Assembly (NCBI GenBank): GCA_947176965.1
Contig: CAMWSU010000001.1
Location: forward strand, 1-64,000
Reading direction: 5' to 3'
Length of the DNA stretch: 64,000 nt
DNA from: an uncultured Lachnospiraceae bacterium
GTDB lineage: Bacteria > Bacillota > Clostridia > Lachnospirales > Lachnospiraceae
The notes below the pieces were generated by a model. It searched no databases. It saw only the letters and a list, made by a program, of their open reading frames with translations, and was not told where the DNA came from. The position numbers and the translations under genes are program-made. Shown piece by piece: positions 1-64,000 of the stretch. Each line of letters opens with the position of its first letter. The first letter of the stretch is position 1.

Positions 1-273
1 TAAATTACTCGCTGAATTACCGAATAAGCATTTGTTACCTATCAACCCCTAATAATCAGGAATTATCCTCCATCTATGTATTTTTACATTATACCTCATT
101 TACATCCGTAACTCAACTACTTTTTGAAATTTTTGCAAAATAATCAGTTGCTTCTTAATAATAAATTTGATATTAGACGCAATTATATGATTGACCTTTA
201 CACTATGCTTAATTTGTGCCAAAATAATAGGTAATTACATAATGGAAAATCACCCCACGAAAGGAGTCCCACT

Positions 274-807
274 ATGCTTTACACTCTCAAAAACGGAACA
301 TCCGTCACTATCAGAAAACCGACCACTAAGGACGCGCAGGCCATCGTCTCCATCATTTCCACCGCCGATACGGAGAACTTGTTTTTGGCGCGCAATCCGG
401 GTGAGTTTCGCACGACCGTGGAACGGGAAGAAGCGGTCATTGAAGGTGTCTTAGCCGATGAAGACAGCACATGGTTTGTGGCGGAATACGAGGGCAGGCT
501 GGTAGGTCAATGCTCCGTGGGACTTGTGCGGCGGTCTCAGAGATACCGGCACAGAGCCGAGGTTGCGTTTGTCATCTTGAAAGATTATCAGGGCTTAGGA
601 ATCGGCGGAAAGATGATGGAGGAATGCATCAAGTGGTGCAGGGAGAAAGAAGTCACGCAGATTGAACTGGATGTGGTCACGGCCAATCAAAAAGCGCTTT
701 CCATGTATCGGGGCTTTGGATTTGAAGTGACAGGGACCCTGCCGAATGCATTGCGCTATACGGACGGAACATACGCGGACGAATATAAAATGGTAAAGCG
801 GCTATAG
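274..807 (+). CDS. GNAT family N-acetyltransferase
   Basis: ORF with GNAT motif A/B (DYQGLGIGGKMME...ANQKALSMYRGFGFEVTG); AAGGAG upstream. Confidence 0.9.
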   Translation: MLYTLKNGTSVTIRKPTTKDAQAIVSIISTADTENLFLARNPGEFRTTVEREEAVIEGVLADEDSTWFVAEYEGRLVGQCSVGLVRRSQRYRHRAEVAFVILKDYQGLGIGGKMMEECIKWCREKEVTQIELDVVTANQKALSMYRGFGFEVTGTLPNALRYTDGTYADEYKMVKRL

Positions 808-871
808 AAAAGTGTTTGCTTCCTGAAAATAGCTGATACGGATTCTCAACATAGCGAAATTGAGGAGAGAA

Positions 872-1546
872 ATGATAAAGGCGATATACTTTGATTTGTT
901 TTTTACATTGATTGTTCCTGCATACGGAAAAATAAATAATGAATTTGACATATTAAACTTGTCCGTTGGAGAGTGGGAACAGTACTCAGAAAATAATAAT
1001 TTATACCGCGAAAGGGCTTTGGGTTTCGTTAAAAATGAAACAGAAATAATAGATAAGATAGTGTCTCTTATGCCGTTTGAGGTTCGTGTTGTTCAAAAAC
1101 AGCAGGTTTTGAATGCTCGCGAAAAGAGAATGCAAAATGCCCTAAAAATGGTATCAAAAGAAATATTAGACGTTTTACAAAAATTAAAAGCAGAGAATAT
1201 CAAATTAGGGCTGATAAGTAATGCGGACTGCATTGATTGTAAATATTGGGAGCAATCACTGTTATTTCCGTATTTTGATGATGCCATCTTTTCGTGTGAC
1301 GTTGGATTGTTAAAGCCTGATAGACAGATTTATGAGTTGGCAATGCAGCGTTTGCATGTATCTCCGGAGGCCTGTCTGTTTGTTGGCGACGGCGGTTCAA
1401 ATGAATTGTGCGGTGCAAAGGAGGCAGGTATGGGTACTGTTTTCTCCGAAATGCTTGAAACGAAAAACGATGAGCAGAAAGAAACAATTATCAAATATGC
1501 AGATTATCATATTAAGCATATTAACGAACTGTTTTATTTGTTGTAA
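872..1546 (+). CDS. HAD family hydrolase
   Basis: FDLFFTL motif near N-terminus, GLISNAD, KPDRQIYELA, FVGDGGSNE; GAGGAG RBS before ATG 872. Confidence 0.8.
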   Translation: MIKAIYFDLFFTLIVPAYGKINNEFDILNLSVGEWEQYSENNNLYRERALGFVKNETEIIDKIVSLMPFEVRVVQKQQVLNAREKRMQNALKMVSKEILDVLQKLKAENIKLGLISNADCIDCKYWEQSLLFPYFDDAIFSCDVGLLKPDRQIYELAMQRLHVSPEACLFVGDGGSNELCGAKEAGMGTVFSEMLETKNDEQKETIIKYADYHIKHINELFYLL

Positions 1547-1634
1547 AAAACTTCCGCTTTATCCAACAGCCAATCAAAAAGCGCTTTCCATGATGTATTT
1601 ATGAATCAGAATATAAATTCAGGAGGATCTCTGC

Positions 1635-2111
1635 ATGTCAATACAAATATCTGCCCAAGAAACGATCAATGCACTAAATGCAATTTTTGAGAAACATAAA
1701 AAGGAGCGTATTTGTGTTTTGGGAACAACATGTTGTGGGAAGACAACCTTATTAAAACAAATTCCTCTTTGTGTAGATTTGGATGATGAATTATGGCCGC
1801 AATTAACCAAAGAGGAAGCAGATTTTATCAGCCAAAAACCATGGACAAATGAAATCGGTGACTTTATAGATAAACTGGTTTATGAAAAAATATCAGTAAA
1901 AGTTGGTCATCCGTTGTTCACTACAATTATTGTAGATTGCGATGTGGTAATCTATTTGGATATCAGCGATGAGCTATTGGCTGAACATTGTAAAAAGCGG
2001 GGAAATGATTTTACGGATTCAATAAATGTAAAGAAATCTATAGAAGAAGATTGGAATAATCACAGAAAAAGGGGTGGAAAAACATTTTATTATTTAACCG
2101 TCAATGAATAA
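1635..2111 (+). CDS. P-loop NTPase/kinase-like protein
   Basis: Walker A GTTCCGKTTL; AGGAGG upstream. Confidence 0.6.
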   Translation: MSIQISAQETINALNAIFEKHKKERICVLGTTCCGKTTLLKQIPLCVDLDDELWPQLTKEEADFISQKPWTNEIGDFIDKLVYEKISVKVGHPLFTTIIVDCDVVIYLDISDELLAEHCKKRGNDFTDSINVKKSIEEDWNNHRKRGGKTFYYLTVNE

Positions 2112-2189
2112 TAATTAGGAAAAGAGAATTATAAAAAATAGCATCGCAGGGATACAACAGCATACCATCCGATGAGGAGCGAAAATCAT

Positions 2190-3353
2190 ATGGAACATAA
2201 AGGAACAGTCAAAATGGAAACAGAAAGATTGATCTTGCGGGAATTAAAAGAGAGTAAGCAGATCAAAGGACTGGAACTGTGTGAAAGTTTTTTCAATGAT
2301 TGCGCGAAAGCAATCCTCGATGAAAACTTCCCCGAATTAAGATATTCAGCAGGACTGATCGGCTATGGCTCCGATGTATTAGGATATGATGATGCCGTAT
2401 CAACAGATCACATGTGGGGACCGCGGTTTTATCTTTTTTTAACAATAGAAGATATGATAAAAAAGAATGACATCCTTTCGGTATTATCCGAAAAGCTCCC
2501 CTATACATACGAGGGTTACAGCGTGAATTTCACACAACCCGATCCAAACGATTGCGGCGTGCAGCATCCTAAACTGATCAGCGAAGGCAAGGTAAATCCG
2601 CTGATCTTCATTTACACATTTGAGGAGTATTTGACAGAACAGATCGGGAAGTCCGACTTGGATCATATCAGTCCGCTAGAGTGGCTTGCGTTTTCGGAAC
2701 ACAGATTGTTATCATTGGTCTCGGGTAAATTCTTTGTCGATCAGCTAAATTGTGCCGGGACGATCTCCAAGCTGAAATACTATCCGAAAGAGGTGAAGCT
2801 GTATCTGATCGCCTCCAATTGGGAATGCATTGCATCGGAGCAGGCTTTTATGAAACGCTGCGGCGCATGCGGGGACGAGATTGGTTCACGGATTATCTGC
2901 GCCAGAATTGCGGAACGCCTGATGAGGTTATGTTTTTTGTATCAGAACACATACGCGCCGTATAGCAAATGGTTCGGAACGGCATTCGGCAAGCTCCCGA
3001 TTGATGAAAAAATCAAGCGGGCGATAGAAGGCGCGCTGACAGCAAATTGTTTGACAGAACGGGAAGACCGGCTCATCGAAGCACAGGCGCTGGTCGCGGA
3101 TATGCATAATGCAGGCAGGATTACCGATTTTGTTGCTTATCAGATCGAAAGCTATTTCGGCAGAAATATCAAGGTGATCTTTGCCGACAAATTTGTTGAA
3201 GCAACAGTCAAAGAATTGAAAGGAACGGTATTTGAGAACATGCCGTTGATCGGAACATTCAGTCAGATCGGCGGGTTCTCGGGATTCGCGGATGAAAAGG
3301 AATGGTACGGGCGGATCATGGGATTGTATTGTGGTGATGAAAGATATAGTTAG
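2190..3353 (+). CDS. DUF4037 domain-containing protein (nucleotidyltransferase-like)
   Basis: GYGSDVLGYDDAVSTDHMWGPR motif; GAGGAG RBS; RimJ-like METERLILREL at N-terminus. Confidence 0.75.
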   Translation: MEHKGTVKMETERLILRELKESKQIKGLELCESFFNDCAKAILDENFPELRYSAGLIGYGSDVLGYDDAVSTDHMWGPRFYLFLTIEDMIKKNDILSVLSEKLPYTYEGYSVNFTQPDPNDCGVQHPKLISEGKVNPLIFIYTFEEYLTEQIGKSDLDHISPLEWLAFSEHRLLSLVSGKFFVDQLNCAGTISKLKYYPKEVKLYLIASNWECIASEQAFMKRCGACGDEIGSRIICARIAERLMRLCFLYQNTYAPYSKWFGTAFGKLPIDEKIKRAIEGALTANCLTEREDRLIEAQALVADMHNAGRITDFVAYQIESYFGRNIKVIFADKFVEATVKELKGTVFENMPLIGTFSQIGGFSGFADEKEWYGRIMGLYCGDERYS

Positions 3354-3451
3354 ATGATTGTAAAGGGTAACAATTTCACTAACTCATATTGAGTTTTCCG
3401 GCAGCCTATGATAATATTCAGAGCAATAAATCGGGACCCGCGGAGGACGAT

Positions 3452-3928
3452 ATGGAGATTTATTCCAATCAGATTGATGAAGCAATTAGAATTATGAAGG
3501 AAGTTGCTATGTGGGGGCGAAATAAGGGCTTTCGTATATGGCGAGATGAATGGCTGACAAAAGAAGAACTGATTACAATAGATGCACAGCCGGAGAATTT
3601 TTATGTTGGTAAAATGGATGGAGTTGCAGTCTGTGCGTTTATTTTACAATGGAGGGACTCAGAGTACTGGGCTGATGCGGAAAATGAAGCTGTGTATTTG
3701 CACAAGCTTTGTGTAAAACGTGAATTTGCCGGTAAAAATATGACCCGTTTCATCATAGAAGAAATCAAGCAGCTTTGCAAAAAGAAGGGAATAAGGTATA
3801 TACGGTTAGATACAGCACTTGATGAAAAAATTGTAAGAAAGATATATTTAAAATTGGGATTTAAAATTGTGGATATTATAGACTATCCCAATGGACGTTC
3901 TGTTGCATTGTATGAGTTAGAGGTATAA
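3452..3928 (+). CDS. GNAT family N-acetyltransferase
   Basis: LHKLCVKREFAGKNMTRFIIEE..LGFKIVD; GGAGG RBS before ATG 3452. Confidence 0.75.
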   Translation: MEIYSNQIDEAIRIMKEVAMWGRNKGFRIWRDEWLTKEELITIDAQPENFYVGKMDGVAVCAFILQWRDSEYWADAENEAVYLHKLCVKREFAGKNMTRFIIEEIKQLCKKKGIRYIRLDTALDEKIVRKIYLKLGFKIVDIIDYPNGRSVALYELEV

Positions 3929-4048
3929 ATATCTGTTTATCGGGTCGCTATCTGTTATGGCTGGCTGCCCGTTTTGACACTTTGGCGAAAAATATAGAAA
4001 AGAGAGCATTAACAACCCTGATCTGAAAAGGGAGAGCGCGAAAACTAA

Positions 4049-4633
4049 ATGGATGGGAGAATGATTCACATGGGTTCTTTATTGCAATCGACAAGAAACA
4101 CGCGGGTGTTACCGACAGGTACGATGCGATATATCAGGAGTGATGTTCCGGAAAATTTGACTGCTCAGGAAATTCAGTGGCTGCTGGATCATCAGGTAAC
4201 AACGATTGTGGATTTGAGGTCGGAGGGGGAGGCTGTCAGAAAACCGTGCTGCCTGAAAGATCGAGACGGTTTTACATATTTTCATCTTCCGGTTACCGGC
4301 GGAGGGGATACACCAAAATCACGGGAACATCTTCATATGGTATATCGGCAGATGTTAGATGAAAAAATGGAGAAGATTATCGACACGATCATGAATGCGG
4401 AATCGAACGTGATGTATTTCTGTACGGCAGGCAAAGACCGCACCGGCGTCGTATCGGCTGTGATCTTGAAACGGCTGGGTTTCAGTGATGAAGTGATCAT
4501 CAATGATTATATGGAATCAAAAGACAACTTAATGGAGATGCTCATGGCATATGTGAGCGTTCATCCGGAAGTGGATATAGAAATCATCATCCCTCATAGG
4601 GAAAACATGGAACAAGTATTGAAACATTTATAA
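4049..4633 (+). CDS. Tyrosine-protein phosphatase family protein
   Basis: Active-site-like motif FCTAGKDRTG (C-x5-R), TIVDLRSEGE upstream. Confidence 0.85.
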   Translation: MDGRMIHMGSLLQSTRNTRVLPTGTMRYIRSDVPENLTAQEIQWLLDHQVTTIVDLRSEGEAVRKPCCLKDRDGFTYFHLPVTGGGDTPKSREHLHMVYRQMLDEKMEKIIDTIMNAESNVMYFCTAGKDRTGVVSAVILKRLGFSDEVIINDYMESKDNLMEMLMAYVSVHPEVDIEIIIPHRENMEQVLKHL

Positions 4634-4742
4634 ATCATAGTCGCCCCCCAATATTGCTTGACACGAAAACCGGAGTATGATAGCTTATTAAAAATTACTT
4701 GAAAAAGGACGTACTTTCAACAATGAAGGGGGCATTTCGATC

Positions 4743-5522
4743 ATGAATATCAAAATGATTTTGACAGATCTTGATCATACGCTGCTTCGTTCGGATGGCA
4801 GCATATCAGAGTATACAAAGCAGATTTTGAAGGAATGTCAGAAGCGCGGGATTCTGGTTGTGATTGCTACTGCGCGATATTGGATAGGGGCAGAACGTTA
4901 CATAGAGGAAATGCAGCCGGACTATGAAATCACAACAGATGGAACGCTGATTCATCAGCGCGGGAAGCAAATTTATAGCTGCAGCATGGATCATAATGAT
5001 GCGAATCAGATCATACAGGATTTGCTGGAAAAGAATCCAAATACAGAAATCACTGTGGCAGCAGGTCGCCAGGTTTTTTGGAACAGTCATCATATAGCAG
5101 AATCCGAAAAATTGCATAAAGCAGTTTTTCATGATTATCGTGAGCCTTTGCGTTGTCAAATAAATAAAATTGTAGCAGAGCTTTCTGACGGTGATATGGC
5201 TGCAGAGATTGCAAAAAAGAATCACTGTCGTCTGCAAGGCTATCGGGGAGAGAATTGGTATGCGTTCCTACCGGAAACGGCGGGCAAGATACAGGCAATT
5301 CACGAATTGGCCAAGTCGTTGAACATCTCTCTAAGTGAGATTGTATCTTTTGGCGATGATACAAATGATATGGAAATGCTCCAAATCTGCGGCATAGGAG
5401 TTGCTGTTTCCAATGCTGTGACGGAGGTTAAGGCTGCTGCGGATTGTGTCACATCATCGAATGATGAGGATGGCGTGGCAGATTGGATTGAAAAAAATAT
5501 ACTCACGGATGGGAATAAATAA
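4743..5522 (+). CDS. Cof-type HAD-IIB family hydrolase
   Basis: ILTDLDHTLL, FGDDTNDMEML motif, ~259 aa. Confidence 0.88.
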   Translation: MNIKMILTDLDHTLLRSDGSISEYTKQILKECQKRGILVVIATARYWIGAERYIEEMQPDYEITTDGTLIHQRGKQIYSCSMDHNDANQIIQDLLEKNPNTEITVAAGRQVFWNSHHIAESEKLHKAVFHDYREPLRCQINKIVAELSDGDMAAEIAKKNHCRLQGYRGENWYAFLPETAGKIQAIHELAKSLNISLSEIVSFGDDTNDMEMLQICGIGVAVSNAVTEVKAAADCVTSSNDEDGVADWIEKNILTDGNK

Positions 5523-5525
5523 TCA

Positions 5526-5582
5526 AATGCCCAAATTCGCAAAGCGAACTTGTTCGCTTTGGCGTTGGCAGCATGGAGGATT
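5526..5582 (+). repeat. Start-adjacent dispersed structured repeat, copy 1
   Basis: CCCAAATTCGCAAAGCGAACTTGTTCGCTTTGGCGTTGGCAGCATGGAGGATT; hairpin CAAAGCGAA-CTTG-TTCGCTTTG; ends in SD 4 nt before ATG 5586; similar copies at 7771, 32551 and 42790. Confidence 0.85.
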
Positions 5583-5585
5583 AGA

Positions 5586-6020
5586 ATGATAAAACAGGCA
5601 GAACAAACAGATGCGTTAACCTTGGCAAAATTGGCGATACAAATGTGGGATGACACTACATTATCTGAATTGGAGTCCGGTTTTGTGGAAATGCTTAGCG
5701 GCGAAAATGCGGCTTGCTTTATTTGGTATGAGGAGGACGAGCCGATCGGATTTGCGCAGTGTCAGCTCAGGCATGATTATGTCGAGGGCACGGAGACATC
5801 ACCGGTTGGCTATTTGGAAGGAATCTTCATCCAAGAAGAATTTCGGCATAGAGGATTTGCAAGGATGTTGTTGCAGGAATGCGAAAAGTGGGCAAAAGGA
5901 AAGCATTGTTCCGAATTCGCAAGCGATTGTGAATTAGACAATATGAATAGTCTCAAATTTCATTTGGCGATGGGGTTTGAGGAAGCCAATCGCGTTATTT
6001 GTTTTCGAAAAAATATTTGA
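5586..6020 (+). CDS. Aminoglycoside 6'-N-acetyltransferase-like GNAT
   Basis: RHDYVEGTETSPVGYLEGIFIQEEFRHRGFARMLLQECEKWAKGKHCSEFASDCELDN resembles the chromosomal AAC(6')-I family signature as recalled. Confidence 0.7.
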   Translation: MIKQAEQTDALTLAKLAIQMWDDTTLSELESGFVEMLSGENAACFIWYEEDEPIGFAQCQLRHDYVEGTETSPVGYLEGIFIQEEFRHRGFARMLLQECEKWAKGKHCSEFASDCELDNMNSLKFHLAMGFEEANRVICFRKNI

Positions 6021-6161
6021 GTAAATACAAATGGTGTGGGATCAACGGATGCAGGGCGAATGCAGCAAGGATGAACGAATCAAGAATCAATGTATGCAAT
6101 AAGAACGCATCAAAGAGTATTGCGTTGGAACACGCAAACGAATGAGAGGATAGGAAAAATG

Positions 6162-6361
6162 GAAAAGCGGAAAATGAGGACATTGCCGGAAAATTGCGGA
6201 CAGCTTTTGCAGAGTGGATCGATAACGGACACAACAATTTTGAAGATGAAAACACAGTCATCCTGTGTGTGCGGCTGACGGATGGTGTTCTTTTTTCACA
6301 GGGAGTAAGATACGACATGGATTTCACCCGAATTTCAATTGTATATAATGAAAGACTGTAG
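6162..6361 (+). pseudogene. Orphan coding remnant without start codon
   Basis: Open frame after TGA reads GKAENEDIAGKLRTAFAEWIDNGHNNFEDENTVILCVRLTDGVLFSQGVRYDMDFTRISIVYNERL*, protein-like but no plausible start. Confidence 0.4.
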
Positions 6362-6385
6362 AAGACTAAAAAACGATGAAAATAG

Positions 6386-6712
6386 CCGATTGTCTTTGAA
6401 CTGGAACCTGAATAGGGAGATTTCTAAGTTAAATTATAGGATACATACGGATGCAATTAAAGAAAATTTAATACCACCTGAATTAACGTCCGCGCAAATC
6501 GCCTATACCTATGCAAATGAAGCAGATATGCTGAATGTGGTTTTGTTTGGAATGACAGCAAGGCAATGGAAAGTTACAGCGCTGTTTTAATTCATCAGGG
6601 AAAGAATCAAAAAGAGCGGATGGAATTACTTCGGCAGTTAGCGGTACAGCAGTTACAGACATTGGAAGCGATAAGTTTACACAATTTTTCGAGATTGGAG
6701 GAAAACCATGAT
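6386..6712 (+). pseudogene. Remnant of a phage/KilA-N-associated type protein, internally deleted
   Basis: LNREISKLNYRIHTDAIKENLIPPELTSAQIAYTYANEADMLNVVLFGMTARQW in one frame, then MESYSAVLIHQGKNQKERMELLRQLAVQQLQTLEAISLHNFSRLEE in another; switch at CAATGGAAAG. Confidence 0.6.
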
Positions 6713-7148
6713 TCATTTTGAAGCGATAACAGAAGAAAATTTTGATGCGATCATCCAAATGAAGCGTCCGCCGGAGGAGCATTTTGTGGCGTCAAACGCG
6801 TACTCTCTTGCGCAGGCGTGGCTGTATCGGGATGCGGGCGATGTGTACCCGTTTGCGATCTGCAATGGCGATGCACCGGTCGGTTTTATGCTGCTTGATG
6901 AGGATTTGGAAGAACGCTGCCTGATCATATGGAGGATCATGTTCCCGCCGGAGCATCAGAATCAGGGCTATGGAACACAGGCCATCCAAGAGATTATTCG
7001 CATGGCAAAGGAATCCGGGAAATATGATTTTTTACTTCTGAACTGCGCGCCTGAAAATCATATTGCGGCGCATGTTTATGAAAAGCTGGGATTCGAACCG
7101 ACCGGCGTTATCAGTAACGGAGAGACTGAGTTAAAGCTGCTTTTCTGA
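6708..7148 (+). CDS. GNAT family N-acetyltransferase
   Basis: IMFPPEHQNQGYGTQAIQEII...VYEKLGFEPTG. Confidence 0.85.
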   Translation: MIHFEAITEENFDAIIQMKRPPEEHFVASNAYSLAQAWLYRDAGDVYPFAICNGDAPVGFMLLDEDLEERCLIIWRIMFPPEHQNQGYGTQAIQEIIRMAKESGKYDFLLLNCAPENHIAAHVYEKLGFEPTGVISNGETELKLLF

Positions 7149-7229
7149 ATGTTGCAGAATGAAGCACATTCATAAACTGAAATTCTGTCGGAAATCCAGA
7201 AAACGGAAATTGCAAGGAGGAGTACACCA

Positions 7230-7775
7230 ATGAAAAGATGCAGATTATCCTATGATGAATGGAAATGCATTCTGTCGAAAGAGATGATCGGAAAAAGAGT
7301 AACGGGGGACTTCTTTGAGGGATATCTCGGTATGATCGACATTCGGCAGGTAAGTGAAGCTCAGAAATGGGGCGTCGATGGGAAAGCGACCGTGATCTGC
7401 GACCGAGGCATCAAATGGCTGTCCATTTTGCCGCAGAATGATTTTTATTGTATCACTGCCATGATGAATGAAAAAAATGATATCTTGGTATGGTATATTG
7501 ATATGATCGCGGGACAGGGAACGGATGCGGACGGTATGCCGTGGTTTGATGATCTGTATTTAGATTTGATCGTTTCTCCGAATGGCAGTATCAAAGTGGA
7601 TGACATGGATGAACTGGGGGAAGCGCTGCGTCAAAAAGACATCACGCAGGAGCAATTCGATCTTGCGCTCCATACAGCCGATCAGTTGAAAAAAGGATTG
7701 TTAAAGGACATCCATTCTTTTATGGACTATACATATGCATGCTATGAGCTCCTATGCAAAGAGGAAACAGATTGA
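7230..7775 (+). CDS. DUF402 domain-containing protein
   Basis: WYIDMIAGQGTDADGMPWFDDLYLDLIVSPNGSIKVDDMDEL is DUF402-like; AAGGAGG RBS. Confidence 0.65.
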   Translation: MKRCRLSYDEWKCILSKEMIGKRVTGDFFEGYLGMIDIRQVSEAQKWGVDGKATVICDRGIKWLSILPQNDFYCITAMMNEKNDILVWYIDMIAGQGTDADGMPWFDDLYLDLIVSPNGSIKVDDMDELGEALRQKDITQEQFDLALHTADQLKKGLLKDIHSFMDYTYACYELLCKEETD

Positions 7776-7866
7776 AAAAACAAAGATTTTTCAAAAACGA
7801 ACAAGTTTGCTTTGCAGATTTGTGCGGACGCACAAATTCGCGGGCTGTTGGCAGCATGCAGGATTC
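7771..7866 (+). repeat. Start-adjacent dispersed structured repeat, copy 2
   Basis: GATTGAAAAAACAAAGATTTTTCAAAAACGAACAAGTTTGCTTTGC...GCACAAATTCGCGGGCTGTTGGCAGCATGCAGGATT; near-identical to 32551-32647; overlaps the DUF402 stop codon. Confidence 0.85.
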
Positions 7867-7884
7867 GCTTGAAAGGGAAAAGAA

Positions 7885-8484
7885 ATGGACATGGGATTTC
7901 AGATCATAGCGATCGTGATATTACTCGCTTTTTACGGATGCTATTTTACAAAAATGATATTGCAGAGAAAAAAGGGCATACAGACCAATCAGATGGGAAA
8001 AGGGAAGACGGGGCTTGTGAAGCGTATTGAGATTACAATGAAGATCGCGTCACTTCTCGTCCCTGCGGCGGAGTTTGTTAGTATTGTTTTGGACACATCG
8101 CCCCTGCCGCTATGGGCAAGAATAGCGGGCGCGTTTGTGGGAAGCTGCGGAGTGGTTGTTTTCATTTTCGCGGTGGTGACGATGCGGGACAGTTGGCGTG
8201 CAGGTGTTTCGGAGACGGAGCGCACGGAGCTTGTCACGATCGGTATTTATCAGATCAGCCGCAATCCCGCGTTCCTTGGCTTTGACCTTGTTTACATAGG
8301 GATTGTGCTGATGTTTTTTAACTGGGTTCTGCTTGCAGTATCGGCATTTGCAGGTCTGATGTTCCATTTGCAGATCGTGAATGTGGAGGAAGATTTTCTC
8401 GCTCGGACATTTGGGGAAGCCTATCTGGATTACAGAAAAAAGGTGAATCGATATTTGGGGAGAAAGATTGGAGGAGCAACATGA
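7885..8484 (+). CDS. Isoprenylcysteine carboxylmethyltransferase (ICMT)-like membrane protein
   Basis: Several TM stretches, GIYQISRNPAFLGFDLVYIG, VEEDFLARTFGEAYLDYRKKVNRYLG. Confidence 0.8.
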   Translation: MDMGFQIIAIVILLAFYGCYFTKMILQRKKGIQTNQMGKGKTGLVKRIEITMKIASLLVPAAEFVSIVLDTSPLPLWARIAGAFVGSCGVVVFIFAVVTMRDSWRAGVSETERTELVTIGIYQISRNPAFLGFDLVYIGIVLMFFNWVLLAVSAFAGLMFHLQIVNVEEDFLARTFGEAYLDYRKKVNRYLGRKIGGAT

Positions 8485-9203
8485 ACATACACGATTTGGG
8501 AACATGGGAACAGCTTCAGAAAAAACTGACATGGCAGCAGCTCGGGGAATTTTCGGGAAAACGAATTTTGGAGTTCGGCTGCGGAAACGGCGTGATGGGT
8601 GCGCATTATGCGAGGGAAAACACCGTGATTGCGATAGAGCCGAATGCGCAGGTTTTAGCGGAGAATCCATATGAAGATGTGGAGCAGATCTGCGGGGATT
8701 TCAAATTGTTGCCCCGGTATGAGGACGAATCGTTCGACGTGATTTTTTGTCATAATGTGCTGGAATACGCCGCAGAGCGCGCGGAAATCCTAAAGGAATT
8801 TCAAAGACTGCTAAAAAAGGACGGTCTTCTTTCCGTATTGAAGCATAACCGTCCGGGGCGCGTCATGCAGATGGCGGTACTGCTGAACAATTTTGAACAT
8901 GCGAATGAATTGCTGGATGGAAAATGCGGCGTGAGTCCCCAGTTTGGGGAAATTCATTATTATGAGGATGAGGATCTGATCAAATGGGCGCCGGAGCTGC
9001 GGATCGAAAAGATCCTGGGTATGCGGACGTTTTGGGATTTACAGCAGAATCAGGACATACAGAAGGAAGAAGAATGGCAGCAGAAGATGATGCATTTGGA
9101 GCAGCGGGTTTCTGATATAGAAGAATATCGGAGCATCGCATTTTTGCATCATGTTTTTTTGAGAAAAAGGAACTGTTTGGAAAGTGCCTCTTCAAAGCTG
9201 TGA
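8481..9203 (+). CDS. Class I SAM-dependent methyltransferase
   Basis: ILEFGCGNGVMGAHYA, DVIFCHNVLEY; ATGA overlap with upstream gene. Confidence 0.88.
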   Translation: MNIHDLGTWEQLQKKLTWQQLGEFSGKRILEFGCGNGVMGAHYARENTVIAIEPNAQVLAENPYEDVEQICGDFKLLPRYEDESFDVIFCHNVLEYAAERAEILKEFQRLLKKDGLLSVLKHNRPGRVMQMAVLLNNFEHANELLDGKCGVSPQFGEIHYYEDEDLIKWAPELRIEKILGMRTFWDLQQNQDIQKEEEWQQKMMHLEQRVSDIEEYRSIAFLHHVFLRKRNCLESASSKL

Positions 9204-9357
9204 GGAACGAGGTTCTGAACGCTTACGAAAAAATAAAGTCAGCATGAGTGAGGGGATACAAGCATGGACTTGTCCTCTATACGAATATGGTGTCTGTGGC
9301 ACGGCACAACTCATACGCGTTGCAGTTTGCAGGGTGTGGAAAGGCAGGAGCATTTTT

Positions 9358-10125
9358 ATGATTTTAACAGAATTTGATCCAAGTAAAAAAGCAGTGATTA
9401 ATCCGGAAGATATTATCACCCCGGTGGAGGGCATGCCGGAGGTGGCGGTCGCCTGCTATTCTCATATGACGTTTGAGAGAATGATCGGGGAATTGGACGC
9501 AGAGGTGATTGCGGAGACCAGTAATGCTAATGGCGTGGATCTGATCTACAAAGCAGCGTACAAGGGAATCCACGTTGCATTGTTCATGATCGATGTGGGC
9601 GCGCCTATGAGCGTGGGGATATTGGAAGAAGTATTTATGATGGGCGTGAAGAAAGCGATCATTTTCGGAACCTGCGGTGTGCTTGATAAAAGCATCGACG
9701 ATTGCTCTGTCATCATTCCTGATTGCGCGGTGCGGGATGAGGGGACAAGCTACCATTATGCGCCCGCATCGGATGAGATTGAAGTAAATAGGAAATATCT
9801 GAAAGTGTTTACCGGAATGCTGGATGAACTTCAGGTGAAATATACGATAGGAAAAACATGGTCGACGGATGCGTTTTATCGTGAGACACCGGAAAAAGTC
9901 AGGCGCAGAAAAGAGCAGGGCTGTATCTGTGTGGATATGGAATGCTCGGCGGACGCTGCGCTGGCTCAGTTTCGGGAAAAAGATCTGGTGCAGTTTTTCT
10001 ATGCGGCGGATAATCTGGATGCGGAGGAATGGGATGTGCGAAGCTTAAGCAATCATTCCAGATTAGAAGAAAAAGACCGGATCGCCATGATCGCGCTGGA
10101 GCTGGCAGTGAGGATTTCGCGTTAG
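9358..10125 (+). CDS. Nucleoside phosphorylase family protein
   Basis: AIIFGTCGVLD, CICVDMECSADAA; RBS-like GCAGGAG upstream of ATG 9358. Confidence 0.75.
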   Translation: MILTEFDPSKKAVINPEDIITPVEGMPEVAVACYSHMTFERMIGELDAEVIAETSNANGVDLIYKAAYKGIHVALFMIDVGAPMSVGILEEVFMMGVKKAIIFGTCGVLDKSIDDCSVIIPDCAVRDEGTSYHYAPASDEIEVNRKYLKVFTGMLDELQVKYTIGKTWSTDAFYRETPEKVRRRKEQGCICVDMECSADAALAQFREKDLVQFFYAADNLDAEEWDVRSLSNHSRLEEKDRIAMIALELAVRISR

Positions 10126-10185
10126 GTGATGACCCGGCAGAGAAAAGCGGTGCGGACGATTGAAACGGTGATGAAGGAGAGAAAA

Positions 10186-10815
10186 ATGAACGCGTATTGG
10201 AAGAAAAATCTGCTTCCGCTGGCGGTAGAAATTGCTTTTATTATTTCGTGTTTGGTGATTCCGGCGGAGTATTTTATTTATACAAATTTTCTGTTTTATT
10301 TTGTGCTGCTCCTTTATTTCGTCGCGGTAAAGGATTTCTCGGCAAAGGAGTGGGGAAGAAACTTAAAAGGCGGAAAAACGTTTTGGAAGCCCGTGGGGAT
10401 TACCGTATTCTTTTTTATGCTGGCGTTTGCGGCAACCATGATCTTGGAAAGCACTTTTCCGCAATTGGATACGGGAATGATCGGATTAAGGCGTGACAAT
10501 TGGTTCACGCTTGTATTGTTTGCTATTTCGACGATCGTGCTGCCGCCCGTTGTGGAGGAGACTTTTTATCGGAAAAACTTAATTTTGACGGAAAATAAAA
10601 ATGTGATGGCGGTGACCGTGGTATGCAGCATGCTTCTTTATGCGGCGGAGCATTCCCTGACACCGTGGGGGATTTTTCTCACGATGCTCTGGGCGCTGCC
10701 GCTCAGCATTTCCTATGGTAAAACCAAGAATGTATTTATCCCGATGACGGCGCATTTCATCGTCAATTTCATAGGAAACGGAGCGGATGTGGTATTTACG
10801 ATCATCGGCATGTGA
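10186..10815 (+). CDS. CPBP family intramembrane metalloprotease
   Basis: PPVVEETFYRKNLI, AAEHSLTPWGIF, TAHFIVNFIGN; multiple TM. Confidence 0.8.
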   Translation: MNAYWKKNLLPLAVEIAFIISCLVIPAEYFIYTNFLFYFVLLLYFVAVKDFSAKEWGRNLKGGKTFWKPVGITVFFFMLAFAATMILESTFPQLDTGMIGLRRDNWFTLVLFAISTIVLPPVVEETFYRKNLILTENKNVMAVTVVCSMLLYAAEHSLTPWGIFLTMLWALPLSISYGKTKNVFIPMTAHFIVNFIGNGADVVFTIIGM

Positions 10816-10854
10816 TAGTCGGCACGGATGGATCGCAGAAAGAGGGGGAATGCC

Positions 10855-11073
10855 ATGTTCGGAAAAAAGAAACCGCAAGTGGAATACTATGACAAAGAAA
10901 ATGTAAAGCCGATTATCCGTGCCAGCATCTGCACGGGAGAACAAGTTGCCGGATTTAAGAATATTCATACCGGAAAATTTGAGGAGATCATGCTGATCCG
11001 GGGCGAGCGGGATAAAGAAGTATTTATGAGCAGGTACGGCATTTCGGTGGGGGAGATCACAAAGGAATATTGA
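10855..11073 (+). CDS. Hypothetical small protein
   Basis: ORF with GGGGG RBS, ATG 10855. Confidence 0.5.
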   Translation: MFGKKKPQVEYYDKENVKPIIRASICTGEQVAGFKNIHTGKFEEIMLIRGERDKEVFMSRYGISVGEITKEY

Positions 11074-11090
11074 TTTTATTTTTTAGCACA

Positions 11091-11116
11091 AACACGACAC
11101 ACAGTTGTCGTGTTTT
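11091..11116 (+). terminator. Putative Rho-independent terminator
   Basis: ACACGACA-CACAGT-TGTCGTGT followed by TTTGTG. Confidence 0.5.
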
Positions 11117-11198
11117 GTGTTCTATGATAGGGTAAAGGCAGGGACGGAGATAGAAGCAATGTGCCGCGGATAGGAACGCGGCGTGTGAGGAGATTGTC

Positions 11199-12113
11199 AT
11201 GAAAATAGACAGACTGATCGGAATTTTGTCCATATTACTGCAAAAGGATACAGTGACTGCGCCCGACCTGGCGGAGAAGTTTGAGGTTTCCAGACGAACG
11301 ATCAATAGGGATATCGAAGATCTTTGTAAAGCAGGCATTCCCATTGTGACAAGGCAGGGAGCGGGCGGCGGCATCTCGATCATGGACAACTATAAGATAG
11401 ACCGGACACTGGTAAATCATGCGGAGATGCAGGATATTCTTGCAGGGCTTCGCAGCTTGGACAGCGTAAACGGAACGAATCGGTATGGGCAATTGATGGA
11501 AAAGCTGTCGGTGGGATCATCTGATTTTTTGGTCGGAAATCAGTCGGTGCTGATCGATCTGTCTTCATGGTATAAAGAAGCACTTGCGCCTAAGATCGAA
11601 TTGATACGCGCTGCGATCGATGTGAGAAAAGAACTGCTGTTTACCTACTATTCTCCGAGCGGCGAATCCGTCCGGCGCATCGAGCCGTATTATCTGATTT
11701 TTCGATGGTCAAGCTGGTATGTGTGGGGCTGGTGCAAAATGAGGGAGGATTTCCGGCTGTTCAAGTTAAACCGCATGGAGGATGTGCGCATGACGGAGGA
11801 GGTGTTTATAAAGAGGAAAGCAGATGTGCCGGACTTAAATGATGAGGGTATCTTTCCCGGAGGAATCAAGGTGAAAGCGCTTTTTGAACCGGAATGCAAA
11901 TGGAGACTGGTCGAAGAGTTCGGGACGGAATGCTTTCGGGAAACGGAGGACGGGAAGCTGCTTTTTCAGGCGGATTATACAAACAGGGAAAATCTGATCA
12001 CATGGCTCATGACGTTTCGGGAAAAAGTGGAGCTTTTGGAACCGAAGGAGATTCGAGCGGAGATCCTTGCGTGTTTTGAACGGATACGCAGAAAATATGA
12101 TTCGGATAGATGA
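11199..12113 (+). CDS. YafY/WYL-domain transcriptional regulator
   Basis: N-terminal HTH (FEVSRRTINRDIEDLCKAGIPI), WYL-like region IEPYYLIFRWSSWYVWGWCKMREDFRLFKLNRM. Confidence 0.88.
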   Translation: MKIDRLIGILSILLQKDTVTAPDLAEKFEVSRRTINRDIEDLCKAGIPIVTRQGAGGGISIMDNYKIDRTLVNHAEMQDILAGLRSLDSVNGTNRYGQLMEKLSVGSSDFLVGNQSVLIDLSSWYKEALAPKIELIRAAIDVRKELLFTYYSPSGESVRRIEPYYLIFRWSSWYVWGWCKMREDFRLFKLNRMEDVRMTEEVFIKRKADVPDLNDEGIFPGGIKVKALFEPECKWRLVEEFGTECFRETEDGKLLFQADYTNRENLITWLMTFREKVELLEPKEIRAEILACFERIRRKYDSDR

Positions 12114-12133
12114 AGTAAGAATGGAGGACGAAG

Positions 12134-12886
12134 ATGAGATATACATGGATCGATGAATTTTTGTTAAGCAAACCGGGAGTGACGAAAGATCTGCAGAAGG
12201 ATTGGAATTGGCTTCGTTATCAGATCGGCGGCAAGATGTTTGCGGCCGTCTGCATGGGGGAAAACGATGAACCCTACTATATCACATTGAAACTGGAACC
12301 GATGGAGGGGGAGTTCTTCCGACAGCAATATGAGGACATCATTCCCGGCTATTATATGAATAAAGTGCATTGGAATTCCGTGAAACCGGACGGCGCAGTA
12401 CCGGATGAGCTGTTAAAAGATTTGCTGGACAAGTCGTATCAACTGGTGCTTGGCGGACTTGGCAAAAAAAAGCAGAAAGAGATACTGGAAGCCGCGGCTT
12501 GCGGCCAGATTGCGGACGGCGAAAAAGGAGCATCGGGCGGAAGCGGGGATCATGGCGGGGAGACAGCGCACGAAGCAGAAAACACTTGCAGCGAGACAGC
12601 GTGCAGCACATTCAGCTGCTGCGGTACGCAGTGCAGTGAATGTGCCTTCTATGGAACGATGTGCAAGGGCTGTAATGAGAGTGACGGAAAAGTATTCCAC
12701 GCACCGGAGGGACAGGCCTGCCCCATTTATGAATGCTCGGTTAATCAAAAAAAGCAGAAAAACTGCGGCGGCTGTCAGAAACTTCCGTGCGATATTTGGA
12801 GAAACACGAAAGACCCTTCCATGTCGGACGAGGAATTTGAAAACAATATCCGGCAGCGGGTGGAAAATGTGAGAAGGAGTTTTTGA
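12134..12886 (+). CDS. MmcQ/YjbR-like domain fused to a Cys-rich DUF3795-like domain
   Basis: N-terminal YjbR-like region; C-terminal CSECAFYGTMCKGCNES...CPIYECSV...NCGGCQKLPCDIW; low-complexity linker. Confidence 0.65.
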   Translation: MRYTWIDEFLLSKPGVTKDLQKDWNWLRYQIGGKMFAAVCMGENDEPYYITLKLEPMEGEFFRQQYEDIIPGYYMNKVHWNSVKPDGAVPDELLKDLLDKSYQLVLGGLGKKKQKEILEAAACGQIADGEKGASGGSGDHGGETAHEAENTCSETACSTFSCCGTQCSECAFYGTMCKGCNESDGKVFHAPEGQACPIYECSVNQKKQKNCGGCQKLPCDIWRNTKDPSMSDEEFENNIRQRVENVRRSF

Positions 12887-12943
12887 GTTCGCGCCAATGA
12901 CCGCAAGCGCAGGCAGAAACGAAAGAGAGAAAAGGAAAAGCAT

Positions 12944-13582
12944 ATGGCATTTGATTATAAAAAAGAATATAAGGAGTTCTACATGCCTAAAAATAAACCG
13001 GGCATTGTGGAAATACCGCCCATAAATTATCTGGCGGTCCGCGGCAGCGGGGATCCGAACGAAGAAGGAAGCGAATACAAGCAGTCCATCGGACTGCTCT
13101 ATGGGATTGCGTTCACGATTAAAATGAGCAAAATGGGAGATCATCGGATCAACGGATATTTTGACTATGTCGTTCCGCCGCTGGAGGGCCTTTGGTGGCA
13201 GGACGGCGTAAAGGGAATCGATTATGTCCACAAAGAGAACTTTCAATTTATCTCCGTGATCAGACTGCCGGATTTTGTAAAAAAAGAGGATTTTGACTGG
13301 GCGGTCAAAGAAGCGGAGCGGAAGAAGAAAACCGATTTTTCGAAAGTGGAATTTATGAGCTATCATGAGGGGCTGTGCGTTCAGTGCATGCATATCGGCG
13401 CATATGACGATGAGCCGAAAACGGTCCGCCTGATGCACGATTTTATGGAGGAGCAGGGGTATGAGCTCGACATTACGGAAAGCCGTTATCATCATGAGAT
13501 TTATTTAAGCGACGCAAGAAAGGTGGCGCCCGAACGACTCAAAACCGTTTTAAGACATCCAATCAGGGAAATTACATCCTAG
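12944..13582 (+). CDS. GyrI-like domain-containing protein
   Basis: MPKNKPGIVEIPPINYLAVRGSGDPN...LYGIAFTIKMSKMGDHRINGYFDYVVPPLEGLWWQ. Confidence 0.75.
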   Translation: MAFDYKKEYKEFYMPKNKPGIVEIPPINYLAVRGSGDPNEEGSEYKQSIGLLYGIAFTIKMSKMGDHRINGYFDYVVPPLEGLWWQDGVKGIDYVHKENFQFISVIRLPDFVKKEDFDWAVKEAERKKKTDFSKVEFMSYHEGLCVQCMHIGAYDDEPKTVRLMHDFMEEQGYELDITESRYHHEIYLSDARKVAPERLKTVLRHPIREITS

Positions 13583-13596
13583 AAAAAGTAATCTGT

Positions 13597-13627
13597 AAGA
13601 CGGCTGGGGCAGACCCAGTCGTCTTTT
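13597..13627 (+). terminator. Rho-independent terminator
   Basis: AAGACGGCTGGG-GCAG-ACCCAGTCGTCTTTTTG. Confidence 0.85.
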
Positions 13628-13789
13628 TGTATTTTGTATCATACAGAGCATTGTGAAACACTGACAAGAAAAGTATTGGCATACTGGAAGAATCTATTAT
13701 AGTTTAATAAACAGAGATTGCACATAAAACATAAGAGAAAATAGTATGCAATAAATTTTTGAAAATTGCGTTGTGAAAGGGGGGATGGT

Positions 13790-15255
13790 GTGGATAATCA
13801 TAGTATATGGCATCCACTTGTATTTGACGATCACTGGAATGATGTGAACACGGAGAAGTTTGATAACATTTATCCGTCTTGGGAGAGAAGGAGAAAAGAG
13901 CTTCAAAAGATGAGGAACAATATGAACGGTTCATGGAACAACTAAAGAGGAAGCAGGCGATTGATACTGGAATTATTGAAAGAATGTATGACTTAAAAAG
14001 AAGGATAACAGAAACCTTTATAAAGGAAGGCTTTGTAGATGCTTATTTGAAGCATGGAGATTCTGATATTGAAGGCAACTTATTGATGAAATATCTGGGA
14101 GATAATTTTGAAGCAATTGACTTTATATTTGACTTTGTAAAGAACAATAGGCAGCTAAGCGTCAGTTATATAAAAGAATTGCATAGCTTAATAACAAGGC
14201 ATCAGGAAGTGACGGATGCAATTGACCAGTTTGGGCATCATGTAAAAATTTCTCTGCTAAAAGGAGAATTTAAGGTGGCGCCCAATAATCCGGTCAGAGA
14301 TCATACAATATATCATTATTGTCCGCCTGAACAAGTAGCTTCCGAAATGGATCATTTAATTAGAATTTATAATAGTGAACTTTCGGGGGTTCATATTCTT
14401 GTAAAAGCGGCCTTTTTGCATCACGCATTTGTTCAAATTCACCCATTTCAAGATGGAAACGGAAGAATTGCGCGGCTTTTGGCCAGTTTTGTGTTGATAA
14501 AAGGTGGATTGTTTCCGCTTTCTATAGACCGCGATGAAAGGGCGAGATATATAGGGGCGTTAGAAAAGGCAGATAAATCAGAATATCAGGATCTGATTGA
14601 TGTTTTTTCAAACAATCAGATTGCCTCTATAGAAAAAGCGCTTAATTGGAAAATTGTGGAAGATACATCGAATTATGATAGTGTTTTGGGGGTTCTGGGA
14701 ACAAAACTTTCCGCCTATCGTACTGCAGAAAAAGAGCAGATGACCAGGCGTGCTATACAAAACATGCAGGACATTTTCGTATGTATGGAAGAAGAGTTGG
14801 AGCATTATAAAAATGATTTGCGGAGACGGCTTGATAGAACTACACAGATTGATGTCAGCTGTTGCTCTCCCGGTGAAACAAATGCGCACTATTATGCAAG
14901 GCAGATTATAGAATATGCCAAGTTATATAACTATTATGCAAATTTGTCATTGATTAGGTGTTGGGGGCGAGTGACTATTGCAATAGATAAAACGAAACGA
15001 TATCGTCTTGTTATATCCCTTCATCATTATGGCTATGATAATAGTACATTTGCGATTGGTGCGTTTTTATCAAAGGGAATTGTAAATTCTAAAAGAGAAG
15101 ATAGTAGAAGCACGGACTATATGGATGTCCCATTAGGCGTGCCGCCATTGACAATGTCATCTGAAAAAGAAATCAGAGAGCTGGCATCGTCCGTGAAGCA
15201 GCAAATAGAATTGTCGATTATGTCAGTATTGGCGTATATCGCAAATGAATTATGA
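13790..15255 (+). CDS. Fic/DOC family protein, likely 5'-frameshifted; the intact frame opens at 13879
   Basis: Fic motif HPFQDGNGRIAR in the 13879-15255 frame; an upstream GTG frame (13790) reads VDNHSIWHPLVFDDHWNDVNTEKFDNIYPSWERRRKELQK and joins the Fic frame if one A is added in AAAA at 13905-13908. Confidence 0.75.
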
Positions 15256-15338
15256 CATATATTTTGTGATTAAATGATGGGAGAAATAAGCGGTCGTGCC
15301 GCGCAGAGGCAGAGGCGATAAAAGCAGGAGATTTTGGT

Positions 15339-16061
15339 ATGTGCGGACGGTATTATGTGGATGATGATACGGCAGGGGAGATTGAAAAGGTCATCCGGCA
15401 GGTGAATGAAAAGCTGCAAACGCAGAAGGCGGGGGATAGAGAAGGCATTGTGGCTGAACGGACAGCGGGACAGTGGGAAAGGGAGTCGGTCCTGCAGAAA
15501 CAGGAGCTTTGGGAAAACAAACAGCTTGATATACCGTTCGGAGACATTTACCCTGCGGCACTTGCACCCGTGCTCGGCGCCGGCATGGAAACCGCGGGAT
15601 ACAGAACCTTGCATTGCCGCATGCTGCGCTGGGGACTGCCGGGATATCCGCCGAAGGGAAGCGGCAAAAAGGGACAGGTTATTTTTAATGCCCGGAGTGA
15701 AACAGCGATGGAGAAACCGACCTTTCGGGAGGGGATAAAAAACCATCGCATTGTGATTCCGGCGGCAGGCTTTTATGAGTGGAACTGCAAAAAAGAAAAA
15801 TTTCGTTTTCGCAGAACCGATTCGTCCGTACTTTTTATGGCGGGATGTTTTCGGCATTATGAGGACGGCGACCGGTTTGTCATTCTGACGACGGCGGCGA
15901 ATGCATCCATGGAACCGGTGCATGACCGCATGCCGCTCATTTTGGAGCAGGATGAGATCACGGATTGGATATGGGACGGGGAGCGGACGAAACATCTGCT
16001 GGAAAAGCAACCCTGTCTGTTAGAGCGTACGACGGACTATGAGCAGATGACGCTTTTTTAA
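15339..16061 (+). CDS. SOS response-associated peptidase (SRAP/YedK family)
   Basis: MCGRYYVDDD N-terminus with Cys2, FNARSETAMEKPTFREGIKNHRIVIPAAGFYEW. Confidence 0.92.
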   Translation: MCGRYYVDDDTAGEIEKVIRQVNEKLQTQKAGDREGIVAERTAGQWERESVLQKQELWENKQLDIPFGDIYPAALAPVLGAGMETAGYRTLHCRMLRWGLPGYPPKGSGKKGQVIFNARSETAMEKPTFREGIKNHRIVIPAAGFYEWNCKKEKFRFRRTDSSVLFMAGCFRHYEDGDRFVILTTAANASMEPVHDRMPLILEQDEITDWIWDGERTKHLLEKQPCLLERTTDYEQMTLF

Positions 16062-16082
16062 GTGCATGGAAAAAAATACCAG

Positions 16083-16111
16083 TTGAATACAGAACGTGTG
16101 TTTGTTACAAT
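16083..16111 (+). promoter_or_regulatory. Candidate SOS promoter: TTGAAT-N17-TACAAT with LexA-box-like GAAC-N4-GTTT in the spacer
   Basis: TTGAAT 16083-16088, GAACGTGTGTTTG 16092-16104, TACAAT 16106-16111. Confidence 0.6.
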
Positions 16112-16137
16112 GTGTCACACAGGAGGTGAACACACGT

Positions 16138-17400
16138 TTGGAATCAGTGATATTTCATATCGATGTGAATGCAGCCTTCCTCAGTTGGGAGGCTGTTTAT
16201 CGTCTGTATCATAAGGGCGGGACGGTGGATCTTCGTGAGATTCCGGCCGCGGTAGCCGGGGATGCAAGTCTGCGCCACGGTATTATTCTTGCCAAGTCCA
16301 TACCGGCGAAGCGCTATGGCATACAGACGGGCGAAAGCATTCCGGAGGCAAAAAGAAAATGTCCGGGGCTCATACTTGCCGCGCCGAACTATAACCTGTA
16401 TGAGCGCTGCTCTGCGGCGCTGATGGAGATACTGCGGGAATACTCGGACACCGTGGAGCAGTACAGCATTGATGAGGCATTTGCGGATATGACGCAGACC
16501 TGCCATTTGTTCGGGGAGCCGGAGCAGACTGCGGAAATGATAAAGGATCGGATTCACCGGGAATTGGGATTTACGGTAAACATCGGGGTGTCGGAAAACA
16601 AGCTGCTCGCTAAGATGGCATCCGATTTTCGGAAGCCGGATAAGGTGCATACATTGTGGAAATCGGAAATACAGAGGAAAATGTGGCCGCTCTCCGTGTC
16701 GGAACTGTTTTTTGTGGGAAGGGCGACGGCGAAAAAGCTATTTTCCGTTGGAATCAGGACGATCGGGGAGCTTGCACAGGCGGATCCGGCATATATCAGG
16801 AGCATACTCAAAAAGCAGGGAGAGATCGTGTGGGCGTTTGCGAACGGGCTGGACTTTTCTCCGGTACTCAAGCAGGCACCGGCGAACAAAGGCTACGGGA
16901 ACAGTACGACGATTCCTTTTGACGTGACGGATGCAGCGACAGCCAAAAAAGTGTTGCTGGCGCTGTCAGAAACGGTGGCGGCAAGGCTTCGCGCGGATGG
17001 CGTGCAGATTGGCGTGGTTGCCGTGGGGATCAAAGACACGGACTTCTCTTATCGCTCGCATCAGCGCACGCTGACGGTCTCCACCAACATTACGCAGGAG
17101 ATTTATCAGGCGGCGTGCGGGCTGTTTGATGAGCTTTGGGGCGGGCATCCGATCCGGCATCTGGGCGTGCATACCTCCGGCGTATGCAGAGAGAACTTCA
17201 CAAGACAGATGAGTCTGTTTGAGAGGGTGGACTATGCGAAGCTGGCGCGGCTGGATACGGCGGTGGACGCTGTTCGGGAACGGTTCGGTGCGGATGCGCT
17301 GATGCGGGCAGCCTTCTTGAATCAGCCGATTGACCATATGAGCGGAGGAATTTCAAGGGAAAAGAGAGAGGCGGACTACAGCGGAATGAAACCGGAATAG
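16138..17400 (+). CDS. Y-family DNA polymerase (DinB/UmuC-like)
   Basis: IFHIDVNAAFLSWEAV, YSIDEAFADMT, INIGVSENKLLAKMASDF; AGGAGGTG before TTG 16138. Confidence 0.9.
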   Translation: MESVIFHIDVNAAFLSWEAVYRLYHKGGTVDLREIPAAVAGDASLRHGIILAKSIPAKRYGIQTGESIPEAKRKCPGLILAAPNYNLYERCSAALMEILREYSDTVEQYSIDEAFADMTQTCHLFGEPEQTAEMIKDRIHRELGFTVNIGVSENKLLAKMASDFRKPDKVHTLWKSEIQRKMWPLSVSELFFVGRATAKKLFSVGIRTIGELAQADPAYIRSILKKQGEIVWAFANGLDFSPVLKQAPANKGYGNSTTIPFDVTDAATAKKVLLALSETVAARLRADGVQIGVVAVGIKDTDFSYRSHQRTLTVSTNITQEIYQAACGLFDELWGGHPIRHLGVHTSGVCRENFTRQMSLFERVDYAKLARLDTAVDAVRERFGADALMRAAFLNQPIDHMSGGISREKREADYSGMKPE

Positions 17401-17410
17401 GAGGTGCGCG

Positions 17411-17722
17411 ATGGCATTCGGGGCAGAAAAAGAGCATCGGGACGGAAATGCAGGACGGATACGCGGGAGGCAGCAGGAGGTTGCCTGTGAATGCTGGTTT
17501 ACCAGTACCGGAAGGATGATACCATTGATGCTGAAGCTAAAAGACGAGGACGGGATGTGCCGGACCATCAGACCGATCATGGTGCATTCCGCTGAGAAAA
17601 AAATGTATGCGGGAACGCCCTTCATCGAGTTTGACTGCGAGATCGTGGTGGGGGAACAAAGGATGCGCGTATGGCTGATCTATTATCAGAGTGAGAACCG
17701 CTGGGTGCTGAATTTCCGGTGA
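17411..17722 (+). CDS. Hypothetical protein downstream of the Y-family polymerase
   Basis: Co-directional ORF, GGAGG RBS, 103 aa. Confidence 0.6.
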   Translation: MAFGAEKEHRDGNAGRIRGRQQEVACECWFTSTGRMIPLMLKLKDEDGMCRTIRPIMVHSAEKKMYAGTPFIEFDCEIVVGEQRMRVWLIYYQSENRWVLNFR

Positions 17723-17743
17723 TGGAGGAAATATCGACAGCAA

Positions 17744-17790
17744 CAGAAACTTCCGGTGACAGCAAGAGTTGTCACCGGAAATTTTCTTTT
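17744..17790. terminator. Bidirectional terminator between convergent genes
   Basis: TTCCGGTGACAGCAAGAGTTGTCACCGGAA with flanking T/A tracts. Confidence 0.8.
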
Positions 17791-19679
17791 TTTATAAAAT
17801 CAATAAATGCCTGCTCTTCAAGGGGTTTTGAGAAATAATAGCCCTGAATATAATCAATCCCCAGTTCCTCGAGCACGGTCAACTGCTCTTTTGTCTCCAC
17901 ACCCTCAGAGACGACCTTTAAGTGCATATCGTGAATCATGTTCATGGCGGCGCGCAGGACGAACTTTGCTTTTTCATCCTTAAAGTATGACTGCGTCATA
18001 TCGCGGTCAAATTTCACGATCCGGACCGGCATGTCCACGATATAGTTTAAGTTTGACTGCCCGCTTCCGAAATCGTCCAGCGAAAAAGACACGCCGTAAT
18101 CGATCAAACGCCGCATGTTTTCAAGCAGCGTCTTTCGTGTGCTGATCGATGCGGATTCCGTGATTTCCAGATTGATGGATTCGGGAGCGATATGATGTTT
18201 TTGCATAATATTGATATACGTGTTTGCGAGAGCCTCGTTGTCACACTGTATGACGGAGAGGTTTGACTCGACATATTGAATGCCGTAGTCGTTCAGATTC
18301 TGTTCTTTGATAAAACGGCAGGTTTTGTCGAACATGATCTCGCCGACCTCGCTGATGAGCCCGGTCTCCTCCGCGATGGGAATAAAAAGTCCCGGCGGGA
18401 TGATGCTGCCGTCTTCCCTGCGGATGCGCGCCAATGCCTCCGCGGATACGAATTTCTTTTCTTTTGTGGAGTAAATGGGCTGATAAAACACCTCAATCCG
18501 GTCTTCTTTGATGGCGCGCGCAAGTGTGCCCAGCATTTCGTCATGCTCGCGTCGTTTTTTCACGCTGTCTTCGTCTATCGTTATAGCAGAGTCCTCCGAT
18601 GATTCCGCACAGTGGGAACGGAAATATTTGAGAACGCTGAGCATCTCCTCTGCACTTTCCGCCACCTTGCAGGAGGGGATGAGGATGTAGTTCGGCTGTA
18701 AAAATACCGGTTCCGTATCGGCATTGTCTGTAAGCCAGCTGCGCCGAAAACGGTCATAAATGATGCCGCAGGCGTGATAGAGTGCCTCCTTCTCTTCAAA
18801 TTCCAGTGAAAACTCCCGCTCATCCGTCTTGAACACCCTGACACCCGGAAGCAGGCGGATAAACTGCACGATCTCCGCCATGGCCGCCTCCATTTTGGCA
18901 GGCGTCATATTGTTGATAACATGCACATTTTCAAGTGAAAGGAGGATGCCGCAGCAGTCAATGTCCATGTGGTAGCGCTGTTTGATAAACTCAACAAATG
19001 CATAGCTGTTAAAAAACCCGGTGCTTCTGTCAATATAAATCTCAGGATTTTCAAGTTCAAAAAATAAAATGACCATTCCCATAACGCCCGCGAAACCGAC
19101 CAACAAAATCTTGCTGTTTAAGAATTGGGTCAGAGCAGCCGCAATCCATATCAGCAGCCATAGGCGAATAGCGCTGCGGCGTTTGGGATTCATTGTTTTT
19201 CCGTGCAGAAAAATCTTGAGCAGCGTTGCGAGGATCAAGAGCAGTGCGCCTACATAGGTGGCTGAGCACGCCAGACCATGTGTGTATACAATATTGTAAC
19301 CGTCATAATAAGTAGAAATGGGAAGCGCAAAGATCAGGATGGCGAGCACGGCGACCACCATCCCCAGCCTGCGGGTAAACTTGTCCGCCCTGACTAAATG
19401 ATGAATATCGGCACTTGCGTAGGCAAACGCGATATAGCCGGTTGAGATGAGCGAGACGAGATACGCCTTGCATTCGGTTTTTACAAGCCATATCGGGAGC
19501 TGAGCCTGATTGACGATGAGAACGATCGATAAAATATCCAGGATCAGACAAGCGATCGTAATGTAAAGCGCACGCAAAAAAAGTCTTCCGGTATACAGCC
19601 CGATGGTATGCTGGCGTTTATAGAAGTAAAGCAGCAGCAATAGAATGAATACGCCGCCTGTTTGCATCTGAATATTCAT
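17772..19679 (-). CDS. Membrane protein with degenerate GGDEF and EAL domain
   Basis: N-terminal TM helices; EALARIRRE, NLEITES, DDFGSGQSNL, SEGVET, QGYYFSKPL; GGDEF position reads KTDEREF. Confidence 0.88.
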   Translation of the reverse strand: MNIQMQTGGVFILLLLLYFYKRQHTIGLYTGRLFLRALYITIACLILDILSIVLIVNQAQLPIWLVKTECKAYLVSLISTGYIAFAYASADIHHLVRADKFTRRLGMVVAVLAILIFALPISTYYDGYNIVYTHGLACSATYVGALLLILATLLKIFLHGKTMNPKRRSAIRLWLLIWIAAALTQFLNSKILLVGFAGVMGMVILFFELENPEIYIDRSTGFFNSYAFVEFIKQRYHMDIDCCGILLSLENVHVINNMTPAKMEAAMAEIVQFIRLLPGVRVFKTDEREFSLEFEEKEALYHACGIIYDRFRRSWLTDNADTEPVFLQPNYILIPSCKVAESAEEMLSVLKYFRSHCAESSEDSAITIDEDSVKKRREHDEMLGTLARAIKEDRIEVFYQPIYSTKEKKFVSAEALARIRREDGSIIPPGLFIPIAEETGLISEVGEIMFDKTCRFIKEQNLNDYGIQYVESNLSVIQCDNEALANTYINIMQKHHIAPESINLEITESASISTRKTLLENMRRLIDYGVSFSLDDFGSGQSNLNYIVDMPVRIVKFDRDMTQSYFKDEKAKFVLRAAMNMIHDMHLKVVSEGVETKEQLTVLEELGIDYIQGYYFSKPLEEQAFIDFIKKENFR

Positions 19680-19893
19680 AGTCTGAGTAACTCTCCTCTC
19701 CGATATGACCTTATTTTACCATATTTTACATTTGGCTGACAATTCCTGTCAGAGTTATTTTTATGCTGTTCATGACAGTAAAAAATAACTGTGGTAGATT
19801 TTTCTGTCATACGTTATAATGAAATGCATGGAGCAAAACAGATGCTGCATGAAAAAATGTTCCTACAAAGAATAGCAGGAGAACGAAACACAT

Positions 19894-20562
19894 ATGGGGA
19901 AAGCAACGGATAGCAGGGAAAACACAGGGCGGGGCAGCCTGATCGCCTTAGAGGGCATTGATGGGAGCGGAAAGAGCACACAGGCGGCGTATCTTTATGA
20001 ACGGCTAAAAAAAGAAGGCGTCTGCTGTGAGCTGACGATGGAACCGACCGCTTCGCCGATCGGGGCGTTGATCCGGCAGATTTTGAAGGGGGAGTTTCGG
20101 ACGGACAACCGTGTGATCGCGGGGTTATTTGTCGCGGATCGTTTAGATCATTTATTAAACGAAGCGGACGGGATCGCAGCAAAAGTGGAATCCGGCATGA
20201 CCGTGATCACGGACAGATACTATTTTTCCTCCTATGCCTACAACAGTGTTGATATGCCCATGGACTGGGTCATTCAGGCCAATAAGCCAAGCAGCGCGAT
20301 CCTAAGGCCGGCTGTGAATCTGTTCATCGATGTTGACCCGGACGTTGCGCTGGAGAGGATTGCGAAGAACCGCCGCCATGTGGAGCTGTTTGAGACAAAG
20401 GAAAGGCTGAGGCTCGTGCGGGAAAATTACAGGAAAGCGTTTCAGATGCTGGAAAATGAGGAGCGCTGCGTGATCATTGACGGAAACCGCCCGCAGGCAG
20501 AGATTGCGGAGAACGTATGGGGGGTCGTGTGGGAGATCCTATCTAAGGAAGCGCTTATTTAA
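19894..20562 (+). CDS. tmk: Thymidylate kinase
   Basis: ALEGIDGSGKSTQA, TDRYYFSSYAYN; C-terminus encoded in a palindromic repeat. Confidence 0.88.
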   Translation: MGKATDSRENTGRGSLIALEGIDGSGKSTQAAYLYERLKKEGVCCELTMEPTASPIGALIRQILKGEFRTDNRVIAGLFVADRLDHLLNEADGIAAKVESGMTVITDRYYFSSYAYNSVDMPMDWVIQANKPSSAILRPAVNLFIDVDPDVALERIAKNRRHVELFETKERLRLVRENYRKAFQMLENEERCVIIDGNRPQAEIAENVWGVVWEILSKEALI

Positions 20563-20577
20563 TCAGTGTTTCCATAA
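20544..20577. repeat. TAAGGAA-type palindrome, copy at the tmk 3' end
   Basis: TAAGGAAGCGCTTATTTAATCAGTGTTTCCATA; compare 31570 and 63426. Confidence 0.75.
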
Positions 20578-20627
20578 AAAACAGACCGATTCGATACAAT
20601 GGTGTATCAGATCGGTCTGTTTTTTAT
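20577..20627. terminator. Bidirectional Rho-independent terminator
   Basis: AAAAACAGACCGATTCGATACAATGGTGTATCAGATCGGTCTGTTTTTT. Confidence 0.88.
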
Positions 20628-20643
20628 GTACCAAAATTCTTTT

Positions 20644-21075
20644 TTATTCTGTCGTGGAAACCGTTTCCTGCTCCGCCGGCTTTGCTTTTTTGCGGTCAAA
20701 GGGCTTGGAGGCCGGATCAGGCTGCACGGTCGTCATGGTACACTTGCCGTCAAAGCATGCATCCTCGTCTACGATCAAAGAGCGCGCGGTAACATTGCCG
20801 GTAACTTTTGCAGTGGAGAAAAGCTCCAGTCTGCCCTGCGCGTGAATATCGCCCGTCACCCTGCCTGAAAGCGTGACATTCAACGCTGATATGTTGCCGA
20901 TGATCACGCCGTCCGTTCCGAGTATGACATTTTCCTTACACGTACAGTCGCCGTTTAAGCTGCCGTCAATGCGGATGGTTTCAGGAGCGTTGATGTTTCC
21001 GTCAAAAACAGCTCCGACGCCGATCAGTGTGCCGATTGTCTGTGTTTTTCCAACGTCAGTATTTTTTTTCCTCAT
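20644..21075 (-). CDS. Bactofilin (polymer-forming cytoskeletal protein)
   Basis: IGVGAVFDGNINAPETIRIDGSLNGDCTCKENVILGTDGVIIGNISALNVTLSGRVTGDI repeat pattern. Confidence 0.9.
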   Translation of the reverse strand: MRKKNTDVGKTQTIGTLIGVGAVFDGNINAPETIRIDGSLNGDCTCKENVILGTDGVIIGNISALNVTLSGRVTGDIHAQGRLELFSTAKVTGNVTARSLIVDEDACFDGKCTMTTVQPDPASKPFDRKKAKPAEQETVSTTE

Positions 21076-21132
21076 GATTTGTTCCTCCCTTTAGTGCATT
21101 GCATTTTGCGATGCCTGTGTTCATGTACGATT

Positions 21133-21183
21133 TCTCAAAAGAGTTTCTCTCGGAAACTCTGAAATGAGCGAAGCTCATTTTTT
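21133..21183 (-). repeat. Stop-adjacent double-hairpin unit, tandem copy A
   Basis: AGAGTTTC-TCTC-GGAAACTCT then ATGAGC-GAA-GCTCAT-TTTTTAG. Confidence 0.6.
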
Positions 21184-21204
21184 AGCTATAGGACTTTCAT
21201 TATC

Positions 21205-21266
21205 CCGAAAGAATCCGCTTCGCGGATTCTTTGAAAGATTGGTGCACCTGCGCCAATCTTTTTTAG
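21205..21266 (-). repeat. Stop-adjacent double-hairpin unit, copy B, overlapping the stop of the M23-like gene
   Basis: AAAGAATCCGC-TTC-GCGGATTCTTT then AAAGATTGGTGCACCTGCGCCAATCTTTTTTAG; aligns with 59491-59556. Confidence 0.8.
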
Positions 21267-22036
21267 CCCTTGGTGTCCATAATGGAGAGCGGATCGATCC
21301 ATTCGTCTCCGAACAGTACCCCATAGTCCAATTCCGTGCCCTCTGAAGTGATTGTGAACAGGGAATCTCCTTTATTTACCTGTGCACCCTCTTCCACTTT
21401 CAATTCGGCATTCAGTCGGTAGAGATAGTAGGTTGTATAACCGCTTTCATGCACGATCTCGATCATGTAGCGGTAGGTGTCATCCGAACTGATCGACCTG
21501 ACCGTGCCGTTGCCGGCTGCAATAACATCGGTCCCCGCCTCAACGGTGAATGAGGTGTACGGGTGCTCGTCAGAAAAGGTGGAAGTGATTACTCCTACAC
21601 CGGAGGACGGATATAAAGTGGGAACCAATGCCTCCGCCGCTTCGCGTTCCGCTGCTTCCGCCGCTTCCCGCTCGGCATCTGCAATTGCCTGCAGCTCCTG
21701 TTCGCGCGCGTCTAAATCTGAGCGGACCGTGGCAAGCTCATCCTCCAATGCCTGTTTTTCCTGTGCCCATTTGTCTTTTTCGTCTTCCCATTCCGAAACG
21801 AGCCGTTCTTCGGCAAGCTGTTGTTCACGAAGCTTTTGCCGCAGTCCGCTCTCGTCCCGCACTTGGGTCAGCGCCTGATAGCTGAGCCATCCGGCAGCGG
21901 CCAAAATCGTAAAAACGAGAACAAACAACAGATGCAGCGTAGAGCGTGCAATGCGAAAGCGCCGATTGCGTCTGTCTATGTTGGAGACAAAAAGTACGGA
22001 ATAGGATTCCTTGCGTTTATGTCGTCGGTTCTTCAT
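21263..22036 (-). CDS. Membrane-anchored coiled-coil protein with degenerate M23/LytM domain
   Basis: N-terminal TM, coiled coil, GVGVITSTFSDEHPYTSFTVEAGTDVIAAGNGTVRSI...ELDYGVLFGDEWIDP (expected terminal HxH absent). Confidence 0.78.
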   Translation of the reverse strand: MKNRRHKRKESYSVLFVSNIDRRNRRFRIARSTLHLLFVLVFTILAAAGWLSYQALTQVRDESGLRQKLREQQLAEERLVSEWEDEKDKWAQEKQALEDELATVRSDLDAREQELQAIADAEREAAEAAEREAAEALVPTLYPSSGVGVITSTFSDEHPYTSFTVEAGTDVIAAGNGTVRSISSDDTYRYMIEIVHESGYTTYYLYRLNAELKVEEGAQVNKGDSLFTITSEGTELDYGVLFGDEWIDPLSIMDTKG

Positions 22037-22318
22037 ATCGCAAAACCTCCCTCGGAGTCCTGTAAGTACTCGGTACGCATATTATAGTAGCAAATCGCAA
22101 GAAAATCAAATAGAAAATGCGTTTTTGGGGGTAGAAATTACCGCGTTTTGGTAAAATAAGGCGATGGAAAGCACTCTGCGGCGATTTTTTCTCTTGTTTT
22201 TACCGGGGAGGCACACTATAATGGGAATGCAGGAATCCGGCGTGCGGGAGTGCAAAAGCGCGCGTGTCGGAAAAAGGAGACCGGATTTGCGGGCAGCAGA
22301 AAGGCATGAGTATCGGTT

Positions 22319-23413
22319 ATGAAAGTAGTATTACAAAATTTGACAAAAAAATTTCCGAACCGCAATAAAAAGGCGGGCGGCGAGGTCGTTGCAGTGAATG
22401 ATTTTTCATTTGAGATTCCGGACGGGAAGCTCGTCGGGCTGCTCGGGCCCTCAGGCTGCGGAAAAAGCACGACGCTTTTTATGATATGCGGGCTGCAAAA
22501 GCCGACGAGCGGTAAAATCTTTTTCGGCGAGGACGATGTGACGGATTTACCGCCCGAAAACAGGGGCGTCGGCGTGGTGTTCCAAAATTATGCGCTCTAT
22601 CCGCATTTAACAGTCAGACAGAATATCACGTTTCCGCTGGAAAATCTCAAGGGTGAGGATAAGCTCACGAAGCAGGAGATGCAGGACAAAGCATATGAAG
22701 CGGCAAAGCTCGTACAGATCGAGGAATTGATGGACAGAAAGCCGAATGAGCTTTCCGGGGGCCAGCAGCAGCGCGTTGCGATCGCGCGTGCGATGGTGAA
22801 GATGCCGAAGGTGCTTTTGCTGGACGAGCCGCTTTCGAATCTCGATGCGCGCCTGCGCTTACAGACGAGGGAGGAGATCCGGCGCATTCAGCGGGAGACG
22901 GGCATTACGACCGTGTTTGTGACGCATGATCAGGAGGAAGCGATGAGCATTTCCGATGTGATCGTTGTTATGAAGGACGGCGAAGTGCAGCAGATCGGAA
23001 AGCCGCAGGATGTGTATGACGATCCGGTTAATTTATTTGTTGCGAAATTTTTGGGCACGCCGCCGGTTAATCTCTTTGACGGCGAGGTGAAGGCGGGAAC
23101 GCTCTATATCGGTGACGACGCCGTACTGTCTGTTCCGGGCGCAGCGGACGGGGCTGTGGACGTCGGCATCCGTCCCGAGGGATTTCTCTTAAAAGAAGAC
23201 GGCGCATTATGCTGTGCGCTGACGGGTGTGGAGGTCATGGGACGCGACATCAGCGTCGTCTCGACGAATCCGCATGCACAGAGCAAGGCGATCCGCTCTA
23301 TCATCAACGCGGAGAATAAAGTGGACACGGATGCGAAGGACGTCCGTTTTGCGCTAAAACCGAATAAGGTGCTCTTGTTTCAGAAAGAGACGGGAGAACG
23401 GATTTATTTTTAA
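22319..23413 (+). CDS. Sugar ABC transporter ATP-binding protein (MsmX/UgpC type)
   Basis: GPSGCGKSTTLFMICGL, LSGGQQQRVAIARAMV, LLLDEPLSNLDARLR, C-terminal TOBE-like region. Confidence 0.92.
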   Translation: MKVVLQNLTKKFPNRNKKAGGEVVAVNDFSFEIPDGKLVGLLGPSGCGKSTTLFMICGLQKPTSGKIFFGEDDVTDLPPENRGVGVVFQNYALYPHLTVRQNITFPLENLKGEDKLTKQEMQDKAYEAAKLVQIEELMDRKPNELSGGQQQRVAIARAMVKMPKVLLLDEPLSNLDARLRLQTREEIRRIQRETGITTVFVTHDQEEAMSISDVIVVMKDGEVQQIGKPQDVYDDPVNLFVAKFLGTPPVNLFDGEVKAGTLYIGDDAVLSVPGAADGAVDVGIRPEGFLLKEDGALCCALTGVEVMGRDISVVSTNPHAQSKAIRSIINAENKVDTDAKDVRFALKPNKVLLFQKETGERIYF

Positions 23414-23434
23414 TACGCAGGAAGGCATACGGAT

Positions 23435-24205
23435 ATGTCAAAGATTAGTTCCTATGATGAATATATTGAAGAATTAGATGGGCGGGGCGACGTCATCGTG
23501 TTCCGCGGACAGGCAAACAGCGAGTTTGTGCTGATTCCGTCAGGACTTCGCGGAGACCACATTCGCATTGCGGACAGTCAGATGTTCCGCTTTGTCGATG
23601 AAATGAAGCAATTGTTTAATTTTGATGAGCTGACCTGTATTGAGATCGCGCAGCATTTTGCGCTTCCGACGAGAATGCTCGATTTCTCCTATTCGTTTGA
23701 CGTGGCTTTGTTTTTTGCATGCCATGACGCCAAGGGACGGTACGCGGAAAATGACGGCAAGGTGTTCATTTTTAATAAGAGTAAATATGAGCAGGCGCTC
23801 AGGGAAAGAAGAAAGCTTTCCAGCGAGGTCATCCGGAATAATAAATTTCTGTATGAATGGCTGCAAAAATACATAGATAAGGAATCAACGCTCATGGGGA
23901 ACGAGGGCGTTGATATGCCGATCTTTGTGGATGCGACGCAGCAGTTCGACCGATTATATATGCAGAAGGGGTTGTTCCTGCTCTGGGGGCGGGACGAATG
24001 CTCCCTTGAAAAAATACTGGAAAATGAACGGATACCGATGTCGCAGCTCATCGATACGATCACGATCAACGCGTCCGCCAAGCCGCGTATTTTGTCCGAG
24101 CTTGCAAAAAAGCACATCAGCGAGGATACACTATATATGAACATCGGAAAAATCAAGGATTTGGTTTATCATATCAAATATGGAGATAAACCAAAACAGG
24201 AATGA
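23435..24205 (+). CDS. FRG domain-containing protein
   Basis: VIVFRGQANSEFVLIPSGLRGD...IAQHFALPTRMLDFSYSFDVALFFACHD. Confidence 0.85.
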   Translation: MSKISSYDEYIEELDGRGDVIVFRGQANSEFVLIPSGLRGDHIRIADSQMFRFVDEMKQLFNFDELTCIEIAQHFALPTRMLDFSYSFDVALFFACHDAKGRYAENDGKVFIFNKSKYEQALRERRKLSSEVIRNNKFLYEWLQKYIDKESTLMGNEGVDMPIFVDATQQFDRLYMQKGLFLLWGRDECSLEKILENERIPMSQLIDTITINASAKPRILSELAKKHISEDTLYMNIGKIKDLVYHIKYGDKPKQE

Positions 24206-25107
24206 GGAATCGTATGGAAAAAAATAAATTGAAAGGCTGGCTGTATCTGCTGCCCGCCATTCTGTTTTTGGGATGCTTTATGGTATATCCGCTCATTGAC
24301 GTATTTGTGTATTCGTTTGAGGAGAGCTATAATTTTGCTTCCCAGACCTATCAGGGAACCGGTGGTTTCAATTTTGCGTATGTTCTGCATGATACGTATT
24401 TTTTGCAGGCGGTAAAAAATACCTTCCTCATGGTGATCATTACCGTGCCGCTCTCAACGGGCATCGCGCTTTTGATCTCTGTGGGATTAAGCTCCATCAA
24501 ACCGCTTCGCAGGCTTTTTCAGACGGTTTATTTTCTGCCGTATGTGACAAATACGCTTGCTGTCGGGCTTGTCTTTATGATCCTGTTCAAAAAGACGGAG
24601 TATACGGACGGGCTCGTGAACCTGCTCATTCATTGGTTCGGCGGAGAGTCGGTCGATTTCATTTCCGGACCGTACTGGGCGAAAATGTTTGTTATGTGTT
24701 TTTATATCATATGGGTCGTCATGCCGTTTAAGATCCTGCTCCTCACAAGTGCGCTCTTATCCGTGGATCAGAGCTATTACAACGCGGCAAAGGTGGATGG
24801 CACGTCGGGCGCGCGTATTTTTAGAAAGATCACGCTGCCGATGATCTCGCCCACGATCTTTTATCTTGTCATCACGGGCTTTATCGGCGCGTTCAAGGAA
24901 TACAGCGACGCTGTCGCATTGTTCGGGACGAACTTAAACGCTGCTGGAATGAATACGATCGTCGGATATGTGTACGACATGCTTTACGGGGACAGCGGCG
25001 GCTATCCGTCGTACGCTTCCGCCGCGGCGATCATACTGTTTGTGATCGTTTTGACCATCACCTGTATCAACCTGCTCATCAGCAGTAAGCATACAACGTA
25101 CAATTAA
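24202..25107 (+). CDS. Carbohydrate ABC transporter permease (MalF type)
   Basis: Multiple TM; EAA-like loop YYNAAKVDGTSGARIFRKITLPMISPT; ATGA overlap with FRG gene. Confidence 0.9.
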   Translation: MRNRMEKNKLKGWLYLLPAILFLGCFMVYPLIDVFVYSFEESYNFASQTYQGTGGFNFAYVLHDTYFLQAVKNTFLMVIITVPLSTGIALLISVGLSSIKPLRRLFQTVYFLPYVTNTLAVGLVFMILFKKTEYTDGLVNLLIHWFGGESVDFISGPYWAKMFVMCFYIIWVVMPFKILLLTSALLSVDQSYYNAAKVDGTSGARIFRKITLPMISPTIFYLVITGFIGAFKEYSDAVALFGTNLNAAGMNTIVGYVYDMLYGDSGGYPSYASAAAIILFVIVLTITCINLLISSKHTTYN

Positions 25108-25121
25108 GGAGGAATCCTTCC

Positions 25122-25997
25122 ATGGCGAAAACGGATACTTACCAAGAGATCGAGCGCACGGCGGCGCGGCGCAAAAAAGGCATGCGCACGACCACCTATA
25201 TCCTGCTCACATTGTGGGCGCTCATCGTGCTGTTTCCTTTTTACTGGATGTTGCTGACGAGCATCAAAAGCTACGGTGCGTACAACTCGGAATATATTCC
25301 GCAATTTATTACCCTGTCGCCGACGCTTCAGAATTATGCGGATGCGTTCAGCGCCGTCCCTCTCGGCAGATACCTGCTCAACACGTTTATTTTTACGGTG
25401 GCGACGACCGCGATCATGATGGTGGTCATCACATTGGCGGCGTTCGCGTTTGCGCGTCTGAACTTTCGGGGAAAAAATCTCGTGTTCACGCTGTTTCTGG
25501 CGCTGATGATGATACCGAACGAGCTTGTCATCATCACGAACTTTGCGACGATCACAAACATGAACATGCGCAATTCGTTTTTGGGATTGATCTTACCGTC
25601 CGTCACATCCGTTTTTTATATTTATCTGTTAAAAGAGAATTTTGCGCAGGTGCCGGATTCGCTCTATTATGCGGCGAAAGTGGACGGCACCTCCGACTTA
25701 AAGTATCTGTGTAAGGTGATGGTGCCGATCTGCCGCCCGACGCTCATTACGATCGTGATCTTAAAGGTGATCGAGTGCTGGAATTCCTATGTGTGGCCGC
25801 GCCTCATCACCGACGACGAGCGCTATTTTCTGGTGTCGAACGGCATTCAGGAAATCCGGGAGAACGGCTTCGGCCGCGAGAATATCCCTGCGATGATGGC
25901 GGCGGTCGTTGTGATCTCGCTGCCGCTCATCGTGCTGTTTCTCATTTTCCGTGAAAAGATCATGGCGGGCGTATCAAGAGGGGGGACAAAAGGGTGA
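25122..25997 (+). CDS. Carbohydrate ABC transporter permease (MalG type)
   Basis: EAA-like loop YYAAKVDGTSDLKYLCKVMVPICRP; multiple TM. Confidence 0.92.
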   Translation: MAKTDTYQEIERTAARRKKGMRTTTYILLTLWALIVLFPFYWMLLTSIKSYGAYNSEYIPQFITLSPTLQNYADAFSAVPLGRYLLNTFIFTVATTAIMMVVITLAAFAFARLNFRGKNLVFTLFLALMMIPNELVIITNFATITNMNMRNSFLGLILPSVTSVFYIYLLKENFAQVPDSLYYAAKVDGTSDLKYLCKVMVPICRPTLITIVILKVIECWNSYVWPRLITDDERYFLVSNGIQEIRENGFGRENIPAMMAAVVVISLPLIVLFLIFREKIMAGVSRGGTKG

Positions 25998-27595
25998 CAA
26001 AAAAAAGAAAGACCGTTCGTTATTTGCTGTTATGTCTGCTTTTTGCATCCGCCGCGCTGCTTGCGGGCTGTCATGGGTCGAAGGGGCTTGACCCCTTTGG
26101 GATGCCGGAGGAATTCGACACCTCAAGAAATTATACGATCACGTTTTGGGCAAAAAACGATACAAACAAGACGCAGACGGACATTTACGAGCGGGCGATC
26201 GCTGAGTTTGAACAGCTGTATCCGAATATTAAAGTGAATCTGCGTTTGTATACGGATTATGGAATGATCTATAATGACGTCATTACGAATATTTCCACGA
26301 ATACGACGCCGAATGTCTGTATCACCTATCCGGACCACATCGCAACTTATCTGACGGGAACAAATGTTGTGGTTCCCTTGGATGAGTTGTTTGCCGATGA
26401 ACGCTATGGTTTCGGAGGGAGCGAGGTGCGTTTTGACACGGTGGCACAGAGCGAGGTCATTCCCCGCTTTTTGGAGGAGGGCGCGTTTGACGGGCACTAT
26501 TATGCAATTCCGTTCATGCGTTCCACCGAGGCATGCTATGTGAATAAAACCTATGTGGAAGCGCTGGGCTATACGCTGCCGGATGTGCTGACATGGGATT
26601 TTGTGTGGGAGGTGTCCGAGGCAGCTCTGGCGGCGGACGCGGACGGAAATTTTGTCGTCAACGGACAGAACGTGCTGATCCCGTTTATCTACAAATCCAC
26701 GGATAACATGATGATCCAGATGCTCAGGCAGACGGACGGTGACTATTCCACGGACGAGGGGGACATTCTTCTTTTTAACGATACGACGAAGGCGTTTCTC
26801 TACACGATTGCGGAGCATGGAAAAAGCAGGGCGTTTTCCACGTTTAAGATTTCGAGTTATCCCGCCAATTTCCTCAATGCCGGGCAGTGTATTTTTGCGG
26901 TCGATTCCACGGCGGGCGCGACTTGGATGGGAACGGATGCACCGCTTCGGGACATCAGTGATGAGAAGCTGGTGCAGTTTGAGACCGAGGTCATGACGGC
27001 CCCGCAGTTTGACCCGGGTGCGCCGCAGATGATCTCGCAGGGACCGTCCGTGTGCTTATTTAACAAGTCCGACCCGCAGGAGGTATTGGCGTCGTGGCTG
27101 TTTGCGCAGTATCTTTTGACGAACGATGTGCAGATCGCGTATGCCGAGACGGAGGGGTATATCCCCGTGACAACGAGGGCGCAGAACGCGGCGGAGTATA
27201 CGGACTATCTGGCGAGGGGCGGCGAGGACAACGCCCTGCACTATGACATCAAGATCAAGGCGGCAAAGCTGCTGCTTGACAATATTGACAATACTTTTGT
27301 TACGCCTGTGTTTAACGGCTCGGCATCCTTGCGCAACGCCGCGGGGCAGTTGGTCGAGGAGACGGTGAAGGCGGTCAGGCGGGGACAGACCGTGGATGAG
27401 GCGTTTATGGAGACGCTCTATGCCGACACGACAGCACTGTACCGCCTAGATCAGGGCGGGTCGTCCGCGACAGGAAAAACGGACTTAGGTCCGCTCCCGA
27501 AAACGGCGGTTGTTCTGCTTGTTTCGCTGGCGGTCGTATGGATTTTGATCATACTCTATGTCATTTTGCAGGCAAAAAAGCAGAAAAGCTATTGA
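25994..27595 (+). CDS. Extracellular solute-binding lipoprotein with C-terminal TM segment
   Basis: Lipobox LLAGC; SBP family 1 features; C-terminal AVVLLVSLAVVWILIILYVIL. Confidence 0.88.
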   Translation: MTKKRKTVRYLLLCLLFASAALLAGCHGSKGLDPFGMPEEFDTSRNYTITFWAKNDTNKTQTDIYERAIAEFEQLYPNIKVNLRLYTDYGMIYNDVITNISTNTTPNVCITYPDHIATYLTGTNVVVPLDELFADERYGFGGSEVRFDTVAQSEVIPRFLEEGAFDGHYYAIPFMRSTEACYVNKTYVEALGYTLPDVLTWDFVWEVSEAALAADADGNFVVNGQNVLIPFIYKSTDNMMIQMLRQTDGDYSTDEGDILLFNDTTKAFLYTIAEHGKSRAFSTFKISSYPANFLNAGQCIFAVDSTAGATWMGTDAPLRDISDEKLVQFETEVMTAPQFDPGAPQMISQGPSVCLFNKSDPQEVLASWLFAQYLLTNDVQIAYAETEGYIPVTTRAQNAAEYTDYLARGGEDNALHYDIKIKAAKLLLDNIDNTFVTPVFNGSASLRNAAGQLVEETVKAVRRGQTVDEAFMETLYADTTALYRLDQGGSSATGKTDLGPLPKTAVVLLVSLAVVWILIILYVILQAKKQKSY

Positions 27596-27711
27596 TTTCA
27601 AAAGAAATCTATTGATTTCTTTGCGATAGTTGAGTACAATGTCAACGTGTGATTGTTGATGGGAGTTCTGAAAGAGACTTCCGCGCATAAAGAAAAAGAG
27701 GAGAGAAAAAA

Positions 27712-28437
27712 ATGAAAAAAAGTGTGGCATTGATTTTGACGTTTTCCCTGATGCTTGCGCTTGCAGGCTGCGGTGGAAAGGGTGATGCAGGAAGCGATGT
27801 AAAGTCCGAGGGTGTTATGACCTATGCGGAGTACATGGCCGCGGCAGTGGACGACCAGGTTGTCGTAGAGACCTATGTGCAGGCAAAGCAGTCCTGGTGG
27901 GATAATACGGCGACGATTTATACGCAGGATAAGGACGGCGCATATTTTATTTACAATATGGCTTGCTCCGAGGCGGACTACGATAAGCTGACGCCGGGTA
28001 CGAAGATCAAGGTAACGGGCTATAAGGCAGAGTGGTCGGGCGAGGTTGAGATTGTTGACGCAACGTTCGAGATCGAGGACGGCAATTATGTTGCATCGGC
28101 GCTTGACGTAACGAGCATGCTCGGATCAGATGACCTGATCGCACATCAGAATGAATTTGTATCGTTCAAGGGGATGACCGTGGAGGATGCGGGCAACGGC
28201 TCTGCATTCATGTATAAGTGGGACAATTCCGGTACGGACGGCGACGATCTGTACTTCAATGTTTCCTTAAACGGACAGACCTATACGTTTACGGTAGAGT
28301 CCTATCTGTGTGATAACACGACGGATGTTTACGCTGCAGTCAAGAATCTGCAGATCGGCGATGTAGTCGATATGGAAGGTTTCTTATACTGGTATGAGGG
28401 CGTGAATCCGCACATCACATCCGTGACTGTAAAGTAA
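27712..28437 (+). CDS. Hypothetical lipoprotein, possible OB-fold-like repeats
   Basis: Lipobox LALAGC; two similar segments ending in KIKVTGYKAE and DVVDMEGFLYW. Confidence 0.7.
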   Translation: MKKSVALILTFSLMLALAGCGGKGDAGSDVKSEGVMTYAEYMAAAVDDQVVVETYVQAKQSWWDNTATIYTQDKDGAYFIYNMACSEADYDKLTPGTKIKVTGYKAEWSGEVEIVDATFEIEDGNYVASALDVTSMLGSDDLIAHQNEFVSFKGMTVEDAGNGSAFMYKWDNSGTDGDDLYFNVSLNGQTYTFTVESYLCDNTTDVYAAVKNLQIGDVVDMEGFLYWYEGVNPHITSVTVK

Positions 28438-28459
28438 TCGGATAGAAGGATTAGTATGT

Positions 28460-28506
28460 AAAATGAGCGATACATTTGCCAAACGGCGGGGTACCGCTCA
28501 TTTTGT
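28460..28506 (+). terminator. Putative Rho-independent terminator
   Basis: AAAATGAGCG...CGCTCATTTT. Confidence 0.6.
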
Positions 28507-28534
28507 TATCATTGGCATAAAGAGGAAGTAAACC

Positions 28535-30652
28535 ATGAGGTATCAGATACGGCATGCGCTGGTGCAGTACGGCGCGGATACGATTATAGAGGATGTAAAT
28601 TTTGAGATTCACGATCATGAGAAAATCGCGGTGGTCGGACGGAACGGCTGTGGGAAGACAACGCTCTTAAAGCTGATCAACGGCGACATTACCATGAATA
28701 ATTTGGACAGCGACGAGACGTGCGGCATTACGATGGCGGGAAAGCAGGAGATCGGTTTTTTACATCAGATCAGCTTTCCGGACGCGGATTTAAGCGTGGA
28801 AGAGGAGATCAAGAAAACCTTCGCCGCGGTGTTTGCCTGCGAAGCGCGCATGAAAGAGATCGAGTGTCAGTTGGAGAGCGGCACCGCGCAGCAGGACGCA
28901 GAGCCGCAGGACGAAGAACAGCGGCGGCTGCTCGGCGAGTACAATGCGCTGCAAAGACGGATGGAGGCGCTCAGAGGATATAGCTGGCGCAGGGACATGG
29001 AGATCATGTTTCAGCAGTTTGGTTTTGCGCTTGCGGACTTACAGCGCCCGATCGGGAGCTTTTCAGGCGGGCAGCAGACGAAGATCGCGTTTATTAAGCT
29101 GCTGCTCTCCAGACCGGACATCATGCTCTTGGACGAGCCGACCAACCACCTTGACCTGAAGACGATCGAGTGGCTGGAGGATTATTTGCAAAAATATGAC
29201 AAGGCTGTCGTTATTGTTTCGCATGACCGCATGTTCTTGGACCGCGTGATCGATGTGACCTATGAGATTGAGTACCACCGCATCAAGCGTTATCCGGGCA
29301 ATTACAGTGCGTTTATGAAGCGCAAGGAGGAAGACCTGCAAAAGCAGGAGAAGGATTATGAGGCGCAACAGAAGGAGATCAAGCGTCTGACAGAGTGGAT
29401 CGAAAAATGGAAGAACACGCCGACAAAGGTGGCATCCGCGCATTCTAAGCAGATGATGATCGAGCATATGGTGAAGATCGAGAAGCCGAGGAGGTTTGAC
29501 ACGAAAACCTTCCGCGCCATGTTTCTGCCGCGCATCGAAAGCTATACGGAGGTATTGAATGTCAAAAACCTAAAGATCGGTTATGACAAAGAGCTTGCGG
29601 AGGTTTCTTTTTTATTGGAAAAGGGGCAAAAGCTGGCAATCCTCGGAGAGAACGGTATCGGGAAATCGACGCTGCTCAAAACGCTCGTCGGGCTGGTCCA
29701 GCCGCTTTCAGGCAAATTCTCCTTCGGTCACAATGTGGAGTGGGGGTATTTCGACCAACAGGAAGCGGTCATGAAAGACGCGCCGCCGGAGCAGACGATA
29801 TTGGATAATTTTTGGGAGGAATATCCGAAGCTTTTGCGCGAGCAGGTGCGGGGCGCGCTCGGTGCATTTCTCTTTTCGGGGGAGGATGTCATGAAGCAGA
29901 TGGGGCAGCTCTCCGGTGGGGAGAAGGTGCGATTAGAGCTTTGTAAAATGTTTTATCGCAAGCCGAATCTGCTCATTTTGGATGAGCCGACCAACCATAT
30001 GGATATGGCGGGAAAGGATGCACTCGAAAAAATGCTGGGCGATTTTCCGGGGACGATCCTGTTTGTTTCGCACGACCGCTATTTTGTGAGCCGGATCGCA
30101 ACGGGCGTGCTGGAGTTTGACTTGGGTGAGGTGCGGCAGTATCGGGGCGGCTACGAGGAGTACTTAGAGGAAAAGCAGAAGCGCATGAGCGGTATCGTGA
30201 AGGATACCGTGCGGGAGAAAGGAAGCCCTGCGCAGGAAAAAAAGAATACCGCCGGAGAGAGCGCGGGCGCGGTACGTGCCGGACAGGACGCGGCAGGGAT
30301 AAGCGGAAGCAGTGCGCGGGATGATAAAGGCGCAGCAGGGATGAACGGCAGCGGGAACGCCGCCAAGAATCCGACGTTGGATGACGTATTTGACAAAAAA
30401 ACATATTATAATCCGGGAAAGATTCTGTCCCGACTCAAAAAGCAGTTGGAAAAGTACGAGAAGCAGCTTGAGGAGAGTGAGGCGCGGGCGGCGGAGCTGT
30501 CCTTACGTCTCATGGAGCCGGAGCTTGCCTCGGACTATCAGAAGCTGATGGAGCTGCAGGAGCAGTTAGACGGCGAGGAGCATTTACAGGAGACGCTGTT
30601 AGAGCGGATGATGGAGACCGAGACCGAATTGCAGGAGATGGAGCAGGCATAG
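28535..30652 (+). CDS. ABC-F family ATP-binding protein
   Basis: Two ABC domains (GRNGCGKTTL, FSGGQQTKIAFIKLL; GENGIGKSTL, LSGGEKVRLELCKM), no TM, Ala/Gly-rich linker near C-terminus. Confidence 0.92.
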   Translation: MRYQIRHALVQYGADTIIEDVNFEIHDHEKIAVVGRNGCGKTTLLKLINGDITMNNLDSDETCGITMAGKQEIGFLHQISFPDADLSVEEEIKKTFAAVFACEARMKEIECQLESGTAQQDAEPQDEEQRRLLGEYNALQRRMEALRGYSWRRDMEIMFQQFGFALADLQRPIGSFSGGQQTKIAFIKLLLSRPDIMLLDEPTNHLDLKTIEWLEDYLQKYDKAVVIVSHDRMFLDRVIDVTYEIEYHRIKRYPGNYSAFMKRKEEDLQKQEKDYEAQQKEIKRLTEWIEKWKNTPTKVASAHSKQMMIEHMVKIEKPRRFDTKTFRAMFLPRIESYTEVLNVKNLKIGYDKELAEVSFLLEKGQKLAILGENGIGKSTLLKTLVGLVQPLSGKFSFGHNVEWGYFDQQEAVMKDAPPEQTILDNFWEEYPKLLREQVRGALGAFLFSGEDVMKQMGQLSGGEKVRLELCKMFYRKPNLLILDEPTNHMDMAGKDALEKMLGDFPGTILFVSHDRYFVSRIATGVLEFDLGEVRQYRGGYEEYLEEKQKRMSGIVKDTVREKGSPAQEKKNTAGESAGAVRAGQDAAGISGSSARDDKGAAGMNGSGNAAKNPTLDDVFDKKTYYNPGKILSRLKKQLEKYEKQLEESEARAAELSLRLMEPELASDYQKLMELQEQLDGEEHLQETLLERMMETETELQEMEQA

Positions 30653-30658
30653 GGTAGT

Positions 30659-31564
30659 ATGGATGAGAAGTTATTTAGGATACTAAAAAAGGTATATTAT
30701 AAAAAAGACGAGATCAAAGATGAAAAAGGAAATAAAATACGAATCAAAACAGGGGATGTATTTGATCTGAAAACAAGTACCAGACAGTATTCTTTAGAAA
30801 ACCTTTCGCCGGAGGAAATCCTGCATTTACAGAAAAGCGGATTTGTTGTAAATGACATTGTCTATGATACACATGACGATAATATTCATAAATTAAAGGA
30901 AATAATCGGTAATCCAAATCTGTCATTGCATAATGTACTTTCTGCTTATATTGCCGGGTTTGGGAGTTTTCCAAGGGGACGGCAGCCGATTATGAGCTAT
31001 TTATTCGCACATGCAGTGCCGTTTCATCATTTTTGCAATTCGCAGGGGAGAGAAATATGCGAAATCTGCACGGTAAAAAGGGATTTTTGGTCCGAAAGAG
31101 GAAAGGAAATATTTCGCAGATATTGGGGATATTCATGGAATGAGTTTGCTGATCAGTTTTATATTGATTTAGAAGAATTTGTGAAATTGCCCCCACGGAC
31201 AGCTACGGAAGAAGATTTGCAGATTTTCCGCTCCGTAATTGATATGATACGGAATGCGCCGGAGGATGAAACACCCGGACAGTTGGAACAACGGATCAAA
31301 AAGTCGAAACTGATTCCAAACTGTGAAAAATATAGGCTGCGGGGGCAGCTTATGACATTAGCGGAGCTTGGTGTTATGTATAATCCGTTTATCAAACCAT
31401 TATTTGATGGTTTTACGAATTCTAATACCCGCTGCGAGATAGGACGAAAAGTGCCGGGAGGCAGCCGTTCAGATATCATCCTTCCGCTAAGCGGCTGGCG
31501 CGGCAAATATGGAATCTGTGAAGAACGGTTTGGGGAACTCTTCGGCTCGTTCTATCGAGAATGA
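30659..31564 (+). CDS. Hypothetical protein (301 aa) with Cys cluster
   Basis: Long ORF 6 nt after ABC-F stop; HFCNSQGREICEICTVKRDFW. Confidence 0.65.
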   Translation: MDEKLFRILKKVYYKKDEIKDEKGNKIRIKTGDVFDLKTSTRQYSLENLSPEEILHLQKSGFVVNDIVYDTHDDNIHKLKEIIGNPNLSLHNVLSAYIAGFGSFPRGRQPIMSYLFAHAVPFHHFCNSQGREICEICTVKRDFWSERGKEIFRRYWGYSWNEFADQFYIDLEEFVKLPPRTATEEDLQIFRSVIDMIRNAPEDETPGQLEQRIKKSKLIPNCEKYRLRGQLMTLAELGVMYNPFIKPLFDGFTNSNTRCEIGRKVPGGSRSDIILPLSGWRGKYGICEERFGELFGSFYRE

Positions 31565-31569
31565 AGGTC

Positions 31570-31602
31570 TAAGGAAGCGCTGATTAAATCAGCACTTCCT
31601 TA
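31570..31602. repeat. TAAGGAA-type palindrome
   Basis: TAAGGAAGCGCTGATTAAATCAGCACTTCCTTA. Confidence 0.85.
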
Positions 31603-31681
31603 GTGCCTCCAGCAGATGCACACGGATTTGCAGAGAAATTTGCCGCATTTTCTGCAGAGCTCAGAAAGAAGGAGAGACAAC

Positions 31682-32467
31682 ATGGACGTGCAATGTCTGA
31701 TCGTGGACGATGAGGTGGAACTTGCGCAGATGACCTGCGAGTATTTTGAGATGTTCGGCGTAAGCTGCAAGTATGTGGAGTCGGCGCAGGAGTGCCTTGC
31801 TTTTTTAGCCGAAAACACGGTGGGACTCATTCTGCTTGACATTAATCTCGTGAACGAGAGTGGATTTTCTCTGTGTAAAAAAATAAGGGAAACCCTGGAT
31901 ATTCCCATATTATTCATCAGTGCGCGCGACAGCGACAGCGATGTGCTGATCGCCTTAAACATCGGCGGGGACGATTATATCAAAAAGCCCTATTCCCTAA
32001 GCGTGCTGCTTGCGAAGGTGCAGGTTGTCTTAAAGCGCATGGAGGCAGGAAGACGCGCCGCGGAGAGCATGAAGAGAGAAGCGGTGCAGTGGGAAGTGCT
32101 CGGGATGGGAAGCGAAGGGGAGGATGACGCTGCAGGAAGCAGGACGGACGCGGGGCAACAGGACGCTCCGCTCCGCCTTGCGGAGGAAAAGCTGTGCGTG
32201 TACCTGAAAAAGAATAGGACAGGTGCGGAGGAACAGGAGATCCCCTTAAAAGCGAAGGAGTTTGCGCTGCTCAAATGCCTATATGAGCACCGCGGAACGA
32301 TCGTGACGAAGGAGCAGCTGTTCCTTTCGGTGTGGGGCGATGCGTTTTACAGTGACGGCACCCTGAATGTCCATATCAGAAGGCTGCGCGAAAAGCTGGA
32401 GGAGAACCCGTCCGACCCAAGGCTCATTAAAACAATCTGGGGAACGGGATATATGCTGGAAGGATGA
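31682..32467 (+). CDS. OmpR-family response regulator with elongated linker
   Basis: Receiver domain IVDDEVELAQMT, LLDINLVNESG, DDYIKKPYS; C-terminal wHTH RRLREKLEENPSDPRLIKTIWGTGYMLEG. Confidence 0.92.
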   Translation: MDVQCLIVDDEVELAQMTCEYFEMFGVSCKYVESAQECLAFLAENTVGLILLDINLVNESGFSLCKKIRETLDIPILFISARDSDSDVLIALNIGGDDYIKKPYSLSVLLAKVQVVLKRMEAGRRAAESMKREAVQWEVLGMGSEGEDDAAGSRTDAGQQDAPLRLAEEKLCVYLKKNRTGAEEQEIPLKAKEFALLKCLYEHRGTIVTKEQLFLSVWGDAFYSDGTLNVHIRRLREKLEENPSDPRLIKTIWGTGYMLEG

Positions 32468-32550
32468 TAAAGACGTCCGCCGGCATGGTGGAAAGTGCAG
32501 GCTGTTAAGGGGCGGAGTTGTCGGCACGACGTGCTTAGGGAGAGGAAATA

Positions 32551-32647
32551 GATTGAAAAATCAGAGATTTTTCAAAAACGAACTAGTTCGTTTTGCAAAT
32601 ATTGTGCTTACGCCCAAATTCGCGGGCTGTTGGAAGCATGGAGGATT
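32551..32647 (+). repeat. Start-adjacent dispersed structured repeat, copy 3
   Basis: GATTGAAAAATCAGAGATTTTTCAAAAACGAACTAGTTCGTTTTGC...GCCCAAATTCGCGGGCTGTTGGAAGCATGGAGGATT; SD 6 nt before ATG 32651. Confidence 0.85.
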
Positions 32648-32650
32648 TTC

Positions 32651-33916
32651 ATGACGAAACTGCGGTATTGGTTTTTCTGTTATCTGGCAGTCATGCTTTT
32701 GCTTTTACTGTTCATCGGATACGGTTTTGAGAGAACGGACGCGGAAGGCAGAGACATGGTTTTTTATCATGAGCAGCGCATATTGGTACAGCAGGCGCTG
32801 CAGCGGGGGGAGAACCGGGAGCGCGTGGAACGGGAATACGGCTGCCGGATTCTTCTTTTTTCGGACGAGGATTATGAGATCGCGCTTGGCGGGGCGTATC
32901 AAAATGAGGCGCTCATCATGGATCTGATATGGGAACGAGAGCCGGAGACAGCCCGGCAGGACGGGGGAGCGGCCGGCAAGATCGTTTGGAATGTGTCCGA
33001 ACAACGTTATCGGAGCATGGAGCGGGTATTATACAGGCGCATGCTGATCATGTGGGGGATTGTGCTGGCTGGCGGTCTGTTGTTGTTCGGCTTTTTTTAT
33101 GTACGCTTTATCCGTCCGTTTACACAACTGCAGACATTTGCGAGGCAGATCGCAAAGGGAAATCTCGATTTTCCGCTGCCGATGCGGAAGCGTCAGTATT
33201 TCGGCGCATTTACGGAAAGCTTCGACCTGATGCGCGAGGAGTTGAAGCGGGCGAAGGAGAGCGAGTATCAGGCGAACCGCAGTAAAAGGGAGCTGGTCGC
33301 GGAGCTGTCGCATGATATCAAGACGCCGATCGCCACGATCCGGGCAACCTGTGAGGTGTTACAGGTCAAGGAACAGAATCCTGATACAAAGGCAAAGGTT
33401 GCCGTCATTCATGCGAAGGCGGGCATGGTGGATGCGCTGGCGAACAATCTGTTTCAGGCAAGCTTAGAGGAGCTGGAGGTCCTGAAAGTGGAACCGGCGG
33501 AGGAGCAGTCCCCGTGTATTCGCGGGATGTTTGAGGAATTAAAGGATTACAGCGAGATCCATATAGAGGGGGATGTGCCGCATTGCCTTGTGTGGATGGA
33601 CAAGCTTCGCCTGCGTCAGGTCATTGACAATGTGGTCAGCAATTCATGGAAATATGCGGGTACGCCTGTGACGGTTACTTTTTTTGAGACGGATCAAAGC
33701 CTCGGGATTCGGATCCGGGACGAGGGTACGGGCGTGGAGACGGACGAGCTTGTCCTGCTCGGCGAGAAATTTTACCGGGGAAGCAACGCGAAGGGAAAGA
33801 GCGGTTCGGGACTCGGGCTGTATCTGGCCAAGCTGTTTATGGAGCGGATGTACGGCGGTATTCAGTTTTGGCAGGAGGGAGGCTTTGTTGTGGAGCTTTC
33901 CCTGAAAAAAGTGTAA
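32651..33916 (+). CDS. Sensor histidine kinase
   Basis: Two TM segments, HAMP-like, AELSHDIKTPIATIRATCEV, DNVVSNSWKYA, GSGLGLYLAKLFME. Confidence 0.92.
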   Translation: MTKLRYWFFCYLAVMLLLLLFIGYGFERTDAEGRDMVFYHEQRILVQQALQRGENRERVEREYGCRILLFSDEDYEIALGGAYQNEALIMDLIWEREPETARQDGGAAGKIVWNVSEQRYRSMERVLYRRMLIMWGIVLAGGLLLFGFFYVRFIRPFTQLQTFARQIAKGNLDFPLPMRKRQYFGAFTESFDLMREELKRAKESEYQANRSKRELVAELSHDIKTPIATIRATCEVLQVKEQNPDTKAKVAVIHAKAGMVDALANNLFQASLEELEVLKVEPAEEQSPCIRGMFEELKDYSEIHIEGDVPHCLVWMDKLRLRQVIDNVVSNSWKYAGTPVTVTFFETDQSLGIRIRDEGTGVETDELVLLGEKFYRGSNAKGKSGSGLGLYLAKLFMERMYGGIQFWQEGGFVVELSLKKV

Positions 33917-33979
33917 AAGATAAAAAAGCGGAAGGGAAAAGCAGTAGGCAAGACGAAACAATGAAATAGGGGCAGCAAG

Positions 33980-34018
33980 AAACAGCATCCAAGCCATAAA
34001 CGGTTTAGGTGCTGTTTT
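33980..34018 (+). terminator. Putative terminator
   Basis: AAACAGCATCCAAGCCATAAACGGTTTAGGTGCTGTTTT imperfect hairpin. Confidence 0.5.
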
Positions 34019-34104
34019 GCGTCAGGATGAAAAAACTTGCACATGTTGTCAGATTTTAAGCGGTTGAAAAGTATATAGAGTAGAAGAACAGAAGGAGGTC
34101 ATTT

Positions 34105-35412
34105 ATGAAAAAAGGAATCTTATATCTGGCAGCGATCGTATTTCTTCTTGGCTTATCGGGCTGCGGTAAAGAAAAGCTGCCGGATACTTATATCGAGGGC
34201 AGCGATTTCCAATATATGCAGATGGACAGCGCGGGAGAATATATGAACGTTCAGCAGGGGGAAGAGGGATATTATCTCCGGCATGGAGATTATATTTATT
34301 ATCTGGATGAATCATTGGGAGAAATCATGCCCCTCTGCAGCCGGGTTGAATGCCTGCACGACAAGGAGACGGAGCAGAGCCGGAAAGAGAACTGCAATGC
34401 TTATGTGGAAAATGACAATGATAACAGCAGGGGGATCGCTTACTGTAACGGATATGTATATTGCCTTGATGGAGTCACCTGGTATGATCACGGAGATACG
34501 CTGACGCTGTATCGGATATCGGCGGACGGTTCAAAGAAAGAAAAGGTTTATCAGTGGGAGGATGACAGGCGCATTGTCCGGTGGATCGTACATAGGGACG
34601 TATTTTATTATGCAGAGCAGAAATTCGTGGAAAAGGAGGAAGAAGGAGAAACGGAGCTGATCGAGATTGATACCCTGTATGCCATGGACTTGACGAAGGC
34701 AGTGCTGCGCTCGGAAGCGGTTTATACTGTCAGCAGTGAGGAAGTGATCCAGCCGGTGATTGCGCATATAAAATGCTTTGGGAATTATCTGTACTTTATG
34801 TTTAATGGGGTGAAAATGATAGAGTCGGACAATAGCTACCAGATGTTCGTGACAGGATTTGTCTATGATATGAAAAGGCATGAACTTAGGGAGTTAGGGG
34901 TGCCGGGCATGCAGGAGGAGGATCAGGTCAGCGACATTAAATTTTGGCAAAATAAAATATTGTTTGAGGTAGTAACAGGGTATGACGATGATTATTTCAG
35001 GCAGGAAACAGTCTATATCGCCAATCTGGACGGCTCGGATGCGGAAGCTTATCTGCAGGATATCATGGGATACAACTATTACAGCGATGGGCAATATCTG
35101 ATCAAAACAGATGCAGTAATGGTATTTCTGGCATCGCTGGATCTTGGATATTGCGATTATGATAAAGAAAAAAGCACCTTTTGGGTGTATGACAGTCATC
35201 TTGACTTCGTAGATTCGTTTGCCCTGCCGCCTGAAATACAGAGCCATGTGATCGATGCCCCGAGAATGGGAAATGCGGAAGAGATGTATTTATTGTATGA
35301 TGATGCGCAAAATCCGGGGGAATGGGGAGTATTGCGGTGGGATAAAAGCGGGATCGGCAGTTATGAGGGCGGTGAATTTACTGTGACTGTTATCCCATAT
35401 GGCGGAGAGTAA
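34105..35412 (+). CDS. Hypothetical lipoprotein (possible beta-propeller-like)
   Basis: Lipobox LLGLSGC; AGGAGG RBS. Confidence 0.65.
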   Translation: MKKGILYLAAIVFLLGLSGCGKEKLPDTYIEGSDFQYMQMDSAGEYMNVQQGEEGYYLRHGDYIYYLDESLGEIMPLCSRVECLHDKETEQSRKENCNAYVENDNDNSRGIAYCNGYVYCLDGVTWYDHGDTLTLYRISADGSKKEKVYQWEDDRRIVRWIVHRDVFYYAEQKFVEKEEEGETELIEIDTLYAMDLTKAVLRSEAVYTVSSEEVIQPVIAHIKCFGNYLYFMFNGVKMIESDNSYQMFVTGFVYDMKRHELRELGVPGMQEEDQVSDIKFWQNKILFEVVTGYDDDYFRQETVYIANLDGSDAEAYLQDIMGYNYYSDGQYLIKTDAVMVFLASLDLGYCDYDKEKSTFWVYDSHLDFVDSFALPPEIQSHVIDAPRMGNAEEMYLLYDDAQNPGEWGVLRWDKSGIGSYEGGEFTVTVIPYGGE

Positions 35413-35413
35413 T

Positions 35414-37480
35414 ATGAGAATGATAAAGTATGAGCTCATGAAGCTTTGGAAAAAGAAGCCGGTAATCCTGATGTCCCTGTTGCTTTTGGCAGGCAACCTC
35501 TTTCTGATCGTTACCTATGAGAAAAATACGGAGGAATTTTTTTATATCCATACGCAGGGGGAAAATTATCGTGCTTTTTTAGCGGGGAATGAGTCGGCGG
35601 ATGTCGACGGTTATTACCGGCAGGGGCAGGAGGCGCAGGAGGCATATCTGGAGACTTACTCTGCGTTTATTGATGAAATGGAAGCGCGTGCCGACAGGAT
35701 GAGGGAGGTTTCTCTGTTCCAAAACAAAGAGAGTTATGTATATCGGAATCTGGTGAAGAGCGTGATGGATTTTGCACCATTTTCCGGCATTGTCTTAAAG
35801 GCGGATTCTTGTTACGGCGTGAATGCAGCGGCAGGATATGGCGGCGGCATTCTGTTTGTACTGATATTTTTGGCGCTTCAAGGTTACTATGTCCTTTTCC
35901 GGGAACGGGATCAGAATCTGCTCTTATTGCTGAAATGCAGCAGGAAGGGTCATGTGCCGCTTCCTGCCGCAAAGCTGGCCGCTATGGTCTTTTCGTCGGC
36001 GGTGTTTACGGCGCTTTTGGAGTGCGGCACGATTTTGGCGTTTGGGTGGATGTATGGATATGGGGACATGGGAAGGGCAATCCAGTCGGTACCGCTTTTT
36101 CGAAACTGCACCTATATGCTGACCGTTGCGGGAGCATTTGCGGCAATGATGCTGATCCGGGTGCTGATCGCCGTCGTGCTTACCTGTATTTTGTTCTGTG
36201 TCGGTATGGTGTTGAAAAATGAAATTTCAGCGGCGGTCTTTTTGACCGCAGTTTTGGGGGCGGAGTATTTTTTCAGCAGAGTTTTTTCTATCAGCGGCGT
36301 ATTTGGAGGAATTAAGACCATCAATCCGTTTTACTGCTGGAATATGGGGCAGGTGCTGGGCGAATATTACAACCTGAATGTATTTGCGTATCCGGCAGGG
36401 AAAAACCTGCTTGCTTTGCTGACAGCCGCAGCGCTGATCATAGTCCTGTCCGCGGCGGGGATGTTTGTGTTCCATAGAACCTGTCAAATAAGGGCGGAGA
36501 GCCGGGTGGAGGTTTTTTTCCAATGGCTCAGGCAGCAGACGGGACGTTTTGACCGGCACCTCAGTCTGGTTTATTACGAATTCTACAAGGTAATGATCCA
36601 GCAGAAAAAGGGGATTGTATGGATCGTGTTGTTTCTTTGGTGGCTTTCGGAGTTCTCCGGCGTCTTTGCCGTAAAATATTACGGGGATGCAGAAATCGCA
36701 GCATACCATGTGTATTTGCAGAACCTGCAGGGGCGGATCACGGAGGAAACGTATGCGTATCTGGAGGGGGAGGAGGCATATCTGGAGGAGCTCAGGCAGG
36801 CGGTTTTTTCGCCGGAGACGGACGAAACCATGAGGCAGATATATTCGGCGGAGCTTACGATGCACGAAAGAGGATTTGCTTTGGTGCAAAAGCAGCTTGC
36901 CTTACTGGAGGCAAAGCCGGGAGATATCGGGGATAAGTATTTACTGGACGAGCTTGCATATACAGAATTATGGAAGGATAGCGGCACGGACATTGTGTTT
37001 TGGTTTATTGGGACGGCAGCGGCGCTGTTTTTTGCAGTGAGTATCGTGAGCGTGGATGAAAAGAAGGAAATGCCGGTGCTGATATGGTCAACCAAAAACG
37101 GAAGGGAGAGGCTTAAAAAAAGTAAGGCATATTTTTCGGCAATCTGTACCGGTGTTCTTTTTCTGCTCGTGGAGACGCTGCTGTTTTTGCGCTATTACCG
37201 GATCGATCATTTTTTGACGGCAAAGCAGAAGCTCTGTGATTTTACCATGCAGGATTTTACAAGCAGTATGGCGTTGGGGATCATGATAGCGTGCGTATTT
37301 ATCCTGAAGGCATGCAGCTTTTTTGCGGTCAGTCTGTTCGGGAGGAAACTTGCAGGGGTTATGAAAAATGAGATGGTGGCGATCTTTACCGGGATTGGTG
37401 TTTTGGGTCTGACGGCCTTGGTCCTTTATCATTTTAAGTGGGATTTTACCATGATATTCCTTGCGGGGGTAAAGAGGTAG
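35414..37480 (+). CDS. ABC-2-like multi-TM membrane protein
   Basis: Many hydrophobic segments; upstream of an ABC ATPase. Confidence 0.7.
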   Translation: MRMIKYELMKLWKKKPVILMSLLLLAGNLFLIVTYEKNTEEFFYIHTQGENYRAFLAGNESADVDGYYRQGQEAQEAYLETYSAFIDEMEARADRMREVSLFQNKESYVYRNLVKSVMDFAPFSGIVLKADSCYGVNAAAGYGGGILFVLIFLALQGYYVLFRERDQNLLLLLKCSRKGHVPLPAAKLAAMVFSSAVFTALLECGTILAFGWMYGYGDMGRAIQSVPLFRNCTYMLTVAGAFAAMMLIRVLIAVVLTCILFCVGMVLKNEISAAVFLTAVLGAEYFFSRVFSISGVFGGIKTINPFYCWNMGQVLGEYYNLNVFAYPAGKNLLALLTAAALIIVLSAAGMFVFHRTCQIRAESRVEVFFQWLRQQTGRFDRHLSLVYYEFYKVMIQQKKGIVWIVLFLWWLSEFSGVFAVKYYGDAEIAAYHVYLQNLQGRITEETYAYLEGEEAYLEELRQAVFSPETDETMRQIYSAELTMHERGFALVQKQLALLEAKPGDIGDKYLLDELAYTELWKDSGTDIVFWFIGTAAALFFAVSIVSVDEKKEMPVLIWSTKNGRERLKKSKAYFSAICTGVLFLLVETLLFLRYYRIDHFLTAKQKLCDFTMQDFTSSMALGIMIACVFILKACSFFAVSLFGRKLAGVMKNEMVAIFTGIGVLGLTALVLYHFKWDFTMIFLAGVKR

Positions 37481-37547
37481 GGATGCGCTGCGGGCAGTAG
37501 GGGATTTCGAAGTGTATTTTGGATAATGGAGGATAACGGGAGACAAC

Positions 37548-38417
37548 ATGGAGCTGAAATTGGAAGGGATCACAAAGAGCTATAATAAGGGGAAGACCTA
37601 TGCGGTAAACGATTTTCATGCGGGTTTTACGCCGGGGGTATACGGGCTGCTTGGACCGAATGGCGCGGGGAAGAGTACGTTGATGAACATGATCACGGAC
37701 AATTTAGATGCCGATTCCGGCAGCATTACATTGGACGGGGCTTCCATAAAGGAAATGGGAACAACTTACCGGAGCCTGCTCGGTTATATGCCGCAGCAGC
37801 AGGGCGTTTACGATGATTTTACCGGAGAGAAGTTTTTGTGGTATATGGCGGCATTAAAGGGTCTTGGCAGGAAGGATACAAAAGAGACGATCGAACGGAT
37901 CCTGGCGGTGGTAAACCTGCAGGGGGACCGCTATAAGAAGCTGAAGTCTTATTCCGGCGGTATGAAGCAGCGCATCCTGATCGCACAGGCGCTGCTGAAC
38001 GATCCGAAAATCCTGATCATGGACGAGCCGACGGCAGGGCTTGATCCGAAGGAGCGCATCCGGATCCGAAATTTTATCAGTGACATATCCAAGGATAAAA
38101 TCGTTTTGCTTGCCACACATGTGGTATCGGATGTGGAATCTATTTCAAAGGAAATCCTGATCATGAAATCCGGAAGGGTAGTACGGCAGGGAACGCCGCA
38201 GGAGCTGCTTTCGGAGATGGAGCACAAGGTGTTTGAGGCGTTGGTGACGCCGGAGGAGCGGAAGGAGTACGAGGGAGCGGGCTTCAAAATTGCCAACGTC
38301 GTGCTGACTGCAGATAAGGTATGTCTGCGCGTAGTTTCCGATATCCGGCCGGATATCGGAGAGGTTCATGAGGTGCGGCCGAATCTGGAGGATGTGTATC
38401 TTTATTTTGTGGAGTAA
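37548..38417 (+). CDS. ABC transporter ATP-binding protein
   Basis: GPNGAGKSTLMNMI, YSGGMKQRILIAQALL, MDEPTAGLDPKERIRIRN. Confidence 0.92.
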   Translation: MELKLEGITKSYNKGKTYAVNDFHAGFTPGVYGLLGPNGAGKSTLMNMITDNLDADSGSITLDGASIKEMGTTYRSLLGYMPQQQGVYDDFTGEKFLWYMAALKGLGRKDTKETIERILAVVNLQGDRYKKLKSYSGGMKQRILIAQALLNDPKILIMDEPTAGLDPKERIRIRNFISDISKDKIVLLATHVVSDVESISKEILIMKSGRVVRQGTPQELLSEMEHKVFEALVTPEERKEYEGAGFKIANVVLTADKVCLRVVSDIRPDIGEVHEVRPNLEDVYLYFVE

Positions 38418-38446
38418 AGGATGGAGGATGTCTAAATTCTTTATAA

Positions 38447-38486
38447 GAAAAATCGCTGAGGCTGTACAGCTTCAGCGATTTTTTTG
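38447..38486 (+). terminator. Rho-independent terminator
   Basis: AAAAATCGCTGAGGCTGTACAGCTTCAGCGATTTTTTTG. Confidence 0.85.
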
Positions 38487-38571
38487 TATGATGAATCATG
38501 AGAATTTTCGTAAAATGCCGCACATTCCGCACGGCGAAAACGTTATACATGATGAGAGGAGGTTGTAAGCG

Positions 38572-39021
38572 GTGAATGATCTGGCTGACATTTATGACAA
38601 AATATACCGTTTTTGCTTTTATAAAGTGAGAAATTCCTCTGTTGCCGAGGATATCACGCAGGAAACCTTTCTCAAATATTTCGGGCAGCAGTCAAAAATA
38701 CGGCGCGGCGGAGATATGGCTTATCTGTACACGATCGCCAAGAACCTGTGTGTCGATCACTTCCGGCGGAAGCAGGCTTTGGATTTGGCCGATGATTACC
38801 CTGTGGAGGATTTCACGGAGCAGAGAGAGATCAAAGTAGCTGTCCGAGGCGCGCTCGAAAAGCTTGACGAGCGGCAGCGCGAGATCATTGTTTTGCGGTA
38901 CATCGGCGAGCTGTCGGTGAACGAAACCGCATGTGCCGTGGGAATTTCAAGATTTGCGGTATATCGTCTTGAGAAAGCTGCCATAAAAGAATTGAAAAAA
39001 CTGATGGAAGGAGTGTTGTAG
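38572..39021 (+). CDS. ECF-like RNA polymerase sigma factor
   Basis: AEDITQETFLKYF (region 2), LYTIAKNLCVDHFRR, LDERQREIIVLRYIGELSVNETACAVGIS (region 4). Confidence 0.85.
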   Translation: MNDLADIYDKIYRFCFYKVRNSSVAEDITQETFLKYFGQQSKIRRGGDMAYLYTIAKNLCVDHFRRKQALDLADDYPVEDFTEQREIKVAVRGALEKLDERQREIIVLRYIGELSVNETACAVGISRFAVYRLEKAAIKELKKLMEGVL

Positions 39022-39022
39022 T

Positions 39023-39739
39023 ATGAAAATCAAGGAGGCTCTGCGAGGTGCTTTTACACCGCCTGAGCCGCGAAACAAGGACAGGTTTATCAGTTCGATA
39101 CGCTATCCGAAGCTGTCCTATTCAGAATTTATTTTGTCGCAGATAGGCTATATCCGCAAGAGAGTGTGGCTTTTTTCGGGGGCAGTGCTGTTGATGGTGA
39201 TCAGCGCGGTGTATGTGATTCCGCAAAACGAAAGGTATCTCGTGTGGATCGTATCGGCGCTTATCCCGTTTTTGGCATTGATGACGGCAATGGAAATCTC
39301 GCGCTCCGATATTTTCGGAATGTCGGAGATCGAGGCAGGGTGCAGATATTCCATGCCGCAGCTTGTCGGCGCGCGAATGATCATTCTGGGTGTATGTAAT
39401 TTCGCGGTCATATCGGCGATAGCGGTCATTCTTGGCTTTTTTTCGCCGCTTGGCATGATGAAAGCGGCCCTGTATATTTTAACTCCTTATATCACAGTCA
39501 ACGGAATATCTCTTGTTGTTTTGGATAAGGTCACAGGCTTAGAGTGCGTATACATCAGCACTGCGGCAACGCTCGGCGTCAGCTTGACGGGCATATTTTT
39601 ATTAGGCGGGATTCTTTTTGATACGCACTTTGTAAACACCTTATACACCGTGCTGTGTGCAGGCGGTGTGATCGTGACTGCGGTTCAAGTCAGAAAAATA
39701 ATGAATGGAAGGGATGATTGTTATGGAATTAGTAATTGA
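39023..39739 (+). CDS. Hypothetical membrane protein following the sigma gene
   Basis: Multiple TM; 1 nt after sigma stop. Confidence 0.65.
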   Translation: MKIKEALRGAFTPPEPRNKDRFISSIRYPKLSYSEFILSQIGYIRKRVWLFSGAVLLMVISAVYVIPQNERYLVWIVSALIPFLALMTAMEISRSDIFGMSEIEAGCRYSMPQLVGARMIILGVCNFAVISAIAVILGFFSPLGMMKAALYILTPYITVNGISLVVLDKVTGLECVYISTAATLGVSLTGIFLLGGILFDTHFVNTLYTVLCAGGVIVTAVQVRKIMNGRDDCYGISN

Positions 39740-40601
39740 CCGCGTGACAAAAAATTACGGCAGCAAAATTGCCTGTGACAGAATATCGACGACGCTTCAC
39801 AACGGTGTATACGGACTTCTGGGCGCGAACGGAGCGGGAAAAACAACGTTAATGCGAATGATGTGCGGATTATCTAAGCCGGCATCGGGAAATATCTCCT
39901 ACAATGGGATCGACGTTTCACGGGAGGAATACCGCGATATTCTCGGATATCTTCCGCAGAATTTCGGATATTATCCTGAATTTACTGCGCGGGATTTTAT
40001 GATGTATCTTTCCGCGCTGAAGGGCATTCCCAAAAGCAGGGCGAAAGCAAAGACCGCCGAGCTGCTGGAGATGGTCTCGCTGAAAAACGAGGCGCGGAAG
40101 AAAATAAAAACATTTTCGGGAGGTATGAAACAGCGGCTCGGTATCGCGCAGGCAATGCTGAACGATCCGCAAATACTGATACTCGACGAGCCGACTGCGG
40201 GACTCGACCCCAAAGAACGAGTGAAGTTCCGCAATATGATTTCCCGTATGGGCGCGGACAGAATCATCCTTTTATCTACGCATATTGTGTCGGATATCGA
40301 ACATATCGCAAACACGATTCTCGTGATGAAAAGCGGTCAGCTGATTCACGAAGGATCGCTCGATGAGATTATTTCGGTCATAGACGGCAAAGTCTGGGAG
40401 TGTATTGTTTCCTCAGAAACCGCCGATGAGCTCAGCTTGAAATATCCGCTCATCAATACAAGAAATGAGAACGGCGGTGTATTTCTCCGCCTTGTCAGTG
40501 ATGAGAAGCCCTGCGGGAACGCAGAAAATGTGCAGGCGACTTTAGAGGATCTGTATCTGTATTATTTTAATGAAGAAACGACGGAGGGATACGCGATATG
40601 A
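39723..40601 (+). CDS. ABC transporter ATP-binding protein
   Basis: GANGAGKTTLMRMMCGL, FSGGMKQRLGIAQAML, LDEPTAGLDPKERVKFRN. Confidence 0.92.
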   Translation: MELVIDRVTKNYGSKIACDRISTTLHNGVYGLLGANGAGKTTLMRMMCGLSKPASGNISYNGIDVSREEYRDILGYLPQNFGYYPEFTARDFMMYLSALKGIPKSRAKAKTAELLEMVSLKNEARKKIKTFSGGMKQRLGIAQAMLNDPQILILDEPTAGLDPKERVKFRNMISRMGADRIILLSTHIVSDIEHIANTILVMKSGQLIHEGSLDEIISVIDGKVWECIVSSETADELSLKYPLINTRNENGGVFLRLVSDEKPCGNAENVQATLEDLYLYYFNEETTEGYAI

Positions 40602-41824
40602 ATTTGTTTTTTGAACTGGTAAAGTTTGAACTGAAGAAAATCCTGAGCAGAAAACGCACCGTGATCGTGCTCGCGCTTGTTATGATCGTTGGGGCCCTCA
40701 GCGTTTTCGGCATTATTATAGGAACATATTACTATACGGACGAGAACGGCGGCGAGGTTGCTATTTCAAGATATGAGGACGAGATGATAGAGCGTCACAA
40801 CGGCGAGGCGCTTTCGGGCAGAGTCATAGACGCCGATTTGATCATGGAGGCGGTTGAGGCTTACAAAAGTGTAGTACCGCTTGAAAGCGGAAATTACATC
40901 GGCACTTTGGAATATCAGAATCATGCGAGAAAATACAGCGAAATTTACGGTATCGTACGCATGACATTTCATCTAAGCAGTTTAGAGGAATTTCAGAACC
41001 TGACCCGCGAGCAGGCGGAGCAGTTTGACGCTGTGCGCCGCCAAAATATGGAGCAGGCAATGATGAACGGTGCGGGTAGTGAAAATGTGTGCAGATATCG
41101 GCAAAAGTGTCTGAATAACTCTCCCGCGTCCCTGACCTATGAGTATTGGGGCGGGTATTACAGATTTGTTACAATCATGTTTACAACTGCGGTCATGGCG
41201 GGTGCAGCGATCGCAGTAATGATCTCGGGCATTTTTTCTGATGAGTACACAAGCGGCGCCGACAGTCTTATCCTTTCGTCAAAGCATGGCAAGGGGCTTG
41301 TGATCGGCGCAAAATTGTTCACTGCGTTTTTGCTCTCGGCAGCGCTGATTGCGCTGCTATCGGCAATCAGCCTGGTCGAGTCGTTTCTTGTCTGGGGTGC
41401 AGGCGGAGCAAACGGATCTTTGGAATTGGCGTATGGTGTTTTTCCATACCCGATCACGATCGGGCAGGCCGCGCTGTTTTATTTTATATGTATGCTTGCA
41501 GGCTGCATCATGTTTGCGGCAATCACCGCACTGTTTTCTTCAAAGCTGAAGCTGCCGTTTAACACCATTGTGGTCATGATCGCGCTGCTGATCGTTCCTT
41601 TATTTATCGCCGTTCCCGAAGGAGCGCCTGCCTGGGTAGACTGCCTGATAAATCTCCTGCCCATAGGGATGTTCACTTTTTGGCATGTGATGCTTGAATT
41701 TCAATATGAAATACTCGGGCTGGTAATTCCTCCGTATATTTTCCTGCCGGTATTTGCATTGATCGTTACCTGCATTTGCTCGTATTTTGCCTGCCGCGGT
41801 TTTAAGGGGCATCAAATAAGCTGA
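40598..41824 (+). CDS. ABC-2 type permease
   Basis: Multi-TM; ATGA overlap with ATPase. Confidence 0.8.
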   Translation: MNLFFELVKFELKKILSRKRTVIVLALVMIVGALSVFGIIIGTYYYTDENGGEVAISRYEDEMIERHNGEALSGRVIDADLIMEAVEAYKSVVPLESGNYIGTLEYQNHARKYSEIYGIVRMTFHLSSLEEFQNLTREQAEQFDAVRRQNMEQAMMNGAGSENVCRYRQKCLNNSPASLTYEYWGGYYRFVTIMFTTAVMAGAAIAVMISGIFSDEYTSGADSLILSSKHGKGLVIGAKLFTAFLLSAALIALLSAISLVESFLVWGAGGANGSLELAYGVFPYPITIGQAALFYFICMLAGCIMFAAITALFSSKLKLPFNTIVVMIALLIVPLFIAVPEGAPAWVDCLINLLPIGMFTFWHVMLEFQYEILGLVIPPYIFLPVFALIVTCICSYFACRGFKGHQIS

Positions 41825-41931
41825 TCGACCTATTTAAGAATCAGTTAAGAAACGGACAGGAAATAGGTTAAGACTTTGTAGGAGAATGCTGTTACAATGA
41901 GACAAGGGTTAAGTAAGACAGGAGGATTCGT

Positions 41932-42685
<754 letters not shown>

Positions 42686-42687
<2 letters not shown>

Positions 42688-42781
42688 TGTGAGAAGAACT
42701 TCTAACGCTCATGCCAATGGGCATTTCGCGTAGAAGTTCTATGTCTCACACTGAAGAATACCCAAAATGCGGGTATTCTTC
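42686..42781 (+). repeat. Stop-adjacent double-hairpin unit (long nested hairpin plus GAAGAATACCC/GGGTATTCTTC)
   Basis: AGTGTGAGA-AGAACTTCT..ATGCC/GGCAT..AGAAGTTCT-ATG-TCTCACACT, then GAAGAATACCC-AAAATGC-GGGTATTCTTC. Confidence 0.75.
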
Positions 42782-42789
42782 TCATTATA

Positions 42790-42853
42790 AATTTGTGCTG
42801 ACACCCAAATTTGCAAAGCGAACTTGTTCGCTTTGGTGTTGGCAGCATGGAGG
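42790..42853 (+). repeat. Start-adjacent dispersed structured repeat, copy 4
   Basis: AATTTGTGCTGACACCCAAATTTGCAAAGCGAACTTGTTCGCTTTGGTGTTGGCAGCATGGAGG; SD 6 nt before ATG 42860. Confidence 0.85.
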
Positions 42854-42859
42854 TGTTAT

Positions 42860-45223
42860 ATGGAGGCGCTGTGGTTTATCATTTGGAATAATGTGAAAAA
42901 GAAAAAGAGGGACGTTGTGGTGTTGTTTTTTTTGATCGCGCTTGCGGCGTTGTTTCTCTATGTGAGCGTATCTGTCTTCGCGGGCTTGAACGGTATGCTG
43001 GATGCGGCTTATGAGCGCGCGCATACGGCGGATATGATCTATGTTACAAATCAGGGGGGCGACCGGATACCGGATATTTTTAAGTCACAGGAGGAGGTTG
43101 TGGAATACGAGGCATCCGAATGTCTGTATTTTGTCAGCGCTGATTATCGGAAAGAAAATGAGGAAGAGTCGCAGCAGAGCAGCGCGTTCTTCTTCGGCAG
43201 GATCGAGGAGGAGCGCACGATCTGCACGCTGGCGGGCTGCGAGCATGTGACCGCACGCGAGGACAGCATCCTGCTCCCCTATTATCTGAAAGCGGCCGGC
43301 GGTTATGCGGTGGGCGACCCGTTTTATCTTTTGATCGGGGAGACGGAGTGGGAATTTCATGTGGCGGGCTTTGTGGAGGATCCGCTGTTTGCCACGCCGA
43401 TGAATGTGACTGTGTTCAGCTGCTATATCAGCAGTGCGCGGTTTCAGGAGATGCAAAAAGAAAACGACGCGGCGCGTGAGGGACAGCGCAGCATATGCTA
43501 TAAGGTCCGGCTGCGGGCAGGAGAGGACAGCATTGCCTTTGAGCATAAAATGTCACAGATTCTGGTGACGGAAATACCGGAACTTGGAAATTCGATGAAT
43601 CTGGGCATGAACTGGACGACAATGAGGGGCGGTGTGGCGATGCTGTCAAAAATCAGCATGGGTGTCATGCTTGTCTTTTCCCTGCTGCTCATTGCGGTTG
43701 CACTCATCATTGTTCGTTTCAGTGTCTATAACTTTTTGGAAATGAACCGCAAAAACACGGGAATTTTACAGGCAGCAGGTTTTACGACAAGGCAGCTTCA
43801 GAGCGCGGTCATGCTGGAAATGGCGTTCCTTGCTTTTTTGGCATCCGTAACGGGCATTCTGTTTGGTACTTTAGGGAGCGGTCTGATCGGCAACATCCAG
43901 GGGATGATGCTCGGTCTTGGCTGGAATCAGAAATTCCATACCGGAGCGGCGCTTGTGACAATCGCAGCGTTGATGATCATTGTCTCCGGCGTGGCGTGGT
44001 TTTGCGGACGTGCTTATCGGAAGACGCCGGTTTTGGATGCGCTCCGGGGCGGGATTTCGACACATAATTTTAAGCGCAATCCGTTTCCTTTTGAAAAGAG
44101 CAGGCTGCCGAAAGCGTTTGTGCTTGCGGGAAAACATCTCTTTGGTGAAAAGGGAAAGACCTTATCGGTACTCTGTATTGTGACACTGCTTTCTTTTGCT
44201 GTGTGCATGGGCTTTGGCCAGTATGAAAATTTTGCGGTCCGCACGGATACACTGCTCAAGATTGTCGGTTTGGAGGTGGGAGATATTTCGGTTACGGGAG
44301 ACGGAGTGGAACAGGCGAGCGAAGAACTTGCGCAGTGGGACGGTATCGAGAGCGTACTGTATTACGGTAATATATCCGTTCACATCGAAAGTGCGGACGC
44401 CGAGACGGAAGTGACCTGTGATTACTGGCGCGATCCTGAGGCGCTGCATAGCGAGATGCTCGTACAGGGCCGTCTGCCGAAATATGAGAATGAGATCGTG
44501 CTGACAACAAGTATTGCAAAGCGGCTTCATGTGAAGCCGGGCGATACCGTTTATGTGACAGGGGGCGGAGAGCGGCTTTCCTATGTAGTCAGCGGTATCG
44601 ATCAAAAAATGAATAATATGGGCTTAAAAGCGATGATGTGCGAGGCAGGCGCAAAGCGCCTGATCGATACGGTGGAACTGGTGCAGGTTTATTGCTATCT
44701 GGAGGAAGGGGTAACTGTTGCGGAGATGTCCGAACGGATCCTTGCGTATTTTCCGGAGCTGACGGTCGCGGATTCCGCAAAGTCGGTTGCGAGTATGATG
44801 AAAATGATCGTGTTTGTCATGGCGGCGATCTGTGTTGTATTTGTGCTGATCACGCTGTTTGTGGTCGTGCTTGTGGAAGTGCTGCTCATCAAGTCAAAGC
44901 TGATCAAGGAGCGTAGGAATTTCGGCATTTGGAAAGCGCTTGGATTTACGACGGCGCAGCTGATCGCGCAGACTATGCTCATGAATGTGCCGGTTATTGC
45001 GGCGGGTGCCGTTTTGGGGGCGGTATGCAGCAGCTTTCTGTTTAGTCCTCTTGTTGTCATCGTGATGTCGTTCTGCGGCATCAAACAAGTAGATATGTCA
45101 GTTCCGCCCATATGGATGCTCATTTCGATTGTGGGCATCGTGCTTGTCGCGCTTGCCGCTTCCTTTCTTTCTTCCGTCAGGATCCGGAAAATCGAGCCGG
45201 TGTCCATGCTCATGGAGGAGTAA
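42860..45223 (+). CDS. FtsX-like ABC transporter permease
   Basis: ~788 aa, TM clusters, partner of the MacB-type ATPase. Confidence 0.88.
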   Translation: MEALWFIIWNNVKKKKRDVVVLFFLIALAALFLYVSVSVFAGLNGMLDAAYERAHTADMIYVTNQGGDRIPDIFKSQEEVVEYEASECLYFVSADYRKENEEESQQSSAFFFGRIEEERTICTLAGCEHVTAREDSILLPYYLKAAGGYAVGDPFYLLIGETEWEFHVAGFVEDPLFATPMNVTVFSCYISSARFQEMQKENDAAREGQRSICYKVRLRAGEDSIAFEHKMSQILVTEIPELGNSMNLGMNWTTMRGGVAMLSKISMGVMLVFSLLLIAVALIIVRFSVYNFLEMNRKNTGILQAAGFTTRQLQSAVMLEMAFLAFLASVTGILFGTLGSGLIGNIQGMMLGLGWNQKFHTGAALVTIAALMIIVSGVAWFCGRAYRKTPVLDALRGGISTHNFKRNPFPFEKSRLPKAFVLAGKHLFGEKGKTLSVLCIVTLLSFAVCMGFGQYENFAVRTDTLLKIVGLEVGDISVTGDGVEQASEELAQWDGIESVLYYGNISVHIESADAETEVTCDYWRDPEALHSEMLVQGRLPKYENEIVLTTSIAKRLHVKPGDTVYVTGGGERLSYVVSGIDQKMNNMGLKAMMCEAGAKRLIDTVELVQVYCYLEEGVTVAEMSERILAYFPELTVADSAKSVASMMKMIVFVMAAICVVFVLITLFVVVLVEVLLIKSKLIKERRNFGIWKALGFTTAQLIAQTMLMNVPVIAAGAVLGAVCSSFLFSPLVVIVMSFCGIKQVDMSVPPIWMLISIVGIVLVALAASFLSSVRIRKIEPVSMLMEE

Positions 45224-45275
45224 GAAAGAACGCTGCGCATTCTTTTCGGAAGAATTTGTTTACACAAATTCTTCG
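45221..45275 (+). repeat. Stop-adjacent double-hairpin unit
   Basis: TAAGAAAGAACGCTGCGCATTCTTTTC, GAAGAATTTGT-TTAC-ACAAATTCTTC. Confidence 0.75.
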
Positions 45276-45292
45276 AGAGCCTAAGAGATTTC

Positions 45293-45337
45293 CAATATGT
45301 AGAAGAAGAACGCACAGCGTTCTTTTTCTACATATTG
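45293..45337. terminator. Long near-perfect hairpin
   Basis: CAATATGTAGAAGAAGAACGC-ACA-GCGTTCTTTTTCTACATATTG. Confidence 0.7.
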
Positions 45338-45348
45338 CCCAAATTTGC

Positions 45349-45377
45349 TTGACGTGTAGAGAAAATTTTCGTATAAT
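45349..45377 (+). promoter_or_regulatory. Sigma-A-type promoter
   Basis: TTGACG (45349-45354), 17-nt spacer, TATAAT (45372-45377). Confidence 0.8.
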
Positions 45378-45592
45378 CAGCACAAAGCATATATTCTTTG
45401 ACGGATTATTTTCGGGTGCGTCAGCCATTTCTGAAATTGATCCGCGTCAGACGGCATTCTGCCGATTTCTAGATATTACCCTTTTCAATGTAATCTATGC
45501 TTTACCCGCAACAAATCAAAAAGCATAGTGCATGGAAATTGAAAAGAGGCGGACAGGCTCCTGTTTTCGTGCACTATGGGAACAGGAGGAAA

Positions 45593-46471
45593 ATGAGACA
45601 ATTGGAAGAATTGAATCTGGTGGATAACTTTCTGGTGAACAGTCTGACGAGCCACCAAGTCTACGGAGAGCCTGCAGCGCGCTGCATCTTGGAGTGTATT
45701 TTGGGCAGAAAGCTCGGAAAGATCAGGGTGATCCCGCAGCGCATTGTGCAGGGGGAGGACACGGATAAACACGGCATCCGAATGGACGTGTACCTTGATG
45801 AGGAGGACGGAGAACTCTTCGACTTAGAACCCGACAACAATGATGGAAAGAAGGACGTTGCCGCCCTGCCGAAAAGAGCGCGGTTCTATCATGCAATGCT
45901 GGATGCAGGAAGCCTGCGGGCGGGAGAGAAATACAGTGTTCTCAGGAATGTGATCGTGATTTTTGTCACAACCTATGATCCGTTTTCCCTTGACCGGATG
46001 GTCTATACGATCAAGAACGGCTGTATCGAGGTCCCGGAGTTACCATATGAGGACGGAGCGAGGACAATCTTTCTTTACACGAAGGGAACGAAGGGGAATC
46101 CACCTGAGGATTTACGGGAGCTTCTGCATTACATGGAATATTCGTCAAAAGAGAATGCAAAGACAGAGAACTTACAGAGACTGCACGAGATGGTGACGGC
46201 AGTCAAGCGTGACGGAAAGGTAGGGCTTGCCTATATGAAAAGCTTTGAGATTGAAGAGCGGATACGGGAAGAAGGACTTGCGGAAGGAATAGAGAAAGGT
46301 GTGATTCAGGGGAAAATAACTGATATTTTAGACCTGCTTAACGATTTAGGTGAGATATCGCCTGCATTGAAAGAGCGGATCACATCTCAGAGGGATGGAG
46401 AAACGCTCCGTTCATGGTTAAAGCTGGCGGCAAAAGCGGAAAGCGTTGCGGAGTTTACAAAACAAATTTGA
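45593..46471 (+). CDS. Rpn family/PD-(D/E)XK nuclease family putative transposase
   Basis: RQLEELNLVDNFLVNSL...GIRMDVYLDEEDGELFDLEPD...KRARFYHAMLDAGSLRAGEKYSVLRNVIVIFVTTYDPF. Confidence 0.8.
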   Translation: MRQLEELNLVDNFLVNSLTSHQVYGEPAARCILECILGRKLGKIRVIPQRIVQGEDTDKHGIRMDVYLDEEDGELFDLEPDNNDGKKDVAALPKRARFYHAMLDAGSLRAGEKYSVLRNVIVIFVTTYDPFSLDRMVYTIKNGCIEVPELPYEDGARTIFLYTKGTKGNPPEDLRELLHYMEYSSKENAKTENLQRLHEMVTAVKRDGKVGLAYMKSFEIEERIREEGLAEGIEKGVIQGKITDILDLLNDLGEISPALKERITSQRDGETLRSWLKLAAKAESVAEFTKQI

Positions 46472-46582
46472 AATGATATATAGAAAGAGTGGGACCAAAG
46501 ATGATGAATATTATTGAGAAAAATACAAAGTTCAAAGGTGAAAAGACACACCATAAGCTTTCGACTTTTTGTGGCCAAAATA

Positions 46583-46610
46583 TTGACATAGATCCACAGC
46601 TTGGTATAAT
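46583..46610 (+). promoter_or_regulatory. Sigma-A-type promoter for the VOC gene
   Basis: TTGACA-N16-TATAAT. Confidence 0.75.
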
Positions 46611-46659
46611 CAGTTCGTAGAAAATATCGACGTTATTTTAATAGTTGAGGAGATAAATT

Positions 46660-47079
46660 ATGCTGATACCACACTTACATTTTTGTGACAACTGCGAAGA
46701 AGCGATTGCTTTATATGAGAAGGCGTTCAAAACAAAAGCCGAAAGTATCGTATACAGCCGTGATTATGCACATATCGTAGACAACTGTGACGATGAACCT
46801 AATGAATATCCAGACAATAACAGAATAGCGCACGCTGCTATGAACATCCACGGACAAAAAGTTTTTCTGAATGATAGATTTGGGAACAAGGACAAATCTC
46901 TTGATTGTGCTGTTCACTTAATTGTTATGTTTCCATCTGTCGAAGAACTTCTTGCTTGCTATGAGTTTTTCAAAGAAGGAAGCATAATTGTTGACCCGTT
47001 CGAAAAATTACCGTACAGTGAATTATCGGTTAACTTTGTTGACAAATTTGGTGTGCAATGGGGTTTTATGACAGAGTAA
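46660..47079 (+). CDS. VOC family (PhnB/glyoxalase-like) protein
   Basis: HLHFCDNCEEAIALYEKAFKTK...VHLIVMFPSVEELLACYEFFKEGS...DKFGVQWGFM. Confidence 0.85.
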   Translation: MLIPHLHFCDNCEEAIALYEKAFKTKAESIVYSRDYAHIVDNCDDEPNEYPDNNRIAHAAMNIHGQKVFLNDRFGNKDKSLDCAVHLIVMFPSVEELLACYEFFKEGSIIVDPFEKLPYSELSVNFVDKFGVQWGFMTE

Positions 47080-47286
47080 CATTACAACTGAATACCCGCA
47101 CCCATTACAGCGGCACATGGAGGCAGTAAATCTGAAAAAGGTTTGCTGCTTTTTTGCAGCCATTCGGCAAATTAGAACTGCCCGACGTATAAAGCCCGAC
47201 CTGTCCGGCAGTCAGTTGTATAGGAACGGCAGAATTTTTTACACTTCTTTTACTTCTTTATCCCACATGAGAAAAAGGGAGCGCTT

Positions 47287-47317
47287 GTCTGCGGACTTGC
47301 GCGCAGACCACTTTTTT
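47287..47317 (+). terminator. Putative terminator
   Basis: GTCTGCG-GACTTG-CGCGCAGAC followed by CACTTTTTT. Confidence 0.5.
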
Positions 47318-47396
47318 GGTAAACTAAGGAGGTGCTGATTTGATCAGCACGGCTTTTGGTATAAATCGAAAAATACGGGCAAAAAGCGGCGGATGA

Positions 47397-47984
47397 ATGG
47401 GTGATGCGATGGAATGGGGCGGAAAAGACGGCAGGAATCAGGCGTTCGGGCAGGCGTTATCCGATTTTACATTTGACGTGGCGTGCGGAGGCGCGATCCG
47501 TCATCTTGCACATCTCGGCTACACGGCGAAAGAGATCCATGAGCGTTTAAGTTTTCCGGTATCCTATGAGCGTGTGCGGCAGGCATACACGAAATATCTG
47601 CTGGACACGGGCGTTCTGCTTCGGGAGAAGCCGGATGCGCATCAGGAGACGCCGACGTATACCTACGTGCAGGAAGAAGGAAAATACGGAAAAAAGAGCT
47701 TCCGCCGTGTGAAAAAAGAGCCGGAACCCAAGGAAAATGAGGAGCGCACCTATGTCGCATGTGATTTTGGCAGGATGCAGTCTGGGGACGGTTTTGCAGC
47801 GCTTGGATTAAGTGCGAAGCAGCGGGAATATATAGAGGGAATCTGCTGGGAAAAGCAGACCATGTACCATCTTGAGAATGAGAGGATGCGCGGAATCGTC
47901 GAAACGCTTTCAGCGCAAGACATCGGAGGAGTTTATGGACGGGAAAAAAAGAAGACCAAAATGGATGAAGAGACTGAATTATGA
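47397..47984 (+). CDS. Hypothetical protein
   Basis: 195 aa ORF; overlaps start of downstream channel gene. Confidence 0.6.
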   Translation: MGDAMEWGGKDGRNQAFGQALSDFTFDVACGGAIRHLAHLGYTAKEIHERLSFPVSYERVRQAYTKYLLDTGVLLREKPDAHQETPTYTYVQEEGKYGKKSFRRVKKEPEPKENEERTYVACDFGRMQSGDGFAALGLSAKQREYIEGICWEKQTMYHLENERMRGIVETLSAQDIGGVYGREKKKTKMDEETEL

Positions 47985-49860
47985 GTTTGACAAATATATG
48001 TCAAAAGGGGTGGGCGCGCAGTTTGTCATGCTGCTGCTTGCCGCGTTTGTCGTTGTTTTGTTCTTTGGCGTTGCCGGTTCATCGTTTGATAATGAGGAAA
48101 CGACGGCGGGCGGGGTATGGAGCAGCCTCATGCATCTGATCGATCAGGGAACCATTACGGCGGATGGCACAGCCAATAAGCCGCTGCTCGCGCTCATGCT
48201 GGTCGTGACGCTTTGCGGCATGGTTCTGATGGGTGCGTTGATCGGAATCATCGGCAGCGCGCTGGATCGGAAAATGTCCGATCTGCGCAAGGGGCATTCA
48301 CAGATCATCGAAAAAGATCACACGGTCATCATCGGTTTTGATTCGAGTATTTTCTGCATCCTGGAGGAATTGGTCGAGGCAAACGCCAATCAGCCGCGCG
48401 GCTGCGTGGTCGTTTTGGATGATGTCGATAAGGAGGAGATGGAGCAGGCGATCCGGGAGCATTTTAAGGGAGAGGGCTTTCGCACGACGGATATTATCTG
48501 TCGGAAGGGAAAACCGACACAGGAGAGTTTGTTTGAAATGGCATCGCTGGAAATGGCGAAAGCGGTCATCGTCAATAATGATAACGATTTTTATGTGCTG
48601 CGGATTCTTCTTTCCGTTACCGCGTACCTCAAAAATAAGAAGGGCACGATGAAGGGACGGGGGCCGAATATAACGACGCTGCTACATAATAAACGAAGTA
48701 TCGAGGCAGCGAAGATCGCGACCGAGGAATTCCGCGCCCAAACAGAGATTTTGTATTTTGAAGATCTGCTTGCGCGAATCATGGCGCAGGTCTGCCGGCA
48801 GCCGGGCCTTTCCCTCGTACTTGCCGAGGTGTTCAGTTACCAGAAATCGGAGCTGTATTTTGAAGCTCATTATAAGGATGGGAAAAAGTTTGTTGAGAAG
48901 GATACCGTATTCGGCGATCTCATCAACCGCTTTGAAAACGCGGTACTCGTGGGAGTCAGAAGAAACGGCGGAAAAAAGGAGATTGTGATCAATCCCGAAA
49001 ACGATATTGTGATCCATCCGGAGGATGATCTGATCCTGCTCTCGGATGACGACGGAGAGGTGGTCGCGTTTGATGAAAGCCGTCCGCTGCCGGATGAGAG
49101 TCATCTTGCCAATGTGATCCCGTTGGAGGACCGCAAGGAACTGCATGTTCTCGTGCTGGACTGGAATACGGCATTGAAGGACATTTTATGCGGGCTGGAT
49201 GATTTTGTGAAAAAGGGTTCGACCGTGCTGATCGCTTCCGACCGTGATTATGATGTCAGCGTGGTACAGCCGTTGTTAGAGTATATCGACGTGTCATTTA
49301 TCCAATGTGATATTTTTGATCCGGAGATTCTGCAGGATTTAGTAAACGAAAAGGTACCGGGCATCACGAATGTGCTGTTAGTCTGCGAGGATGGTATTCC
49401 GGAGGAGGAAGCGGACGCGCAGACGGCGATGCTGCTTTTGCATCTGCGAAGTCTGGTTGAGAAGTTTCCGGGAAAGATCAATGTGACGAGTGAGGTGACG
49501 ATCGCGGAGGATCAGCAGCTTTTGAAAATTGCGAAGGTCAACGACTTTATTGTCGGAAGCGAGATCGCAAACCGCATTATGGCGCAGGTGTCCAATGAGC
49601 TTGACCTGCATGTGATCTTTCGGGAGCTGCTTCAGTCCGAGGGCTCCGAGATTTATATGAAGCCTGCAGGAAATTATGTGAAGCTTGGCGAGCCGATCTC
49701 TTTTGCGGCGATCACCAAGATCGTCAGGGACAATGCCGAGGTCGCGATGGGCTGGAAGTTAAATGGGGATGATGATGTGACCCTTAATCCGTCCAAGCAT
49801 GATATGGTGACGTTCGGCGAGGATGATACACTTGTTATTTTATCATTAGGGGAGGAATAA
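47935..49860 (+). CDS. CASTOR/POLLUX-like putative ion channel with tandem NAD-binding (TrkA-N/RCK-like) domains
   Basis: N-terminal TM segments, HSQIIEKDHTVIIGFDSSIFCILEELVEANANQPRGCVVVLDDVDKEEMEQ. Confidence 0.78.
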   Translation: MDGKKRRPKWMKRLNYEFDKYMSKGVGAQFVMLLLAAFVVVLFFGVAGSSFDNEETTAGGVWSSLMHLIDQGTITADGTANKPLLALMLVVTLCGMVLMGALIGIIGSALDRKMSDLRKGHSQIIEKDHTVIIGFDSSIFCILEELVEANANQPRGCVVVLDDVDKEEMEQAIREHFKGEGFRTTDIICRKGKPTQESLFEMASLEMAKAVIVNNDNDFYVLRILLSVTAYLKNKKGTMKGRGPNITTLLHNKRSIEAAKIATEEFRAQTEILYFEDLLARIMAQVCRQPGLSLVLAEVFSYQKSELYFEAHYKDGKKFVEKDTVFGDLINRFENAVLVGVRRNGGKKEIVINPENDIVIHPEDDLILLSDDDGEVVAFDESRPLPDESHLANVIPLEDRKELHVLVLDWNTALKDILCGLDDFVKKGSTVLIASDRDYDVSVVQPLLEYIDVSFIQCDIFDPEILQDLVNEKVPGITNVLLVCEDGIPEEEADAQTAMLLLHLRSLVEKFPGKINVTSEVTIAEDQQLLKIAKVNDFIVGSEIANRIMAQVSNELDLHVIFRELLQSEGSEIYMKPAGNYVKLGEPISFAAITKIVRDNAEVAMGWKLNGDDDVTLNPSKHDMVTFGEDDTLVILSLGEE

Positions 49861-49863
49861 AAC

Positions 49864-51705
49864 ATGGCATGGTATGATGAGGCGGTATTTTATCACATTT
49901 ATCCGTTGGGACTTACGGGAGCGCCGACGGAGAATCCGTACGGAGAGGTCGTGCATCGGCTGAACACGCTGATACCGTGGATCGAACATTGCAGAAAGAT
50001 CGGGTGTAACGCGTTGTATATCGGACCGCTGTTTGAGTCGGTGGGACATGGCTATGAGACGACGGATTATAAGAAGCTTGACAGCAGGCTCGGTGATAAC
50101 GGGGATTTGACGGCGTTTGTGAAGGCTTGCCATGAGCAGGGGATCAAGGTCATTTTTGACGGCGTGTTCAATCATGTCGGACGTGATTTTTTTGCATTCC
50201 GGGACGTGAAGCAGAATCGGGAAAATTCTGCGTATAAGGACTGGTTCTGCAACGTGAATTTTTGGGGGAACAACGAGTATAACGACGGATTTTCTTACGA
50301 TAATTGGGGCGGTTACAATCTGCTTGTCAAGCTCAATCAAAGAAATCCGGCGGTGAGGGATTATATCTGTGACGTGATCCGTTTCTGGGTGAAGGAGTTT
50401 GATGTTGACGGAATCCGCTTAGATGCGGCGGATGTGCTGGATTTTGAATTTATGCGTGCGCTGCGCGGCGTTGCGAATGAAGTAAAGTCGGAGTTCTGGC
50501 TGATGGGAGAGGTCATCCACGGGGATTATACCCGCTGGGTAAACGAGGGGACGCTCCACTCCGTAACGAATTACCATTTGCACAAAGCGCTTTATTCGGG
50601 ACATAACGACCATAATTATTTTGAGATCGCGCATACGGTGACGCGTCTGTACGGGATGGGAGGAAACCGTCCCGACGGGCTGAAGCTTTACAATTTTGTG
50701 GATAATCATGATGTGGAGCGTATTTACACGAAGCTGATGAACAAGGCGCATTATACGCCTGTGCATGTGCTGCTCTATACGCTGCCCGGCGTGCCGAGCG
50801 TTTATTACGGATCGGAGTTCGGGATAGAAGGGAAAAAAGAAAAATTCTCGGATGCATCGCTTCGACCGGCGATTGCGCTTGACGATCACAAGGATGCGCT
50901 GACAAATAATGCCTGCACGAAGCTGACTGCGGCGCTCGGAAAGATCCGACAGGCTTCGAAAGCGCTGTCCTATGGTGATTACCAGCAATTGCTGCTGACA
51001 AACAGACAGTATGCTTTTTCAAGAAATACGCAGAATGAGACCGCCATTGTCACGGTCAACAATGATGACAGTGATTATGTGATGACGGTTCCGTGCGGAA
51101 GCGGCACGGAATTTGTCGGCGCGCTGTCGGGACAAAAAGTTTCCGCGGTAAACGGGACGATCTGCGTCAATGTCAGGGCAAATTCGGGAGAGATCTGGCT
51201 GACAAACGCGGACGGTATTTCCGTATCGGATGCGGAGGAAGCAGCGATGCGGGCGGACACCGGGACAGCCGGAACGGACGGTGCAGGAGAGCATGCGCAG
51301 GAGAGCGAAGCTTTTGCAGAGACGTGCGAGCCGGTGACGGGCGCAAATTTTACCGGAGAAAGCTGTGTGGAGCCGTGGTGTGAATTGAAAACGGAATCAG
51401 ACGCTGCAGGGGCATGTGCCGGCACGTGTGAAGCTAAGGCAGATGAAAATACTGCGGGGACGGATACGGCGGCAGGCCGAGTGAAGACGGAAGCGGATGC
51501 CGCGGAAACGGCGAAGGACGAGGCGCATGAGGCGATGAACCGCGCCTGTGACGAAGCGTTTGAGCGGGGAAAGATTGCCGGACTTCAGGAGGCGATCCTT
51601 GCCATCATGGAAAAGAACGGCAATGTGACCGACAGAATGAGGCAGGATGTTTATGATAATGTATATCATGATTCTTTGATCAACTGGGTAAAGAGTTTCC
51701 GATAG
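49864..51705 (+). CDS. GH13 alpha-amylase family glycosidase with disordered insertion
   Basis: GVFNHVGRDF, DGIRLDAADV, WLMGEVIHGDY, NFVDNHDVERI. Confidence 0.93.
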   Translation: MAWYDEAVFYHIYPLGLTGAPTENPYGEVVHRLNTLIPWIEHCRKIGCNALYIGPLFESVGHGYETTDYKKLDSRLGDNGDLTAFVKACHEQGIKVIFDGVFNHVGRDFFAFRDVKQNRENSAYKDWFCNVNFWGNNEYNDGFSYDNWGGYNLLVKLNQRNPAVRDYICDVIRFWVKEFDVDGIRLDAADVLDFEFMRALRGVANEVKSEFWLMGEVIHGDYTRWVNEGTLHSVTNYHLHKALYSGHNDHNYFEIAHTVTRLYGMGGNRPDGLKLYNFVDNHDVERIYTKLMNKAHYTPVHVLLYTLPGVPSVYYGSEFGIEGKKEKFSDASLRPAIALDDHKDALTNNACTKLTAALGKIRQASKALSYGDYQQLLLTNRQYAFSRNTQNETAIVTVNNDDSDYVMTVPCGSGTEFVGALSGQKVSAVNGTICVNVRANSGEIWLTNADGISVSDAEEAAMRADTGTAGTDGAGEHAQESEAFAETCEPVTGANFTGESCVEPWCELKTESDAAGACAGTCEAKADENTAGTDTAAGRVKTEADAAETAKDEAHEAMNRACDEAFERGKIAGLQEAILAIMEKNGNVTDRMRQDVYDNVYHDSLINWVKSFR

Positions 51706-51719
51706 AAGGGAGCGGTCAG

Positions 51720-53474
51720 ATGAAATACAAGAATCCCGTCATATCCGGTTTTTATCCGGATCCCAGCGTATGTGCCGCAAACGGTAAATACTATATGGTG
51801 TGCAGTTCCTTTCAGTATTTTCCGGGGGTACCGCTGTTTGAGAGTGAGGATTTGGTCAACTGGAAGCAGCTCGGTTATGTGCTGACGCGCAAAAGTCAGG
51901 TCATGCTGGAGAACATCGGAAGCTCCGGGGGTGTTTTTGCACCGACCATCCGGTATCATGAGGGACGTTTTTATATGGTGACGACCAATGATACCACGCA
52001 TCAGAATTTTTATGTCTATACGGATGATATATACAAGGAATGGTCCGATCCGGTCTATGTTGCACAGGGCGGTATCGACCCGTCGCTTTATTTTGAAGAT
52101 GGCCATGTATATTTTATGAGCAACGGCTGTGATGATGCAGGCGTGGGAGGCGTGACCCAGTGTGAGATTGACGTTGCGACGGGCAAAAAGCTTTCGGAAA
52201 GCAAATGCATCTGGAAAGGTTCGGGCGGACGTTTTCTGGAAAGTCCGCATTTATACCACATCGGCGGGTTCTACTATCTGATGGCGGCGGAGGGCGGTAC
52301 GGAGTACGGTCATATGATCACCTATGCACGCGGCACGTCCGTGTGGGGGCCGTTTGAGAATTACGCGCATAACCCCGTGCTGACAAACCGCAACAAAGCG
52401 CCGTTCATCATTCAGGGGATCGGACACGGCGATCTGATCAAAGATGATTGCGGGGATTGGCATATTTTTTGTCTGGGATTCCGGCAGATGCATCTGTGGC
52501 GTCCGTATCATACGCTGGGGCGCGAAGTGTTTTTGATCCCGGTGCGTTTTGATAAGGACGGCTGGTTTCGTGCAGGCACGGACGGAACGGCTGATTTTGA
52601 GTATGAGCTGGAAGGAACGTTTACCCAGCAGATCACAAAAGAATATACGTTTGAAAACACGGAGTTCGGAATTGACTGGTGCTATCTGCGTCATCCCGAT
52701 GAAAGCCGCTACGAGCTGTCCGCGGACCGCGCGGTTTTGTACGGCGGCGCGGATACGCTGGATGATGTGGCGTCGCCGACGTTCCTCGCCATGCGGCAGA
52801 AGGAGTTTGCGTTTCACCTGTCGGTTCAGCTGAAATTTGAAGCGTTGCCCGCGGCGGAGTCAGACACAGCGGCACTGCGGTCAAAAACGGCGGCGGAGTC
52901 GGGCACAGCGGCATTGCGGTCAAAAACGGCGGCAGAGGCGGACAACGAAGCTGCGCCGGGATCTGCAGACGGGCAGGCCGACAAAGCGCTGTGGGTTTGT
53001 CACGATGAGCAGTGTGCGCGGATGCCCGAGGCGGGAGTCACGCTGTATTCCTGTGAAAACGAGCACTACGAGGCCGCGATTATCAGACGGCGCAGCGCGG
53101 ATAACATGAATGGCGGAACAGACGCGGGCGCGAAGACAGGCGCGGACGCGCGGGCAGATGCAGGCGGAACGGCGGCAGGAGACTATGAAGTCATCCTCCG
53201 CCTTAATATCGGCGGCATCAAACAGATACAGGCGGCGCTCCCAATCCCGACGGACAGCGCAAAGCTGATTGTGAAGGCGGAGAATACCGCGTATCATTTT
53301 TTTGTGGAAACGGATGAAAAGGAGTTCTACCTTGGAACCGGGCAGGCAAAATATTTATCGAGCGAGGTCGTAGAGGGCTTTACGGGCGTCATGATCGGCT
53401 GCTATGCCGTGGGCGGCTGCAGGGCGGAGTTTACGAAGCTGAACCTGACCTACGGGGACAGGGATGATGAATGA
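51720..53474 (+). CDS. GH43 family glycoside hydrolase
   Basis: NPVISGFYPDPSVCAANGKYYMVCSSFQYFPGVPLFESEDLVNWKQLGYVL. Confidence 0.93.
   Translation: MKYKNPVISGFYPDPSVCAANGKYYMVCSSFQYFPGVPLFESEDLVNWKQLGYVLTRKSQVMLENIGSSGGVFAPTIRYHEGRFYMVTTNDTTHQNFYVYTDDIYKEWSDPVYVAQGGIDPSLYFEDGHVYFMSNGCDDAGVGGVTQCEIDVATGKKLSESKCIWKGSGGRFLESPHLYHIGGFYYLMAAEGGTEYGHMITYARGTSVWGPFENYAHNPVLTNRNKAPFIIQGIGHGDLIKDDCGDWHIFCLGFRQMHLWRPYHTLGREVFLIPVRFDKDGWFRAGTDGTADFEYELEGTFTQQITKEYTFENTEFGIDWCYLRHPDESRYELSADRAVLYGGADTLDDVASPTFLAMRQKEFAFHLSVQLKFEALPAAESDTAALRSKTAAESGTAALRSKTAAEADNEAAPGSADGQADKALWVCHDEQCARMPEAGVTLYSCENEHYEAAIIRRRSADNMNGGTDAGAKTGADARADAGGTAAGDYEVILRLNIGGIKQIQAALPIPTDSAKLIVKAENTAYHFFVETDEKEFYLGTGQAKYLSSEVVEGFTGVMIGCYAVGGCRAEFTKLNLTYGDRDDE
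52851..52943 (+). repeat. 39-bp in-frame tandem repeat within the GH43 gene
   Basis: GCGGCGGAGTCAGACACAGCGGCACTGCGGTCAAAAACG (52851-52889), GCGGCGGAGTCGGGCACAGCGGCATTGCGGTCAAAAACG (52890-52928), partial third unit. Confidence 0.9.
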
Positions 53475-55180
53475 GGTCGGATATGAAAACTTCAAGTGAA
53501 TTGCAGGCAAAGCTGCGCAGCATCGATCATCGGGGTTATCCCGCATACAAGGATCTGCGCGGAGAATATGAATTTGGGGGCTATGTGCTTTCCATCGATC
53601 ATGTGCAGGGGGATCCGTTTGCGGCGCCGTCGCGCCTCTCAGTGCATGTGCCGATGGCGAAAGCGGGGTTTCCGAAGGAATATATCGGGGAAAAAGTAAA
53701 AAGGATCACGTTTCAGGATCATTTGACAAGGCTGTTTGCGCATGAGATCAGGGGCGGCAGTTTTATCGCGAAGGGGTCGGGAAAGAGCGGTCTGCTTGCG
53801 GTATCGCGCTGCGGGCAGGAAGTGCTGGAGCGCACGGCGTGCCGCGCGGATGAGAAAAAAATCATCGTGCGTTTTGAGGCCGGTTTTCCGGCGAACGGAC
53901 GCTCCGTGAATGCGGGCGAACTGGAAAAAATATTGTTCCGCATTTTGCCGGACTGTGTGCGGAAAAGTCTTTATTTTTCTAATATAGACCAAAAGGCGCT
54001 TGCCTCAGCGATCGCGCTTTGTGAGGATCAGCAGTATATCCGCGATAGACTTCCGCAGATGGGACTGTGCGCGTTTATTGCGGATGGTGCGGTTCTGCCG
54101 AGACAGAGCGGGGTATCGGACAAACCGCTGCAGGGAGCGGTACCGTTTTGCTCTCCGGAATCGCTGAAAGTGGAGCTTGTGCTGCCGAATCGGGGAAAAG
54201 TAAGCGGTATGGGCATCCGAAAAGGTGTCACGCTGTTCGTGGGCGGGGGCTATCACGGAAAATCGACGGTCTTACAGGCAATTCAGGACGGTGTCTATAA
54301 CCATATCGGCGGGGATGGCAGGGAGCTTGTCATAACGGACGAGAGCGCGGTGAAGCTGCGTGCCGAGGATGGAAGGAGCATTGTCAATGTCGATATTACG
54401 CCGTTCATCAGCCATCTGCCCAATAAAAAGGACACGACGCATTTTACGACGGAGGACGCCAGCGGGAGCACCTCGCAGGCAGCGGGATTGATGGAAGCGG
54501 TTGAGAGCGGGTGCGGGCTGCTGCTCATGGACGAAGATACCTCAGCGACCAATTTCATGATCCGCGACCGTCTGATGCAGGAGGTAGTCAAGAGCGAGGA
54601 GGAGCCGATCACACCGTTTATTGAGCGGGTGAACGGTCTGTACGAGAGCAGAGGAATCTCGACTATTCTTGTGGCGGGCAGCAGCGGATCGTATTTTCAT
54701 GTGGCGGATACCATCGTTCAGATGAAGGAATATGTCCCATTGGACATTACGGCGCAGGCAAAGGCGGCTGCGGACCAATTCGCGGTGTTCCGTACGGCGC
54801 AGGCGGAGTTCCCGGCATATAGCGGAAAACGATGCCCGAAGCCGGACAGACGTCTTCTCTCGGAGGAGCGCATAAAGATCAAGACGTTCGGAAAAGATGA
54901 AGTAGCGCTTGCCAAGAACAACGTGATACTGCGCGGACTTGAGCAGTTAAAAGACGAGGAGCAGACGCGCGCGCTCGGCTATGCGCTGAAAGCGCTGGAG
55001 GAAAAACAGTTTAACGGGATGCGGACGCTTGTGCAGGCTGTGGACGCATTGGAGGCGGACTTGGAGAAGGACGGTCCGGAAGCGCTGTTCGGGCGCGGAG
55101 AAGTCGCAGCGTCACTGGCAAGACCGCGCAGGCAGGAACTGTTTGCGTGCGTGAACCGCTATCGGGGATTAGCGTTTTAA
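53471..55180 (+). CDS. ABC-class ATPase domain-containing protein (COG3044-like)
   Basis: LFVGGGYHGKSTVLQAIQDGVYNHI...LLMDEDTSATNFMIRDRLMQ. Confidence 0.88.
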   Translation: MRSDMKTSSELQAKLRSIDHRGYPAYKDLRGEYEFGGYVLSIDHVQGDPFAAPSRLSVHVPMAKAGFPKEYIGEKVKRITFQDHLTRLFAHEIRGGSFIAKGSGKSGLLAVSRCGQEVLERTACRADEKKIIVRFEAGFPANGRSVNAGELEKILFRILPDCVRKSLYFSNIDQKALASAIALCEDQQYIRDRLPQMGLCAFIADGAVLPRQSGVSDKPLQGAVPFCSPESLKVELVLPNRGKVSGMGIRKGVTLFVGGGYHGKSTVLQAIQDGVYNHIGGDGRELVITDESAVKLRAEDGRSIVNVDITPFISHLPNKKDTTHFTTEDASGSTSQAAGLMEAVESGCGLLLMDEDTSATNFMIRDRLMQEVVKSEEEPITPFIERVNGLYESRGISTILVAGSSGSYFHVADTIVQMKEYVPLDITAQAKAAADQFAVFRTAQAEFPAYSGKRCPKPDRRLLSEERIKIKTFGKDEVALAKNNVILRGLEQLKDEEQTRALGYALKALEEKQFNGMRTLVQAVDALEADLEKDGPEALFGRGEVAASLARPRRQELFACVNRYRGLAF

Positions 55181-55315
55181 GATTTGCCGGAGAAGCGCTT
55201 TCTTGGGCGTTTTCCCAAAAACGTCAATTGGCGATTGCTTTTTTTGACCATAAATAGTAAAATAAGGAATGAAATCGTGGAAAAAGCGCAGTCTATGTTG
55301 CAGGGAGGAGAAGCA

Positions 55316-56680
55316 ATGGCAAAGAGAACAGCAAGATTTTATATCGCGATGCTCGTTGGAAAGCTTGCCTACACGACACAGAGACTGCTTGGCATGAACG
55401 CGACCTTTTTTCCGGGGAAGCTGGCATTGCAGATCTGCCCGGATTTTATGGGACAGGTCGGGAGGCCGGAGCATCTGATCGGTGTGACGGGCACAAACGG
55501 AAAGACAACGGTGTCCAATCTGCTGGTCGATCTGCTTCAGACGCAGGGGATTCACACGGCAAACAACCGCAAGGGCTCCAACACAAAGGCGGGAGTGGCG
55601 TGCGCGTTTCTTGTGAATGCCACGCTTTCAGGGAAGTCTAAGAACGATTGGGGCGTCATTGAGGTCGATGAGCGAAGCTCCATGCATATTTATCCGTTCA
55701 TCAAGCCGGATTATGTGGTGTGCACGAATCTGTTCCGCGATTCCATCCTGCGCAACGCGCATGCGGAATATATTGCCGGGATCATATCGGCGTATATGCA
55801 GCCGGATACCAAGATGATCTTAAACGCGGACGACCTGATCAGCAGCGGCGTCGCACCGGACAACCCCCGCGTGTATTACAGTATCAGCCGTCTGCCCTCG
55901 GACACGGAGACCTGCCATAATATTATCAACGACTGCCAGATCTGTCCGAAATGCGCGGCGAAGCTCTCTTACGATTATGTGCGTTATCATCAGATCGGAA
56001 AGGCGCACTGTCCCAACTGCGGTTTTGCGTCGCCCGTGCCGGATTATGAGGCAGAGGTGCGCTTTGAACGTCAGGAGATGATATTAACGGAACGCGGTGT
56101 GCCGCAGATCTATAAACTCATCAGTGACAGTATCTTTAATGTTTATAATCAGGTGGCGGTAACGACGCTGCTTCGGGAAATGGGAATGAGTCCGGATGAA
56201 CTCAGGGACGGATTTTCCAAACTGCATATTGTGGATACGCGTTATAATAAGACGAAGGTCGGCGGCATTGAAGTGATCGATCATATGGCAAAGGAGCATA
56301 ATCCCGTGGCGTGCTCCGTGGTGTTTGATTATTTATCGAAGGAGCCGGGCACAAAGGAAATCCTGTTTTTGCTGGATGATGAAAAACTGCTGGAAAATAT
56401 GACGTGGATGTATGACTGCGATTACGAAAAGTTGAATACGCCGCTTGTGAAACGCATTGTCGTGCCGGGAAACCGTGCAAAGGATCAGAAGCTCAGGCTG
56501 ATGATGGCGGGGATTCCGGAGGAGAAGATCGTGATCGGCATGACGGACGAGGAAGCGCCGGGTTACCTTTCCTTAGACGGAACGGAGCAGGTATTTGTGC
56601 TGCATCAGTGCTATAAACCGGATCTCTCCCATAAGCTGCACCAAAGAATTGAGGAACTGATCAGGGAGAGAGGAGCGTGA
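55316..56680 (+). CDS. murT: MurT-like Mur ligase (lipid II isoglutaminyl synthase subunit)
   Basis: GVTGTNGKTTVSNLL, CQICPKCAAKLSYDY..CPNCGF Cys4 insert; GGAGG RBS before ATG 55316. Confidence 0.88.
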   Translation: MAKRTARFYIAMLVGKLAYTTQRLLGMNATFFPGKLALQICPDFMGQVGRPEHLIGVTGTNGKTTVSNLLVDLLQTQGIHTANNRKGSNTKAGVACAFLVNATLSGKSKNDWGVIEVDERSSMHIYPFIKPDYVVCTNLFRDSILRNAHAEYIAGIISAYMQPDTKMILNADDLISSGVAPDNPRVYYSISRLPSDTETCHNIINDCQICPKCAAKLSYDYVRYHQIGKAHCPNCGFASPVPDYEAEVRFERQEMILTERGVPQIYKLISDSIFNVYNQVAVTTLLREMGMSPDELRDGFSKLHIVDTRYNKTKVGGIEVIDHMAKEHNPVACSVVFDYLSKEPGTKEILFLLDDEKLLENMTWMYDCDYEKLNTPLVKRIVVPGNRAKDQKLRLMMAGIPEEKIVIGMTDEEAPGYLSLDGTEQVFVLHQCYKPDLSHKLHQRIEELIRERGA

Positions 56681-57426
56681 GCGGCGCAATGGCCGATTCG
56701 GAGGAAAAAAAAGAGGTTGTTGTAGAAACGCTGTTCCCCGAGATCGCGAATCTCTACGGAGATCACGCGAATATCCGTTATCTGAAGCTCTGTATGCCGG
56801 AAGCGCGGTATGTGGAGGATGCATTGAGTGAGGAGCCATACTTTGCTGCGCATACACCGGACATGATCTATATGGGACCGATGACGGAGCGGCAGCAGGA
56901 GCTTGTCATAGAAAAGCTGAGGCCGTATCGGGAACGGATCGAAGAACTGATCAAAGCAAATGTACTCTTTTTGATCACGGGAAACGCGATGGAAGTTTTC
57001 TTTGATGGGATCGAAAATGAGGACAAAAGCCGGATCGAGGGGCTTGGCCTGTTTCATTATACGGCAAAGCGCGATATGTTTCACCGCTATAACAGTGCGG
57101 TCATGGGGCGGTTCGAGGGAATGACGCTGGTCGGTTTTAAGAGCCAGTTCACGCAGAGCTACGGCGATAACGGCGCGGAGTTTCTGTATGAGGTGACAAA
57201 GGGAGACGGCATCAACCGGGAGACGAAGCTGGAGGGCGTGCGGAGAGGTAGGTTTCTGGGAACGTATACGATCGGTCCGCTGATGATCTTAAATCCCGAT
57301 TTTGCGCTGTATATTCAGAGACAGCTCGGGGCCGCCGAACCTCATTTGGTATATGAACAGGCGATGCGGGATGCGTATGAAGAACGGGTCCGGCAGTATG
57401 AGTCCACAGAGTTTGTGCTGTTATAG
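56677..57426 (+). CDS. GatD-like glutamine amidotransferase homologue, catalytic residues apparently lost
   Basis: Position overlapping murT; FPEIANLYGDHANIRYL, ..EGLGLFHYTAKR.., GTYTIGPLMILNP; expected ICGGYQ reads ITGNAM. Confidence 0.75.
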   Translation: MSGAMADSEEKKEVVVETLFPEIANLYGDHANIRYLKLCMPEARYVEDALSEEPYFAAHTPDMIYMGPMTERQQELVIEKLRPYRERIEELIKANVLFLITGNAMEVFFDGIENEDKSRIEGLGLFHYTAKRDMFHRYNSAVMGRFEGMTLVGFKSQFTQSYGDNGAEFLYEVTKGDGINRETKLEGVRRGRFLGTYTIGPLMILNPDFALYIQRQLGAAEPHLVYEQAMRDAYEERVRQYESTEFVLL

Positions 57427-57565
57427 GCGCATCGCGGCATGGATGCCTGATCCGTGGATGTTTGATCCGCGGATGCTTGCCCGAAGATGTTTGATCAATA
57501 GAGAATACCACACTCTATTATCATGATAGAAATTAATCATCAAATCATTAATAAGGAGAGAGGAA

Positions 57566-57949
57566 ATGGGAAAAGACAAGACGAATCTGACAGAATGTGA
57601 ACAATTGGTAATGAAAGTCATTTGGGAATCCGATGAGGAATTGACCTTGCCCGACATCGTGAAAGGTGTGAACGAACGGTTTCAGAGGGAGTGGAAGCCG
57701 CAGACGGTGTCTACGTTTTTGGCGAGACTGGTGAGAAAGAATTTCCTGACTTCTTATCGGAGCGGACGCACGTTTTTCTATCAGCCGATCGTGAGCGAGA
57801 AGGATTACGGTGATAAGATGATCAAGAGATGCGTGGAGTTTTGGGGAAATAACAATGCGGGAGATCTGTTATGCGCCCTGCACGACAAGAGAAAGCTGCG
57901 CGATGATGAGATCGCGAAGATTAAGGAACTGATTAATGAACTTAGCTGA
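57566..57949 (+). CDS. BlaI/MecI/CopY family transcriptional regulator
   Basis: LTECEQLVMKVIWESDEELTLPDIVKGVNERFQREWKPQTVSTFLARLVRKNFL. Confidence 0.92.
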   Translation: MGKDKTNLTECEQLVMKVIWESDEELTLPDIVKGVNERFQREWKPQTVSTFLARLVRKNFLTSYRSGRTFFYQPIVSEKDYGDKMIKRCVEFWGNNNAGDLLCALHDKRKLRDDEIAKIKELINELS

Positions 57950-59357
57950 GACAATTATTTATGTGTTTTATGCCTTTGTGCTGACCACCTTGTCGGGAAG
58001 TGTGTTTTCGCTGCTGTGGCTGCTGTTAAGAAAGCGTTTGGGCACGGGGAGGGAAGTTCTGCTGTCGCGCTGTCTGCGTGTCGGGTTACAGTTCTATCTG
58101 GTTCCGGTGCTGTTCGTCGTCGTACTGTGGCGCAGGGGCGACAACATGCTGCTTCTGCCATGGCTGAAGGATACGGACCCTCGGATAAGGGTATTGGGTC
58201 GTTCGACAATGACTTTTTATCTGTCGATCGCACTGTTATGTATTTGGGCCGTCGGCATGGTCGTGGCGTTCATTCGATATTTGCGGGAAAGACCGGATCT
58301 GAACGACTTGCTGCGGTGCTCTAAGCCGGAGAGCAGACAGGATGTGCTGGATTGCTTTGAACAGATCAAGCAGTGTCTCGGGATACATAGACATATCGTT
58401 CTTTTGCGAAGCTGCGGGGACTGCGCACCGTGTACGGTGGGAATCGTTCGCAAGAAGGTCATTGTACCTGCCCGGAATCCTGAATTCAGCATGAGAGAGC
58501 TGGAAGTCATTTTTTCTCATGAGCTGATGCACTGTAAGCGTCAGGATCTGTTTTTCAAAGCGGAGTTTGTGGCGGCGAATATCATCCATGCGCTGAATCC
58601 GCTTGTGTATCTGATGAGAAAGTGCGACAATGACTACACGGAAACCGCATGCGATCAGATGACCTGCGAGGCGATGGAGGACGCGTTCTCCCATAAGGAA
58701 TACTGCTCGACTATTTTGGGAATGGTCGTGCAGAAGAACGGCGAAAAGGAAGAGGTTGCACTGGGCATTACGGAGAAAAAGAATGCATTGCAGCAGAGAG
58801 TGGAAGCAATGCTTCAATATGAGGGGAGTGGAAAGATGAAAAAACAGATGGCAGTACTGCTGACGGCAGTGTTTGTCTTGGGGAGCTCCATGACGGCATA
58901 TGCGGCAGGAAACGGCGTCGTGATGCTTCATGACGGACTGTATGAAGCGACAAGGTCGGTAACAAGTGAGGAGAACGTCTGGGTCAATACGCTGGAGGAG
59001 CGCGTCATAAGCGCGGAGGAATTCGCAGCTTATGGGAGCATCGTGGTGGAGGATGGAGTAGCAGGCATTGGCAGAGCGGGCGGCACGATCGATTGGGGAA
59101 TGTCTTCCGGTGCGACCTATTCGACGACGGCATTTTTGGCGAAGGCGGGGGATGTAGTAACCATTAATGTATGGACGGACCCGGAAAATCAGAAGATTGA
59201 AGCCGGAGTGGAACGCGTTGGCGGCGGTGCGGTCTCGGTGACGGGAACGGATACGATCGCGCATCAGTTTACGATCTCGGAGGAAGGACATTACCGCGTG
59301 TTTATTAAGAACTGCAGCGGCATGCGCATCACCGTAGGTGGAGCGTTTACGCACTAA
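57936..59357 (+). CDS. BlaR1-like M56 family metallopeptidase with non-PBP C-terminal domain
   Basis: TM helices, EVIFSHELMHCKRQDLFFKAEF zinc motif; C-terminal beta-rich extracytoplasmic region. Confidence 0.88.
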   Translation: MNLAETIIYVFYAFVLTTLSGSVFSLLWLLLRKRLGTGREVLLSRCLRVGLQFYLVPVLFVVVLWRRGDNMLLLPWLKDTDPRIRVLGRSTMTFYLSIALLCIWAVGMVVAFIRYLRERPDLNDLLRCSKPESRQDVLDCFEQIKQCLGIHRHIVLLRSCGDCAPCTVGIVRKKVIVPARNPEFSMRELEVIFSHELMHCKRQDLFFKAEFVAANIIHALNPLVYLMRKCDNDYTETACDQMTCEAMEDAFSHKEYCSTILGMVVQKNGEKEEVALGITEKKNALQQRVEAMLQYEGSGKMKKQMAVLLTAVFVLGSSMTAYAAGNGVVMLHDGLYEATRSVTSEENVWVNTLEERVISAEEFAAYGSIVVEDGVAGIGRAGGTIDWGMSSGATYSTTAFLAKAGDVVTINVWTDPENQKIEAGVERVGGGAVSVTGTDTIAHQFTISEEGHYRVFIKNCSGMRITVGGAFTH

Positions 59358-59420
59358 CCCGTCCGAATTGATCGTTAGTCATACGGATATAAACGGCGGG
59401 CATCACAAAAACGCCGGATG

Positions 59421-59458
59421 AAAAAGAGCATTCCGCCATGGGGCGGGGGCTCTTTTTC
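59421..59458 (+). terminator. Rho-independent terminator
   Basis: AAAAAGAGCATTCCGCCATGGGGCGGGGGCTCTTTTTC. Confidence 0.8.
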
Positions 59459-59490
59459 GTTGTGTGCCTTGCGGCGCAAATTTCATGGTC

Positions 59491-59556
59491 CCAGAAGAAT
59501 TCGCCTTTGGCGAATTCTTCGAAAGAATGGCGCCCTGCGCCATTCTTTTTTAGTCG
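59491..59556 (-). repeat. Stop-adjacent double-hairpin unit overlapping the XRE gene stop
   Basis: GAAGAATTCGCC-TTT-GGCGAATTCTTC then AAAGAATGGCGC-CCT-GCGCCATTCTTTTTTAG; matches 21205-21266. Confidence 0.85.
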
Positions 59557-59879
59557 TGATTGATGTCCATCATGACACCCACGATGCGTTCTAATTGTTC
59601 CATATTCATTTTGTTCAATTCCCGGACGGCAATCTTAATCTCAAGCGGAAATGCTTCGTCGGTGTTAAAAAATTCCTGTGGTGTAATAGTAAAATAGTCG
59701 CAGATCGCGAAAAAAGTATGCATGCTCGGAAGTGCCTTCTCGTTTTCGAGCTTATTGATGTAGCCCTCGCTTAAGCCGAGGGAGAGACTCATATCGCGGG
59801 CTGAGACGCCGGCATTGATCCGAAGCTGTGTCAGCCGCCGGCAGAAAATCGTTTTGTATTTGGCTTGAAAATCACTCAT
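59550..59879 (-). CDS. XRE family transcriptional regulator
   Basis: RRLTQLRINAGVSARDMSLSLGLSEGYINKLENEKALPSMHTFFAICDYF HTH. Confidence 0.88.
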   Translation of the reverse strand: MSDFQAKYKTIFCRRLTQLRINAGVSARDMSLSLGLSEGYINKLENEKALPSMHTFFAICDYFTITPQEFFNTDEAFPLEIKIAVRELNKMNMEQLERIVGVMMDINHD

Positions 59880-60133
59880 GGTCATCCTCTTTTCTGAACA
59901 TAGATCTATAGTGCGTATTCTGTGTAATATTATATAATAGGAATCTTCAAATAATGAGGAATAATATTCGCTAAAAATAGAGATAAATAGAATTGCAGTG
60001 GATACAACTCGCAAAAGAGAGAATTAAATTCGATTCAAAAAAGAAATGTCAGAAAAAGAAAGCAAAATATCGGAAGGGATGCTATAATAAACTCAAAAAA
60101 TCGAACGGACAAAGAAGGGCGAGAGGATCATTG

Positions 60134-60745
60134 ATGAAAAGATACACTGACATACGAAAGCAGACGGACAATCGTTTTTTGAATCTCTATGAGATGGATG
60201 CACTCACGGAGAAGGGCGCGCCGTTTTCCTATTATTTTGCGAGCCGTAACGATCAGGATCATATCAAGGCGGTCACGCATGATCAGCATGCGGAAGGCAT
60301 CGTGATCTATCCGGTCTTAAGGGACGAGCCGGACAAGATCGTGCTCATCAGACAATACCGCTATCCGCTTGACGCATGGCTCTACGAGCTGCCGGCAGGA
60401 TTGATCGATGCGGGGGAGACCGCTGCGCAGGCGGCGGTGCGCGAAATGAAGGAGGAGACGGGACTTGCCTTTACCGTTTATGAGGGCGGTGATATGGCGT
60501 ACCGCAGGGCGTTTTTCTTGGGAGCCGGCATGACGGATGAGAGCTCGCAGGCGGTGTTTGGTTACGCGTCCGGCACACCGCGGACGGATTTGCAGGAAGC
60601 GACCGAATCCATTCAGGTATTGCCTGCCGACCGCGCCGAGGCAAAGAGAATCCTGCGGGAAGAGCGGGTTTCCCTGCGCTGCGCGTATCTGCTCATGCAG
60701 TTTATACACATGGATGCAAAAAATCCGTTCGCTTTTTTGGAATAA
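60134..60745 (+). CDS. NUDIX hydrolase (ADP-ribose pyrophosphatase-like)
   Basis: GLIDAGETAAQAAVREMKEETGLAF Nudix box. Confidence 0.93.
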   Translation: MKRYTDIRKQTDNRFLNLYEMDALTEKGAPFSYYFASRNDQDHIKAVTHDQHAEGIVIYPVLRDEPDKIVLIRQYRYPLDAWLYELPAGLIDAGETAAQAAVREMKEETGLAFTVYEGGDMAYRRAFFLGAGMTDESSQAVFGYASGTPRTDLQEATESIQVLPADRAEAKRILREERVSLRCAYLLMQFIHMDAKNPFAFLE

Positions 60746-60791
60746 TGTGTATAATGGGGATAAAGCATAAAAGGAAAGGCATGATAATACG

Positions 60792-63428
60792 ATGATCAAA
60801 GAGACATTAAACGGAACATGGCGGATGCGCCGGGTAGGGGACGATCAGGAGTATCCGGCGGCGGTGCCGGGCTCGGTGCTTTCCACGCTTTTGGATGCCG
60901 GAGTCATTTTGGACCCGTATGACCGGGACAATGAGTACCGTATGCGGGAGCTGTTTTGGGACGACTACGAATTTGTGAGGAATTTTGACGTCCGTGCGGA
61001 GCAGCTTTCCTATGAAAAAATAGAACTGGTCTGTCACGGGCTGGATACGCTCGCCGAGCTGTTCATCAATGGGACGAGCATTGCATCGACCTCGGATATG
61101 CACAGGACTTATCGCTTTGAAGTCGGCGGGCTGCTCCACGAGGGCGAGAATGAGATCCGGGTCGTGTTTTCCTCCACACTCCGCTACATAGAGAATTATC
61201 GTCCGGCAAAGGGCAAAGAGATCACGGTCATCCCGGCAGGAGGAATGCGGGGCAATCAATATCTGCGCAAAGCACACTCCATGTTTGGATGGGATTGGGG
61301 TGCACAGCTTCCTGACGCCGGTATCTGGCGTGACATGGAGCTGGTCTGCTACAGCGAGGCGCGCATTGCGGATGTGCGTATCCGTCAGCGGCATGGGGAC
61401 GGCATCGTAACACTTCAGGTGGAAACGGCGCTTGAGGTCTTGGAGGCAAAAAATTATAAAGTGTCCCTGACCCTGACGCCCTCCTATTATAACGGACAAA
61501 AGCTGCCTGCGACCGAGGTGCTTGCAAAGACGGCAATCGTCATGGCGGGCAATTCACATCTTGCGATGGAGCTTGCGGTGGAAAAGCCGAGACTTTGGTG
61601 GCCGAACGGTCTCGGAGACCAAAACCTTTATCAACTGCATGTCAGCCTGAAGCCTGCGGGAGTCGCGGCAGGCGGCGCCGCGGCGCTTCAGATCACGAAA
61701 ACCGAGCCGATCGACGAGCGGGATTACACGATCGGTCTGCGGACGCTCACCGTTTCGCAGGACGAGGACGAATGGGGGAGCGAGTTCTGCTTTCAGGTAA
61801 ACGGGGTAAAACTGTTCTCAAGGGGCGCAAACTATATTCCCGAGGACTGCATTTATTCCCATATTAGCGAGCAGCGCATCGGCATGCTGCTTACGAGTGC
61901 GAAAAGAGCAAATTATAATACGATTCGTGTATGGGGCGGCGGCTACTATCCGTCCGATACGTTTTATGAGCTTTGCGACCGTTACGGACTCATTGTGTGG
62001 CAGGATCTGATGTATGCGTGCAACGCCTATGAGCTTACGGAGGAATTTGAGAAAAATATTGTGGCGGAAACGCATGATAACGCGGTACGCCTGCGTCATC
62101 ACGCGTCGCTCGGCTTATGGTGCGGCAACAACGAAATCGAATCCGCATGGTATCATTGGCCGAGCTTTGCGCACGAAACACCGTATGTGCGTGCCGACTA
62201 CATTAAGATGTTTGAATATATTTTGCCGAAGGCCTTAAGGGAAGCGGATGATACGACCTTTTACTGGCCGTCCTCCCCGTCGTCGGGCGGAAGTCTCGAC
62301 AATCCCGATGACGCGAACCGTGGGGATACGCATTATTGGGCGGTATGGCACGGACAGCTTCCGTTTTCGGATTATCAGAATCATTTTTTCCGGTTCTGCT
62401 CCGAATTTGGGTTTCAGTCGTTTCCGAACTGGAAAACGGTGGAGAGCTATACGCGTCCGGAAGACCGTAATATTTTCTCCCGCGTGATGGAAGATCACCA
62501 GAAAAACGATTCCGCGAACGGAAAGATGCTTTACTATCTTTCTGAAAACTTCCGATACCCGAAGGATTTTTGCAGCCTGCTCTATGTAACGCAGGTTTTA
62601 CAGGCGGTCGCTGTCAAAAGCGGTGTGGAGCATTGGCGGAGAAACCGCGGCCGGTGCATGGGAACGCTTTACTGGCAGATCAACGACAACTGGCCGGTCG
62701 CGTCATGGGCGAGCATTGATTATTTCGGGAGATGGAAGCCGCTCCACTATATGGCGGCGCGTTTCTATGCGCCTGTGGCGGGTTCCCTTGTGCGTCCGAA
62801 TACAGGGGAAGGCGATTCCTGTCCGGTGGAGGCACATTGCCAGAACGAATCGCAGCACCGTGTTACGGTAGCGGTCGAGCTGTCCTTAAAGACCATGACC
62901 TATGAGGTGCTAAGGACGGTTTCGGCGGAAACGGTGGTAGAACCGTTCACCGCATGCTGCCTGTTAAAAGAGGACTTCGCGGACCTGCTGTTACAGGAAA
63001 TTCGCACGAGCAGGCCGCCTGAAACCTGTGTGGATACGGCATCACGCCACACCCGCGAGGACGTGTTTGTGGAGGCGGTCTTTACGGTTACGGATGAAAA
63101 GGGAACTGTGACGCGGCAATATGAGCATGAGGTGCTGCTTCCCTATAAACACATGCGTCTGCCCGAGGTTTCGGTACGGGCGGACGTTGCTGAGAATGCG
63201 GAAGGAACAGCGTATGAGATCACGCTGACGGCGGATGCCTATGCGCCTTTTGTGACACTTGATTTTGCGGATGCGGACGTTATTTTTTCAGACAACTGCA
63301 TCGGTATCACGGGCGAGAAGCCGCGCGGCATCACATTGGCAAAAAAAGACATTCTGCGCGGCAGTTTCGCGGATGCGTCGGACGTACAAAAACGCCTGCG
63401 AATCACGAGCCTGCGGGATACCTATTAA
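60792..63428 (+). CDS. GH2 beta-mannosidase-like glycoside hydrolase
   Basis: GVKLFSRGANYIPED, IRVWGGGYYPSDTFYELCDRYGLIVWQDLMYACNAY, LWCGNNEIE, FCSEFGFQSFP. Confidence 0.92.
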   Translation: MIKETLNGTWRMRRVGDDQEYPAAVPGSVLSTLLDAGVILDPYDRDNEYRMRELFWDDYEFVRNFDVRAEQLSYEKIELVCHGLDTLAELFINGTSIASTSDMHRTYRFEVGGLLHEGENEIRVVFSSTLRYIENYRPAKGKEITVIPAGGMRGNQYLRKAHSMFGWDWGAQLPDAGIWRDMELVCYSEARIADVRIRQRHGDGIVTLQVETALEVLEAKNYKVSLTLTPSYYNGQKLPATEVLAKTAIVMAGNSHLAMELAVEKPRLWWPNGLGDQNLYQLHVSLKPAGVAAGGAAALQITKTEPIDERDYTIGLRTLTVSQDEDEWGSEFCFQVNGVKLFSRGANYIPEDCIYSHISEQRIGMLLTSAKRANYNTIRVWGGGYYPSDTFYELCDRYGLIVWQDLMYACNAYELTEEFEKNIVAETHDNAVRLRHHASLGLWCGNNEIESAWYHWPSFAHETPYVRADYIKMFEYILPKALREADDTTFYWPSSPSSGGSLDNPDDANRGDTHYWAVWHGQLPFSDYQNHFFRFCSEFGFQSFPNWKTVESYTRPEDRNIFSRVMEDHQKNDSANGKMLYYLSENFRYPKDFCSLLYVTQVLQAVAVKSGVEHWRRNRGRCMGTLYWQINDNWPVASWASIDYFGRWKPLHYMAARFYAPVAGSLVRPNTGEGDSCPVEAHCQNESQHRVTVAVELSLKTMTYEVLRTVSAETVVEPFTACCLLKEDFADLLLQEIRTSRPPETCVDTASRHTREDVFVEAVFTVTDEKGTVTRQYEHEVLLPYKHMRLPEVSVRADVAENAEGTAYEITLTADAYAPFVTLDFADADVIFSDNCIGITGEKPRGITLAKKDILRGSFADASDVQKRLRITSLRDTY

Positions 63429-63456
63429 GGAAACACTGATTAGCAGTGTTTCCTTA
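63426..63456. repeat. TAAGGAA-type palindrome; its first three bases are the GH2 stop codon
   Basis: TAAGGAAACACTGATTAGCAGTGTTTCCTTA. Confidence 0.85.
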
Positions 63457-63505
63457 GAAAATGATATGGGCGATTGCCTAAAAGAATAAAAAACAGGAGG
63501 GTGAC

Positions 63506-64000
63506 ATGAGCGTACAATATTTTGAGAAGGAACGCGTATTTAAGCTGGACACGCCGAACAGCAGCTATCTGATCGGCATCATTGACGAGGAGAATTTTAT
63601 CGGGCACATCTATTACGGCAAAAAAATAAACAGCCATGAGCTGACGTATTTACTGCGCACGGAGGAACCGCCCTTTGTGCCGAGCAAAAATAACCGCGAC
63701 CGGTTATCGTTTTTGGATTCCTGCCCGATGGAATATCCGACGCATGGACTCGGAGACTTTAGGGAGGACGCGATCAGCGTGCGCACCGTGGACGGACATA
63801 CGGCATTGCAGCTTTCCTATGAGAAGCATGAGATCTGTCCGGGTAAGCAAAAGCTTACCGGGCTTCCGGCAACCTTCGGGGGCGAGGGAGAATGCACGAC
63901 GTTAAAGCTCCACTGCGTGGACCGTATCTTGAACCTGCGCGTGATCCTGTCCTACACGGCATTTGAAGATGTGGACGTGATCGCGAGAAGCGTGGAGGTC
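63506..64000 (+). CDS. Alpha-galactosidase-like (GH36) N-terminal portion, truncated by window end
   Basis: MSVQYFEKERVFKLDTPNSSYLIGIIDEENFIGHIYYGKKINS...FLDSCPMEYPTHGLGDFREDAI; AGGAGG RBS. Confidence 0.75.
   Translation, partial: MSVQYFEKERVFKLDTPNSSYLIGIIDEENFIGHIYYGKKINSHELTYLLRTEEPPFVPSKNNRDRLSFLDSCPMEYPTHGLGDFREDAISVRTVDGHTALQLSYEKHEICPGKQKLTGLPATFGGEGECTTLKLHCVDRILNLRVILSYTAFEDVDVIARSVEV

Follow-up and report, generated by a model that had tools for sequence, protein, structure and literature searches.

A family of short repeats found directly before start codons in Lachnospiraceae very probably consists of mobile elements that target a Shine-Dalgarno (SD)-like sequence and carry a replacement SD. 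The copies were studied in a window of 64,000 nucleotides (the whole stretch of DNA analysed, from an uncultured Lachnospiraceae bacterium), in the 3.40-Mb genome to which it belongs (the source genome) and in other genomes. In the reading favoured here, the repeat belongs to a family of mobile elements of Lachnospiraceae that are small and structured and encode at most a uORF. Their insertion has a fixed orientation and takes place at a TA that follows an SD-like purine run by a few bases, usually between the SD and the start codon of a gene. The left terminus of an element is a hairpin beginning at the TA, and its right terminus, GCATGGAGGATTA, is the same kind of motif (SD plus TTA) as the left flank. 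Insertion moves the native SD to a distance of 80-170 nt from the start, and the GGAGG of the element, 6 nt from the ATG, would take over. Because of this takeover, the element could spread through operons at low cost, apparently without gene shut-off; its right end is itself a new target and gives rise to nested chains. The initial annotation of the window had already proposed a mobile element placing an SD before existing genes, and empty orthologous sites, start adjacency found with an SD-free model and a patchy distribution argue for it.

The elements are about 80-170 bp long. TA is followed by a 5' hairpin (TTGAAAAATC..GATTTTTCAA and variants), an optional AAAGCGAACAAGTTCGCTTT hairpin, the core TGCTGACGCCC..GGGCTGTTGGCA, the right end GCATGGAGGATTA and NNATG; printed contexts of the full unit read, in order, TA, GATTGAAAAATCAAAGATTTTTCAATC, GGCGAATTTGTGCTGACGCCCAAATTCGC, GGGCTG TTGGCA, GCATGGAGGATTA, NN and ATG. 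The optional second palindrome, AAAGCGAACAAGTTCGCTTT, stands either 5' of the core or inside it. What the copies have in common, namely the 5' hairpin and a 41-nt core, extends far beyond the 15-base TTGGCAGCATGGAGG. Compensatory changes, on both sides of the stem, occur at three outer pairs of the 5' hairpin; the pairs were counted by script, and the MAFFT alignment misplaced the outer ones. The core stem looks re-paired in other genera (CTGTC/GACAG, CTGCC/GGCAG), and within the covariance-model training set it is highly conserved and covariation is uninformative. Most of the folds tested exceeded dinucleotide shuffles in stability (z -1.2 to -9.4).

A riboswitch-like cis-regulatory RNA leader, vertically retained before related genes, would also be structured, show compensatory changes and lie always upstream in gene orientation. 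Such a leader is hardly credible and already contradicted: orthologous sites are empty, the downstream genes are unrelated (in the window, by Pfam), and inner hairpins have been exchanged at the same gene between species. No Rfam covariance model matches over the element at the gathering threshold or at E<=0.5. The SD is not specially hidden either, with a median unpaired probability of 0.53 for element SDs versus 0.41 for ordinary GGAGG..ATG sites, and a regulatory hairpin sequestering the SD, as had been suggested, was rejected on these values.

A second subfamily joins the same 5' hairpins to the core GTGCCTGCGGCATAGCGTATTTCATACGCATTCAAGTTTGCAGG and the right end GAGAAAGGCATGGTTATTNNTATG (L285-L289, L291, L296 and L297 in the source genome; L143, L145 and L147 in genome G107). 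In the source genome it ends in GAAAGGCATGGTTATTNNTATG / GAAAGGCATGGTTATT and is start-adjacent too; its candidate SD, AGAAAGG, corresponds to the 5' portion of an extended SD and lies 13 nt from the ATG.

The repeat is widely dispersed. The 15-mer TTGGCAGCATGGAGG, with <=2 mismatches, gave 50 matches in the whole 3.40-Mb genome versus 6 for the reversed control pattern. A covariance-model search, proposed in the initial annotation, was run with a model of 41 positions built without the SD (R1), which returned 35 matches at E<=1 in the source genome, 28 of them at E<0.01. Sampling 150 genera of the family gave R1 matches in only 5, weak in one of them; four congeners hold 27, 11, 17 and 1, Parablautia muri 92, P. 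intestinalis 46 and bacterium C-53 33. In the GTDB set, 37 stretches contain the exact right-end 20-mer (Lachnospiraceae, Parablautia muri, P. intestinalis, bacterium C-53, Anaerocolumna and an unclassified Bacillota MAG). On the chromid NC_012780.1 of [Eubacterium] eligens ATCC 27750, a well-known cultured species, queE and folE are separated by a relative of the element that sits exactly at their junction (L299 601-672) and would be a convenient test case. A phage or plasmid vehicle was considered and rejected: IMG/VR viral contigs contained no exact match to the pattern, a single partial phage match covered 39 nt, and the E. eligens copies stand before folE on the chromid.

Within the window alone, TTGGCAGCATGGAGG gave 8 matches with <=3 mismatches against a shuffle mean of 2.3, a modest excess, since 8 was reached in 1 of 100 shuffles. 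The motif is exact at 5565 and 42839 and has one mismatch at 7848 (GCAGG) and 32630 (GGAAG). The features concerned are collected in Table 1.

Table 1. Copies of the element, their ribosome-binding sites and an associated gene in the window
Feature	Position	Strand	Evidence
Left-truncated copy in the gap between HAD hydrolase and AAC(6')-like GNAT genes	5530-5583	+	core remnant, palindrome, right end
Palindrome AAAGCGAACTTGTTCGCTTT in truncated copy	5541-5560	+	
Right end TTGGCAGCATGGAGGATTA of truncated copy	5565-5583	+	
GGAGG SD in right end of truncated copy, 6 nt 5' of ATG 5586	5575-5579	+	
GNAT, AAC(6') group E equivalog, downstream of truncated copy	5586-6020	+	NF043067
Copy with both hairpins and broken SD (GCAGG), 5' of gene 7885	7770-7867	+	site empty in G152; model match 7816-7856
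Native SD AGGGAGAGG before copy of gene 32651	32537-32545	+	
Copy between native SD and ATG 32651 (histidine kinase)	32551-32646	+	empty site in G152; Pfam HisKA/HATPase_c
Own SD GGAGG of copy before ATG 32651	32640-32644	+	
Long copy (extra hairpins) before ATG 42860 (FtsX-type permease)	42687-42856	+	orthologous sites in G150-G153; Pfam
Own SD GGAGG of copy before ATG 42860	42849-42853	+	

The junction between the HAD and GNAT genes had drawn attention as a repeat in its entirety. The quoted repeat sequence is present, at 5530-5585, and the ATG starts at 5586, but the element proper is longer than supposed: this copy is truncated on the left, the one before 32651 measures about 96 bp and the one before 42860 about 170 bp. 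From the HAD stop codon (TAA, 5520-5522), the junction runs through CCCAAATTCGC, AAAGCGAACTTGTTCGCTTT, GGCG and TTGGCAGCATGGAGGATTAGA to the ATG. The gene was correctly recognised as AAC(6')-like, as it scores 198.7 bits against the group E equivalog model NF043067, with a cut-off of 140. The GGAGG lies within the truncated copy, which is the only source of an SD before ATG 5586. The sole ortholog found for this junction, in G152, reads AATCAAATCCCAATTGAAGGAGGATTAGAATG there and retains GGAGGATTAGAATG, the sequence before it being 34 bp shorter; AATCAAATCCCAATTGAAGGAGGATTAGAATG may be either a shorter remnant of the element or an ancestral leader. With the same GGAGGATTAGAATG behind a possible shorter remnant in G152, the SD at 5586 may have been installed by the element or may be ancestral. 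On the 3' side of the acetyltransferase gene, window positions 6020-6708 contain short ORFs only (the longest on the + strand has 83 aa) and may hold decayed gene remnants.

The other copies in the window can be compared with empty sites. At 32651, the empty junction TTAGGGAGAGGAAATTTCATG in G152 corresponds to the filled TTAGGGAGAGGAAATA-element-TTTCATG. The copy before 42860 is inserted at the TA of the stop codon of the upstream ABC-ATPase gene, between a native GGGGTGG and the ATG; G151 and G152 have no insertion here, G150 holds the same element and G153 carries two tandem elements with another core. To judge from these alignments, both 32651 and 42860 received a clean insertion in the gap that separates the native SD from the ATG. 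At 7885, where a variant end (GCAGG) had been noted 18 nt before the ATG, the native SD AAAGGG (7872-7877) lies between element and ATG, and the copy, with its own SD broken and 5' of the native one, does not serve this gene. The tandem elements of G153 (L236) have a third core type, ..GAGTCAGAGC..GCTCTGACATGGAGGATTA, and point to a wider superfamily with the common right end CATGGAGGATTA. Larger hairpins, GTGTGAGAAGAACTTCTAACGC..GCGTAGAAGTTCTATGTCTCACAC, are either added to the 5' side of the element as further modules or stand next to it as units of their own (window 42687-42788; source genome C1:127577, downstream of L102).

The comparison of orthologous junctions that had been called for was carried out by presence or absence between species, the junctions being located in relatives with flank-only queries and then aligned. 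It revealed empty sites in congeners, often in two of them. Clean or nearly clean empty sites were obtained for L098, L103, L105 (window 32651), L106, L108, L112 (window 42860), L113, L116, L117 and L121, and about ten copies of the source genome have TA at both element ends. For example, an empty GATGGGGAATAGGGAG contrasts with the filled GATGGGGAATA-element-TAGGGAG, and an empty GGAAGGACATACGATG with GGAGGGACATA-element-TATGATG. Insertion is scar-free at TA, with TA at both boundaries in the clearest cases, and mostly occurs 2-8 nt 3' of the native SD. Insertions held in common with relatives may differ in their inner hairpins (L192, L193, L262). Among 75 distinct left ends, 63 are preceded by TA, 60 by an SD-like purine run within <=14 nt and 53 by G at -7. 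A separate set gave SD-like runs before 39 of 52 insertions against a background of 26%. Since most sites already had an SD-like run and insertion takes place just 3' of it, the element substitutes an SD and does not create one, which modifies the earlier idea that it installs this signal. Nested copies sit directly behind the GGAGGAT(TA) of another copy. Before a murB-like gene (C86:5967, L120 of the source genome), and also at L196 and L197, congeners retain ATGGAGGATA(A/G) before the start, the remainder of the repeat having decayed, as if an old insertion had left the SD alone.

Start adjacency was quantified by counting ORF starts (ORFs of >=60 codons) at each position 3' of the SD-free model; a version with a 13-nt window had a background of 21%. 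An ORF begins exactly at +12 nt in 26 of 77 copies, where the background is 1.4% per position (P~1e-28); the range +10..14 takes in 40 of the 77. Inspection of 60 copies in P. muri found 38 to be start-adjacent, and several others precede another element. None of these figures is corrected for shared ancestry. Together with the genome-wide matches, these counts agree with the initial annotation in describing a dispersed, start-adjacent repeat, and neither of the outcomes it had named as refuting (copies unrelated to start codons, or a universal vertical leader) was found. The integrity of the SD follows start adjacency: copies with the broken right end GGATG are start-adjacent in 0 of 8 cases versus 36 of 53 for GGAG(G) (Fisher P=3.7e-4, for a class defined post hoc and uncorrected for ancestry).

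This dependence indicates that selection does act, and purifying selection could in principle account for the placement as well. The element would then be an ordinary TA-inserting MITE without SD preference, of which mainly copies with an SD end before a start codon are kept. Such an origin is doubtful, although a hairpin element rich in A and T with TA at both ends fits it. A copy inserted 5' of a native SD or into long intergenic DNA would do no harm, and many such copies would be expected, yet 60 of the 75 left ends adjoin an SD-like run. Moreover, such runs are also found before insertions that have no start codon after them, as at L103 (GGGGAA^TA) and at L113 (GAGGAAT^TA, in the 3' end of a gene); the insertion at L098, not start-adjacent either, is without an SD-like run. 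Terminal inverted repeats are also missing. These sites suggest that target recognition, beyond selection alone, causes the placement. A stronger form of the SD-targeting reading has about an even chance of being right: the SD itself would be the target site and the right end an obligatory copy of it, so that the transposition signal would at the same time preserve translation, every insertion would make a fresh target, and an undescribed transposase or recombinase would read the SD.

The SD of the element presumably drives translation of the gene in vivo. In a quite improbable, MIRU-like alternative, the native SD would start a uORF at the TTG or GTG of the element, and ribosomes finishing this uORF would reinitiate at the gene. 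The native SD does lie a few nt 5' of that TTG/GTG in many copies, and most of 55 uORFs reach or pass the gene start, several of them with an ATGA overlap. However, a substantial minority end inside the element, left ends of the type AAAGCGAAC.. have no start codon there, and SD integrity follows start adjacency. The frame from the 5' TTG/GTG to the gene is 0, 1 or 2 in 26, 14 and 15 of the 55 copies, so that neither a conserved in-frame leader peptide nor the in-frame reading first noticed in the window holds as a conserved property.

Mobilisation is probably brought about by an enzyme, although searches found none. Three wider-spaced pairs of left and right ends, inspected by eye for an autonomous long copy, had no transposase-like ORF between them. 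Palindromic elements derived from IS200/IS605 depend on a Y1 transposase and have subterminal hairpins, a left target motif with a similar right-end motif, orientation-specific insertion and no terminal inverted repeats. The present family resembles them in that an SD-like run plus TA flanks it at the left, its right end is GGAGGATTA and its left end is a hairpin. However, a Y1 (HUH) transposase is absent from the source genome, G150, G152 and G107, though copies are numerous there, and was rejected as mobiliser; it is present in G024, G127, G151 and G153. The SD-like target is also unlike the known 4-5 nt targets of IS200/IS605 elements. With MITEs of DDE (IS630/Tc1-type) elements the family has in common TA at both ends, or a TA target duplication (empty versus filled sites; 63 of 75 left ends). 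Terminal inverted repeats are not found, only TA matching between the left end TAGATTGAAAAATC and the reverse complement of the right end, TAATCCTCCATGCTGCC. The DDE family searched, the TA-targeting IS630-type DDE_3, is absent from the source genome and four congeners and was set aside as mobiliser; it is present in two Parablautia.

Literature searches, covering open-licence papers, yielded no description of this family. The mycobacterial interspersed repetitive units (MIRUs) are its nearest known kind and the only comparable precedent found. A review describes them as short, apparently mobile repeats whose insertions lie at start codons and point in the direction of the gene, which stays translated through a repeat ORF coupled to it at a -4 nt overlap (PMC12548453). 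The Lachnospiraceae element is likewise a short, dispersed start-codon repeat in gene orientation with the gene apparently kept translated. Compared by description, it differs in its position at TA after an SD, its replacement SD, its unfixed uORF frame and its chain of hairpins, and a minority of the 55 copies end as ATGA. The BOX, RUP and SPRITE repeats of Streptococcus pneumoniae resemble it in being small interspersed repeats built of modules and rich in hairpins, in which insertions are nested and inner modules exchanged; BOX and RUP have terminal inverted repeats, and none of the three is described as lying in the gap from SD to start codon or as supplying an SD (PMC3049150). The TAACTGA repeats of marine Beggiatoaceae are also dispersed just 5' of start codons, mostly in gene orientation. 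In contrast to the present elements, these heptamer direct repeats have little SD character, overlap the expected SD position and are no structured SD-carrying insertions (PMC4679880).

The SD is an abundant and nearly invariant motif in a Bacillota genome, and these elements would use it both as landing site and as passenger. An element that targets it would offer selfish DNA a route into operons at low cost. In Lachnospiraceae it would account for a class of orphan leaders with hairpins that can be mistaken for riboswitches, and it predicts that many genes of this family are translated from transplanted ribosome-binding sites. The elements may also be regarded as compact natural translation-initiation cassettes for testing.
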